Positions 1-64,000 of a stretch of 64,000 nucleotides of DNA are shown here, piece by piece (the first letter of the stretch is position 1; the number at the start of each line of letters is the position of its first letter). The DNA is from Magnolia sinica (lineage: Eukaryota > Streptophyta > Magnoliopsida > Magnoliales > Magnoliaceae). Made by a program: the position numbers and the translations under genes. The DNA lies in NCBI RefSeq assembly GCF_029962835.1, contig NC_080586.1, forward strand, positions 67,085,501 to 67,149,500, written 5' to 3'. The notes beneath the pieces are model-generated. The model saw nothing but the letters and a program-made list of their open reading frames with translations, did not search any database and was not told where the DNA came from.

Positions 1-320
1 AGCTTCTACGCGATCTTGTGGTTGAAGAAACGCGATTTGATGCCAGACCTCACATTCTCTGCCCTGGTAGTTTGCCCGTGCCTGGAAGTTTTTTATTTTT
101 TAATTTAAAAAAAAATTAAAAAAGATCAAGACGGATCCGAACTATACCCAATCCGATCCAAATCGGTTTCCCTAACCGAGTCAGACTCGGATCGGATCAA
201 GTCTGATGACCCGGACTCAGTCCTGGATCGGATCGAGTTAGGGTCAAGTCATGGAAATTTCGGACTGAATTGAGTTGGACCCAATCCAGTCCGACTCGAC
301 TCGATGCCCAACTCTAACCA
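1..320. repeat. End fragment of a GGATCGGATC-rich foldback element
   Basis: From about 120 to 315 the sequence is dense in CGGATC, GACTCGG and CGAGTC words and ends in GATGCCCAACTCT. Read on the other strand it matches the left arm of the element at 33561-34369 (AGAGCTGGGCATCGAGTCG). Only one arm is in the window, so its far end is unknown. The first 120 bases show nothing recognisable. Confidence 0.5.
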
Positions 321-435
321 CCAGCCATGGACTGGTGGCAGGGGGAGTAGCTAATCTGTTTCCCTTCCACAGGGAGCCGATTGCACACTACCCCCACCAG
401 ACCTAGCCAGAGACCAAAGATCTAGCTAGGGTTTT

Positions 436-842
436 TGTGGGCCAACTGTGATGTATGCATTTTTCTGCACCCTTCATCCATTCTGAAAGATCTTTTTTGG
501 ACATGAGCCCAAAAAGGGACCACACCACATGGTAAGAAGCGGAGAGAATGACACCCACCGTTGAACCCTTACCAAGGCCGACCATGATCTTTACTTTTCA
601 TCCAACCTGTTAATTAGGTCATACATACCTGGATCAGGCTAAAAAATAAATATTTTAGCTTGATCCAAAACTTATGTCCTATGAGTTTTTCAACAGTAGG
701 TGTTCCATCCATTCTTACTATTTCCTTGGTGTGGTTCACTTGAGCCTTAGATCCACCTCTTTTTTGGTCTCATGCGTTAAAATAATATGTGAAAATGGAT
801 GGACGGTGTGGATAAAAGACATATATCAAGGTAGGCCCATAA
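436..842. mobile_element. GGGCCCAC-type foldback MITE, copy 1
   Basis: The left arm (GGGCCAACTGTGATGTATG, then CATCCATT and GAGCCCAAAA) is mirrored by the right arm (ATGGATGGACGG, GTGGATAAA, ATCAAGGTAGGCCCA). Between them lie the family hallmarks: CATCCAACCTGTTAAT, ACCTGGATCAGG and a TGTGGTTCACTTGAGC block. It has no coding capacity. It is the first of four related copies packed upstream of the membrin gene. Confidence 0.6.
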
Positions 843-962
843 ATCCTCTGTCAGAACAGTCCATCTGTAGGTTGGTCCTAATGGGGATTAGTACCCAATC
901 GGTGTCCCTTGGCAAACGGAAACGGATCGGCTACTCACCCTGCGGCTAGTGGTCGGTGCTCT

Positions 963-1124
963 ATGGGCCCACCGTGATGTATGTGTTTCATCCATGCCGT
1001 TCACTCATTCTTCCCTATCATTTTATGGTATAAGCCCAAAAATGAGGTTGACTTAAATCTCAAGTGGACTGCACAATGTTGATTGAATGCCTACCATTAC
1101 TAAGTATATGCTAGCATAACATCA

Positions 1125-1196
<72 letters not shown>

Positions 1197-1428
1197 CTAT
1201 TTATCCAAGTCTGTATGACCTAATGAACAGGTTAGATGTCAAATAACCGTTACAGTGAGGCCTAGGAGGTTTTTAACGGTGGAAATTCAATCAATACTGC
1301 TTTCCCATGGTGTGGTACACTTGAGATTTATACATACCTCATTTTTTTGTATCAAGGTATAAAATTATCTTTTAAAATGGATGGACAGCGTGGATAGAAT
1401 ACATACATCATGGTAGGGTCCACATAGC
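963..1428. mobile_element. GGGCCCAC-type foldback MITE, copy 2, with an (AT)n tract
   Basis: It opens with GGGCCCACCGTGATGTATG and closes with the inverted counterpart ACATACATCATGGTAGGGTCC. The arms share the CATCCATG/ATGGATGGAC, AAGCCCAAAAATGAGG and CAAGTGGAC words of the family. A pure AT run of about 65 bases at 1127-1194 sits near the middle. Confidence 0.65.
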
Positions 1429-1532
1429 ACCGACCACTGGCCACCTGGCTGGTGGCAGCCTCACTGGCCAAACCGTCCAGCTGGACGCGGATTGCGTCCT
1501 ACCCCTAATCCGTCTGGGCAGGGCTCTTTCGG

Positions 1533-2556
1533 GCCCACTGTGATGTAAGTGTTTTATCTACACCGTTCAACACTTTTCTCGAGTCATTTTAAGATATTAA
1601 AAAAAGAATTAGATGGGCAAAAGTCTTAAGTGAACCACAAAGTGGGGATTGAACTTCCACCATTAAAAACTTCCTGAGAGATGGAGAAGTTTCAGATCAA
1701 GCTAATATTTGTGTTTTCACTTCACCCACGTCTAAATAACCTTATAAATAGGTTGGATGGTTAAAAAATAGGGGTGTACATCGAGTCGAACCGAGTCGAG
1801 TTGGCCTTAGCTCGACTCGACTTGAACACTGGCTAACCTCAGTTTGAACTCGGCTCGGCTCGGTCCTCGAGCCTAACTCGCCAGCTCGACTCAGTTCGGT
1901 TAGCAGCTCAGGCCAGCTTGGGCCAAGTTCAAGCTAAGATTGAGCCGAGTTCGCCATTGAGGCATTTCCACAAACAACCGAACTACAACTTCAAAAACCC
2001 ACTATTTTACCGATAGAGGCAATGGTTTTATAAGTGTTTTATCAAACACCTTCTAAGTAATATAAAAACCAAAAAAATAAAAATATAAAACACCTTCTAA
2101 GTAATATAAAATAAAAATAATAATAATAATAATATTTATTTAATGTACATACATTGCCGGCCACCAGCCAAACCTTCCTTGCCACCAGCCATATTTTGTT
2201 GAGTCATTTTATCAAATAGTTAGTGAGCAACATCAATAGCAAAGTAATCTAGTCACCAAACTAGTTCGATTCCATTGGATTTGATCGAATCGAGTCAAGC
2301 TAGGGCTACTCAAATTTGGCTTGAACTCATTTTCAAGCTCAAAAAACAGATCCACTCATCTTGAACTAAGCTGCGAACTGAGCGGAATCAAGTTGGCCCT
2401 TAGAAAGGGCTCAACGATGGGTGTCATTATGAGTGCAGCTTCCTTTGGTGTGGTCGACTGGAGCTGTGGACCTACTTCAGTTATAGGATCAGATCTTTAA
2501 ATGATCTCATAAAAGTGATGAACGGCGTGGATAAAACACTTACGTGACGGTGGGCG
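1533..2556. mobile_element. GGGCCCAC-type foldback MITE, copy 3, split by an insertion
   Basis: The left arm starts GGGCCCACTGTGATGTAAG and runs to about 1775. The right arm resumes near 2405 and ends GGCGTGGATAAAACACTTACGTGACGGTGGGC. The 630 bases between them belong to a different family (next entry), so this copy was already in place when the second element landed in it. Confidence 0.6.
1776..2404. mobile_element. GTGTACA/CTCGACTCG foldback element nested in MITE copy 3
   Basis: It starts AGGGGTGTACATCGAGTCG and is dense in GAGTCGAG/CTCGACTC words on its left side, with weaker GAACTGAGCGGAATCAAG words on its right. It belongs to the same family as the elements at 19720-19860 and 31558-32187. 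Internally, near 2190-2260, the reverse strand carries a stretch reading like DVA-LFDKM, the PPR-like signature also present in the 31.6-kb copy. The right end is diverged and the boundary approximate. Confidence 0.55.
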
Positions 2557-2728
2557 CGACAGATCCCTGCCCGGACGGATTACTGTCCGGACGTGGGTAG
2601 GACGCAATCGGCGTCCCGTCCAGCTTGTGCTAGCTGGCTGGCGTTGGGGTCATCGGCCAAACCGCGTCCAAATCAAATCACATTGATGGGAAGGGACGCC
2701 GAATGTTCCTGCACAAGGATGCTAGGTG

Positions 2729-3148
2729 GGACCCAACCCGATGGTTGTGAGAAATCCACCCCGTCCATCCGCTTTTAGAGCTCAATTCAGGACGTGAGAC
2801 CAAAAATTAGGTGTATCAAACACTTGCTTAGGCCACACGAGAGAAAATAGTGGGATTTCAGTACGCACCATTGAATCATTCTTATGGCCATAAAATTTTT
2901 GTATCAGGGTATATTTTTTTATTTTTTCACTTTATCCCATTAGTATTTACCTTATAAACGGTTTGGATAGCATATAAACATCAAGGTAGAGCCTAGAAAG
3001 TTTCAACGGTAAGAATTCCTTTTCCCAATTTTGCCTCTCGTGTGACTCACTTTAGTTTTGTATCCCCCTCATTTTCGGTCGCACGCCCTTACTTGAGCTC
3101 TCAAAACGGATGGACAGAATGGATTTCTCGCATACATTTCAGTGGGCC
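2729..3148. mobile_element. GGGCCCAC-type foldback MITE, copy 4, ending next to the membrin promoter
   Basis: The left arm has TGGGACCCAACCCGATG, CCCCGTCCATCCGC and GACCAAAAATTAGG. The right arm has CTCATTTTCGGTCGCACGCCC, ACGGATGGACAGAATGGAT and CATTTCAGTGGGCCCCA. The element ends about 165 bases before the TATA-like box of the membrin gene, so it sets the outer edge of the unique promoter. Confidence 0.55.
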
Positions 3149-3313
3149 CCACCCACCATCGCGCAGGAACTTCCTGCAAAAGGCTTTCGCAGGAAATCTG
3201 CGTCCGTTGAGAAGACTCTAGCCATCCAACCAGTGGCAACGAAACGGGAAGTTGCGGTCGAAATTCCACCTGTGTAAATCGGACGGAGTAAGATTACGTT
3301 GCCGGAAAGGTCG

Positions 3314-3320
3314 TATATAA
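3314..3320 (+). promoter_or_regulatory. TATA box of the membrin gene
   Basis: TATATAA lies 75 bases upstream of the ATG at 3395, in the stretch of unique sequence after the last MITE. With the usual spacing, transcription would begin near 3345-3350 and give a short leader of about 45-50 bases. Start-site mapping has not been seen; this is position and motif only. Confidence 0.45.
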
Positions 3321-3394
3321 TCCGATACAAATTTCGGGTCGGGCCAAAGGTGAAGAGAAGAAAGAAGAAATCTCAAATCTCTCTGTCAATCGCG

Positions 3395-6300
3395 ATGGAG
3401 GGCGGAGGAACGCTTTCAGAAATCCACCAGAGATCGATGCGTCTGCTTCTTCGAACGCGAGATGGACTGGAGAGGCTCGAACGCCTCAATTCATCTTCCT
3501 CTATCTCCCCGAGCGCCGTCGATTCTCCCGAACTCGTCTTCTCTATCAAGAAAGACATCTCTCAGATCCAATCCCTTTGCGTCGAGATGGACCGTATGTG
3601 GCGCTCCGTCGCCAACAAAGGCCAAAGAGATCTCTGGAAAAGGTACCGTAATCTGAAATGTTAAATGATAAAAAAAAAAACAAAAAACAAAAAACAAAAA
3701 CAAAATCTCTTTTCTATACCCTCTCTTCTTTTGTCCAAACTTTCGATCGGTCGATCAGACGGTTAGGATCGTCCGATCGTTTCCATTGTCGAGGAAACGG
3801 CATAATCCCGTGGATTTCTACAGAACTGGATAATTCTGTTGGGAGTTTTTTACATTTTGTTTAGGGTGCGTTTGGGTGCACCAATGGTGAAGAATATCAT
3901 TCAGGGTGTGTTTGGTTGCATCATATATCGTGAAATTTCATCATTAATCAGTCTATTGGTGAAGAATATCATTCAGGGTGTGTTTGGTTGCATCGTATAT
4001 CGTGAAATTTCATCATTAATCAGTCTATTGGTGAAGAATACCATTCAGGGTGGGTTTGGTTGCACCAAATATCATGAAATTTCATCATTAATCAGTCTAT
4101 TGGTGAAAAATATCATTCAGGGTGCGTTTGGTTGCACCAAATATCATGAAATTTCATCATTAATCAGTCTATTGGTGAAAAATATCATTCAGGGTGTGTT
4201 TGGTTGCACCAAATATCGTGAAATTTCATCATTAATCAGTCTATTGGTGAAAAATATCATCCAAGGTGCATTTGGTTGCACCAAATATCATGAATTTTCA
4301 TGATATTTTGCACCACATTGGACTGTTAATAAGAATTCTGATGGATTTTTACGTTGAGTGGTGTAGTTCAGTTGGATTCACATCCTGTCAATAATAAGGG
4401 TATGGTAATTTTTATTTGAGAATTGGTATTATTAGGGAATTAGGGTCTCTGTGAAATCATGTAGTTCTTTTGGGGATTTTGCATCTTTTTATGTGAATAA
4501 CTCGTGTATGCATGTATGCATGCATGCATGTATTTGTGATGATATATGTCGAATGATTAGGGTTGCAATATTATTCATCGCAAAAGACGAGAAATTATAG
4601 GGCCCTGATTCTAAATAAAGGCTCTTGATAGAGGATGATCATTAAGTTCTGTCTCTATAATATTCTTCCCACACATTTGACTCACCCTGTGTTTGGGTCG
4701 GGTTGGGTAAGGTCCTTGGGCTGGGTTCTTGTTGAACAACACTAACCTGATTTCAATTCAGGTTGGGTTTGGGTTGAGCAAATTTGGTTTGGGGTTAGGT
4801 CAGGTTGGGAACAATGACATGTATTTGGGTCGGGTCTAGCCAGGTTGGGATTCGGGTCGGGTTAGGTTGCGGGTTGGGTCCTCTTGAGGTTGGTTTAGGC
4901 TTTAGTTGGCCCTCAAACCGACTGAACCCACCCGAGTTGCACCCCTATTCTTACCTCTCCTTTCTCTTTTTTCCATCTACAACCATCTTGAGGGAAGCAT
5001 TATCTCCAATTCTTCCAAATGCAATAGGCATCTGAGAACAAAGCATATTATCTCCTATTCTTCCAAATGTATAAGCTAATGGCATTACTAAATTGACACT
5101 CTTTTTTTCTCATTCACAAACAAACATGGGATTCTTTGTGAAAACAGAAAATGTTACAGCAGAACACATCAATAAGCCCTCAAAAAGAGGATAGTTTTAC
5201 CCTAAGTTTTCCCAAACATTTCAGGCACTCTGAGGTGACTCCAGACTTAACTAAAGATGGTCATTTTTATACTACCAGTGATATAAGAGAGTAGCACTAG
5301 CACCTCAGATGTTAGTCTACCTTGAAGGGCATTTGAATTTGGAACTCAATGTGAAGGTCAACTTAGCTTGAGTGTAAAGAAATTGGACTCTATATACCGC
5401 TGATTATTCTGCAACTCATGACTCCATTTGTGACAATTGCGATGCAGATTTTTCCATCAGATGAGAATTTTAGGTAGATCGTATTGGTGAAAAACTTAGG
5501 ATTTTCATCTTAGTTAACAGTTCCCCAAAAGGTTTCTTTAAAGCGTCGAAGGAAATTAGGCACGTGGGCCTTCTCTCCTTGTATTTGTTTGTGGTTGTCG
5601 GGGAGGCCCTCAATATGATGTTGCAGAAAGGAGAGGAAAAGGGGTTGATTAGCGAGTTTAGAGCGTTGGAGGATGGGATCCAAATCAGCCATCTCCAATA
5701 TGTGGATAGCATGATACTGTTTTGTGACACAAATGAGAGATCGGTGGATAATCTTCGAATGATCCTCGTTTGTTTCGAGGTAGTGTCAGGGCTGAAGATT
5801 AATGTTTCCGAGACTGAGATTCTAAGTATTCATCTCAGTGATGCCGATGTAAGCAGCCTTGCGCCCACTTTCGATTATAAGTCAGGGTCTTTTCCCTCCA
5901 CATACCTAGGGTTGCCTTTGTCATTGGGAAGCCAGCGAAACATTTGTGAGATAGGGTGGTCGAAAGAATAGAAGGGAAGCTGGCTAGCTAGAGGTGTAGA
6001 TATCTATCTATGGGTGGCCGTATTACCGTCATTAAGGCGGCTTTCTCTAATATGCCCGTTTATTTCATGTCCCTCTTTAAATGTCCTAAATCAGTGTTGG
6101 AACAGCTTGAAAAGTTGAGAAGGGATTTCTTGTGGAGAGACAATGAGGATGCTAGAAGTTTTATCTTTTCAACTAGGGCAATGTGTGCAAACCTATATTG
6201 ACAAGGGAGGAGCTGGTATTAGAGATTTGGCCCGTATGAATTTAGATCTGCTTGGCAAATGGGTTTGGAGGTTCAGGCGTGGGGAGGGCAAGTTGTGGAG

Positions 6301-9300
6301 GAAGATTGTTGCTTCATAGTATGGCATGCAGGCAGGGGAGTAGTTTACTAGGAGGTCCTCCCTCTACAGGGCTTCTAATATGTGGAAGGTGATAGCGGAT
6401 ACAAAACATTTAGTGTGTAAAGGGATTGTTTTCTCGTTTGGAAACAGTATTGTATTCGTTTCTAGGTCAATACTTGGTACGGGGACATGGCTCTCTAGTA
6501 TATGTTTCCCAAAATCACTGCTTTAGCTCTTGATCGTCTCATTTTTGTGGTGTCTTGCTATTCTCATTGTCGAGGAGCAGTAGTTTGAAACCCCTCGTGC
6601 TGTAGAAAATTGACTGAGGATGAGGTCGTCGAATTCGCTTGTTTATTGAGTCTTCTTCAAAAGGCTTGCCCCTCTCTTGGTGAAGGGGATTTAATGGTGT
6701 GGGCTGCTCGTAGTTCTGGTTGGTTCTGCGTTAGGTTGCTTTTTAACCTGACCAGTGCCTGATGCCTCATCTAGGCATGCCTTTTCCATTTCTTTTCTGG
6801 TCCTACGGAGCTCCCCTTCAAGTGATAGCTTTTGTTTGGCTGCTGGGCTGGAAGAGAATTCTTACCATTGACAATTTGCAAGAAGATCCCTCGTGCTCCC
6901 TAATGTGTATGGCAGACGTTGAATCAATAAATCATCTTTGCACTGTCCCTTCTCCAGAAGAGTGTGGGATTACTTTTTGGGGTCCTTGAAGATAGCGTGG
7001 GTAATGCTCGAGTCAATTGATATTTGATAGTCTTCTTTGGACGTGCGCGTGTGCCTATACTTGTGTGTGGATGTGCGTGCATGCTCATGTGTGCTTGCAT
7101 AGGTGGGTGTGCATGTCTAAATCTATACTCCTCTTTAGCCTTGAGACACATTTATGGGGCCCACCGCCCACTCTGACATCCTGCTGTCTTAATCTTTCTT
7201 TACTCTTCCCAATTCATCCTGAATCACTCCAATAACTACTTCTGGCCCTGGATTCCCTAACACAATGAGTTAAAATACTAAAAAAAGGACCTGAACTTGC
7301 TATCATAAGTAGGATCCATTGGATGGACCCCACGATCCACTGCTGATTGCACACATTGTGGGACTGAATCACTAACAAAATGAAACAATTTTTTGTTAGA
7401 GCAATGCTCCGAGCTCTGAGTCACAGACTCACAGTGCTCATAGTTGCATTTGGTCACTTGGATTGATTTGAACTGTCCATTGAGTCCAAAACACATGTAA
7501 TGTGCTACCATGCAAAAGTCACACTGACCAGATGATATAATCCATCACTGATTTGGCTTTATTTTTCTTAGCCATCCTTTTTCCAACGCATGAATGGGAT
7601 GGTTATGATGGCCTAAAAGAAGAGATTCTTTAGAATCATAAGCAATTCATTATTGGCCAAAAGAAATAGACAGATCGATTAATTGGACCTTTTTTTTGTA
7701 AATGATCTTCACTGTCCATATTGGTGGCCATTGATCTGATGGTTAAGATTGTTAGGTCAATATGATATTTGCCCATGAAATGTGTGTTGGACCTAATGGA
7801 CAATCTAGATCAGTTGAGTGGACTGTTTAAGCCTCCCAATGCAACTAGGAGCACTGTAACTTGTAGTACTCTAAGAGCACTACGGCATTTTTTTAAAACA
7901 AAAAGAAATAACCTCACCAACAAGTGAACTAGATGAAGCAAACCAAAGTGAATTGGAACAAGTGAAATAAATTATAAGGGATCAAGAGTAGTGAGCAAAA
8001 TGAACAGGAAAAAAGATGATCTTTAAGCCCACCTGAGGACAAATAATCCTTGCACATGCTTCTACATAATCTTCATCATCATCAAAGCCTTATCCCAACT
8101 AATTGGGCTCAGCTACATGAATCCTGTTACGCCAACTCACTATGACGGACGATATCCTCAGTTGACCGTAGGTTAAGTCTTATTTTACTACCTCCACCTA
8201 CATCCTTTTGGGCTTCCCCTTGTCCTTTTAGAGCCTTCAACTCAAACTGACTCGCTCCTTCTAAACCAGTGCAGTTCACATGGCCAAACCATCTAAGTCT
8301 ACTTTCCCTCATCTTATTTCCTATGGTTGCTACTCCTAAGTTCCATCAACTTTGTAGCACATGCTTCTACATGTGAACTGCAAACTAACAAAGTTTGATC
8401 CGATGACCTGGGTAACCACGGTGCCCATTTCAATGACACTCTAGATTTCTCCTCCCCTAAGTATGTCAAATGTGTGCTTGCCCATTTCAATGACACTCTC
8501 GATGTCTCCCCAAATGTGTGCTGCAGTAGCATTAGGGCTTTCTCCGTCTTATTTTATTCTCTGGTTGAACGTGTAAACATGCTTACCATGTGCTTATGAG
8601 TATTGTCCAAGTTTTGGTGTTATGTGTTTTTTAGTTATATAGGGAGAGATTTTTTTTTTAAACCTTGTTCGGCATCTATTAGTGAAATTAACCGCATGCT
8701 GCCTTACAGTAAGCTCTATTTTCTTGTACAGAAAAGTGGAGCACATAGCAGAAGAGTGTGACTCTTTGAAGGAAAGCCTGGACAAACATTTACTACGCAA
8801 TCAGAAAAGGATGCAGGAAGCTAAAGAGAGAGCACAATTACTGGAAAGAGTTGTATGCAATCATTTTCCTTCTTGAATTTATGATATGTTACTAAAATCT
8901 TGTTTTTGTTATGTACGGTTGCCACCATTTCCCAGTCGAGAAATCTAGACCATGGATTATAAACTAGGTAGTTATTGCTGACTCAGCCCCTCTAAAAACT
9001 GACTTAGAGTGAGTTCATTTTTAGTTTTTTGAAGAGAAACAAAGGTCAAGAAAAACTTATGAGGTCAAAATCTGTCAAAATGAAAAAAAGAACTTATGGG
9101 GATTGAGGAACACTAAGGAAGAATCTATGGAAATTTAGCGAGGCATTAAACCAGTGCTTAGTGAAAGTAGCCATGATATTTGAGCATGTGTGCTAACAAG
9201 AGAAAATGCAAAATATAGAGAAAATAGCTAGCATTAGTGCATGGCGCAACCCTTTTATTGAGTCAATGAAATCTCGACAGCCAAATCACAAAGAAATGAA

Positions 9301-12300
9301 CAAGTGTAAACTCACAGGAGATATTGGAGTAGAGAGACAGGAAAAACTTTGGTAATATTCAAACTTCTCATACAAGTACTCAAGAAAACTCTCAAACTAA
9401 GAAATGTGGAATTCTTACATCCTACATCAACCTCCCTTTTATAGACTCTAAAAATACAATATAAAATCCCTACATATCTTTTACTATTTTTTTTAAAGGA
9501 TAAAAATCTTTAACTAACATCCTCCTAGTTAATAGATTGATTTCAAATCAATCTAATTGATTTAAATCAATTTAATATATGTAAGATTAGAACAAGTCCA
9601 AAAATAGTAAAACAAATTTAGAAAGTAATCGTCAAAATATTCAACACATTATCTTCAAATCAGCCATCTTCCAAAAGTAGTAAATGAGCACCTTTGACAT
9701 CTAGGCTCCAGATCTAGCAACAAACAATCCAAAATTCAGCATATATTGGACCCGTGGTGGGTCTTGGGCCTATATCAACTTCCCTTGGGTTGGAGAGAAT
9801 TAAACTCCAACGAGTTCGATACAAGCAAAAGAGGTTCAGATCCAATCTTTTCAATTTGTTGTGTGTGATCCATGTGCTTTTTAGAATAGGGCCTGTTCTT
9901 CTATTTCATCAAGTATTGTATTTATTGCCCTTCCCAAGTGCCTCTAGTCTTCATCGGCAACACTTATTCAATCGTTTTTCAGTTTCTTTGGGAGCTGTTT
10001 GTCCATATCGGCAATAATTTTGTCTTGCACATCAATTATTTTGCCATTGTACTTGAAGAAATTTTGTCACATTGAAAGTTGGCGAGATATCCAATTCATC
10101 CGACAAATTGATCTTAGGTGTTTTCATGCAACTTCTTGACTTGGCATGGTGTAATCTTCTTAGACTTGAGCTTGTTCCCCCCAAAGACCTTTCTTTTTAG
10201 AGATTAACCATAATTAAGTCACTTTCTTTATATATCTTTTTGTGGTGATGTTCATTCACAACTTCTTGGTACTTGGCGTTGCTATCTTTGATATGCTCCT
10301 TTCGCTTAATTTTCTTCTTTCTGTTCTTCTTTTGAACGTCTTTATTTTGGACCAATCAATTGGTGGGAGTTCAGCTTGTTTTGCCGTACTTCTTCAGTAA
10401 TGCACAAGATTTAGCATGTTCAAACTTGACACTAAGTCAATATGGTGTTGAATGTTCCCCATAGGAGGAAGTCCAATTGGGAGTTCTTCTGGCACCAAGT
10501 CTTAATATTCACAATGGAACTTCTACATGGGAATTGACTTTTCGATTATTTTGCTACTTCTTTAGCAACTAAGACATACATGATGTCAATTTCCTTTCTT
10601 CCTCAGACTTTTCTACACCGAGATATTTCTGACCTTATCTTTGTTTGGGTGTTGGGAGCTATTTCTTTGAGTGTAATGTGATATTAACACTATTCTTGAA
10701 AAATGACTAGGTGTTAGCCCGAGTCATATGCACTATATCTCGGTCCTACAGCCTCGGTCTCCTCAACGAAATGTGGCAAGCATCCATGAGGACCACATCA
10801 TACTTAGATCTAATAGTGAAGGAATTTAAGCGCTTAACACGGAGACTTCCGCCCCTTTCTTGAACCAACAAATTTGGTATGGATGCAGATGATTCTTTCA
10901 CACACACACACACACACACAGTTTTAATTCATCCACCATTTCTTGTGAGACAATGTTCTTATTACTTCTACTAGAACTATGTATATCCTCTTACCAGAAG
11001 TGTAGGTGATGCGAATGATGTTGTGTCGCAACTATCGCCTCTCCTCATCAATCACCCGAGGTGTAGGTAGCATCGTCCTTTGGATAACCAACGTATCGCC
11101 CTTATCTCTGTACGCAATTGCCACATCTCTCCCAACATGCGCTCCATCATCATATGCATGTTCTTTATGCTCTGTGTCATCTTAAGCTTTTATTGGCATA
11201 TTGTCGGGAGTATCTTCAACATATTCTCCTTGGCCAAATTCATCGTCATTGCAAACTAATGTTCAAGACATTGCAAAGAACGTGGATGATTAACCACACT
11301 TAAAGCATGCGAAGGAGTGTTGATTTGTTTGGTCTTTGGTGTGTTAGTCCCTCATCCATAACTACCTTCCCCTTGGGTTGCGGCCATAGTATTATACATT
11401 GGCTCATCATTCCTCGATCTATGGGAAGCCTATGGTTGCCTTACATGGGAAGTTAGCATGTTGCCCCATCGTTGATGATGATCCTTGTGGAGCATCCTCC
11501 CAAGTCTCCAATTAATCATCTCCTCGACTTTTAATGCAAGTGCGTATTCATCAAGTATCTTTAATATCATCTTTTAAAGCTAATTCATTTCTTACGTTCA
11601 TATTTAAACCATTAAAATATCTCGAGATCTTTTGGTCTTCATACTTGTAAAACCCCGTCCGTGATGTCAATGTGTGGAATTCCTTAGTGCATTCATTCAC
11701 CGGTTTGTTCCCCTACCGTAGATTGTGACGTCTTTGATTTCTTTTTCATCTTTTGCAAGAAGTTACTCGTATAACCTGGTTTTCGAGTTAATGAGATCTC
11801 GGCACCTGAATTGCCAAAACAAAAACAAAAAATAAAATAAAACAAAAAAAACAAAAATAAAAATAAAAATAAAGGACGAGTACACCCAATGTTTTCATTG
11901 TCGATGAGAAATCGATAATATCGGCGATTTTATCGGTGTTACTGAACCGGCGATATTGAAACCCCAAATTTTCGTTTCTCTTCCAAATGTCGACGAAATA
12001 TCGGCGATATTTTTGATTTTATCGAAAAAATAGCTATCGTTCTCCCTATTATTGGAAAAAAATTGAAATAAATATAAAAAATATGTAGAAAAAAGCTCTC
12101 TTACCTTTTTCTTTTTTCTTTTTTCTTTTTTTTCCTCAAGATCTACCTGCGGAAGTGGCTTTTGGCTAGATTTAGTGGGCCAATCGCTGTTAATAGATCC
12201 GAATTTTCCGAGATAAGAAAACTCTTAAAAAAAACCTTTTTGTTTTCTTCGAAGAAAGAGATTTGAAAGAGAACTTGATTTCACCGAGATTTACGAGGAT

Positions 12301-15300
12301 TTGGGTTCGGATTTGAAAAAGAAAAAGATAAATTTCTGGAGAGATTTTTTACGAAAAAAGATCGAAATCTCATCGTCATTGCAGATTTTCTGGAGAAGAA
12401 GAGAGAATTTCGTAAAAACGAAAGCTCTCTTACTCTAAAGTTTTAAGGGAATGGAATCCGTGCAACTTTGGCTTTATTGAAGATGGTGCGGCCCTCATTG
12501 TGGGGCCCATCTTGATGTATTTCTAATAAATCCATGCCATCCTTACGTTTTTCCAGGTCATTCTAGGATACAAGCCCAAAAGTAAAGTAGATATATTAAT
12601 ATCTCTAGATCTTAATAAGATAAGCTAGAGATAAGAATGAGAGTAAAAGGAAGGGAGAGATTTAGGTCCACGTGTAGTTTTTTTGTTTCTTTTATTAATT
12701 TAGAACAAAGTTGTAAATGGAGAATGGCATGTAGCAGTGTTCACCCCTCTTTAAGCGTGAAGTGTAAGTTGCATAGCATAAGCTATATGCTACTTCTAGA
12801 TTTTTAATTAAGGTTGCGCTTAGTTGCATCAAATATCATGAAATTTCATGATATTTTTGCAACAAATTAGACTACTTAATAATGAAACGTCATGATGGTG
12901 CAACAAACATAGCATAAAATTATAGGAAAAATAGGGCAAAGAAGTATAAAATGAAGAAAGGGCAACTAAATTGATTTAATATTGTCACTTATATTATTTT
13001 ATTAAAATCATTGAAAAGGTCTAATTCTTATTGAAAATAGAAAATGTAACAAATCATTGAAAACATTAATTGATTTTAGCGTTTTAGTGAAAAATAACTT
13101 TTATTGTAAGCTAGATAGCGTGTAGTGTAGGCCATGTAGCATAGGCTACACATGACTTGAGCTATTTTCATGAGCTACTTAATGTTAAGACTAAGCTACA
13201 TTGCGTAGCATAAGCTATTTTACTTTAGAATAATTGTGTCTTTACAATATGTCTTTGTAGATGCTATGTCACATAGAGGGAGAAAACCCTATAAAATCAA
13301 TGCTTTGAATTGCGGTGTGCAAAATCTGTTCATGTACTCTTCCTATTTTCTTTCTTATCCATCCTGCATCACATTGTCAAATACCTCCAAGCTACTGACC
13401 AGAGAACATCATTTAATAATGCCCATCTACCCTCATAGATTGAATTTCCGTGAACCGACAATGGGAAAGGAATTCCTGGGCGTGGTGCAATCGGTTCACC
13501 CCAAAGTGGTAGCCGATCATGTCCCAATTTGTTTAGAATCCTCTAACATTGCATTGGACAACTCCACTCAGATTCCAAAAATTGGTGCCTTGAAGTTCAA
13601 GAATCAAGATTTCGTGCAAATGATTGAAAAAGCGGTGGGGTGAACAGAAAGTGGAGGGTTGGGCCAGTTTTAGAATCATTAAGAAGCTTTAGCGTATCAA
13701 GACCAGATTAAAAGAGTGGAGTAGAGAGAAGTTTGTGGCTGCTGCACAACATAAAGTAGGGATTTCATTAAGCACCATTCAGCAGATTGATGAGGAAGCG
13801 GATGGGCCAATTTATGAAGGAAAGTTTCAGGAAAGGGAGATTGAAGTTGGATTATGTCAGCCTCTTAAGAAGGGAAGAGTCTGCATGGCTTCAAAAATCT
13901 AGGGCTAAGTGGTTGAGTGAAGGGGATAGAAATACTACTTTCTACCACAAAGTTGCCAATGGAAGACCAGATACGAATCAGATTCAGAGTCTGTGTTCAA
14001 GGCACGCTAGTGGAAGATCCAGATGATGTAAAGTCTCTGGTTACTGATTTCTACTGTAATCCATACACTAGAAAGTAGTTTGTGATACAAAAACTATATG
14101 GCGTGCTTACCCGTGGAGGAAAGGATTGGTGCCAGAGAGTATTCAAAGAAGATTTAAGTCAAAGGTTTGTGGAGAACAAGGCTAGAGGCAGAGCACTGAG
14201 CACTAGGACCTGGTGGTTTCTCCATGACTTTCTTCCAAGCTTGTTGGGACATCTTGAAGGACCTGTTGGAGTTCATGCATGAATTCTTTCGTCATCATGA
14301 TCATGATCATGATCATCTCAGCCTTATCCCAATTAATTGGTGTCGGCTACATGAATCCTGTTTCACCATTCCACTCTGTCAATGGCCATACCTTCAGTTA
14401 AAACCCTAGCTCTTTTCTTACTACCTCCATCCACGTCCTTTTTAGTCCTTCCAATTGCCCTTTTGGAGCCTTCATCTTGTACCTACTTGCTCCTAACCAG
14501 CGCAATTCTCGGTCTCTGTTGCACATGACCAAAGTGGAACATGTGTCTGAAATCAAGGACTTTAGGCCAATTAGTCTTGGAAGTGGAGCCTATAGGAATC
14601 AGATCCTGGCAAAAGTTCTTTTGCAAGACTTTGTGAGGTGGCGGAAAATGTTACATGCTTACATCCCCTTCCGAGGGGCATTCATTAAGAAAAGACAATT
14701 TTTATTTTTATTTTTAAAATTTTGAAGATTGAAAAGACAAATTCTTGATGGTATCCTATTATCAAAGGATGCATCAATTCATGAGCTGCTGGCAATGAGG
14801 TTGGATCCTTTGTAAGATTGATATGGAAAAAACTATGATCATGTAGATTAGGAATTCTTACTCTATTTGCTTGCAAGAATGGGCTTCACCACAAAATGGA
14901 TAAGGTGGACTAAAGACTGCATTTCCTTGACTTCTTTCTCTATTATAATCAATGGGTCAGCGGCCAAACGCTTCTCAATCTCTATAGGTATTCTGTAGGT
15001 GGACTTATTCCCCCATACCTTTTTCTTTTGGGGTTCACAGCTTGAGTTTGATTTTGCCTGACCAAAAAAAAAAGAGCGTGAGTCTGTTAATGGAAAGGGC
15101 TTCTTCTAGTGGCCTTAGCATTGGGAACTCTAAATTAAAGATATCCCACCTACAGTTTGTGGATGGTACGCTCATTTTTTGTAGGGCATCTTTAGTGTAG
15201 TTGGATAAACGAGAAGCATCGTCCGGAGCTTTGAAGCTGTCTCAGGCCTTAGAGTGAAGGTCAGTGAAAGCGAATTGGAGGGAGCTGGTGTGATCAAGGG

Positions 15301-18300
15301 GGCGAGTTGGAGGCAACTGGTGTGAACAAGGGGATAGTGTGTAGCTTGGTGGAGGGGATGGGGTGCAAAAGAATCTGTCACATGCTTTTACCTTTGTCTA
15401 CCCCTTGGTGGCCATGCAAAAACAACCTCATTTTGGGACCAACTTGTTGAAAGATCAGCAAGGGAATTATCAAAATGGATAAGTATCTTTCATGAGTGGG
15501 AGGATAACTCTCATAAAAACGGCTTTATCTATTTATCCAGTGGGCCATCTGTCGATGGTTAAGATGCCGCTGGCTGTTGTTAAAGGTTGAGCGGATTCAA
15601 AGAAACTTCCTTTGGAAGGGGGATGACCTGGCTTTAAATTCCATCTAATGAGTTGGAAGAGGTGCAAAGGCCGATAAGTGGCGGTTCAGCGAGGAGCCTT
15701 CAGCCCTTTGGAGAGGGGTATTCTCAACGAAATATGGGGAATCTGGTGGTGGTTGGTTTCCTTGAATTCCTTCTGCATGGTCAGGGTTGGATGTCTGGAA
15801 AGGTGTTAGCATAGTGGGGAATGGGGATCTAAATGTTGATACTGTTGCCAAAGTTTCCTGAGAAACTAAGAAATGGCGCAGTTCATCGTTGGTGAAGAGA
15901 AAGTTCAGTTTTGGATTGACCCCTGGACTGATGATACCCTTGGCAGACTTATACCTGGGCCTATTCTCCCTCGCTTTGAATAGTGAGGAGAAAGTTTCCG
16001 ACTTCTATAAAATATTGGAAGGAACCAATTCTTTGGCTACAATATATTGGAAGGTACGCATAAATCTATCTGATGATGAGCTTATTTTGTTTGAAAACAT
16101 CATGAGTTTGTCGTGCAAGGCTAGTGTCAACCTTCTCGCCGAAGGTCAGGAAATCTAGAAGCATTCCCCACATACTCCATGTTTAAGATTCTCTTCGGAA
16201 TGTGGAGGGCAGATTCCAAGAGATTATGTTTGGAAGCCCCCCGTTCTACCTAGAGTGCAAGCCTTTTGCCTGGCTTGCTAAGGCCAACAAGATTCTTACA
16301 GTTGACAACTTGGAAAAATGCATGATGCAAACACCAAATATGTGCTTCTTGTGTAGGAACGGCGAACATGGAGAATCGAAATGGATTTAGTCAAACACAG
16401 CATTGCCTCGATGATTGTGGACTGGGCAGTTGCTAATCAGATTTTAGAGGTTGCTCATCTGAAGATGTTATGGCTATCTTCCAGGGAGAGCCAAATAGTG
16501 ACATCTAATGGTCCTTGGAAGCTTTTGTTTTGTATTGCCTTGTGCCTTTCCTTTGTTCCATGGCTTGTTGGTGTGAGGCCTCGTTAAATTGACTAGTGGG
16601 TCACTTGTTCAAGCTGTCTGATGTGTCTTCTCTTTTTTGCTTTGTAGTAAAATTTTCTTTGCCACATCATATAGACCTTATACCAATTAATTAGGGTCAA
16701 CTACACGAATCCTGTTTTGCCATTCCCCTCTATCAAGGACCATACCTTCAGTTAGGCCACATGTCATCCAGTTTTTTCTTACAACCTCCATCTACGTCCT
16801 TTTAGGCCTTCCCCTTCTCCAATTAGAGCCTCCAAATTGTACCAACTCACAACTTCTAACCGGCACAGTTCTTGGTCTCCATTGCACATGACCAAACCAT
16901 CTAAGTCTACTTTCCCACATTTTATTATCCATTGATGCTACTTCTAAGTTCCCTCAAATGCATTCATTTTGAACTCTATCCTTGCTCGTCTTGCCACTCA
17001 TCCCATCTCAACATACTCATTTCAGCGACACTCATCCTATGAACATGTTGTTCCTTAATTGGCCAACATGTTGCCCCATAAAGCATGACTGGTGCTCTTA
17101 TAGCTATTGTATAAGACATCCCTTTCAGTTGAGTGGTACACGACAATCACATAAAACTCTGGAGGTGCATCTCCATTTCTTCCACCCATCTTAAATTCTA
17201 TGGGCATCATCCTTCTCAATCTCTCCGCTCTTATGAATTATTGACCCAAGGTATTGAAAGTGGTCATTTTGGGAATCTTCTTGGTTATCAATCTTAACTA
17301 ATTCCTTGATTTCACTCCTATTGTTACTAAATTTGCACTCCATATAATATGTTCTAGTTTAACTAATTTTAAATCCTTTAGATTCTCAAGCATTTTTTCA
17401 TAAATCTAGCCATGCATACACCCTCCCACGTCTTGTCAATCAAAACTATGTCATATACAAACAACATACACCATTGGATCCCTTCTTGCAAATCCCTCAC
17501 TAACTCGTCCATAACCAACAGGGACTATTCAAATGAACAAGGTAAAAAAGGGAATAGGGATGTTTCCAAAAGCCCTTCTGAGTTCTTTTCTTGCGAGTGC
17601 CATTTGACTTTTCTGCATTTAATTGGCTCCGCACCACCAAAGGGATGTTTCTCAACTCCTCTTCCCCCAACTTTCAACACTCAAAACATCAAAGAAAAAT
17701 TCTTTGACTCCTCTTTGCCCAACTCAGAACACTCAAAACAGAATAGCGGTAGTTAATGCACCAAATCTCATCTCTCATGGGCACCATGCAGGCCATATGT
17801 CAGATCTTGGAGTGCTTGATGCTTGATAGATTGCTTGTGATTGGAATGACTTCTACCAAATACTCAGCCGGCTTAGTATTTCAACCTAGCTCTCCAACTA
17901 TGAAAATACTTGGATCCTTAAAAAACAGGGGTACCCAAATAGTATTCTCAAATACTTGGATAAGATAAAGGGGGCCTCTTTCCCAAGACATCCATATTTA
18001 TTGCAAATCTGGAGTAGTCTCTCGTTTGGCTGCAAATCTGGAGTAGGCAATTATCTAGGAGCTTTGTTAAGTGCACATGCATTACAATAAAGCTCGTGTA
18101 AATGCGACAAATGGCTTGCATGGCACAGAGGTGTGAAATCTAACCCATCCATCAGGTTTGTCCAACCGTGTACATGTTTTCCCAAAAATAAAATTGGGTC
18201 CAATCAGTATGTGGGCCCCAATACTGGAAATTGGTGGATGGGTTAGAAAACTTCAGCCAAGTTTCTCAAAGCCGCCCATTTGTTTTGTCAAAATCTGGCC

Positions 18301-21300
18301 TGCCTGAGTAGTGGATCCACCTGATTCTTGGGCTAGGGCATCAATATAGTGGTGCAGCTGGTGCTTTTCTGATGGATGGATTGGATCTCAAACCTATCGT
18401 GCCATGCTGGCACATGTGGCATGTTCATGACCTTTATCGCACATGTGTGGCTTAGCCAAAGCTCATTATCTAGAATCAGGTAGTATCAATTCAGCAGCAA
18501 ATTCATCCTGCGATATTGTTATGGAAATATTTCAACATGATTATACTTGCATTCACTAATCAATCCTTGTCATACCATTGTCTTAAGAATTTAGATATTG
18601 ATGATCAGCGAAAATCGCAATCCATGATTTTGACGTTTGATTGTGTTATATCAAATGCAACAGTTTAGTAACTATTTTTCCAATAAGAGTTTTCTCTGTT
18701 CATAGAAGATTTGCTGTATGTTTTCAGAACGGGGACAATGCCCATGTTCTAAGAATTTTTGATGAGGAAGTACAAGCGATGCAGTCAGCACGGAATTCAT
18801 CCTTAATGCTGGAAGAAGCATATAATACTGGAGTGGCCGTTCTCACAAAATATGCAGAACAAAGGGATCGTTTGAAGGTAACTAAGACTCTGGATTTGCA
18901 GCTGCTTCTTACAAAATTTCCTTGTTGAGATGTTCAGCAAACAATATGCTTAAATTCCTGAAGTTTGTCTGAAGTTTCTAGTCGTGACAAACAATATCAT
19001 AGATTGCCAACAACAACAACAACAACAATAATAAATGGCATATATGTTTTTTTTTTTTTTTTTGTAAATACTCAAATCATTTAAAAGAAATTTTGGCCTT
19101 TTTTTTTTTTAAATTCCTTCACTCGAAGCTTCTTCTTCTTCTTCTTTTTTCCTGTCATTTTCTTTCCCAAAAAGAAAACTAAAAGACAGATAAAAAATAG
19201 ATTGACATATGTGACTACTTTCACAGTCACAATCATCACACTTTGTGGCCCGTGATTTCGTCCATTTATTGATGGGCCCTTCCATGGGTTATGAATAGCC
19301 CATAGCCCTAAGGTACTACTATGCAGTCTTAATCCTAACTATCAGATAGGATTTTCTTGCTACTTGAACATAGAAATTGCTAAAGATATTCTTGCTTCTT
19401 GAATGTAGAAATTGCTAAAGATTTTCTTGCTTCTTGAATGTAGAAATTGCTAAAGATTTTCTTGCTTCTTGAATGTAGAAATTGCTCAAGATTGATTCAG
19501 AATGGTCTGTTTGTAGCTTACATTTTGATGGTTATCATCGTTTTGGGTGCAACTTTGGGGTATGACTTATCCATTATAGGGACCAATAGATAAATAGTCC
19601 AGATAATTGCTAGCCTCTTAATATGCAGCAATCATTCGTAGCCTCACTTTTTATTATGAGACTTGTTTGATAGATAATTGCTGGTACCTTTTCAAATATG
19701 TTTCTTTGGAGGAACAGTTAGGGCTGTACACAAACCGAGTTAGCTCGGTTAGCTCGCTCGACTCGACTTGAAAAAGCTCAATCCGACTTGGTTTGAAACT
19801 GAGTTCAAGCCGAGTCGAGCTGTCCCAAGCTCGATTCGGTTCGACTCGTGTACACTTCTAGGAACAGTTCTATGAGTGCAATTTTATTAGAGTTTCAGGA
19901 CAAGTCTTGATCATCATCATCATCTAAACCTTATCCCAACTAATTAGGGTTGGCTGTGTGAATCCTTTTCCACCATTCCACTATCAAGGGCTAGGGACAA
20001 GTCTCAATTAATTAATTCAAAGAGATGGTCTGTCAATTAGTATGACAGCTATGGTCTGGATCAGGCCAGGCCAGTGGAATGCATAAATCACAAAGAACAT
20101 CCTTTTCTTGACTTCTGTATTGCATTTTTAAGAGATTCTAGCCATTGGCTTTTGCCTGTATGTGTGAGCCCACAGAGACCTCATGTGCGAGCCAGTGGCA
20201 TGCCCCAATATGATGCCTCACTGTGACGTGTACATGAAATCTACTCTAACCATCAGGTGCAAAACCCATGTTAGGCCTAGGTTCCAAAAACTAGGCTGGT
20301 TGATGATTCAAGTGGGCCACACCAAGGGAAACTTGTTGTAGGGCTCTGCTGTGCATTGTATTGGACATCCACTCCGAACATCAGATACATCACCAAATTT
20401 TAAGTCGAGGGCCCAAAAACCATGCTGCTCCAATATTCAGGTAGGCTACACCAAGGGAAACAGTTGGGAAGAGGAATGCCCTTGATTTTTTTACAAGCTC
20501 CATTATGATGTCTATGTGAATTCTACTCCTACTATCAGGTGCATCACCACTTGTTATGCCTAATGCCCAAGAACTAGGCCCATCCCTGATCCAAGTGGGC
20601 CACACTAAAGGAAACAATTTGGAGGTTGGGCATCCCCTTGTATACACTATTCCTGGTCGTTTCGCCCACTTAAATTGTGGAAGGGCCTGAATTTTGGACC
20701 ATAAGCCTAACATTGGGTGACATATTTGATGGTTAGTGGATTTCACATACACATCATGGTGGGTCCCACCTTTTGTAGGAGACTAGGACTGTGTGTGTGT
20801 GTTCACAATATCAGTGATGTAGAAACTCCCTTGAATCTGAATAGTTATCAGCAATTTGTCGCCTATGTATCGACACGCGATAATATCGGCAAAATACTGC
20901 CCGAAGCCCTCTTTAAAAGTTCCCTTGTATCAACTATAGTGATGACATTATAACCAATACAGCTCGATAAGGGGGAAAAGGGTACGGGCATAAATGCTCA
21001 GAACTTTAGAAAATATCTAAAATATAGACAAAAAAAAAAGAAGTTTTCTTAAGATTTTTTTCTGGGGGATATGGGTTGGAGGTGGATTTTTGACCGCCTC
21101 TCTTCAAGTTTTTTTGTAATTAAAATCCCTCATTTGGGAGAAATCGGGGAGCGGATTGCCTGTGGCACCCACCACAGGGATATCCCTATGGCACAATGTG
21201 GCCCAAGCTCTATGGGGCCTACTGTGATGTATCTGTTTTACCCACACCACCCATCCATTTTGCCCTCATTTTAGGGCATGTGCCCAAAAATGATGCAAAT

Positions 21301-22273
21301 CCAAAGCTCAAGTGGACCATATCACAGAAAACAGTGGGGATTGAATGCCCACCATCAAAAACTTCTTGGGGCCACAGATGTTTTGGATTGAGCTTATATT
21401 TCTGTTTTCCCATCATCCAGGTCTATGTGACCTTATGAATAGGTTAGATGGCAAATAAAACATCACGGTGGACCCTAGGAAGTTTTCAACGACGGGCATT
21501 CAATCCTCACTGTTTTCTGTGGTGTGGCCACTTGAGCTTTGGATTTGCATCATTTTTGGGTTCATGGCCTAAAATGAGCTGGCAAAACAGATGGACGGCG
21601 TGGATAAAGCACATACATCACGGTAGGCCTCACAGAGCTTGGGCCACATTGTGCCACATGGATATCCTTGTGTTGGGCACTGCAGGCAATCCACTTCCAA
21701 GAAACTGACACTCCAAAGTTCTGGTGGGTCGGAACATTAAAGGGGGGGAAAATCATTCCTAATATTTTTCATGGATTTTATTCGAGTTGAAAATTGAAAG
21801 ATCTGGGGATCGGAATTGGAGAAATTTGAAATTTTGGGGAAAATCTAAAATAACTAATTGATGGCCTAAATTTTAGTGTGTTGATGAATGTTGGCCGATC
21901 TATTCATTCATGTAAATTTCTTGATTTTTCAGAATTTTTTAAAATGTTGAAAATTAATTAAAAAGTCTGTTTTCATTGGAAAATATAATTTCAACCTATT
22001 TTTCTTAGATTTTTTTATATCTATTTTATTTATGATTGTATGTTGATGATGGATGGAGTCCATTTCTTAAGAAATAAAAATTCTAAAAATATCATAAATA
22101 AACTGTTTTTTAAATTATTTTTTCATTTCAAAAATTATATTTTTCATGGATGCATGGTTGTATCACACAATGCATGTATGTGTGTATAGATGGATGGATG
22201 GATGTATTTATGTATGTATGTATGTAATGTATGCATATGTATGTATGTATATGTGCATAGATGGGTGGTTGGT

Positions 22274-22312
<39 letters not shown>

Positions 22313-23665
22313 TGCATGGATGGATAGACGTTTGTATGCATGACTGGATGGATGTATTAGTGTTTGTATACATGGATGCATGCATGTGTGGATGGATGGA
22401 TAAATGTGTTTGGATGTATGTATGTATGCATTGATGGACGGATCTATTAGTGTATGTACGTATGCATGGATGGATAGATGTAGTTTTGTATGTACATATG
22501 CATGGATGGGTGTATTAGTGTATATATGCACCGATGGATGGATAGATGCATCAATGCATGTATGTATGGATGATGAGACATGGATGGATGGATATGTTAG
22601 CATGTGTTAGTGTATGTACATATGCATGGATGGATGGATAGATAGACATTTGTATAATTTGAACTTATTTTGGTTGCTATTGCAATGATTTTTTATTTTC
22701 ATTACATGTACATTCCTATTAAATGGAAACTTATTGTGTATGGTTCGATTTTGCATTTTAAAAAAAAATAAAAAAATCTTAGATATGTAAATATGTGTAT
22801 TTTAGTATCTCCTATAGTTTCACTAAAAAGTTCCATGCACGCGCGCACGCAATGCTTTCTTGTAATTTTTCAAGGATTGCTCTTGTTAGGAACTTTAACA
22901 AAAATATATTGAAGTAGCGATCACCATCGTGAGATGTGCTAGTTGTGGGAGTGTGAGGTGTTGGCTCCAGTCATCACCGGCACATAAACTGAATGCTCGC
23001 AAGATATGCTAGATACCTAGTTCTAAAGCTTGCCGACTCATCTCGGAATGTGGCTGAGTCTACTTGGCAAGAAATCTTGCCAACTCTCGGAAACTGAAGA
23101 TCTGGCTCAATCCCGACTTGGGAAGGTTTGCCAAGTCAACTCGACACGACTCACAATGACTCAAACCGAGTCACTGTCTTAATCAGCTCTATTATTGAAT
23201 GACAACGGGATGGGTTGGAATCGAACCCACAACCTCACATGCGGAAAGAAACAGTCATGCATCAAACACTGGTTTGATGCAAATATCTGAATTTTATATT
23301 ACTCGTAATAAATCAAACTATTTTGTCTATCCATGGGAATACCTTGGGTTGGGTCTAGTCTCTGATTCAACCTGACCCAGCTGAACATCTAGTGAAATAG
23401 AATTTTTGGGTTTTTAAACTATGCTAGATACAGGACCATTGGACTTGGCTGCCAAGCCATTCTTCATTTGTCACCCTATTCTTATGGTTACTCTCTGGTG
23501 TAGAGAGCGCAACGGAAAGCATTGGATATCCTGAACACAGTGGGCCTCTCTAACTCTGTGTTGAAGCTTATAGAGAAGCGGCATCGGGTCGATAAGTGGA
23601 TTGCCTATGCAGGTATGATAACGACTATCATTGTTGTGTATGCATTTTGGCGGTGGACGCATTGA
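3395..23665 (+). CDS. MEMB11: Membrin, Golgi Qb-SNARE (MEMB11/MEMB12 type), four exons
   Basis: Exons: 3395-3642, 8732-8852, 18728-18877 and 23504-23665. All junctions are GT-AG and keep frame, giving 226 residues; I recall Arabidopsis membrins as about 225. The N-terminal helical part has DGLERLERL and the SQRDLW-like GQRDLWKR. Exon 2 gives KVEHIAEECDSLKESLDKH. Exon 3 carries most of the Qb-SNARE motif (HVLRIFDEEVQAM through YAEQRDRLK, with the zero-layer Gln in EQRD). Exon 4 gives RAQRKALDILNTVGLSNSVL, then the tail anchor around residues 205-222 (AYAGMITTIIVVYAFW) and ends RWTH. Known role of the family: a t-SNARE light chain in ER-Golgi and intra-Golgi fusion, C-terminally anchored with the bulk cytosolic. 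Introns of 5.1, 9.9 and 4.6 kb are filled with LINEs, an LTR fossil and MITEs. The exon 2 donor was set after GTT (8852) because GTATGC is a better donor and the length then matches the family. No break is seen. Confidence 0.95.
3866..4318 (+). repeat. 72-bp tandem array (six units) in membrin intron 1
   Basis: Units start at 3887, 3959, 4031, 4103, 4175 and 4247, with a half unit before the first. Each contains GTGAAGAATATCATTCAGGG, TTTGGTTGCACCAAATATC, CATGAAATTTCATC and ATTAATCAGTCTATTG. The last unit runs into a palindromic ATCATGAATTTTCATGAT end, as in the lone copy near 12805-12900, so the array looks like an expanded MITE core. Because 72 is a multiple of three, one frame stays open through all units, but it encodes nothing recognisable and is intronic. 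Confidence 0.9.
4680..4950. repeat. GGGTTGGGT-rich dispersed repeat ending GTTGCACCCCT
   Basis: The stretch consists of GGGTCGGGTTGGGT variants on one side and complementary AACCCACCCGAGTTGCACCCC on the other. A related sequence, GGTGGCAATCGGTCAGGTTCGGG, occurs at 25605-25790. No coding potential; probably a non-autonomous foldback repeat. Confidence 0.5.
5530..6990 (+). mobile_element. 5'-truncated L1-type LINE in membrin intron 1
   Basis: Translation of successive frames gives the reverse-transcriptase palm and thumb: LQYVDSMILFCDTNE, where the catalytic box would normally read FADD; NLRMILVCFEVVSGLKINVSE; STYLGLPLSLGS; GGRITVIKAAFSNMPVYFMSLFKCP; and LRRDFLWRD. A zf-RVT-like tail follows near 6800-6880 (FVWLLGWKRILTIDNL). 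The endonuclease and N-terminal RT are missing. Stops and frame changes between blocks (for example the TAG after QRNICEIGWSKE near 5969) show it is dead. It has the same orientation as the host gene. Confidence 0.85.
7000..7396. other. Unassigned intronic sequence with a GT-rich stretch
   Basis: Positions 7040-7120 are rich in GTGTG and GTGCATG words (a degenerate TG microsatellite). The rest shows no coding, RNA or repeat signature that I recognise. Confidence 0.4.
7397..7891. mobile_element. MITE, family of the 59.1-kb element
   Basis: The left end GAGCAATGCTCCGAGCTCTG and the right end GTACTCTAAGAGCACTACGGCAT form imperfect terminal inverted repeats. Subterminal words ACAGTGCTCATAGTTGCAT and ATGCAACTAGGAGCACTGT are clearly inverted. 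The interior shares CATCCTTTTTCCAA, GGGATGG and GATTCTTTAGAATCATAAG with the copy at 59137-59566. It is non-coding. Confidence 0.75.
8072..8345 (-). mobile_element. 3' end of an RTE-clade LINE
   Basis: Read on the minus strand, this encodes the C-terminus of a plant RTE reverse transcriptase (RESRLRWFGHVN, then a Gly/Lys-rich stretch) and ends in a (GAT)n tail, visible here as CATCATCATC at 8075. The usual GTAGCC-type end next to AATTAGTTGGGATAAGGC is present. Only the last 270 bases remain, typical 5' truncation. Confidence 0.8.
9240..11830 (-). mobile_element. Ty3/gypsy-like LTR retrotransposon fossil
   Basis: On the minus strand, the high-coordinate end encodes a gag-like stretch (FHTLTSR, then FYKYEDQKISRYFNGL) around 11.55-11.70 kb, followed by a CCHC-knuckle-like CFKCG near 11.3 kb. 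The low-coordinate end (about 9.24-9.74 kb) looks like LTR sequence, with a TATAAAAGGGAGG promoter motif on the minus strand. The element is heavily degraded, broken many times and old. A (CA)n tract lies at 10902-10920. Boundaries are approximate and no target duplication was found. Confidence 0.55.
11885..12075. repeat. TATCGGCGATA palindromic repeat, copy 1
   Basis: Dense TATCGGCGATATT and AATCGATAATATCGG words form short palindromes. Relatives occur at 30985-31360, 32330-32425 and, in a GATACG form, 43265-43440. Non-coding; the family is unknown to me. Confidence 0.55.
12076..13235. other. Unassigned intron sequence with a small MITE core
   Basis: It holds T-rich stretches near 12100, two short direct repeats of AAAGCTCTCTTAC (12092 and 12423), a GGGGCCCATCTTGATGTAT half-arm of the foldback family at 12500-12600, and a lone ATCATGAAATTTCATGATATTT element near 12805-12900 related to the 72-bp array. 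No gene is seen. Confidence 0.4.
13236..16600 (+). mobile_element. Degraded L1-type LINE in membrin intron 2
   Basis: Blocks follow LINE order. The endonuclease C-terminus (KVVADHVPICLES) is near 13.5 kb; the linker [27 protein letters not shown], of which [13 protein letters not shown] is diagnostic, near 13.9 kb; RT motifs KDFRPISLG near 14.56 kb, FLLYLLARMGF near 14.87 kb and LQFVDGTLIFC near 15.15 kb; and the zf-RVT region ANKILTVDNLEKC with CFLCRNGE near 16.3 kb. Several stops and frame changes separate the blocks, so it is inactive. Positions 14291-14535 are a foreign RTE piece inserted into the RT. No poly(A) tail or target duplication was identified. Confidence 0.8.
14291..14535 (-). 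mobile_element. RTE LINE 3' end inserted in the L1 element
   Basis: It starts with a (GAT)n-type tail (CATCATGATCATGATCATG) and continues CCTTATCCCAATTAATTGG, the typical antisense RTE 3' end. L1 coding sequence stops at LEFMHEFF just before it and resumes (EIKDFRPISLG) just after, so the order of insertion is clear: L1 first, RTE later. Confidence 0.8.
16664..17560 (-). mobile_element. RTE-clade LINE fragment, about 0.9 kb
   Basis: On the minus strand the sequence reads in RTE order: MDELVRDLQEGIQWCMLFVYD near 17.50 kb (the RT catalytic region, where FADD is expected), later blocks of the thumb with a YLG-like step, and the MRWFGHV / Gly-Arg-rich C-terminus near 16.8-16.9 kb. It ends with the AATTAATTGG...AAGG type 3' end at 16.67 kb. 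It lies immediately downstream of the L1 element. Stops are frequent. Confidence 0.75.
17561..18119. other. Unassigned intron sequence
   Basis: I see no recognisable domain or repeat end here. Short open frames at 17.6-17.9 kb overlap each other and lack any family signature. Confidence 0.35.
18120..18485. repeat. Dispersed GTGGGCCCC repeat, related to 27190-27510
   Basis: It shares ordered blocks with the later copy: AATC(C/A)ATCAGG, TTTCCCAAA, GGGTTAGAAAACTTCAGC, ACTGGTGGA-like GTAGTGGATC and TTCTTGGGCTAGGG, TGGCATRTGG and GGGCTTAGC-like GTGGCTTAGCC. Non-coding, several hundred bases, ends not resolved. Confidence 0.55.
19350..19489 (+). repeat. 35-bp tandem repeat, four copies, membrin intron 3
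   Basis: Units begin at 19350, 19385, 19420 and 19455. Each has TTTTCTTGCTTCTTGAATG followed by TAGAAATTGCTAAAG. The first unit differs by about four bases; the others are near identical, so the last duplications are recent. Confidence 0.95.
19720..19860. mobile_element. 141-bp foldback MITE with 9-bp target duplication
   Basis: It begins AGGGCTGTACACAAACCGAG and ends TTCGACTCGTGTACACTTCTA, with inverted GTACAC termini and complementary CGAGTCGAG/CTCGACTCG arms. The flanks carry GGAACAGTT at 19711-19719 and again at 19861-19869. A 9-bp duplication is characteristic of Mutator-type transposition. It is the smallest member of the GTGTACA family in this window. Confidence 0.9.
19911..19995 (-). 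mobile_element. Short RTE LINE 3'-end fragment
   Basis: CATCATCATCATCTAAACC followed by CTTATCCCAACTAATTAGGG is the antisense 3' end of a plant RTE element with its (GAT)n tail. About 85 bases remain. Confidence 0.7.
20222..20645 (+). repeat. Three diverged tandem units of about 120-160 bp
   Basis: Blocks of the type CTACTC..ACCATCAGGTGCA, a CCAA(A)AACTAGGC step and AAGTGGGCCACACCAAGGGAAAC recur near 20245-20330, 20365-20465 and 20525-20615. The units are clearly diverged, so the duplication is not recent. Confidence 0.6.
21150..21705. mobile_element. GGGCCCAC-type foldback MITE with long arms, membrin intron 3
   Basis: The two ends mirror each other over more than 200 bases: GGATTGCCTGTGGCACCC against its reversed partner GGGCACTGCAGGCAATCC, GGATATCC on both sides, and GGCCCAAGCTCTATGGGGCC against GCCTCACAGAGCTTGGGCC. 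It has the full family interior (TTCAAC..GGGCATTCAATCC, TGTGGTGTGGCCACTTGAGC). As RNA it would fold into a hairpin of roughly 550 bases. Confidence 0.8.
22141..22650. repeat. GATG/TGTA tetranucleotide minisatellite with a (GT)n core
   Basis: Interleaved GGATGGAT, ATGTATGT and ATGCATGG words run for about 500 bases, with an uninterrupted (GT)n of about 17 units at 22277-22311. Long open frames on both strands here are composition artefacts (Met, Tyr, Cys-rich one way; His, Thr-rich the other). Confidence 0.95.
23010..23285 (-). repeat. CGAGTC repeat with tRNA-like B-box head
   Basis: On the minus strand GGTTGTGGGTTCGATTCC (near 23217-23240) matches the Pol III B-box consensus. Downstream on that strand are repeated GAGTCGTG and CGAGTTGACTTGGC words. 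A similar arrangement occurs at 56545-56800. This suggests a SINE-like or tRNA-derived repeat, though no convincing A box was found. Confidence 0.4.
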
Positions 23666-26271
23666 TTGCAGAGGTTCTGCATGCACATGGGGGCACATTA
23701 TTATATTATTTTTCTTCTTTCTTTTCTTTCCTTTTCTTTTTGTTCAGTGGTTTCTGTGGCTTGAGAAAAGATCAATCACGATCAGTGAACATAGTTTAAA
23801 CAGATCTCAACCATTTATGAAAAGGTGAAATGTCAGTGCGGGGTCACTAAGAAGTTTCCAGTTTAAAATGACTGTTCGGTCTTAAGGCGTTTGGATGCAC
23901 TTCCACCGAAGGGTTTTTCATGCTTTCTTTTGCCATCGACTTGATGCTTGAGTTGGCTTTTGAGTGCCTATTTTGTGAAGTGGGGATAAGATAGGTGATG
24001 CAAAAGTGCATTCAAACACAAAGGAACATGGTTTTAACTCAAAATGTCAATTGACTGTTCCCTTTCCAACAAGATAAACGTTGAAAAGAACTTCAGCCTA
24101 CCCTTTTCATTAATTCATGATATCTATGGGAAGAAGCTCCCTGCTGTAGCAGTGGACCCTTGTTTTGGCAATTCACGACCTCATGTGTCCCACTTTGTTA
24201 CTCCCAGGTCGAAAGATCTTTGCCACTTCCCATTCAGAATTTTGGTTCTTTCTTGAAAGAATTCATCCTGTTGTTGTTTTTCTTTCCATTTCTAGTGTAT
24301 TTTCAGGCTGCTGGTTGGAGAGTTGTGATTCTCTCAGTCGGGGATTCGTTGTGTCGTCCATCAAATCGACGCCCTGGATCACTGAAACAGGTGCTCCCAC
24401 TTCAACCAAAATAGGCTTCATTGTTCTCGGGCAAGGGTCTTATATAATTCATTTTATAGGGAAAAATAAATGAATAAATAAGAAGGCATCTGCTTCCTTC
24501 TTTTGACTTCCCTGATAGTGTTTAAGCAGCGACCAAGGCTCTCAAGGAGATGATTTTTTTTATCATACGTTAGAGCCACCATTTGCTAACAATAATCGCA
24601 GAGAGCGGTGGTGATGGGCTGGTTTGGTGCTCAAGGCCTGATCCCAGGATGGGCCTTGCATAGAGATCCAAGAATTTAATGTCTAGGTCCCGCCCAAAAT
24701 TGATGAAATTCCTATTTCCAACTTTTAATGCTCCTAATCTCTCACTTGATCAAGTGGGCCATGTGCACCTAGGAATGAAATTAATGGTCTGCATTCAAGA
24801 TGCATGCGCTGCCTAATCGAGTACTGGAATGGCATAGCTGGAGGATGCATGCACATAGAAAGTTGGGTCCGGCTAAAATGATTTGAGCCCAAGCCCATCC
24901 TGAAATTCATCAGGGCCTGGTCTATGTTCCTATCTGTAATACGTCCAAGCACGGCAGGCCAGGCTTGTTGGTTGGGTGTATGCGTCAAGGACCAGCTATC
25001 ATTTCCATCCACCAAATTGGTGCATGATCATTAAGACTGAAACAGGCGACTTCCCAAATCACACATGATTATTTTTCAACCATTCTTCAATAAATTGGAA
25101 AGCCTTCTTTCAGTTCGTAGTTACGTGTTGTTTAATTCAAGTGTTGGACCACTTAACCAATGGTTTGGATACATTTACATGGACGCCAATCCAATGTTTT
25201 TTTTTTTTTTTTTTTTTTTTTTGGGTTTACTTCTAGAAATGGCGCCAAAATCTGCACTTGCTCTCCAACTATTCCCTCATGAGGATTCTCTTCACATGCA
25301 CCTGTAGCACTTGAATTAGCCTAGTCCGGCATGAGTGGCACCTGCCGTTTATCAAAGCTTGCAGAAACCACAGCTCATCAGACCAGACACCTGCATGCTG
25401 GATGTGGGTCTTCGGCATGTCTTTTAAATTATCCACTTTTCATATGGGGGTCACCCATAGAGCTGTTTGGTCAGGTCCAGCCCACCAGCAAAACAGGCCC
25501 CAGAACAACCCATAGTCAATGAGGATCAAACCAGACCAAACCAAGCCAAAATAGGTACACACAAGCCAGACCCAGCCCCTCAGCCCGGGTGCAAACCTAC
25601 AAGTAGAGGTGGCAATCGGTCAGGTTCGGGTCAGATCAAGGTCAGCCGAGTGCCCAAACTGTTTACTAAATGGACCAAAAAACCCAACCTGCGACCCATT
25701 AGCTATCTGGCCAGATCGAGTTGGGTAGATTTCAACCTGAACCCAATACATTTGCTTAAACGGACTACATTATAACCCTAGCCTGACCCACTACATTTAG
25801 CTTGGCTTAAGCCAGCCAAATATGCAGGGTGGGCGGACCATGGGTGCAGATACACTTTTGAGTTCACCCAATTCTATCAGCACAGCTAGATCTGAATTTG
25901 GATGAAGCACAGAGGCAGAGAGCTGAACAGCTCTTCTCATTGGATGAGATGAGGAGAAGCTTTCCACCGTAGACAGCTTGTGCACGATCAGAGAAGAAAA
26001 TGACCTGATGCAAGAGACCAACAGTCTTTAAGCCGAGGCCCAACCTTGATGCTAAGAGTAGGCAGTAATACAACGTCCAATATCAATTTGAGTCCCATCT
26101 CTTTAGCGTGGGACCTGCTGGATCAATGCATGGCAATGATAGATGAGGGATCAATTTACGTCTTTATCAAGCACTGTCCCCAAAGAGTCTTGAAGAGAAT
26201 GATTGAACATGAAAGTTATGACCAAACTAATTGGCGCCTGTGGAGTGCAACAGGCAACCATATGTAGGGTC
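23666..26271. other. Intergenic region between the converging membrin and SPOUT1 genes
   Basis: It holds the 3' flanks of both genes, a poly-T tract of about 25 at 25199-25222, a GGGTC-rich repeat fragment at 25605-25790 that resembles 4680-4950, and GGGCCACGTG-type repeat arms near 24620-25000. No further exon is visible. The plus-strand frames at 24.0-24.5 kb show no family signature. Confidence 0.5.
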
Positions 26272-29200
26272 TTAATGAGGCAATTCGTCACCTCTGGTTT
26301 GTAATGTCTCTTTGAATCTCTGCTTGGCCCGCTCAATTGGTTCCTGGAAGTATTGTAGGGATATGAATATAGCTTCCTGTCAATGAAAACGGACCATTCA
26401 ATATTATAAATATGGAACTACCAAATAGATGAGTGGTCAATAGAAGGATGATCGGAAACACAGACTGGTTGAGGTTGATACCTCAGTTCGAATTGTTCTA
26501 CTCCCTTGATGGGGACATGTATTCAAATAAGAATCGAAGACCTTGCGAACATCCTTACCCTGCCAAAACAACAGTACCAAGAATATTCAACAGCTTCTTC
26601 ACGAAATTCGGTCTGCCTGACTAATATAAAGGTAAAGATTTGCTATGTGCGCGATGCTGATTTAATAGGACACATGCGGGACACCTTAGCCATGCATTGG
26701 GCGGGCTTGTTACTGACCTGGCCCAAATTTTGGCCAGTTAACTCGTAAAGTGGGCCACACGTCCAGAAACAGTGGATGGTATAAGAAAATTTTGCCAAAG
26801 GTCCACATGTACCATACCTGTCTAGCTTGCTGATGAGTTGACCAGCCTAATCATTGGGTAGCGTCATCTACATGGTGTGCCCCACCTGATACATGGCCTG
26901 TGTGCCTCACATGCACTCCAGGTTGGCACAAGTAGCTACATCTGGAGAAGTACACATTGGCTTAATGGAACACGTGGTGATAGTGTGAATGAAGAAAAAC
27001 TTGATATTGTTTTGTCCATCCAGTGACAAAATTCTTGGACATTGTTCTCTGCTTAGCATGAGATCTGAGTAGATCTGAGTATGCAAACCAACATGTCATA
27101 GCCGTTCCACTTTTTCTAATTGAGTGCTTTGCTAAACCCACGCACATGGACATGTCAGCATGCACATGCCACCACATCTGCCAATGTGGCAGACAGTGAA
27201 ATATCCAAGCAATCCATCAGGCCACGTAGATGTATTTCCCAAAGATAAAGGTGGTCTGTTCAGTAAGTGAACCATGATATTATAAGTAAACGGGGTTAGA
27301 AAACTTCAGCTGCTTTTTTCACAACCACACATTTTTTTTAGTTAACTGTGGCCCTCCTAACTGGTGGACTGACCAGATTCTTAGGATAGGGAATCTACAT
27401 AGTGAGTGGCTTGGATGTTGCAACTGTCTGCCACGACCTGGCATATGGAGTGGCGTGTGCATTAGCTGACTGTACACTTGCGGGCTTAGCAAAGCTATCT
27501 TACTGAATTAGGTCCTAACTCAAAGAAGGAAAACCTTCAAATGACATACCTTCAAGTTACTATCCTCTTCAATGTTCTCTTCCAGGCCACTGAGTCCCCC
27601 AAAAGCAATCAACAAGTGCCTGCCAAATCATGCACATTTCTACTGAGTCAGTTCACAAATTGATCGAATTTATATAGTGTATGACTGCTTTTTTTCCCAG
27701 TAAAAATCAAATACAAGAGAGGGATGATACTATCCAATCCACCAAACATGAGCACGCATAAGAGATGCAGTGACCAGGAGTGGGATGATTTGGATTGTAC
27801 CTCTAGCAGCCCCCAATGAGACGCCACAGCCTAAAAAAGCGCATGGATTGATGATCCTCACCATCTGACTAGTAGCCTTTAAATGGGCAGTTACAGAATG
27901 GAAAAAATTTCGAGTACAATAGGCAGAAGTCAGATTGAACGGTTGTGATCGTTTGGACTAAGACAATGTGATATGGAATCTTGATGGCAGGACAATCAGA
28001 TGAACAATCCAGATAATGCTCACCAGAACTCATGGAGCATTCACGTTTCGGGATCTCATCGTATGGTATAATTCATGAAAAACACTCGAGGTCATCGAAC
28101 TAACACATCCATATCATCTTATGATCAGCCATCAACACGCATGCAAAAAGGTACCTGAATGCAGGTATAACAAGCTCTGATGAATTAACAATGCGGCCAT
28201 GCTCTGAAGTTCCAATTGTATGATCATACCCACCCTGTATAAAATAAATTTAGAAGACAACAAGATGATTGGGTTCTGTAAATGGCTAATAAACCATAGT
28301 TCAAAAACCTGGAAACTTGACTTGATGTTCATCCAGGTGGGGTGGACCTGGAGACTTGACCCGGCTCGACTCAATATTTAATTATTACAAGTTGTCAATA
28401 ATTAGGAATGCTAGTAAGTATTTAAAATAGTTAGATTTTATATATATATATGGGAAAAGGTACTATGCGCTCGACCTCACGAGTCCGTCCCATGAGGTCG
28501 AGCTGTGAGGGCCCCACCGTGATGCTTTTCGAACATCTAACCCATCAGTCAGATGCACCATTCCATCGTGGGCCTAGGTCTCAAAAATCAAGTCAATCCG
28601 TGACTTGTGTGGGCCACACCACATACAGAAGTGGGGAGGGGCCGTGCACCATTAAAACATTCATAATCAGTTTTTTAGGCCCACCGAGATGTGGTTTGCA
28701 AATCCAGCCCATCCACTATGTGTGTCCCACTTGCATGAGGGTTCAGACCAAGTTTCAGCAGCATTCAAAACTCAGGTGGGCCCCACCAAGTGCTTTTATA
28801 TGTTTTAACGGTGTTCACATGATTTTAGATGGTATGGCCCACCTAAGTTCCGTATACGGCTGATTTTTGGGGTATCCCATAATTTAGAGGGTACCCATCA
28901 AATGCACGGTGTTGATGGTCGACACGCATCACGGTGGGGCCCACACAGCTCGACCTCACGGGAGCTAATCGTGAGGTCGAGCGCATAGTACCTTTTCCCT
29001 ATATATATATATCCAATTCAAAGCAGCAAGACCATGTTTACCTGACTGGGCATGGCTTGCTTGGTTGAGGTTGGGGGTTTAGTTATTATCACTCTGGCCT
29101 CATATTGTGATAAAATCCCCGCTTTCATAAGACGAGCGGCTTGGTTCGAGTCATGTAGAGTCGATCGAATCATCGAGTCAACTCGGTGAGTTTCTCCGAG

Positions 29201-32200
29201 TCATTCCCACTTCCAAGTTTCCCAAGGACTTTGGCTCGAAATCTCGCCAAGTCAAGTTGACTCAGCGAGTTGAGAGTCAAAGTAGCAAGTTTTAGTACTA
29301 TGTAATAGATAAGATTCGGATAACATTAACAGACCAACAAAAGGCATAAGAACAATGAGGACCTCGTACGGGCAGCCATTGAACACATGACTGACATTGG
29401 ATGCGTATCGCACTTTATACCCCCAATACTGGCCCAATTCTTCCCTAGGCTTGGAGGAGGGCACCACTTTTCGCAAACAATCTACACAGGTGAAAAAGGC
29501 AGCTTACTAAAATAATATTAAAAGAAAAGCGGGAAAAAAATCAAATCTCTCATGATTTGTGGCACCGTTCAAAAACTTGGTATCCAATCTTTGGTCTGCT
29601 CAACTCCACGTCTTGATCAAGTCATTAGTGACTAGAGAAAATAATAGGTCTTAAGTCCAGTGAATAACTTCCACCCTGTTGGAAGTGCATGTGACATCGA
29701 ACCCTTCCAATAGGTTGGCCCCACCATGAGGATGACCAAGTGAAAAAATCAGCCCTATCTACTCATTAAGTGGGCCGCACCATAGAAAAAATATCTAGCC
29801 ATTGATTAATAGAAAAATACAAGTGTGATCCACACGATGAGTGGATATGGCTGATTTTTGGACAAGGTGATCTTCATGGTGAGGCCAACCTATTGGGCGG
29901 ATTGGATGTCGCATCCAGTAAATAGGTTTGAAGTTATCCGCTGGGTGGAGCATAACTTGTGGTCAAACCGGTTTGAATAGAGACGTCATTTAATAGATAC
30001 TTAAATACCCCCATCTAACGGTGTTGTTGCAACTTGCAAAATCTGGCCTTTGCATTGGGATTGTTTTCTCCCTCATTTGATTTACCCTATTCTATAATAA
30101 TATCCCTTGTAATTCATTTTTCAAAAAAAAAAAAAAGCCTAGTTAATTGTTTAGAAAGCTTAAGTAGAAGAGAAGCCAGTGACCTCAAAACATGGCTCAA
30201 AGACCACACCAATTAGGTTGCAAGCCTACAGAAGGAGAAACACCGAGCTATTTACCTGTTTCCAAATGGCGGTTGGTTCCCACGGCTACAGTGACACGCA
30301 GTCCAGGTTCAAGTTCTTCCTCAACCACGACATTCTGCACAATTCAATAGTTCAAATTATTTTTTTTTGTAAATTATTTTTTTACCAATCACCTTTCAAA
30401 AAAAAAAAAACACAATACTGATCAAATTTCAAAAGGGAGTGTCCAAAAATTTAAAGATTAAAAAAAAAGGAAAAGAAAAAGAAAAATGGCAATCACAGGT
30501 AGGGTCAGCAAGTTGCAATTCTGGCCTCTAAATTTCCTTGAAACACCCACAATATTACTGAAAGTCAAGAAAGTGTTGAGAATTTCTTTTGCCACCTTAC
30601 AATGGGTAAAGAGATGGACCATTTCCTCATCTTTCTCGAACATAAAACATAAACTTGGGAGGCTATGCTGCCTGTTTTTAAGGTGGTCAAAAGGGAGGAT
30701 GTCGTAACTGCAGCAATCCATGTGAAAGCTGCAACCCAAGGAGAGGCTGAAGAATCCCAAATTGAAGCACAAAGAAGATCACCCCTTTCCCCTGTTAAGG
30801 CTTTGAAGAAATACTTTCCCGAGAATTTACCGCTCAGAGTTCCACTTCCACGCGAGAGGGTCACCAATTTTCAGCCATTCTCTTCCTCTGCTGTAAATTT
30901 TCTCCTGCTTTAATAAAAACTTGTTCAAAAGCAAACAGATAAATAACATGTACAGGCCACCCTTGGGTTGCTCCAAGCAGTGTTCGAATTATCTCCGATA
31001 TTATCGAAATATCTCTGATATTATCTTTATCTTCAGCTCAGCGATACCGACAACACTAGCAGCGATAGCAATAACGCTGGTAGCATCAGAAATTCTAGGT
31101 ATTAGAAATGAATCGCTAAGTATCGCCAACGTATCAATATCGTTAATGTAATCAACTATGTAAATTCTAGGTGTTGCTTGTATTGCCAATGCATCAATAT
31201 CGCCAATGTATCGCCAATATTTTCGACTATGTAAATTCTAGGTAACGCTTGTATCATAAGTGTATTGACAATATTATCAATTTTTTTTCATGGGCACATG
31301 GTTGTATGTAGTGTTCAATTTATCATTGATAATATTGATAATATCTCGATATTATCGATATCACAACATGCGAGACAGTGAGACCACAATCTTTCGTTTC
31401 CTTTCCAATTATTGATGATTTCTTGGTGAAATATCATGTGTTGTTGATATTTTGCAATATCAATGGATGTTTGGATGGAAGGTTGGATGGTTAAATAGGG
31501 CGGAGGGGATGGTTGGACTGACTTCTTACAGCAACACATGCTTTTAAGGCCCCATTTAGAGCTGTACACGAACCAATTTAGCTCAGTTAGCTCGCTCAAC
31601 TCGACTCGAAAAAGCTCGATTTGACTTGGTTCGAAATTGAGTTCGAGCTGATTTTTTTAGCTCGAAAGTTCGAGCTTGCTCGACTCGACTCGACTCGAAT
31701 CAAACCTCAACTCGAATCGACTCGGATCAAATTGACTCGGGACACGGTTATTTTGATATTGATGTTGCTCGCCAAGTGTTTGATGAAATGACTTAATGAA
31801 GTGTTGTTTCATGTGCATACATTCTTCGCGGGATCGGCTATTGGCGAGGAAGGAATGTCTATGAAACAAATCATTACAAAAAAACAAACTTCACATTATA
31901 AATTGCCCTCAAATTATGATTTTGATGTTGCCCGCCCAGTGTTTGATGAAATACCTGTATGTTGTTGTTACTGTTTTGCATTCTATGAAAAGTTGAAGAT
32001 GCATTGCATGTGTTTGAGAAAATGCTAGGCTCGAACTCGCCCAAGCTACTGACCGAACCAAGCCAAGTTGGCCAGTCAGGCTCGAGGATCGAGCTGAGCT
32101 GAGTTCGAGTTGGGGTTAGCTATTGGCCAAGCCGAGCCGAGCCGAGCTGTGCCAAGCTCAACTCGATTTGACTCGTGTACAGCAATAGCCCCATTAAATG

Positions 32201-35200
32201 GAAACTTGTTATGCATTCTTTTTGTATTTTTTTTTTTTTTTTAATTTCTAAATATTCAAATATGTACATTTTAACATCTCCTGAAGTTTCGCCGAAAATT
32301 CCACCGTTTTTCCTATGTTTCCCCGCATTTCCGGTTATCAGCGATATTATCGGCGATATCAATATTGTTTCTGTATCCCTGGCCACTGAAACATGTAGCG
32401 ATATCGATACTTCGAATACTGGCTCCAAGTGACCTCTTTCTTCTTTATATCCTTACATTTCTTCCCACATATCCTCAGGATCCCCATCCTTGTAACTTTT
32501 ATCATCTGTTTATGTTGCCACTGAATTTCCCAACACTTTGCCCCACATAGCATAGCGATCTTAGAGTTGTCTTATAAAACTTTTCCTTTAGTTTCATCGG
32601 CACGCTGCAAGCCTACAACTACACACTACTCTAGACGCACACCTCCATTTAATCTACCCAGCTCTAGTTATAATGTTAAGAACTATAACCATTCACATGG
32701 TGGGAGAAAGAGGAAGAGAAAAGACTCTTTGGAGAAAGGGTAATATTTTCGATTAAGATCCCACTGTTAATGACATAACATTAACCCTAATAAACAAATG
32801 AAGGAAATGATGTCCAAAAGGAGTATTAAAGTAAATTAAAAACGCCCATACAAAACGTACATGTGTACTCACACTCGCCACTCTACACTCCCACTCCCCC
32901 TCAATCTACAGCATAAATTACAAACATGCTCGGCTTGCCCATTATAGTGTGAAGATGCAATGGATGAAGAGCCTTCGCAAGTAGATATGCCAGCTGATCA
33001 TTTGTCCGAACATGAGGAGTACAAAGAAGCTCAAACAAAATCTTCGCACAAACAAAGCGACATTGAGCTTGATGTGCTCTATCCTTACGTGAAAGACAGG
33101 GTTCAGTGCAATGTGAATAGCAGCCTGACTGTTACAGCACAAGAAAATTGGAGTAGAAACTGAGATTTGCATGTCCCAAAGGAGAGACTAAAGCCAAATA
33201 ACCTCGCATGTTGCATGAACCATAGAGCAATACTTTGCATCGACAAACAAATGAGCCGCCATTGATTATTTCTTACTTTTCCATAAACCAGCTTGCCTCC
33301 AAGGCTCCAACAAACATTCAGTAACCAGAAGTGGAATGGTGATCATTGGACGATCCAGCCCAATTTGTACACAATATGCCTGGATATTGAAATGATCAGG
33401 ATCAGCATACAAGAGCCCTTTTTTGAGAAGTGGATTTCAAGTAATGAAGAATTCAGTATATGGATTTAAGAAGATGAGCTTGCATGAACTGACTGACCAC
33501 AGACAGCATACACAATGTTGGGTTGACTAAGTATCAAATAAATGAGCTTTCCTGCTCATGAGAGCTGGGCATCGAGTCGAGTCGGACCAGATTGGGTCCA
33601 ACTCGACTCGGTCCGAAATTTCCATGGCCTGACCTGAATTTGATTCGATCCGGGACCGAGTCCGGGACATCTCACTCGATCCGATCCGAGTCGGACTCAA
33701 ATTGGGTACGGTTCAAATCGGTCTTGATGTTTTCTTCCCCTTTTTTTTTCGGAAAATTAAAATTAAAATAAAAAAATTCGGACCTACGCAATCTCCTCGA
33801 ACCCTTTTGGAAAGAACTGATCCCAAACTGCAGACCTATGCATTTCTCCTGCTAATGAAACATTCCCCAGGGGCTGCGGACCAAACCAAGCCATATCGAG
33901 ATCTAAGATTTGAAAGTGGTTACAACAACATCGATGCCATCCGATTCAAAGAACAAGGTCTAGTTCAAGATCTCTCTAGCACAGAGGTTCCGTAGGATTT
34001 TAAGAGGGAGAGATATTGGATACAGGGAGTGAGAAAAGAGAGATAGGAGGGGTCGGGCTGGATGGAGATGAGTACGGCGCTCGTTCGGGCAGAGAAAGAG
34101 AAAGAAAAGATTGGGGATTTAGGGTTCGGGTGAGGGTAGCTGCTGCCGGGTAGGTAAAATGTAAAAATAAAAAATAAAAAACTACTTACATAGACCTGAC
34201 CGGATCGGATCCAATCGAATCGGATTGGTCAGGATTGACCACTGATCCGAACTCGATCCAATGTACGGTTGGATCTGACTGGGCCAACTCGATCCGATCC
34301 AATCCTAGCCTTCGGTTCGGATCGAATCGGGTCGGATCCGTCGGATTGGTTCGGTTTCTACCCAGCTCTATTGCTAATTGTTGATGCATGCTTGGGTTAC
34401 TAAGAGCTGTAGAATCTGTATTGTGTAGATGATGATTGATTTTAATTGGTGTAGATGTCGAATGGGCGCCCAACATGTCGATCTTATGAAGAAGGTGAAG
34501 AGTATATTTTCACTCAGATATAAATATACTATGCCCAATCAAGCTCTCAGAAAGTATTTAATGCAGGGGCATTTTCACACCAGGCTCAAGTGAGGTTGTT
34601 TGTGGGATGCGGGGGCACACTCGAGGTAGGCGGGGCCCACGGGGAAAGTCTCGTGTTCGAGACTCCTCACCGGGGGTGATTAATGTGCATTTCACACCGG
34701 ACTCGAGTGGGGTAGCCTGTGGGATGCGGGGACACACTCGGGGAGGGCGGCCCATGTGAGGCGGTACCCATTTGATTTGGGGTCCACGAGGGAAGTTCAG
34801 CCGAGGTCCTAACCCATGAGATGTGGGGCCTAGGCTATGAGATACAAAGATTAATTCGTCATACTCTAATAGTTCGAGCTTTTAGAGCAAGTGGTTAATT
34901 GTCTGCATCAAATTGGTATCAGAGCGGGAGGTCTCGTGTTCGAGACTCCTCAGCGGGGGTGATTAATGCAGGGGCATTTTCACACCGGGCTCGAGTGGGG
35001 TCTCCTATGGGATGCAGGGGCACACTTGGGGTGGGCAAGACCCACGAGGGAAGTCTCGTGTTCAAGACTCCTCACCAGGGGTGATTAGTGCGCATTTCAC
35101 ACCGGGTTCGAGTGGGGTAGCCTGTGGGATGCGGGGACACACTCGGGGTGGGCGGCCCATGTGAGGCAGTACCCATGTGATTTGGGGCCCACGAGGAGGG

Positions 35201-38200
35201 TTCGGCCAAGGTCCTAAACCATGAGATGTGGGGTCTGGGCTATGAGATAAAGGGATTAATTCGCCATACTCTAACAGTTCGATCTTTTAGAGCAAGTGGT
35301 TAATTGTCCTGCATCAGTATTTGAGCAAGGCCAAATCTTTAATTTCAAAGGACCTCACCAAAAACTGCTTCAGCATAGCAAAATCGCTTTCACTATCACC
35401 AGTGAGAACAATATTGTCCACGTAAACTGCAAGGGCAGTGAATGAGGAACTAGCGTCTTTAATGAAAACATAGTGATCATAAGCACTTCTACGAAATCCA
35501 ATATAGGAAATGACATTCGTGTTTCTCAAACCATGCTTTGGTGATTGTTTGATTCCATACAAAGCTTTCTTCAGCCTGGAGTCTTTGCTCTTGTGCCTGA
35601 TAGTCAAAAGGCAGGAGGGAGAAATATGTAAACTTCTTCGTGAAGATTGCTGTGAAGGAAGGCTTTCTTGCGTTAAGTTGATGAAGGGACCAACAATGGT
35701 GTGCAGCTACAGATATGAGCACATTCACGCAATTCATCTTGGAATCACGCCTCAACTGTTGTGTGAACCCCTTCAAAATGAGACAGGCCTTGCATCTAAC
35801 AAGAACCCCTTTACACCTTTACAATTTGGATTGTGCTTAAGGGCGCATATACAACCCACAATGTGTTTATCATCAGGGCATTCTACTAGATCCTGTGTTC
35901 CCCACTTCTCAAGAGCTGCCATTTCCTCCATCCTTGCAGCTTTCCAACTAGGGCCAACCAAGGCATCTTTGACATTTGGTGGAAAAGAAATAGAGAAGAT
36001 GGATGAAAGAAAACCTTTAAAGGAATAACAAATGTGCTCATAAGAAACAAAGTTACTGATGGGATGAGAGGTGCTTGATCAGTATTTTTCAGGATAAGCG
36101 TTTGGCTTTCCAAAGAGCAATGGGTAGCTCAGGTAAGGTGTGAAAGAACCAATGTCAGGAGATTGATGGTTGTTTGTCTCTGGCACCAAGTTGGAGGATG
36201 GATAGTGGGTAATCATCTCTGAAAGGTTATCTCTGCGCTTTCTGTGAGTATACACCTTAGACACATACAGTTGTCAACATCTGGGAGAGGAAACACAATA
36301 CTGCATTCTCAAAGAAAGTAACATCCTTGGAGATGTGCCTTTTTCTAGTATCTGGACAATAACACTTGTAACTTGAGTATTAGCATATCCTAAGAAAACA
36401 TACTAAAGTGACTCAGGACTTAATTTATCCCTAGAGGACCCTAAGATTTGCACAAAGCACACAATCAAAGGTTTTTGGTGAAATAGAAAATAGTTATAGA
36501 TCAGGTTTTCACAATTTTAGATGGCATCCTATTGATCAAATAGGGGCAGTAAGGGTTGCCTCATCCTAGTAGATCTATAGAACATTCATCCCTGTAAAGA
36601 GGGATCTAGTGACCTCCAGAAGATGACGATCTCTGTTCTGTTGAGGAGATACGAACCCAATGTCTGGAATTCTATGCCATGATCGTACTAGTCTTGACGA
36701 TCATAACATAGGCATTCTTTAGTATTATCAGACTGAAGCACTTTATTTTCTTATCAAATTGAGTAATAACCATTTTATATACTTCAAAAATAAAAAAAGG
36801 AACTTAACAATTAGGTGACGCTTCGCTTCTTAATTTCATCAAATAAATCCCTGTGAATCAAAAACTAAAAAAAGTGTTGAACTTTTATAAGTACTAGGAG
36901 TAAATGTTGTGTGACAATGTTTTGACAATAACAAACATCACACTTGAATTCCACATCTAACTGAAATTTATTGGGAAATAATATCCTAAGACACTTAGTA
37001 GACAAGTGACCTAAGCAAGCATGCCAAAGCTGGATGTGCTTTATTTTTGAGACCCGACTTAGAGACAAGAACAGAAGAAATGCCCTCGGCATCAAAGAAG
37101 TACAGGCCTTGAGATTCACATCCACCGCCAATCCTCCTCTTGGCTTACAGATCCTGTATAAAATAATAAGGAAAGAAATTGATGCAACAGTTCAATTGTT
37201 TAGTTAGGGCACTGACTGACAATAAATTGGAAGGAAACCTAGACATATTAAGAACAAATGGTAACATTAAGGATGATGAGAGGTGATAAGCACCTTTCCC
37301 AGAGGCCCTGGAAAAAAATACATCAACAAGTTTGATGAGACTTAAGGAACCTGAATACAATAGAATATTAACTTTGGTATTGGTCATATGATTCGTAGCT
37401 CCGAGTCAATAGTCCAAGACGTGAAAGGAAGAGAATGTGACTGAGCGAAATGAGCAGATGTCCCTGGCTATCCGCTCGAAGTGCGGGCTAAATGAGAGGA
37501 ACATAGCTCCGAGCTCTTGCCGTAGGTCAGTAATGGGCTTGCTGAGGGCACCTATCTGCTCCCTCAAGTCTGAAACACTATCTGAAAGCTGCTTCCCGTC
37601 AACCTCAACATTATGAGCTGCTTTCTTGAGCTTAGGTTGCAGATGAGGGTGGACATCATACCAATGCTCATGCACATTTGCAATGACTGCAGATAGACTA
37701 GTTTGCCTTTGTCACTGTTCTGGTAAAAGGATCATGACTAGTTTGCCTTTGTCACTGTTCTGGTAAAAGGATCATGACTAGTTTGCCTTTGTCACTGTTC
37801 TCCCTACCAACAAGTTTACTGTAGCCTCCCTTCTATGACTATCCTTCCAAAGTGGCATTTGAAATACTCTGGCTTTGTTTTGCTAATTTTGAAGATCTAG
37901 ATTATGGAGCCTTCCTCTAAACCTCTGAGTTAGCATTGGCACCCTCTCTATTCTTGTGGACCATCGCCATATATTTGGCAAACAACATACACCAAGGGAC
38001 CAAAACTAATGAAATCAATGATAGATAAGAAAACATAAACTAATGAAATTACTAACCACAATTAGCTGCATCAAGACATAATGAATGGTAGTTGCTATTT
38101 GGTTGTCTTTTGAAGTAGGACATGGAAAATTATTTTGGAGGTACTCCTAGATCAAACCCATAACTCCAACATGAAGACCTCATTGTGTACTGACCACCAG

Positions 38201-40632
38201 GGCACTAAGCTGAAACGCAATAAAGATCGAGGTATTATGATACATAGGTAATCCATTGTTTCACAAGAAAAATATAGAGATCAATAACATATACATACAT
38301 AGAAGACGCTGTATAACTTATAGTTGCATGAAACCTAAAGTGAAGTGGCAATGGATTCATATGAGGGAGCAGGAAAGAGTATTTTTCAAAAAGTTAGCAA
38401 GTATAAACATCCAGGAAGTGGGCATGGGAGTTCAAAGTGAAATCCAAACTGGAAGCAACACCTGGTTAGAAGCATTGTGCAGCTAAGGTATAACTACAAA
38501 GTTCAAACATTGAAAAATTGCTAAGAGGTGTTTAAAGGATATTGCCTAAAGAGCATTTAAGTTGATTCTCTTTCATTATTAACATAGTAAACTTGAAATA
38601 AATAGTCACAGAAACATTTTTAATATCTACTAAGAATACATGAAATTTATGCAATCTACTCCGCTAAACAGATATTGGCAAGAATTAAAGACTCGGACCT
38701 TATTTAACCCAACATCAACAAGTGTTCCCGTAGAATTTGGAGGTTTTGCTTTAAGTGTTATACCTGCAAATTGCAATAACATTGAAAAATATAATGGTGT
38801 TAAGTCCAGCACGTAAGAACACGGATTATTTTATTGGCAAATAAATAACTATTAATGAAAAAGAGCCTAAAACAAAAGCACATGCTTTCTAGATGTCACG
38901 AAAACAACTTAAATAGTCACCATGGTAGAGCTCCCCCTACAAGAATAATCATAAACCACCCTGTTATGCATGAGAGACTACATTGTGGAAATTGTGATTT
39001 TGTTTATTTTACTTCTTTTAGAGATAAACAAGATAATATAGAAGAGGAGAGAGATCTGTGAGATAAACAGGAATGCATAGAAGAGGAGAGATTTAAGAGA
39101 TATCTGCAGAGATATTAACAGTACACATCTTAACAAATATAGAAGAATCTTAATTTAGGAAGATTTCCCTAATTACTTTAGCATCCTCCTCAAACTCAAG
39201 GTGCTCTAAAAGGAGTAACTTGAGTTTGAAAGGTACAGTGAACATTTATTCAAAAGCAAAAGAAATTCAACAGTGACATGGCGATGAGACGACTAATAGC
39301 ATAAGGCGAGCAAGCACTTTTTGATGACCTGAGATGTGAATCATTGGCACTTAAAACAACTGGCAAATGATGTACTAACACCGCCAATGACCAGGATTTC
39401 AACTATTGCTTTTCCGATGGATACACACTTCCGGTGGTTGGGAGTTCAACCGTTGCTCTTACGGTGGCTATGGATGTTCCAACAATAAGGAAAAACACAA
39501 CTTGTCAAAAGGCCCGGTGTGGGGAAGATGAATCTGCAACACACAAACCAAGTTTATATCCGCAGGGCACCAAAACAAAGAAAGAGAAAGAGAGGCTACA
39601 AGTGCATTGATTGTATGCACCTGCGGAGCACAGGAGACGACATTGTGGAAATGCGATTTGTTTATTTCACTGAGAATAACATGAATATATAGAAGTTGAG
39701 AGAGATTTGTGAGAGATCTTAACACAGGTACGCATCTTAGCAAATATAGAAGACAATCCTAATCCAAGAAGACTACCCTAGTTACTCTAACACACCCCAA
39801 TATGCCAAAGCAGATAATGAACACATTATTTGTCCTGATGCAAGAGGAAAGCTTGAGTCCTATTAAGTTGAAGATAAGTCTGATTTTGTCAAACTTGGTT
39901 TAAGAATATGAGTAGGCAAATAACTATTGGCAGTCCAAGGGAATATTCAGGGAGCATCCTTAAAATATAATATATGTACTAGTGTACTGGCTGTAATTGT
40001 AAGACCTTACTTTGAAGTCCTAAACTTTCATTTTTGTCATGCTCGACAAGTAAACCAAAACTTACCTCTTTTCTTTCTTTTTAAGATAAGATGGGTTCTC
40101 ACCCTCCCTCGGTGTTAAAGGTAACAACGCCTACCACCTCAGCTATGGTTTAAACACTTAATGGTGATTGTAAAAATAAGTTGCAAGTAGACAAACCCAA
40201 TGGTCAATAGACATTTGTGGCCTCTTACAACCTCAAAAGAAGGAAAGAAAGAAAGAAAAGACCGATAGACCATAAGGCATCAATAAAGACACAAAAGTAT
40301 AACAATATTTTATCTTTTTTGCGTATAATTTTAGAGATGTGTCAAACATCTTATGCTGAATGCTAAAAGATTTAAGAATTTTTTTTTTGTTCCTTCCAAA
40401 TTCACCAAAATTGGGAGAACGGAAATCTAACAACATTCAACACATTGCATTATCTTACAATAATTTTTGAAGCCAATTTCGAGCCGAGTCGAGTTGAGCC
40501 TCGGCCTAGCTCAAACTTGGCTCGATTTTATTTTTTTGAACTAAAAAGAAAAAACAGGTTGGCTCGGCTCGGCTCCAGCTTCGAGTCGAGCCGAATCAAG
40601 CTTAGCCAAGCCAAGCCGAGCTAACCGAGCTA

Positions 40633-40682
<50 letters not shown>

Positions 40683-42865
40683 CCTGCTTTTGTTCGTTAG
40701 TTTTTCCTTTTTTTCGATTGAAACGCAGTTTGGGGCTTTTTACTAGCATAATAGGGGAAAGAAAATATGAGATTGAAATAACAAGGTTGAATAAGAAACT
40801 TTTCTTTCTTCATTCTAGGGTTAGGGCTTTGATATCGGGATTTTTACACAATGGATAAGGTTTCTTTCAATAGGGTTTTTTGTTCTTTTTGGCTGGAAGG
40901 CTGTTTACCAAACATACTTACACATTGAATCAGTAGAAACCGAGATCAACTGCTAGAGGCATAAGTAGCTGAAGCACAACAACTTGTGATCCAAACATGG
41001 CCTTAGTGATAGTTAGAAGCTAGTCGTAATTGGTGTATAAGAAGCCAAAGGGAGACTACCTCAAGATAGAGGGAAGGAAAAAAGGAAGTTGAAGTTAAGA
41101 TAAATGTTTTATGATCAGGAGGTTGGAAATTTTTAAGACAATCTTAATTTATCCCATCATCCAATAGGCTGAGGCCCTATCTCCATGAGGCAAATTTCAG
41201 CTCCCCTTCAAGGGGATGAATGCAAACAAGTGTATAGATGAAGTGTCAAAAAGTTAGCTTCCTGCAGGATAGAGCTCCAAGCTAGCATGGAGTTGAGGTG
41301 ACATATTTACTTTGCTCCTCATCACCACCAACGTCCTGCTCAGGAACACAAAGGACCTTTGATCGATATGCATCAAGGGCAGCCTTCTTCTCTCCCTTAT
41401 CACCTTTTTCCCTTTAATTTCTTCCGAGTTCTTTTTTTTTTTTTGCTCCCTTACTTCCTTGGGGACATTTGGACACTGAAAAACTTGACCCTTCTAATGG
41501 TCCAAGTGTTGTCTTAACGGACTTATGCCTCTGCTCACACTCCCACTACAATATTTATACATAATTTATTGTGTAATCCCTCTTATTCTTACCCCCATAC
41601 TGCCACCTTACATCATTGTTGTCATTATCAGCCATTTTCCCAACATCAACTGCCAAGTCCAAGCACTAACCCAAATATCCAACCCAACAAACATAGCAAC
41701 AAGTCCAAAATCCACTTAACAAGTGCCTGCCACACTAGTACACCACAATCCAGTAGCCCACTGCAAGTATACAAGCATGCATTTGCAATCAACAAACCAC
41801 TTTCTAAAAACACCAACATAAGGTGAAAATACGTTACAGACTTGTTTAATAAACTAATTAACTAAACACATGAACTCCCAAAGCAACTAAAATTCAATAG
41901 CTTCTGCATGTCTCATATGTGTGGAACCATGCCAAAAAACATGAGCGAAGCACACGCAAAAAAAAAAAAAATGAAAATACAATAATAACAACCAACTACA
42001 ATAAAAGAAAACTTAAAAAGCAAAAAATTACAAAAGAAAAAAAAGAAAAAAAAAAAAAGAAGTGAAAATGAATGCATTCATCTACCATTTGGTCCACATG
42101 TCCATTTCCCAAATTGATTTTTTTTAATACATAAAAAAATTTGAAAATAATCGAAAATACAAAAAATAAAAAATAAAAAAATAATTTATAGCTCATAGAT
42201 GATAGATTTATGTTCAAACTTGAAACCAATAATTTTCCATTCCCCAAATTGATTTTTACAAAAAAAAAAAAAAAATGTACAACAATAGCCAAAAATACAT
42301 TTTCAAATGATCCAGCACATAGGACAGCCGATCCATGTTCAAAGAACAAAAACCTATGTTCAAACCACATAAAATTATCATTTTCTTAAACTGATTTAAA
42401 CTAAGAAAATAAAACCATTTTGATCATGGCAAAAAAGTGGACGGGAACACATTAAAAATAAAATTACAGCCTATAAAATATAGACTTACAGCCTATCATT
42501 CCCCAAAATAAATTTTAGAAAAAAAAAAAAAAAAAGAGCAAAAAAATCAGAAAAGGTTCCTAAATATGGCAAAAAATGGCCCAAAAATACACGAATAATT
42601 AAAATCCAACACTGAATGGTTGATCTATGTAAAAAAACATTAGTTTAACTAGATCTATCTTCAATTCATTCGCTTAAACTTATTTTGAAAAAAAATCAAA
42701 TTTCGGAAAATGCCCTTAAAATGTACAGAAAATACAAAATAAAAAATAAAAAATAAAAAAATAAAATTGTAAAAAATTATTTAAGTAATGCATGAAGAAT
42801 CTATAGATCCATAGTAGTGACACTATCTTCATGCATCATTGCTCAAATTACTTGAAAAAAAAAAT

Positions 42866-42905
<40 letters not shown>

Positions 42906-45900
42906 CTGATTTTTTTTTTTAAAAAAAAACAATGAAAATCGAAAAAAAAATGCAAATAATCCCAAATTGAACACAAATCAAGCATAATTTTATTGATTTG
43001 GGGTATCATGTTGATTCGACATGATCACAACAAGATTGAAAAAAGGTTTACTACCATTTTTTTTTTTTAATTTCTATGAAATCGGCCACCGGCCATTCAA
43101 TCCTTCGATTTGAGCCCAAAATACTTTTTTTTTATATATTAATCTTTAAAACAAGCGTAGATCTAGTCAGAATTGGGCATAGAAGAATCCCTAAGCAAGG
43201 CAAAATTGAAAAGAGAAGGAAAAGAGAAGGGGAAAAAGTGGAAAATAAGACAAGCCTGTGACTTTTATATGCGATCTTGAACGATATGCGTACCAAATAT
43301 CTATATGCCGATACGGGACCTTTTTCCCAAGGCGGCTCGATACAGACCCATACCGTGAATCGTATCATGCCGATACCAATCTGATACAGTTGTATCGGCC
43401 TATGCGATACGAATATTTGGAACTATGGTTATCACAAGGCCAACATCTGTCATAAGTTTAGACGATTCATTGCGAATTATGTAAGAAGCGATGACATAAC
43501 AAAGAGACCTGCAAGGAATTTCTGATGTTATCGCATATGGTTCTGTCACCTCTTGTCCATCCTCTCAACCTCGATCTCAAAAGGCAAAATCCTTGTACAT
43601 AGGAGTAGTGATAGGTGCCTATCTTGCATGTTATCATTTCTCTCTTCACGCAGTATATCCCTTACTTACCTACCTTGCACGTTTACATTTCTCTCTTCCT
43701 GCAACAAGTTTGAGGTTGGGCATCCTATTTTGCACGTTTACATTTCTCTTCCTGCAACAGGTATGAGGTTGGGCCAATCAATACATCCCCTATTTTCCTT
43801 TCTTAAATGTTTACATTTCTCTCTTCCTGCAACAACTTTAAGGTTGAGCCTCAGTTGCCTAGGCCTTTGCTCCTGCCCCTGTGTGCAGGCATCTGGCCTC
43901 TTTGATATCGAGGATAAGAGGATGACGTAGATGCAACAAAAACAAATGCGACGACACCAACAAGTTCCCTACGGGGCTTCATGTTGTGTCTTAGCTTCTT
44001 ACCTAGTCCACAACAAACTATTTGACCTTGTGATGGGCATTGGCATTGTGATAGCCCATCATTTGCAACTCCTCTTATTGCCCTTCGAACGTCCCAGCAG
44101 ACGCTTCATTTTAGGAAGTACTTTGATTAAATTTTATTTCTCCAACATTGACATTTGAGGCATACTGTGTATCATAAGCTCATGTGTCACATACTATGCA
44201 GCAATAGTGAATTGGCCACTTCAATAATCTTTTGATTTTTTTCCTCTACTTTTTAGGATGGTTGCGACCACATGCTTACAAGTCACATCATTCATTTGCA
44301 ATTTGCGGCATGTACATCTTCTTGTGTTCAAGAAGATAGTGTGTTGACCATCATGGCTGATAATCTCATACCTATCTTCTCCTACGGGCAACAATTCAGT
44401 GTGTCATGCCTTCTTAACACTTTCATTTAATTCTTTCTCTACCCTTCGGATGACCTTTTCCATTTCGTTGATCCATCCCATCTCATTTGAAACTTTGCCA
44501 TGAGCTTCCATCAAATGGTATCCATCATTTCATATACAAGCATATATCTTGCATCACCAAAGAAATTGTTTAATGACTCAATTGCATTATTATCTATTTG
44601 GTCGCATGACAACCACCATTCGAAATACACTCTTGACCAGTTCCTCTGTGCAACTACAATCCAGTCAACCCATGCATGTGCTTAGGGCGACAATTCCTTG
44701 ATCGACATTATCTTCTCCTCAAATTCATGCATCGTGCATGCTCTTGCAGCTGCTCAAAAAGTATTTCTTGAAAATAGTTGTCCCAAATTCCATCCTCTTC
44801 ATATTGGCATACAAGTGTCTCATGCAAAAACAATGTTCATATTATGGGAAGTTGCCCATGACAGCATCCACCAACCCTTTCTGTCTATCAGACATGAAAT
44901 TTTTGAAGCATATTGCATCATCTAAAACTTGAAAGAACCAAAACCGACTCTCATTGCACTCAAACTAAACCAAGGCCACCACTGGTGGAAGGATTCCATT
45001 GTTGTCATCTCGTACATCTACAGATAACAAGACTCCCCTATACTTTCCCTTAAAAAAAAAAACCATCCAATCCAATATATGAATGACAGCCAGTTAAAGA
45101 ACCCATCTTACATGCACTAAAAGTCCGCAAATAACCTGTAAAAAGTAAAAACTGGCTCCATTTGTAGAAACCGCACCCCTGGGGTTGGTCTTCATTGTGG
45201 GTATCGCAAAAGAGTGGGAGCATAGCGGACTTCTCACGTGACTCTCGGATCTGATTAACCCCCAGCTCTCTCGCTCACCAAATCTTTGATATTTTAGTGA
45301 ACAAACTATACTCACCATGCATATAATCCAACAAATCTTAAACTTTATATTTGGGTTTTATTTAGGCCAGCTTTTAATTTAATACACTATCCAACCTTGG
45401 AATGCCATGTGATTCCTTTGTCATCCACCAACGTGTATGGGTGCTTCTCTTGAAATGCCTTAATCTTAAATGTCACTCCTTGTAAGCATGACGCATGAAT
45501 GTGCCACGGAAAACCTAGCGCAGCACATTGTGCCATCACTCTCTTCACCTCATTCTTTATAAATGCATGTCAAATGATTTTTGAATAGCATGTGCCTTAA
45601 TGCTTTTCGAAACATATTAATATCATCAAATTCTAATCCAGCATGCAGCTTTGAATTGGACAACAATGTGGCGGATCAAATTCGCGTAGATCTTCACAGC
45701 CTTGTAGTCACTGTCATCATTAGACAACTCTTTTGAAGGTGTATAACTGGACATACCATCATAACATGATAATCTCTCCTTAATTTTGAAAATTCTTGTT
45801 GTATATTTCTTCCTTCCTCATTTACTTCCTCAACTTCTTCCTTTTTGGCTTTTTCCTCCACTTCCTCCTCATTTACTTTCTCAGCTCCTTCCTTTTTGGC

Positions 45901-48900
45901 TTTTTCCTCCACTTCTTCCTCATTACCCACCTCATTCCCACTTTCCATGTCACTCCTATCACCTTCATCTTCCACCTTATCCACATCAACTTCATCATTA
46001 TAAGTAAAGCATGCACACATGCCCATGCACACGTGCACACACGCCCCTGCATGCAGGCGCGCACGTGCGTGCACATGCATATATCAAACCCCACCTTCCT
46101 ACCATCAGAAACTTGATTGAGTTCAAGCATGGACATCAAAGCTCGATCACTAGAAACTATGTCTATTGTTTCAAACAGTGCAAGACCAAGATACTTGAAA
46201 TTTATAAAAATATTCTCTTTTCTTAGTTTTGTATTTCTCATAGCATCATCTAAAATTTCCATATAAATGTCCCTATCTATCATAATATAATCAAACCCAA
46301 CCCCCTACATATCTTGCCACTAATTTCCAACAATCCCGAATAAAATTTGCCCCCATGATGAAGGGCAAGGACCACATTATTGCTCATTGATGACATCGTC
46401 CTGGAAAAACATACAACACAAGCATACATAATACTAGGAGTGAATTGGAAATCTAAAATCAAGGATATGAGCAGGGATATGAGCTCCTAATGTAGTTTAA
46501 CATTTTCTGGAAACGGCTGTGAACTCCTGCTATATTTTTGCAGGTCCTATACTGTATAAATGAAACATGTTCAAATTTAATTCCAGTTCGCAATGACTGA
46601 AATGAATGCAATATAACACGCAGTTAACTGAAATCATAGGTGAACTTAGTTCACAGGTAAAGCAGTGTGATAAATATCAGATTTTCCCCTAAAAATTTTG
46701 TGAAATATACATTTAGGCCTATTTGGATTGTGAATTGCATCAGTAATGTATTGTAAAAGTGCCATCATTATGATTTTACCACAATGAACCAAACACACGA
46801 ATCAGCAGTCAAATGCAGATGTTTTAGGAGACAGCAGACAGGTGAATTTATGATCATCACAATTTTACACTGCATTGCAGTGAAATCTCGAATCCAAACA
46901 CATACATCAATTTATGGATCTAATGATTTGACATTGAAGTAATGGAAATGTGTCATCATTGCAATTTTACCACGATAAACCAAAAAGAGGAATTGTCAGT
47001 CAAATGTAATGTTTTCAGGAGACAGGCAAAGGAATTTGTAATCACAGCACTTTTCCAGTACATTTTTTATGTAATTTGCAATTGAAACAGGCCCTAAATG
47101 ATATTTCATGATATTATTGTGAGATTTTCAAAATATCATATTCTCATCTGATATTATTGTGATATTAACTTGAAAAAAAGGAAAAAGTGAAAGCCTTGAA
47201 GATTTTGTTAGATAAATATATTTAAAAATTAAGATTTGTTCATTAATTTATATTAAATATTTTTAAATATTGTTATTTTTGGCCAGATTTTCTGATAATA
47301 AAAACCTCAAATTTTGAAAATCGTCCAAGAAAGTCCAGGCCAAGAAATTGCCATGAACAAGATTTGTCGCCGTAGTTCAAAGCCCACAGCTGAATCTGAA
47401 ATCAGATATGAACATAGCCCCCATAGCAACAGCTGACTCGGAAATCAGATATGAACATAGCCCCCAAAGCCAACAGCTGACTCAGAAATCAGAAATGAAC
47501 TTAGTTCACAGGTCACAGTCCACAACAGGATATCTGAAATGTCACGGTCCACGGTTGAACATGAGAATCAGGATCAGACCATCCCAGTCATCACTTAGTG
47601 GCCTGCAATTAGAGGCCCTCATTCTATGGGCCAAAATTAGAGCAATATGGCTGCGATTATTGAATCATGGTCACTTTTGTGGGCCCCACAAGACATTACA
47701 TGCAACACACATTGCATCCCGACAACTGTGTGGGCCATCCTTAGAAGTGGCTCCAGTGTGAAGATGAACGTGTGGAAATCGAGCTGGTCTACTCAACAGG
47801 TGGGCCACGCAGATACACTAATCCTATGCTTTATAAGGTGGGACCATTCACTTGATGGCAACTTCTTCCATGGCGAGTTCACTACCTTGTAAAGGATCAT
47901 TACCAACTAGTAATGTGTCATTGTGTTTAAGCACTTTGTTCCCTTACATTGTAGCAAACTCAAACTATTAGACCTGTATGGATATGTGGATATACTTGAA
48001 TAGATATAGACAGTTCATCTGGAGAAACCAAAAAACTGACACCCATCATTTGATCTAGCTGTTAATTAGATGGTTTCTTAGTATTACAAATGAACCGTTG
48101 AAAGAGATGCAACTTTAATGAGCAAAAATGTCCCAATTGGTGGTTAGGATCATCCAACCAGTGCCATCTTTTGGCATGTGACCCTCTATAATACCATGTC
48201 TCATACAAGTAAATGTGCACTGAGATTGAGTGCTTGATAACTTAGATATTGCATGCAGCTTATTTTCATGATTGTTTGTGACAAACACCGAACTTTTATG
48301 TTATGCACCTAGTTTCTACATGTGGGCCCCCTGGTTGGTTTATCCAAGCCATTGGTCTGATGGCCTTCATCATGGATGGACCATTCCCTCCAAATCTCCC
48401 AAATTAGAAGATCCTAGCCATCAAATCTTTGGTCTTACACATGTGTTTGCATGTGGCGACCAACATAGGAGATTTTCTAACATGGTCCATCCATGATGGG
48501 GACCATCAAATCAATGGCCTGGATAAACCAACCGGCCCCACATGTATAAACCCGGTGCACAACACATGCCCAAATCATCATGCACGTGTGTCAGCGTGAG
48601 AAAGAGGACCAACAACAGTTTTTTTTTCTTGACACTTATTTGCAATCGACTAAACAATTATAACGGTTCATTTGAACACTTACTTTCAAAAGGCATTCTT
48701 GTTAGGAGGGCATTTTCATCATTTTAACAAAGAATAAACCACTTAATCCAACTTCTGTTAAGAAATCTAACGGACGGTACTCTAATGATAATTAATTAAA
48801 TTGATGTGGTAGCCTATTGAAAACCATTTTTTAAAAGGTACCAGAATGTGAATTCTATAATAAGTAGGTAGTTTTTTGTAAAATTCCCTTTGAAATATAA

Positions 48901-51900
48901 TAAAACCTGAAAAATACAAAAGTTCAAAGAAGAAGAAGGGGAGTTCAAGAAAATTAAACCAATTTGTCTAATCTTTTCTACTGTTTTGCTTATAAATTGC
49001 AAAATATATGATCATCTACCGCATGTAAACATATAAAAATTAAAAAATCCATGATGCTTATACATCATGCCTCTAGGCCTAAGCCTCGCCTTGCCAAAGG
49101 GCCAACCGCCTCCTTGCTTGCCTCATGCCATTTAAAACTCTACTACTGGTTGTACAAAAAGTGTTTCTGTTGCTTCAGATAAGTTCAAATAGAAGCAGGC
49201 AGTATTCATGAGTTAGTCATCAAGGCATTCACAAATGGATAGTGAAATGGAATATGTTGCACACACACACCCATTTGAAAATGATGTCCTTTGTAGCAAG
49301 ATGGTAATCCAAATTCAGTTTACGAACATAGCAATCAACATTTCAAAAGACATGCAAGTGTTCTTTTCACAAAAGGAATATATTGAGAGTTGAAACAAGA
49401 GTGCGCATACTTGAGCTGCCATAATCACAATCCAGATGCTGTATGAGAAACTAAACATGGGTGTGCACAATTTATACAATTAGAACAAGAAGACAGTGCC
49501 AAAGCAAGATCCTGAAAGAAAACATTTAAGCTCGGAAACTATCCACATTCAATTTCACACATGAAATGATTGCTGGAAGAAAGTAGAAGCGTGAGGTGTC
49601 TCACCCATTAGTATAGTGCACGACCACTAAAGACATCAATAAATAGTTTACCTTCACGGTATGGAGCCCATTCATGCTTCCGGAGATGGTGAGGAGCATC
49701 AAGGGGAGGCAAAATTCCCTATCAAATGCGAGTGGAAAAGAGCTTCTTTGAGTTAAAGGAATTATATATTTGCAATCGGAAGAACCATATTCACCGAAGG
49801 AAGATAACTTGCAGAAAATGGCTTCTTACCACGAATATTAAGCTGGAATGTTTTGGGAACAGGCTGCGACGTAGGTATTGTGGTGTCTCAAGATATTGCA
49901 AAAGCCTTATTAGAAATGGTGCACCACTTTCATTGGCATCTGTATCTTCTGCTTCTGTTACACCAGAATCATCTGCTGAGGTAGCTTTGTTATCAAATAC
50001 AATGACCTGTTTACAATAACAGAATAGTCTTGTAAGCCCAGTGAGCATGCTCTTTTCCACATTTAGATATTGATGCTGCAGCTACAACCCGAACTTTTTT
50101 AAGGTGATTTTTTTTAACTGGGTGATGGAATCAAAATGATTAGTCACAAAATCTTTTCTCAACCTTAAACATGAAAGAGCAACCAATTTATCACCATCGC
50201 AAATAGAAGTTTAAGGTGTTTTTGGTAGTAGGATACAAGATTTGTTGTGGTAGGAACATCTACTGCAAAGGTGCAACCATTACAACTCTTCCTTCATTTC
50301 TTCTGTCCTTACAATCAAACCATAGTATTAAAAAATTTAACAATTTGTGGAGTTTTTTCTTACGGACAATTTCACAATTTTAAACACTAAGTGCTTGTTT
50401 GGATTGAGGGAAAACGGAAGAAAGGAAAAGGAAACATTTTCCCATGATGAGAAGTTTCACCATGTTTCGATAGCAAAAATAGTAGTATTCCACCTAGCAA
50501 TTATCACACTTTTCTATAGTCAATTTCCCTGACATAAGATACGAGGTAAGCATGGTCTCACAAAAATGAGATTTCCACTTGCCATCCCAAAAATGGAATC
50601 CATTATTCAATAGTGCCATTGAATCCATCATTGGATAATCATTTCACTTTTCCTTTCATTTCTTTAGTTCTCCTTTGCTTTCCCGCAATCCAAACACACC
50701 CTAAAAGGCAAATGAAGTGTAGGGAAAAGGTGTAATGATTACACTGTTGAAGAAAATGGCTTACCACAACCTATTCTATGTCCTACTACAAACTTCCAAA
50801 TAATGGTATGGAAGGTGCATCTTAAGAAACCCGTCTTCATACAAAACTCCCCACGCTCTTAAGGAGAAGAATTCGAGTCCACATTATCAAATATGAAGTG
50901 GGTAGGGGATTAAGTAGTATTTTAATTAAGTACCTGTCAACATAACACCCACTGTTTTCTGAGTGAATGAATAAAGTTGGATGAACCCCAGATCAGCCCA
51001 CCATTAAAATCCAAAAAAGACATCCACAACTCAAATGTAACCTAAATCTCTTAGGGCATGTTTGTAATGTGGAATCCAATGCAAAAGAAAGAAAAAAAGA
51101 AAGGAAAAAAAAAAAAAAAAACCAATAATTAGTCAGGGACGATTTCCATGAAAAACTATTGAAACATGGATTCCACTTTTGAGTTCTTGTTTCAGTATCA
51201 CGTAGAAATCTCGCATTCCTCTCACAACACTCACCCAGTTTCTCAAGCCAAGCATCCAAATTGTAGAGAGGTGTAATGATTGCTTGGTGGAATTCACCCT
51301 TTTCTTCGTTACCCAAAAAACACAGAATCGTCATATCAAAGGAAAACCCTTTCTCCCTTTCCACTGTTGGGCACGTACGAAAGTGACATATGTGAACCAC
51401 ACCATGTAACAGGCGGGTTCATCGACATGAAAGTACTCTATCCCAAAATCTAGGTTGTTCAATTTCTTGATAAACATCCAAATGTGCAGCAATTCACAAC
51501 TCCAATCAACGTTGGCTGACTTATAGACCAGAGCATGTTCACAATCAACGTTGGCAGAGATCTCACACGAATGTGCAGCAATTCACAACTCCAATCAATC
51601 TCTCCCCCACAAAAAGCACTCAAACAATTCTATAAAGAAAAAAAATCCGAATCCGCACGCAGGGGGAGAGAAATCAAATCAGCTTACCTCATCGACGCGG
51701 AAAATGGTGGCAGCACGGGCAATCTGACCAGCCAACTGAAAATCAAAAGAAACTGAAACAGTGAGAAGATTAAACGAATGTGAAAGGGGCAAGTGATAAA
51801 GAAAACGCGACTACATACACGAGTGGCGAGTTCGAAGGATTGAGCATTATCGATGATGGAGCCTGCGACAGCTATGCTCACTGTTGGTATCTGTTTATTC

Positions 51901-52022
51901 TCCTCCGCCTCGTTCTTCAGCTTCTTCTTCTTCTTCTTCTTCTTCTCCTTCAGCTGCTGCTGCTGGTTTTGGTTTTGAGCATCGGCAATCTGCTCCTCTC
52001 CATTTTCTGCTTTTCTCTTCAT
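26272..52022 (-). CDS. SPOUT1: SPOUT1/C9orf114-type RNA methyltransferase, eleven exons
   Basis: Exons in coding order: 52022-51819, 51735-51688, 50006-49830, 49718-49652, 38763-38699, 30334-30256, 29481-29363, 28234-28155, 27619-27550, 26559-26482 and 26376-26272. All joins are GT-AG and in frame; the product is 363 residues (human SPOUT1 is about 376, from memory). The N-terminus is charged with a Lys run and a Gln run. Then come SIAVAGSIIDNAQSFELATR, LAGQIARAATIFRVDE, VIVFDNK, YLETPQYLRRSLFP, LPPLDAPHHLRKHEW, VTVAVGTNR, YWGYKVRYAS, GGYDHTIGTSEHG, HLLIAFGGLSGLEE and NTCPHQGSRTIRTEEAIFISL. This is the DUF171 / SPOUT fold with an inserted OB-like part, whose knotted C-terminal part binds SAM. 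The human protein is nuclear and linked to centrosome and spindle function; the plant substrate is not known to me. ATG 52022 is the first in frame. Introns 4 and 5 (10.9 and 8.4 kb) carry most of the transposons. Confidence 0.95.
26660..27510. repeat. GTGGGCC-type dispersed repeat in SPOUT1 intron 9
   Basis: The part from 27190 to 27510 is related in order to 18120-18485 (CCATCAGG, TTTCCCAAAGATAAA, GGGTTAGAAAACTTCAGC, GGGCTTAGC). The part from 26660 to 27190 contains inverse-type words such as GTGGGCCACACGTCC and GGTCCACATGTACC, suggesting one larger foldback repeat. Non-coding. Confidence 0.45.
28452..28999. mobile_element. 548-bp MITE with perfect 31-bp terminal inverted repeats
   Basis: Positions 28452-28482 and 28969-28999 are exact reverse complements (GGGAAAAGGTACTATGCGCT and onward). 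Each end also folds on itself (GCTCGACCTCACG...GAGGTCGAGC). The interior is GGCCCACC-rich and non-coding. It sits in a TATATATA tract on both sides, so a TA-rich target duplication is likely but its length cannot be read. It lies in SPOUT1 intron 7. Intact termini suggest a fairly recent insertion. The superfamily is uncertain (PIF/Harbinger or Mutator-like). Confidence 0.93.
29090..29285. repeat. CGAGTCAACTCGG dispersed repeat fragment
   Basis: CGAGTCAACTCGGTGAGTTTC, GCCAAGTCAAGTTGACTC and AGCGAGTTGAGAGTC words recur, as at 23010-23190 and 56610-56800. It ends about 80 bases from SPOUT1 exon 7. Non-coding. Confidence 0.45.
29655..29955. mobile_element. Foldback MITE, about 300 bp, SPOUT1 intron 6
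   Basis: The ends mirror each other: AATAACTTCCACC / GGATAACTTCAAACC, TGACATCGAACCC / GCGACATCCAATCC, AATAGGTTGGCCCCACCATGA / AATAGGTTGGCCTCACCATGA, and AAAAATCAGCC on both arms. The loop centre is near 29805. Non-coding. Confidence 0.75.
30480..30870 (-). mobile_element. L1 LINE 3' fragment (zf-RVT region)
   Basis: On the minus strand one frame gives PWVAAFTWIAAV and another LCFMFEKDEEMVHLFTHCKVAKEILNTFL. Together these match the zinc-binding C-terminal region of plant L1 reverse transcriptases (Cys-x2-Cys-like start, HLFxHC). Frames change between the two. It lies in SPOUT1 intron 5, 120 bases from exon 6. Confidence 0.7.
30985..31360. repeat. TATCGCCAATATCG repeat, copy 2
   Basis: ATTATCGAAATATCTCTGATATTATC, TATCGCCAACGTATCAATATCG and ATTATCGATATCAC words recur. 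Near-repeats of ACTATGTAAATTCTAGGT at about 31155 and 31227 show a local duplication of roughly 70 bases. Non-coding; related to 11885-12075. Confidence 0.55.
31558..32187. mobile_element. 630-bp GTGTACA foldback element with PPR-like cargo
   Basis: It begins AGAGCTGTACACGAACCAAT and ends TTTGACTCGTGTACAGCAATA. The flanks carry GCCCCATTT (31549-31557) and GCCCCATTA (32188-32196), a 9-bp duplication with one mismatch. Arms rich in CGACTCGACTCG face GAGCCGAGCCGAGC. The interior is different in character: near 31755 it reads DVARQVFDEMT and then SVVSCAYI, and near 31925 DVARPVFDEIP, the signature of plant PPR proteins. Stops interrupt it, so it is not a gene. This fits capture of a host gene piece by a Mutator-like element. 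Confidence 0.75.
32330..32425. repeat. TATCGGCGATA repeat, copy 3
   Basis: CAGCGATATTATCGGCGATATC and TAGCGATATCGATACTTCG palindromic words, as in the 11.9-kb copy. It directly abuts an RTE fragment. Confidence 0.5.
32430..32665 (-). mobile_element. RTE LINE fragment
   Basis: The minus strand reads MLCGAKCWEIQWQHKQMI followed by VTRMGILRICGK, matching the RTE block normally written LYGxECWxIKxxHxxK...RMLRWMCG. About 235 bases remain, with changes of frame. Confidence 0.65.
32666..33560. other. Unassigned intron sequence
   Basis: A plus-strand open frame at 32960-33163 has no family signature. On the minus strand 32942-33172 reads FLCCNSQAAIHIALNPVFHVRIEHIKLN, which resembles the RNase H end of Ty1/copia elements (CDNQAAIHIAxNPVFHxRTKHIxID). 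It may be an outlying part of the copia fossil that lies 1 kb away. Confidence 0.45.
33561..34369. mobile_element. 809-bp GGATCGGATC foldback element with gene-like interior
   Basis: The ends are AGAGCTGGGCATCGAGTCG and its inverse TTCTACCCAGCTCT. The arms are packed with GATCCGATCC and GGATCGGATCC words. The centre (about 33790-34160) is of ordinary composition and, on the minus strand, looks like a plant 5' leader: CCCTAAATCCC followed by CT-rich TTTCTTTCTCTTTCTCTG. This suggests captured host DNA. The arm at 120-315 is from the same family. A target duplication is not clear. Confidence 0.6.
34385..37800 (-). mobile_element. Ty1/copia retrotransposon fossil, split by a TRIM
   Basis: On the minus strand, parts occur in copia order from high to low coordinate: a gag end and protease region (about 37.4-37.7 kb), the GAG-pre-integrase zinc region (LWHACLGHLSTKCL, near 37.0 kb), degraded integrase (36.2-36.9 kb), and reverse transcriptase (MEEMAALEKWGTQDLVE near 35.9 kb; KKALYGIKQSPK and YVDNIVLTGD near 35.4-35.55 kb). 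RT sequence continues on the far side of a TRIM inserted at 34559-35316. The element is broken in many places and old. Its LTRs were not identified with confidence. It lies in SPOUT1 intron 5. Confidence 0.85.
34559..35316 (+). mobile_element. TRIM (miniature LTR element), structurally complete
   Basis: Two direct LTRs, 34559-34910 (352 bp) and 34964-35316 (353 bp), flank an interior of only 53 bp. The interior starts with the initiator-Met primer site TGGTATCAGAGC (34914-34925), three bases after LTR 1, and ends in a purine-rich CAGCGGGGGTGA. LTRs run TAATGCAG...CTGCATCA. The element is bounded by GTATT at 34554-34558 and 35317-35321, a 5-bp target duplication within the copia fossil. It has no coding capacity. 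By eye the LTRs differ at about one base in ten, suggesting insertion several million years ago. The strand is set by the primer site. Confidence 0.93.
37696..37812. repeat. 40-bp tandem repeat, almost three copies
   Basis: GACTAGTTTGCCTTTGTCAC and TGTTCTGGTAAAAGGATCAT make one unit; copies start at 37696, 37736 and 37776, the last ending after CACTGTTC. The copies are identical over their shared length, so the duplication is recent compared with the fossil around it. Confidence 0.95.
37813..38698. other. Unassigned intron sequence before SPOUT1 exon 5
   Basis: AT-rich, with no recognised domain or repeat end. A short plus-strand frame at 38256-38486 has no family signature. Confidence 0.35.
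38977..39793. repeat. Diverged direct-repeat pair, possible LTR-type fossil
   Basis: The block ATTGTGGAAATTGTGATTTTG ... AGAGAGATCTGTGAGA ... AACAAATATAGAAGAATC ... CCCTAATTACTTTAGCATCC (38977-39187) recurs in shorter form at 39640-39793 (CATTGTGGAAATGCGATTTG ... CCCTAGTTACTCTAACAC). Between them is CTCCTCAAACTCAAGGTGC, a sequence I associate with copia-type termini. A small, degraded LTR-derived element is likely but unproven. Confidence 0.4.
39794..40465. other. Unassigned intron sequence
   Basis: No domain, RNA gene or repeat end recognised; a short GAAA tract lies at 40241-40260. Confidence 0.35.
40466..40682. repeat. CGAGTCGAG foldback fragment followed by (CT)n
   Basis: GAGCCGAGTCGAGTTGAGCC and GCTTCGAGTCGAGCCGAATC arms belong to the GTGTACA family. 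The right side ends in GAGCTAACCGAGCTAG and runs straight into a pure (CT)n of about 23 units at 40635-40681. Confidence 0.6.
40683..43264. other. AT-rich intron stretch with diverged local repeats
   Basis: From 41940 to 42780 A-runs and short blocks such as TTCCCCAAATTGATTTTT, AAAAATAC and GATCCATGTTCAA recur several times, suggesting diverged tandem units of about 150-180 bases. A (GA)n tract of about 15 units lies at 42871-42901. Between 40690 and 41940 nothing was recognised. The long-looking minus frame at 41996-42370 is poly-Phe from A-runs. Confidence 0.45.
43265..43440. repeat. GATACG-type repeat
   Basis: GAACGATATGCGTACCAAATATC, CCGATACGGGACC, CGTATCATGCCGATACC and TGTATCGGCCTATGCGATACG are mutually complementary GATAC/GTATC words. 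It resembles the TATCGGCGATA family in style and abuts the 3' side of the MULE. Confidence 0.5.
43555..46290 (-). mobile_element. Mutator-like transposon (MULE) with MuDR transposase remains
   Basis: On the minus strand, domains follow MuDR order. An N-terminal block (KYLGLALFETIDIVSSDRAL) is near 46.2 kb and an acidic Glu/Lys linker near 45.8-46.0 kb. The MuDR N-terminal domain (LEFDDINMFRKALRHM) is near 45.62 kb. The MULE transposase core (IGLDGFFFKGKYRGVLLS with its first catalytic Asp, then DNNGILP and MSDRQKGLVDAV with the second) spans 45.1-44.8 kb. A SWIM zinc finger (CTCRKLQMNDVTCKHVVA) is near 44.3 kb. In-frame stops (for example in the ALV*FECNE stretch near 44.97 kb) and a GC-rich CACGTGCACACAC-type insertion near 46.02-46.08 kb show it is inactive. 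Terminal inverted repeats were not identified. It lies in SPOUT1 intron 4. Confidence 0.88.
46716..47093. mobile_element. Tourist-like (PIF/Harbinger) MITE, 378 bp
   Basis: The left end GGCCTATTTGGATTGTGAATT and the right end TGCAATTGAAACAGGCC are inverted repeats with the GGCCTGTTTGG signature of Tourist elements. Flanks are TTA on the left and CTA on the right, compatible with a decayed 3-bp TWA duplication. The two halves also repeat each other (GTGCCATCATTATGATTTTACCAC / GTGTCATCATTGCAATTTTACCAC). Confidence 0.75.
47094..48302. other. Unassigned intron sequence with GGCCC-type repeat words
   Basis: A near-perfect duplication AATCAGATATGAACATAGCCCCC occurs at about 47399 and 47441. GTGGGCCCCACAAGACATTAC and GTGGGCCACGCAG words at 47680-47820 are typical of the local foldback families. 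No gene is seen. Confidence 0.45.
48303..48562. mobile_element. Foldback MITE with arms of about 80 bp
   Basis: The left arm ACATGTGGGCCCCCTGGTTGG, TTTATCCAAGCCATTGGTCTGATGG and CATCATGGATGGACCAT is mirrored by ATGGTCCATCCATGATGGGG, ATCAATGGCCTGGATAAACC and AACCGGCCCCACATGTA. The terminal words are GCACCTAGTTT and AAACCCGGTGC. Non-coding, 1.1 kb from SPOUT1 exon 4. Confidence 0.8.
48563..49651. other. Unassigned intron sequence before SPOUT1 exon 4
   Basis: AT-rich; a short (CA)n run lies at 49260-49270. No recognised element. Confidence 0.35.
50210..50800. mobile_element. MITE with a second Tourist-like MITE inside it
   Basis: The outer arms are TTTTTGGTAGTAGGATACAAG, TGTTGTGGTAGG and their inverse CCTATTCTATGTCCTACTACAAAC. 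Inside, 50391-50701 is a separate 311-bp element starting GTGCTTGTTTGGATTG and ending CAATCCAAACACACCC, flanked by TAA on both sides (50388-50390 and 50702-50704), as expected for PIF/Harbinger MITEs. Both are in SPOUT1 intron 2. Confidence 0.75.
51050..51687. other. Remainder of SPOUT1 intron 2
   Basis: It contains GGGCATGTTTGTAATGTGGAATCC, which looks like one MITE end, with no clear partner, and a small direct repeat of CACAATCAACGTTGGC / CCAATCAACGTTGGC near 51500-51555. No coding sequence is seen. Confidence 0.35.
51921..51966 (-). repeat. Coding microsatellites in SPOUT1 exon 1
   Basis: (CTT)n at 51921-51946 encodes a Lys run and (CTG)n at 51951-51966 a Gln run on the minus strand. Both lie in the low-complexity N-terminus before the conserved SPOUT region, so length changes should be tolerated. 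They are multiples of three. Confidence 0.9.
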
Positions 52023-52099
52023 TTCTCCTTGCCTTTTGATGTTTTTGCAGCTAAAACGCGCCAACGGCTTCTTTTGAATGGTAGAGAGATTGGAGAGAG

Positions 52100-52107
52100 T
52101 AGGGTTT
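52100..52107 (-). promoter_or_regulatory. Telo-box upstream of SPOUT1
   Basis: AAACCCTA on the minus strand, 78 bases upstream of the ATG at 52022. In plants this motif is typical of promoters of ribosomal and ribosome-biogenesis genes, usually beside a site II element, which is also present here. CT-rich leader sequence surrounds it. Confidence 0.6.
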
Positions 52108-52143
52108 AAATTTGGGGAAGAGAGAGAAGAGAGATGGTGAAAT

Positions 52144-52149
52144 GGGCCG
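52144..52149 (-). promoter_or_regulatory. Site II-type element (GGCCCA) upstream of SPOUT1
   Basis: GGCCCA/TGGGCC, 37 bases upstream of the telo-box and 122 from the ATG. Site II elements bind TCP factors and with telo-boxes drive growth-linked expression of translation genes. GGCCCA words are common in local repeats, so this site alone would be weak; the pairing gives it weight. Confidence 0.5.
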
Positions 52150-52199
52150 GGCTGGCTTTGTTTGGGTCCGGTCCGTTAGCCACCCCACAGAGAGAGAGA

Positions 52200-53276
52200 G
52201 ATCCGAAACATGCTTGCAGCTCTGTTGGATCTCTGGGGTCACATTTCTACAATCAACACCGTTTATATGATGGGGTCTCGTCATGGATGGAGGGGATACT
52301 CAGATTATTTTTCTTCTATTTCGATTACTCCCAGCCGTATATCGTTCGCTCTTTTCCTTATGGCCCGGCCGGCCTTAGCCCAGCTCAGACATCTGGCTCT
52401 GGCCCATTGCCACTCCTATTTATGGGATTCATGGGTTTTCAATTCAGCCTGTTGGGGCCACGAATGCGCAATCCAGACCGTTGTTTTGTTTCATCTTTCG
52501 ATGGATGGACTATGTCCTACAAATTTCCTCAATGGGGGGAATCTCGACCTTTCAATCTGTGGCATACAATTTTACAAATAGATGCGACAGCATTCCAAGT
52601 CTTTCAATCAGTAAGCTTTCTGTAGATAATGGTACATCCACGTTCGGAGGAAACAGATTAATTGTCTGGATTACCGGTACATGGACCCGCTTGTATGAAT
52701 TGAAAATTCTCTGACCTCTGTATGTGTAAACAAGCTAGTTGAATGTCATGTCATTCCTCGCCATAAACCTCTCAGGGTGGAAGATCCTAAACCTTGGATC
52801 AGTAGCCACTGTATGGACGGTTAAGAAGAAAAAGATACGGATACGGAGACGATGCGGAAATAAGGCCTAATATGGATGGCAAGTGTTTTTACTTTATACC
52901 TATTTCCCGCCCTAATTTAGGCCAATTAAAGGCGATCGTGTGTCGATATCATGAAATTGCAATTTGCGCAAGATATACTCTTACCTGAAAGTATCACCGT
53001 TGGCATTTCCTTCGGTGATGCACATTGCAATAATTGCGGGCCCTTTGGCCTACCGTTAACAGAGCATATCAGCATAAGCCATATGGCCACGGTTATCGTG
53101 CCCATTAATGAGGCAAAGTGCCAACCATGTCCATAAGAGACCTAGATTTTATCACAAATTTGATAATGATTCTATTGGTGAAGCTCTCTCACAATCCTTC
53201 CAAAATGAAAAATTTTGTCAAAGATGTTGAGAAAAACTATAACATTTAAGAAGATTTCAAAAATTGGATAGACATC
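52200..53276. other. Intergenic sequence upstream of SPOUT1, repeat-rich
   Basis: GATGGGGTCTCGTCATGGATGG, GGATGGACTATG and GTACATGGACCC words resemble arms of the local foldback families, but no complete element was delimited. The open frames at 52134-52625 overlap in several registers and have no family match. Confidence 0.4.
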
Positions 53277-53360
53277 CAAGCAAACCCAACTGTGGCTCAA
53301 ACCTGGATCAAGAGGAACAAACACACCACAAACCCGGATCAAGAGGAACAAACACATCAT
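53277..53360. repeat. Short tandem duplication of about 40 bp
   Basis: CCTGGATCAAGAGGAACAAAC and CCCGGATCAAGAGGAACAAAC follow each other about 35-40 bases apart, each followed by ACACCAC- or ACATCATC-type sequence. Confidence 0.8.
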
Positions 53361-53539
53361 CTGGCGTGGGTCCATAACCATACTCTTAACTAGAACAAAA
53401 GTTGGGTAACAAGATTGAAGAAGGATATCATTTGCAAAATAGAATATCAGTATCAGATGGATCTGGCCCATTGGAGAACGACTATGATTAAGTGAAGGAT
53501 GCTCTCCTGAAGAGTCCAATAGGAGAGCATCTATGTGTA

Positions 53540-54235
53540 GGAGTGGAAATTTGAGATTTAATGTCCTTAGACTTTTCAGAGACCTTCCTGATTAAGAGTT
53601 TCTAAATCTTACTAACGAGACTTTTCTATTCGAAAAACTAATGACGTGGGCGCAAAAGATCCAGAAGTAGTAAGAAAGCCCTAACGAGAGTCTCACTGCT
53701 TCAACAACCTATAAAAGGAACAATGGAAGAAGAAAACGAGATTCCATGCCAAACACATTAGTGTATTTTTTATTTTTCTCTCTGTTCTTAGCTTAGTTTA
53801 GCTATTACTTAGCAGCTCCCATTGCAGTTCCTTAGGAGTAGAGTTAGGTAATATCGCGATTCTTTCAAGTTCCAATTTGGTTAGTCACACCCGCTTAATT
53901 CATTTGTTCCAATAGCCATATTAGGTATTTATCTATTTCACCTTTTTTTAAAAAAAATATTAATAATTTGGCTGTCTGACAAGTTCTCGATTGTAATAAA
54001 CATTATTTTACAATACTAAATGAAATTGACAACATTTAACCTTTATTTAATTTGAATGTGTATCTATGTTTATTTGAAAACTGTTTTAAACTCATAGTGT
54101 TTGTGAAAAAACAAGTCCTTAATCCCGTAGACTCACGTCTATTATTACTACGAGATAAAAAAGAACTTATTCAAAACGATTAGCCTCACTTCCTTTCACT
54201 AATTACCTGAGTGGAGCACAATTTTGGTGGCCAAT
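53540..54235. mobile_element. Possible solo LTR (Ty3/gypsy-like), fossil
   Basis: CCTATAAAAGGAACAATGG near 53710 looks like an LTR promoter, followed by CT-rich leader, AGTAGAGTTAGG and, near 54110-54230, AATCCCGTAGACTCACG and ACGAGATAAA, which recall Athila/Tat-type LTR ends, before ACAATTTTGGTGGCCAA. No second LTR or coding parts were found. The boundaries and family are tentative. Confidence 0.35.
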
Positions 54236-55697
54236 AGAACCCTCGATCTTTTATCTTAGTCTCTGATCTGTCCATCTTGGTGAAAGGGACACCAACAATT
54301 TAATCAACCCTTAAATCAAGCATACTCTAACATACCTGTACATCCTACTTGCACATATATCCAATCTCGACCCTCAATCACACAAGTGGTTTTGTTTGAT
54401 TGAATTGGAGTGCAACAGGGATCCTCCAACGTAGAAGATTTTGGAGCATTACAGTGACCACACCGTCCCAAAAGTCAGTCCAACTACGTAGGTTCAAGCC
54501 CGCCTAAAGCCGGGTTGAGCTTATCAGTTCAATGGCCCTTGTCACCTTACGGCAGATGAGAGGTCATTGCACATGTAGGAGATCCACACCATTCATAGGT
54601 TGGGTCCTACGGTGACCATGACCTGGCCCAAAAGTCGCTCCACACATCAGGCAGGCCACCCATGAATACTGAATATTTTCTTCTCATGCATGCGGCCAAT
54701 GCAAGGAACAGACCCTCCTGGACTTTGTCAACAGCGTGCATGCCCAAGGAGCCTGGATCCCTCACAGGTCCCTATCAGTCAAAGGCGAGCAAGTCCCCTT
54801 TTATTGGCCTCTTAATCATTTACTCTCTGTTTTTTTTAAAAAGGGGTGGACCATCAATTTTCAAATGCCACTGACTCATCCATCCCAGAGATGAGCGTGG
54901 AGGGGACACAATATCCAGAAAAAAAAAAAAAAAAACACTGGACAAGCGATTTGAACCTTCCACATGGTGCCATGGATGATGAATGAAAGCAAACTTGTCA
55001 GGCTTGAAATTCAATGGGCAAAATCAGATGGGTAGCTAGCATACTTGTAGACCTAATAATTAATCAGGGCTGCGATCAGTGGGGGATGGACCCACTTCAA
55101 ACGTATTCAACACAACCTAGGCTGTGCAGGCTTAGGCTTGAGTCTTCCTGGAGACTAGTGATCCAAACACTTCATTGGACCATCCTCCATTCAATGCTGA
55201 CTGCTGCCAATCCAATGTTCAAAGATCATTTTATCACGGCCACTTTGCAGTGAACCCATGAATGGCAGGATCATCAATCCTTGTAGCACGTCTGGATTCT
55301 ATGTAATATTTTTGAAGAGTAGGAATTTCTAATCTGGGACAGATCTTGGGGTCATCTTTTCCATTCTTGGTGGATGTGGGGCTTTGGAGACAGCCCCAGT
55401 CACCAAACAGTAGGGCCCACTTGTACGGATGACCACATCAAGACACTATTATCACCTTGACGATGAAAGTGCACAAACAAGGAAAACAAAACATCCCAAG
55501 GAGAAAAACTTCACTATGGGTAGATCTCATCGCCACCTATTAAGATTGGGCTGTGTGGGAGATCAGCACCATTCAATCCCACCAAACCAAAAAGTTCAAT
55601 GCATGTGGGCCCCTGGGTGGAAATGAATCAACAACATATAATGGAGACAATGGTTTGAAACCCTAAAAAATATGAATTTTTTTTTTCTAAATGAAAT
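54236..55697. other. Intergenic region downstream of the KAPP stop codon
   Basis: It holds GGCCCA-type repeat words (CTGGCCCAAAAGTCGCTCC near 54625; GTAGGGCCCACTTG near 55410) and an A-tract at 54919-54934. The last 100 bases before 55698 are the probable 3' UTR of the KAPP gene. No other gene is seen. Confidence 0.45.
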
Positions 55698-58480
55698 TTA
55701 CGAATCAAGGTTACAAGCAGCAGTTCTGTTGGCATCAAAATCTAAGAATATTATCGAGGTGTTGTCCTTTGTACGCAGTGTTCGTGCTTCGCTCAACACA
55801 AAATTAGCTATCCTCTCTGCTGAATTTGAATTCTCTTTATCCGCAGCGTATCTCTCCTTTGTCTGCTCATTCCAACACAAGAAAGATTGTCAGCATACAA
55901 AGGATTAAATCGAACAATGTTTCTCCACAAACCGGCATTTGTCTTGCTCAAGTTGCATTCCATGCAGTTTGGCCCACCTACAGCCACTCATCTTGAGGGC
56001 CTCAATTTGGGTGGCTGCAATTGTCATCTACAAATTGGCGATTAAAAACAAAAAACATGGCCATGCTCCATAAGCAATGAGAGCAAGTTCACCAATCAGA
56101 TGGATGGAATTATTCGGTGGAAGGAGATTTCAAGTCAATCAACCATCCACAGCAGGCCTCACCAGATGAAAGATCTAGACCAGTCGAAGTAAGGCCCATG
56201 GCTCACCCGGAGCTAGAAGAAATTCTTGATTCTTCATGGGAAGTGTTCAAGGGCATACCTGAAGAACGAGCTGCACAGCTTTCTTGATGCCAATAACATC
56301 CCATAACCCATCACTACAGTTTTAAGAAACAATAAGAGAATCTCATCAGGTGGTGAACGCCCTTTTTTTCACCATAGTAGCATGAAAACTCAAACACTCG
56401 ACTCGACTAAATGTTCGGCCAGGTCGGGTTGATTCAATCCAACTTCGCTCAGCATACAATGGTTATAAATTTAGAAAAGAAGGGATAAAAGTGTACACTT
56501 AACAAAGTAATATAATCAAATCACTCAATCGTGGGCTCGCCAGGTTCATGTTTCCTTTTGCGGAGGTCGTGGGTTCAGTTCCCTCCCTCCCCACTTAAAT
56601 TTTATTAATGTTCACATTGACCCACTGAGTTACTCAGTTCGAATCACTGCAAGTCATGTCAAGTCGAGTTGACCAAGTGATCAAATCATCTTGACGATTC
56701 ATCCTGTGTCAAAATCTAGTCAGAACCTGGACTGAGTTTCCCAGCAACTCAGCTCAGAATCTCACTGAGCCGAATTGACCCAGTGATTTTAGAACTACGA
56801 TTTTCAGTTGGAAGTAAACAAAAAGAAAATAGGAGGAGATGCAAAATGGGAAGAGATGCAATCATACAGAAAATCACCTTGCCATGAGAGCAAAGGCCTG
56901 GCTTCCTTTGGGTATATGCACAGCTTGACTAACATATGGCTCCGAACTGAAACGGGCGTCTTGCTCTTTCAGAAACTTGTCTCCAAGCATGCGGGCAATA
57001 TTCAAACCTGAATGGATTTGATATCAATGGGTTAATAATTCAACTATTGCATGCTTCAGATGTTGAGGGAAAGAAGCCAAGGCATCACCACACAGTCGTG
57101 TTTCGCCATCTTTCAATGGAGGCCCAGATTTCCTCAACCGGTTTCTTTCTGATTGACTAGTAATTCTGTGGTCTTCAGTCATAGCAATAGGCTTCTCACC
57201 AATACTGCCATGGAGAAAACATAAACAGTCCTTTAAAGAGAAGATTTGTCCATGAAAGCAGTAGCGATGGAATGGTTATTAATAAATTTGATTAATAATA
57301 TCATAGACAGCTCATTGTATTCAAAAGAATGAAAAATGGGAGGCTGAAAAACCAAGAATAAATTATTAAAATAGAAGCATAGCAATCCAGTCATGGCATT
57401 CTTGAAGTATTTGATCTTTTATATTAATTGCAATTTAATTATTTCTCATTTGGCCAAGTCACTGAATCCGATTAAGCCAAACCAAAAGAAATTTTGGCCT
57501 ACCGAGGCAAGCCTGAGTTCCTGCTTTTCCAATAGCGAATAGGGGCCTTGTGAGAAAAGTCATCATTCCTATCATGGGCCCCACAATTAAAGTACCAACT
57601 ACAGTAGGCTTCACGTGGTTTCCTGGATCATAATTCCTGTGACAAGCCTTGGATGGCTCCTACTCCAAGACATCCTCCTGTCACAAGTCTCATGATAAAA
57701 TAGCAAATATTGATAAACAAGATTCATTATCTTTCCCCAAGTTGTTTGATGCAAATGATATCCATATCCAATTGCTGAATGAGAACTGATCACCCACAGG
57801 CGAACAGCACCAAAACTCGTGGTGCCATATGATCTTTCCTGCTAACATGCTACTTGCATAGGACATCCATGCCAAAGAAACAGGAAGCCCCACCATGTCA
57901 ATCACCCTTCTCAAAAATCAGTCTGATCCACTCACGAGTTGGACCACACCTGTGTATTGAGTTAGACTATAAGTCATCAATTGATTCAAATGGTGCAGCA
58001 TATCAGATGAGCCAACCAGCCTGAATTTTGTGATGAGTGATCTTTATGGTGGGTTGGACTATACAAGTGGCATGTTAGTGGTAAAGAGTACAATTAGCAA
58101 GGATAAGCTTAGATGATGATAATGATCTACAAGAAAACGAGTTGATGAGCGTTATCTAGCTACAACCAAATAACCCAAGAAAATGGCCTCGTAAATACAG
58201 CTTAGATGAATTTACATCAGAAGATCACCCAAGGATCAAAGCTACAAGAGAACACTCACAAGTTATTCTGACACGAGAAAGGCATCATTGAATCTACGTA
58301 CCTATTTTTCCCTCAAACATAATTGAGTGTATCTATGACATGAGAACTAGCTGAGGGGGGGAAAAGGGAATAATTGGCTACGTACTTTATAACACAAGCT
58401 GAATCCCCAACATTTGCACATTGTGCGAAGAAGTCATCTTGTTGATCAGCCCAAACCAAAAGAACCGTTGCAGTACAACC
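55698..58480 (-). CDS. KAPP: KAPP-type protein phosphatase 2C, last five exons (partial)
   Basis: Exons in coding order: 58480-58386, 57204-57089, 57007-56878, 56313-56259 and 55862-55698, together 561 bases including the TAA stop; phases match at each GT-AG join. The product is the C-terminal 186 residues of a PP2C domain: GCTATVLLVWADQQDDFFAQ, ANVGDSACVI, KPIAMTEDHRI, KDGETRLCGLNIARMLGDKF, ALMASDGLWDVIG with a metal-binding Asp, KKAVQLVLQ, then RTKDNTSIIFLDF with the final metal-binding Asp. The wording is that of kinase-associated protein phosphatase, which binds receptor kinases through an N-terminal FHA domain and dephosphorylates them at the plasma membrane. FHA, anchor and first half of PP2C were not found up to 64000, so the preceding intron is over 5.5 kb or those exons lie outside. 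A general PP2C is the alternative. It runs head-to-tail with SPOUT1. Confidence 0.87.
56545..56800 (+). repeat. tRNA-like B-box head with CGAGTC tail, in KAPP intron
   Basis: TTTTGCGGAGGTCGTGGGTTC followed by AGTTCCCTCCC resembles a B-box region. GAGTTACTCAGTTCGAATCAC and CAAGTCGAGTTGACCAAGTG follow. The layout matches the minus-strand repeat at 23010-23285, so it may be a dispersed SINE-like family. Confidence 0.4.
57560..58085. repeat. Foldback-type repeat within a KAPP intron
   Basis: GTTGGACCACACCTGTGTATTG, TCAGATGAGCCAACC and GATCTTTATGGTGGGTTGGAC are words of the local GGCCCAC families. Ends were not resolved. Non-coding. Confidence 0.4.
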
Positions 58481-59136
58481 CTGAAAAAACAAAAGGTCAC
58501 AACAACTATATAATTGCACTTAATAGCATCCAATCATAAGACGACAGAATAAGATTTGCAAGATATGAGAATGGTACCCTCCAAATACTTTATAAAACCT
58601 TATCAAAATAGAGCAGGATGAGAAGGAATCAGGTAGGGATTTATCCTCGCCCTTTTTTTATGAGTCTAGATCACAGTGACAATTCACCACCATTTAAAGG
58701 ATTTTCTATACTTTCTACACTGGCAGAGGATGATCAGTCATACACCCACAAACTACCACGGTACATGCAGTGCATGTATCGAATTGACACCATGCAAATC
58801 ATGGGTGCAACTGTTGATGGAGCAGGTACCTGATATCTCCTAACAACTCATTTTTCAAATATATCTCCTATTTATAATAAAATTATTTATAAAAAAAAAA
58901 CAATTAAATATTGGAAGCACATCCTTGCTGTACCCGTATCCTGTCATTTCCTCATTTGGAGGGTCACTGTACTTGACACTCGTACCCATATCCACATACC
59001 ATAGGTTAAACATGTTCTCACCCAACATATCATGCCAATGCACAATGTATGAATAAAGTCATATCCAAACACATTAGCATCTCAACGGCCAAATAGTTAA
59101 GATGGTAAATGACAGATTAGTTACTAAATATTTATA
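58481..59136. other. Sequence upstream of the first KAPP exon seen
   Basis: No PP2C, FHA or other exon was found on the minus strand here. The plus-strand frame at 58618-58833 has no family signature. Confidence 0.4.
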
Positions 59137-59566
59137 GAGAAATGCTCAAGTGTTGTCAGAACACTATATGTTATAGTGCTCCTAGTTGCATCAGTTCAGT
59201 TAGACAGTCCAATCTCAACTGTCCATTAAGTTCAGAACAGATTTCTAATGTTAACATCCTTTTTCCAAGCCATCAATGGGATGGCTACAGTTGCCTAGGA
59301 AAAGTGATTCTTTAGAATAATAAGTAATCAATGATGGTATCTTAAAAAAAAAAAAATAGATGGATCAAAATGTTGATTAGACCATCGATCAAATGGTTTA
59401 TGTTTGTCAGATTTGTGTGATGCTTGCATGGTTACCCATAAAACATGCGTTGGACCTACTGAACAGTCTGGATCAATGAATTGGATAGTCCAAGTGTCCC
59501 AATTTAACAAAATGCAAGTAGGAGCACTTTAACTTATAGTGCTCCGAGAGCACTGGAGCATTTCTC
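59137..59566. mobile_element. MITE with GAGAAATGCTC termini, family of the 7.4-kb element
   Basis: It starts GAGAAATGCTCAAGTG and ends GGAGCATTTCTC, an 11-bp perfect inverted repeat, backed by ATAGTGCTCCTAGTTGCAT against ATGCAAGTAGGAGCACTTT. The interior has CATCCTTTTTCCAAGCC, GGGATGG and GATTCTTTAGAATAATAAG as in 7397-7891. No convincing target duplication was read. Confidence 0.85.
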
Positions 59567-60349
59567 GTATTAATATGCAAAAAAAATTTCCCTCTCCCAT
59601 ACTACATCCTCTTTGTTGGATCTTACTTGTACTGCAGTGAGAAATGAAAACAGGAAAAGGGAGTAAAGTAGAACCTCATCTTAGATTTTATTTATTTATT
59701 TATTTATTTATTTTTAAAAAAAAGGCAGAAAGAGTGACAGGGAGATGATGGATTTTGGGATATTTGGTTTGTATTGGAAGTTCTTTGCCCCTTGACCTTT
59801 TGTATTGTCTTTGCCTTTCCCAATAAAATTTCTCATAAAACTACTTTTTTAAAGAGAACTTTTTTTTAATATAATATAGAAGCATGTAAAAGGAGAAATT
59901 CCATTTAAAAGTTTACTATATGAGATGATAAAATGTTATAGATGGGCATATTAAAATCCACAATAGGAAGAAACTTAGAAACCTAGAGCAATCTTAACTA
60001 CCTTGCACCTCGAGAAAGAGGACAAATCATTTCTGCCACTAGCTTCACAGTGTAAATTAGTAATCACTATCAAAATACTGTTCACAGGACACCAGATGAT
60101 TTCAGTAGAGTTCTGCTATTGATATTTCCACTTTCTAGTGCCAGAAGCAATTTCCAAGAAATTCAAATAAAGAAACAGACTCACAGAAAATTACAGCTTA
60201 ATTCAACTAAAAAATAGCCTATGTATTAGAAGTCTGTTGCAAGATTAGATGCTATAGAAACCCTACAGGTACAGGCTGAAGGCACATAACTACAGATTGG
60301 CTTGGTGCAGTCTTGGTTACAAAAAAACAGTCACTTTGTACTAGTTAAA
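59567..60349. other. Unassigned sequence
   Basis: It has an (ATTT)n tract at 59691-59715. Nothing else was recognised on either strand. Confidence 0.35.
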
Positions 60350-63290
60350 CTCATCAGGCATGCGCTGGATAAAGAAGGTCATATGGCAGGCTGGGAGGTT
60401 GGTCGGGGTCACATTTGGGGATTGCGACAAAGATTATATTGCCTTTTCTCAATTTGTTGAAGAAAGAGGACTTCTAAAGGCTAGTCTGATTAAACAAGGT
60501 AGGGCACTGATGTTGTCAAGGGGGAACACAGAATTGGTCCGCAATGGTGGTTCAGCAATTTCAGCCGCGGGAATTACAGCGAAGGTTGTGAGGGGATAAA
60601 GGTTTATGTTAGTTCATCAACTGAAGATAATTAGCTGGAACATCCGTGGTTTGGGGAGCAGTCAGAAGAGATTTCAGATTAAGAGAATCAGGAAGCGTTT
60701 TAAGGCTCAAATCATGACCCTTCAGGAAACCAAACTTCAGAAGACTAAGTAGGCTATATTGTGGATTCTGGGTACGGGTGGGTGGGTTTTTCTAGAGGAA
60801 TTATAGTTATTTGGTACAGAAACCTGTGGAAGAGTGGAGGTCGTTGGAGGAGGCAATTCCATCTTACTGTTTTACTGAAAGAGATTGGCTCAGATTTTTC
60901 TTAGGTTCTAACTTCAGTCCACAGTCCAAATTGCTCTTCCTTGCACGAGGCATTCTAGGAGTTGGACACTTCTAGAAGTAACCATATGGAACCGTGGTGG
61001 GTGGGAAGGGATTACAACGTGGTTAGAAACAGAAAAAATTCCAAAAAGCGTGAGGGAATTTTCTGGTTGAGCGGAACGACACGAAATGGTGGATGTTCTC
61101 ATGGGCAACATGAAACTCACATGATTGAATGGTCAAGATCGGGTGGTGAGCTCAAAGCTAGATAGATTTCTGGTCTCTCCTTCAGATTGAGCATTTCCGA
61201 ACTGTCTCTTTGAGGGGTCTTCCTAAACCTGTCTCGGATCATTGCCTGATTTGATTATGCTTGAGGTAGAAAACAAAAACTGGGGTCTGCATCCAGTTCA
61301 GTTTGAATTGATGTAGTTGGAGATGGAAGGGTTCTGGGGTCTTATTAAAGAATGGTGGGACTCTTTTGAAGTGGAAGGTTTCACGGGTTTTAAGCTTTTT
61401 CAAAAGATGAGACTACTGAAAAGGAAAATCATCGAGCGGAGGAAAGAGGTGTGCAGTAAAAGGGAGGACGAAAAATATTCGCTATTGTGGGCTATTAAGT
61501 TGTACGATATTGAAGAACAAGAGAGGGAGTTATCGGAAGATGATAGGGCAGATAGGGAGTCACTCTTGTGTGATTACAATAAGTGGCTTAAGGAGGATGA
61601 AATTAAGTAGGATGTTACACAAACATCAAGAGGTTGGCCTTTCAGGGTTTTGAGGTGGGGAGGGAGAGTTTCAAATCTCCCGTCTTCAATTCACTGATGA
61701 CACAATCATCTTCAGTGAAGCCAAGGAAGGCAAGGTGGACAATTTAAGAATGATTATCAAATGTTTTCAAATTGTTTTGGGGTTGAGCATCAACGTATCG
61801 AAAAGTGAAATTCTAGGGATTGGGACCACCAAGGAGGAGCTAAGTCGATTGGGAGGGCTTTCAGGTGCAGTGTTGGGTCTTTCCCTACCACTTACCTTGG
61901 TCTTCCCATCTGTATCGATAAACCACCTAAGCATCCTTGGGACAGAGTTATCGAAAGAGTGTTCTTCGTGGAAGAGTAGATACTTATCTTTGGGTGGAAG
62001 GCTAACATTGATTAAAGCAGCTCTCTACAATATGCCAATCTATTTAATGTCTTTGTTCAGATGCCTAAAGGATGTGATAGAGCAGCTTGATAAGTTGGGG
62101 CGTGATTTCTTATGGAAGGGGTTGTTGAAGACTCACAAATTCCATTTGTTGAAGTGGGACGATGTGTGTAAATCGATATGGGAAGGGGTTCAGGGATTAG
62201 GAGATTGAAGGAATTCAATAGTGCTCTATTAGGTAAGTAGCTTTGGAGATTTGGTTCGGAGAATGATTGCCTTTGGGGAAGAGTGATTACCTCTAAATAT
62301 GGGGTCGAGGGAGGGGATGGTGGGTAAAGGGATTTTCTTTATATAGAGCTTCTGCTTTGTGGAAGGTAACTGAAGGAGTGGGGGAGAGTTTTAAGAAAGG
62401 GGCGAGTTTCAAAATAGGCAATGGAGAAAGGGTTCTCTTTTGGGAAGACATTTGCTTAAGTGAAAGGCCTCTTCATTTGGTTAAGTGAAAGGTCTCTTCA
62501 AGCCAAATTTCGTAGGTTGTTAAACATTGCCTCGGATTTGAACTCTTCTATGGCATTGTTTCTTGGTCCTTGAAAATGAGACAATGTGAACCCCCACTTG
62601 TAGGAGAAATCTTTCAGAAGATGAGTTGAAGGAGTTTCTAAGGTTTTCCATGAAGCTTCATGGGATTTGTTTTTCTCCAAGGTTGGAAGACTCATTGGTG
62701 TGGAGCCTAGAAAAATCAAACAAATTCTCAGTCCAGTCTTTCTATAGGCTTCTCACCTCTATGATTGTGGCTTTGGGGCTGAGTCTGTCATCTTTTGTTT
62801 GGAGTTATGATGCTCCTCCAACGAGGGCAGCTTTTGCATGGTTGGTGTGTGTAGGAATCGGGATCTCAGTTCTCACTATTGACAACCTTCAAAGATGGTG
62901 ATGTTCATTCCCAACATGTGCTCCTTGTGCCTTGGTAACACGGAATCAGTAAAACACTTGTTTATTCATTGCTTGCTTGCCATGTCCATTTGGGAATTCT
63001 TGGGAGTGTTTAACATGCCTTGGGTGATGTTGGGAAGCATTGAGGTCCTCTTTCTAGCATAGCATGGAAGCAGATCCAAAAGAGAAGGCTCTAAGCTTTG
63101 GAGACTTTCTTTGGTGGCCATTTTGTGGTCCATTTGGGAAGAAAGAATAATCGCTGCTTTCGGGGCAAAATGGGCCACTCTCCAAAGTTATGACCTCAAT
63201 AATCTTGGACAAGAATATGACTAATTTGTTCTTGATGCGAAAAGCAATGTCCACTTTCAACTTTGAAAAACTACTTCTCCTTGCAGATTA
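60350..63290 (+). mobile_element. L1-type LINE with an internal deletion of the RT
   Basis: The endonuclease start LKIISWNIRGLGSSQKRFQ and MTLQETKL is at 60.62-60.75 kb and the PKPVSDHCLI block near 61.23 kb. The linker MRLLKRKIIERRKEVCSKRE and EEQERELSEDDRADRESLL at 61.4-61.6 kb is followed, within 60 bases, by ISRLQFTDDTIIFSEAKEG, the catalytic DD box. The finger and palm part of RT normally between them (several hundred residues) is therefore absent. Downstream are LGGRLTLIKAALYNMPIYLM, LDKLGRDFLWKG and a zf-RVT tail (AAFAWLVCVGIGISVLTIDNL). Stops also occur. The 5' boundary is approximate; the tail end near 63.29 kb shows no clear poly(A). Confidence 0.85.
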
Positions 63291-63299
63291 TTTATCCTT

Positions 63300-63693
63300 G
63301 TAAATTGGTGTAGAGATTGAAAGAGAGAAGAAATTAAGAGAAAAGAAGGAGAGAAGAAAATATGAAGGAAGAAAGGACTCAATTAGAGTTGCACGTCCCC
63401 ACCCCTTTTTCTTTTTTATTAAAGTAATTAAAAAGCAAATATTCAAAAATACCCCTATATAATAAACTTTATATCCAACATATCCCAAGACTAAAAACAC
63501 TAAGAAACTTGTAGACCATAGGCCCATAACTAAAACCAAGAGGGCCATGGGCCTAGACCCTATAAAGAATGTTCCTTATTTGTTTATTTCTTGTTTGTGC
63601 TTGTTTGATGTTTGGTACTCTTGTGGAGTACCCTACTGTAACTTTAGTTGCATAATAAAAGTGTTGTGGTGTGGGAGCCCTAACTCACGAACC

Positions 63694-63745
<52 letters not shown>

Positions 63746-64000
63746 CCTCACCTCTACTTGGTATCAAAGCCACAAGTCTTGTGTTCGAATCCCGGGAGCA
63801 GCAAATATGCTTTCCTAATATATTCTCCCACGAGGGGCCATTTATGGTGTGAGTTGTGAGTGTCCCTCCAACCTTGCCCAATATATTCCCGTGCGGAGTT
63901 CCACCTCGCACGTGCAGGGGAATGTTAAAGTCCCTTGATATACATTGATATGCCATCCTCTAACGGCTCGAGCTTTCAGATCTCCAGGACCTCTTGTTGA
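63300..64000 (+). mobile_element. LTR retrotransposon end with primer site, cut by the window edge
   Basis: A likely LTR part with CATAATAAAAG (poly(A)-signal-like, near 63650) ends after a (CT)n of about 24 units (63696-63743) at CCTCACCTCTAC. It is followed at 63759-63770 by TGGTATCAAAGC, a close match to the initiator-Met primer site, and by GTGTTCGAATCCCGGG. The interior continues past 64000, so family and state cannot be judged. The start at about 63300 is a guess. Confidence 0.5.

Follow-up and report, generated by a model that had tools for sequence, protein, structure and literature searches.

The elements closest in kind to the one described here are the plant TRIMs. In the sections of PMC4717578 drawn on here, TRIMs measure less than 1,500 bp, encode no protein, carry a primer site, are bounded by 5-bp duplications and occur both as several complete copies and as arrays, all of which holds for our element. 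Their LTRs are shorter than 250 bp in 68% of 289 subfamilies, and their origin is traced to internal deletion of large elements, not to LTR growth. SMART (FRetro129) is likewise a very small non-autonomous LTR element with a 5-bp duplication, differing from ours in its LTRs of 85 bp, its interior of 122 bp and its ends, TGT...ACA (PMC3281118). Cassandra is a TRIM with arrays, for which template switching is one of two proposed mechanisms, and it has 5S in its LTR (PMC7215508). Helenus/TRIMp3 is a plant TRIM with a 5-bp duplication and a tRNA-like sequence inside the LTR (PMC10886601). TARE1 of tomato has LTRs that end TA..CA, and we liken it to our element by those ends alone (PMC5659011). The length-variable LTRs of Del elements owe their variation to variable CpG islands, not to captured interior (PMC4029996). 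Retrozymes have a hammerhead ribozyme in the LTR.

Our element lies in a window of 64,000 nucleotides from Magnolia sinica (NC_080586.1, positions 67,085,501 to 67,149,500), the whole stretch of DNA that was analysed. Its parts, and those of the Copia fossil around it, are as follows.

34374..34558, minus strand: Copia fossil continued across the TRIM (rejoined frame; a 45-aa piece without a Pfam match)
34554..34558, no strand: left target site duplication, GTATT, 5 bp (read in the sequence)
34559..34910, plus strand: LTR1, 352 bp, ends TA...CA (sequence, blastn)
34559..34642, plus strand: outer head of LTR1 (H1), the first copy of the LTR start
34643..34680, plus strand: copy of the interior tail (T) in LTR1, with purine-tract-like GGGGGTGAT; 35/38 identical to 34926-34963
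34681..34910, plus strand: inner unit of LTR1, itself a whole short LTR whose start has decayed (comparison with L048 and short-LTR copies)
34911..34963, plus strand: interior, 53 bp
34914..34925, plus strand: primer binding site TGGTATCAGAGC, the sole exact match within the 64-kb window
34926..34963, plus strand: interior tail (T), ending in purine-tract-like GGGGGTGAT directly 5' of LTR2
34964..35316, plus strand: LTR2, 353 bp
35048..35085, plus strand: interior-tail copy in LTR2; 34/38 identical to 34926-34963
35086..35316, plus strand: inner unit of LTR2, likewise a whole short LTR (comparison with L048)
35317..35321, no strand: right target site duplication, GTATT, 5 bp (read in the sequence)
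35314..35706, minus strand: Copia reverse transcriptase fossil, the insertion target (Pfam RVT_2, E 2.3e-11)
36865..37405, minus strand: remnants of Copia gag-pre-integrase (E 2.5e-6) and Pol_BBD (E 8.3e-4), assigned to the same fossil; each match scores under its curated cut-off

The preliminary description had given LTRs of 352 and 353 bp, a 53-bp interior and GTATT on both sides, and all of these stand. The primer site is present as well, but it starts three bases past the end of LTR1, not inside it, as the earlier wording could be read. We take TGGTATCAGAGC to be of the tRNA-iMet type. Directly 5' of LTR2, GCGGGGGTGAT is purine-rich, though not pure, and is a putative polypurine tract. Over 352 aligned bases the two LTRs are identical at 311 (88%), with 35 transitions, 6 transversions and one 1-bp indel (blastn E 1.6e-127; K2P = 0.130). 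The whole TRIM is 758 bp long, below the 1,500-bp TRIM criterion, and its interior was rightly called short even for a TRIM: 53 bp, against 122 bp in SMART, 85 bp in Helenus-1_SMo and 129 bp (implied) in CcaRetroS9. When the flanks are joined at a single GTATT, a reverse transcriptase stretch (...SFEIKDLALLKYFLRA) crosses the insertion point in one frame, and a stop about six codons farther on fits a Copia fossil. Copia sequence had been reported on each side of a complete TRIM. The rejoined frame bears this out: the downstream part matches RVT_2, and the short upstream piece was judged Copia by frame and by eye.

No retrotransposon protein was recognized in the TRIM: none of its five ORFs of 61-107 aa matches Pfam at E values up to 0.1. 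ARAGORN predicted no tRNA in the whole window. Rfam at E 10 returned five matches (E 1.8-9.4), all far under gathering scores, with neither 5S nor hammerhead among them, which sets the element apart from Cassandra and from retrozymes even at that threshold. Whereas the tRNA-like sequence of Helenus is inside its LTR, the stretches we picked out by eye straddle the LTR/interior junction. These candidate Pol III boxes are the box-A-like TAGAGCAAGTGG in the LTR end and the box-B-like GTTCGAGAC in T, the core of which shows no special conservation in the T copies inside LTRs. The box-B-like stretch is a point of likeness with Helenus. Single-strand folds of the junction and interior are ordinary (z -0.4 to -1.6), and the stretch 63745-63800 gave z +1.3. 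A 22-letter piece of the interior found no match in viral contigs, nor did the whole TRIM in a plasmid collection.

Compared with most TRIMs in PMC4717578, and within the sections used here, our element has a longer LTR and an interior of only 53 bp. The LTR is compound: the head H1, the interior tail T with its putative purine tract, and then a complete short LTR. Thirty-eight of the 53 interior bases recur in each LTR, followed by a second LTR start. That the interior is mostly repeated inside each LTR had escaped the preliminary description. Tandem repeats internal to LTRs are common, and other small duplications can be seen by eye in the LTR bodies of this family. That the LTR simply underwent an ordinary internal tandem duplication, and the interior tail was afterwards copied out of it, nevertheless strikes us as highly improbable. 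The duplicated unit starts at the LTR start and ends with the very sequence that, in the interior, lies right next to the LTR start, and copies with short LTRs, found with the interior as probe, also carry the T interior.

The family is a large one. In the 1.84-Gb genome, pattern searches found the junction of primer site and interior 1,858 times and the LTR 3' end 7,064 times; exact copies of TGGTATCAGAGC number 22,325, against 158 for the reversed control. Among 69 non-array elements the duplications agree at 5/5 bases in 48, at 4/5 in 14 and at 3 or fewer in 7, and the 48 perfect ones comprise 46 distinct sequences. Flank-to-flank blast of 138 flanks gave 20 non-self rows: six pair the left and right flanks of one locus, L071 or L091, and the other 14 are brief matches, at scattered positions, that link one locus with another. 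We had looked for flanks shared beyond the duplication; each sampled copy has a 5-bp duplication to itself, in most cases unlike those of the others, and with only scattered short flank matches the unit is therefore not part of a larger repeat. Twelve loci have a single LTR. Arrays occur too, among them L016 with three LTRs (flanks TACAT/TACGT) and L023 with four (AAATA/AAATA). LTRs start with TA in 198/206 and end with CA in 192/206; none starts with the canonical TG, the probe itself having begun with TA. L112, considered as a third-generation LTR, was rejected when its upstream sequence showed an array. SINEs are non-LTR insertions with longer and variable duplications, and the 5-bp duplications and two LTRs rule out such an identity here.

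The copies are not all compound. Among 41 primer-site rows from 40 loci, picked by exact interior, 14 have short LTRs on both sides (three of them in arrays), eight have compound LTRs on both sides, and three pair a short LTR with a compound one whose inner head is undecayed. Short-LTR starts read full/T4 in 30/30 scorable cases (of 32). Compound outer heads are full in all 73 that could be scored (of 82), 71 of them with T4. The inner heads of the intermediates L080, L099 and L102 are full/T3, and those of compound/compound copies are del5/T3 in 76/76 scorable cases (of 82). From short through intermediate to compound copies, these head states form a series. Genome-wide, allowing up to 3 mismatches, there are 91 full/T3 and 860 del5/T3 inner junctions, with none for the reversed controls. 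Pairs at LTR distance number two in the 91 full/T3 junctions and two in the first 100 listed of the 860 del5/T3, and the two head types are not told apart by whether their junctions occur singly or in pairs. In a tree built from 140-bp LTR ends (L009-L078) the classes are not cleanly resolved.

In four compound copies set against L058, with its 5' LTR and its interior as references, the breakpoint lies within or just bordering a G run common to the short LTR and the interior. We consider it somewhat probable that a template switch at this G run, with a shift of priming to the outer purine tract, made the compound LTR. On this view the element is a defunct non-autonomous LTR retrotransposon that would have moved through tRNA-primed reverse transcription with proteins supplied by another element, no such helper having been found. 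Its ancestors would have carried short LTRs around 53 bp of interior, made up of primer site and T. In the course of making the minus strand, and after it had passed through the short LTR and T, the reverse transcriptase would have switched at the G run back into the U3 of an LTR, in the same RNA or a co-packaged one. The product would read primer site-T-H1-T-short LTR, with an interior of about 175 bp and two purine tracts. Were the plus strand then to start at the outer tract, not the inner, H1-T would join the LTR on both sides, giving an LTR of 352 bp and returning the interior to 53 bp; the inner start, having ceased to serve as an end for integration, could decay. In L099 and L102 the start of the 5' LTR is also full/T3, as predicted by inner priming; only three intermediates were read, and of these L099 lacks a large part of the body of its 3' LTR and L080 has an H1-like 5' start. 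Several nearly invariant sites distinguish H1 from the inner head, and the compound may therefore combine two lineages.

A compound LTR could also have come from a tandem array (LTR-interior-LTR) whose middle LTR lost its 3' part and the primer site, the remainder being copied as one LTR. The family has its arrays in L016 and L023, and tandem arrays (TA-TRIMs) are common in plants in the sections used of PMC4717578. This route leaves almost the same sequence as a template switch, and our data hardly separate the two. It needs an array, a deletion and priming at the inner tract where a single switch yields the same product, and we regard it as unlikely.

The direction of change could instead be the reverse: compound LTRs would be the older, and short ones would arise when the two direct repeats, H1 and the inner head, recombine or undergo slippage, an event that in plus-strand strong-stop DNA would shrink the 5' LTR alone. 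In L058, L061 and L064 the 5' short LTR begins like H1, fitting such a collapse rather than inner priming, and L076 has a full/T3 5' start yet a del5 inner head. The crossover points differ, late in L061 and L080 and early in L058 and L064. Counting every short 5'/compound 3' copy as a loss, nine losses fall on 5' LTRs and one on a 3' LTR (two-sided binomial p=0.02); seven of the nine copies have both ends (L058, L061, L064, L076, L080, L099, L102), L051 and L063 have a truncated 3' side, and the single 3' loss is in L115, where we did not find the 5' head. H1-T is also lost on the 3' side of L085 and L096, and with these added the asymmetry fades to 9 vs 3 (p=0.15), as it does among complete copies alone (7 vs 2, p=0.18). 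Compound-first ancestry leaves the source of T inside the LTR unexplained, and some short/short bodies (L066, L067) carry repeats not seen by eye in the compound LTRs inspected. Nor does it explain the greater overall divergence of short/short copies, whose median K2P between LTRs is 0.115 (n=16) against 0.094 for compound/compound copies (n=43; p=0.0009), a difference in favour of the short form as the ancestor. Significance is not reached, however, in a less biased subset of 11 versus 8 copies (p=0.11; p=0.13 for transversions). On balance we doubt that the compound form came first.

If a template switch and priming shift made the compound LTR, LTR boundaries may ratchet outward: a switch would duplicate the plus-strand start, priming would move outward, and former interior would become LTR. 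We put this forward tentatively, as a reading with slightly less than an even chance. One genome would then keep the short-LTR ancestor, the intermediate (short LTR, interior of about 175 bp) and the compound outcome, and at some loci a further repeat; in three pairs of full/T3 inner junctions the spacing is 135 bp, which suggests that a unit of this length is repeated. At title and abstract level, mostly outside subscription journals, we found no report of LTR growth by purine-tract duplication. Changes in LTR length, and TRIMs with long LTRs and tiny interiors, are usually credited to deletion. In this family we seem to see the opposite, interior turned into LTR, with a candidate ancestor and intermediate in the same genome. 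If the ratchet is true, the short 5'/compound 3' copies would record the reverse-transcription phase of a boundary move or of a collapse, and since the LTR start is set by the plus-strand start, the family would be a natural record of start-site choice.

The TRIM at 34559-35316 is built as the preliminary description had it, with LTRs of 352 and 353 bp, an interior of 53 bp and GTATT on both sides. Its primer site, TGGTATCAGAGC, had been placed three bases inside LTR1; it is present, and begins three bases after LTR1. The two LTRs are 88% identical, differing by 35 transitions and 6 transversions, an excess of transitions such as decay of methylated CpG would give. When we fused the flanks at one GTATT, the RT stretch ran in a single frame through the insertion point, with a stop about six codons beyond. 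The order of insertion, TRIM into Copia, had been called certain; it is well supported, because the RT frame runs through the rejoined site once the TRIM is removed and the Copia piece on one side has an RVT_2 match (the piece on the other side being assigned by frame and by eye only). The element has the TRIM features of PMC4717578 that could be tested; its candidate purine tract is purine-rich, not pure. On the tests applied, it is none of Cassandra, retrozyme or Helenus. Other features in the window are as follows.

3813-4376: tandem repeat with a 72-nt period; three adjacent copies of 204 nt match the reference copy at 92-95%
19315-19489: tandem repeat with a 35-nt period; four copies of 70 nt overlap in register
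33527-34373: apparent second interruption of the Copia fossil, a TCGGATC-rich insert with borders set by eye
33552-33698: part of that insert, 84% complementary to window 178-324
63759-64000: what seems to be a related element running off the window edge, with a second primer-site-like word, TGGTATCAAAGC, then GTCTTGTGTTCGA, a 13-base stretch of the TRIM interior with one change
about 63955-63985: by eye resembles the 3' part of the TRIM LTR

The 38-base 3' end of the interior, which we call T, recurs inside LTR1 (35 of 38 identical) and LTR2 (34 of 38), with alignment scores of 32 and 30 against maxima of 16.5 and 12.5 in 200 shuffles. Because T recurs there and is followed 3' by a second LTR-like start, the inner head, each LTR reads as an outer head (H1), T and a short LTR. 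The H1s of the two LTRs are 81% identical and the inner heads 90%, with 72-76% between H1s and inner heads. Each is thus closest to its own counterpart across the LTRs, and the compound arrangement predates the insertion at 34559-35316.

We searched the assembly of 1.84 Gb in 127 contigs. The LTR query returned 5,113 first-look candidates, 40 of which were scored and yielded 69 matches; the listed places of the family searches lie on contigs C1 to C19. Patterns allowing up to 2 mismatches found 1,858 primer-site/interior junctions and 7,064 LTR 3' ends genome-wide, with 0 for either reversed control, and the exact primer-site word occurs 22,325 times, all families together (reversed control, 158). 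In sampled copies the 5-bp duplication is perfect in 48 of 69 non-array elements, with 46 distinct sequences among them; 4/5 bases agree in 14 and 3 or fewer in 7, the scoring permitting a one-base shift at each end, so that a single 4/5 case is weak evidence. Twelve of the 40 loci L009-L048 have one LTR, without a primer site on the strand read, and duplications of 5/5 (four), 4/5 (seven) and 2/5 (one). LTRs start with TA in 198/206 and with TG in 0/206, the probe itself having begun with TA, and end with CA in 192/206. In this respect the family is like TARE1, for which PMC5659011 gives TA..CA ends.

If an LTR swallowed its own interior, short-LTR relatives are expected, and they were found: L053, L067, L072 and further copies lack T inside their LTRs, most of which measure 218-295 bp. 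They too have the primer-site/T interior, which was the probe used to find them. We classed copies by 5' LTR/3' LTR. Loci L079-L118 (40, the first 42 exact primer-site/interior places minus two already in the sample) gave 41 primer-site rows from 38 loci. Of these rows 14 are short/short, three of them within arrays, and 8 are compound/compound; 3 are short/compound and keep the inner head undecayed. Two are compound/short through T-T loss, and one more, L115, is compound/short with no 5' head found. L110 has an odd 5' start, and the other 12 rows are incomplete or ambiguous. Loci L050-L078 (29, chosen by junction similarity) come from 30 places extracted out of 40 listed, the window's own among the 30. 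Their 33 rows comprise 15 that are compound/compound, 6 that are short/short, 4 that are short/compound and 8 incomplete or ambiguous. In one scored short/short, L059, the 3' LTR resembles by eye a compound LTR that has suffered a different deletion. In L085 and L096, with perfect duplications GTACA and CCCAA, a compound 5' LTR is paired with a 3' LTR starting at the inner head, a loss between the two T copies.

LTR heads were scored for the presence of a 5-base block and the length of a T run. Block and four T occur in all 30 scorable short-LTR starts (32 in total); outer heads of compound LTRs have the block in 73/73 scorable (of 82) and four T in 71. In compound/compound copies the inner heads lack the block and have three T in 76/76 scorable (of 82). 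The inner heads of L080, L099 and L102, copies with perfect duplications, combine the block with three T, which we read as an intermediate state; in L099 much of the 3' LTR body is missing. The 5' LTR starts of L099 and L102 have the same combination, as expected if the LTR was short, the interior about 175 bp long and the inner purine tract in use. At up to 3 mismatches, the intermediate inner junction occurs 91 times genome-wide and the decayed one 860 times (controls, 0 each). Intermediate junctions form three pairs exactly 135 bp apart (C6:85806853, C10:18851458 and C12:27439267), a spacing that suggests a repeated unit and a further round of unit repetition. Pairing at LTR distance is alike for both head types, with 2 pairs among the 91 intermediate junctions and 2 among the first 100 listed of the 860 decayed.

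How might such an LTR arise? In 4/4 compound copies examined, a G run common to short LTR and interior contains or borders the H1/T breakpoint; the short LTR compared is the 5' LTR of L058, a short/compound copy. A single backward template switch at the G run could leave two purine tracts. The plus strand of LTR retrotransposons starts at the purine tract, which hence fixes the LTR start; a shift of that start outward, to the outer tract instead of the inner, would make H1-T part of both LTRs in a single round. Deletion within an array would lead to almost the same structure, and arrays are present in the family: L016 has three LTRs and L023 four, with interiors and with 5-bp duplications that are near-perfect and perfect, respectively. 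Template switch and array with deletion cannot be told apart here.

Other comparisons are neutral or tell against such growth. K2P between inner LTR parts is greater in short/short than in compound/compound copies overall (0.115, n=16, vs 0.094, n=43; p=0.0009), and transversions give p=0.008, in a full sample whose compound copies were partly chosen by similarity to the window LTR; the less biased subset gives 0.117 (n=11) vs 0.100 (n=8), p=0.11, and p=0.13 for transversions. Nine copies have a short 5' LTR facing a compound 3' side, and one with an ordinary start shows the opposite (p=0.02); the asymmetry is 9 to 3 with T-T losses counted (p=0.15) and 7 to 2 among complete copies only (p=0.18).

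A literature search by title and abstract start found no paper on LTR growth of this kind; the compound LTR and its series of head states are new here. Several 5' short LTRs are chimeras of H1 and inner head with varying crossover points, so collapse of compound LTRs to short ones happens as well.
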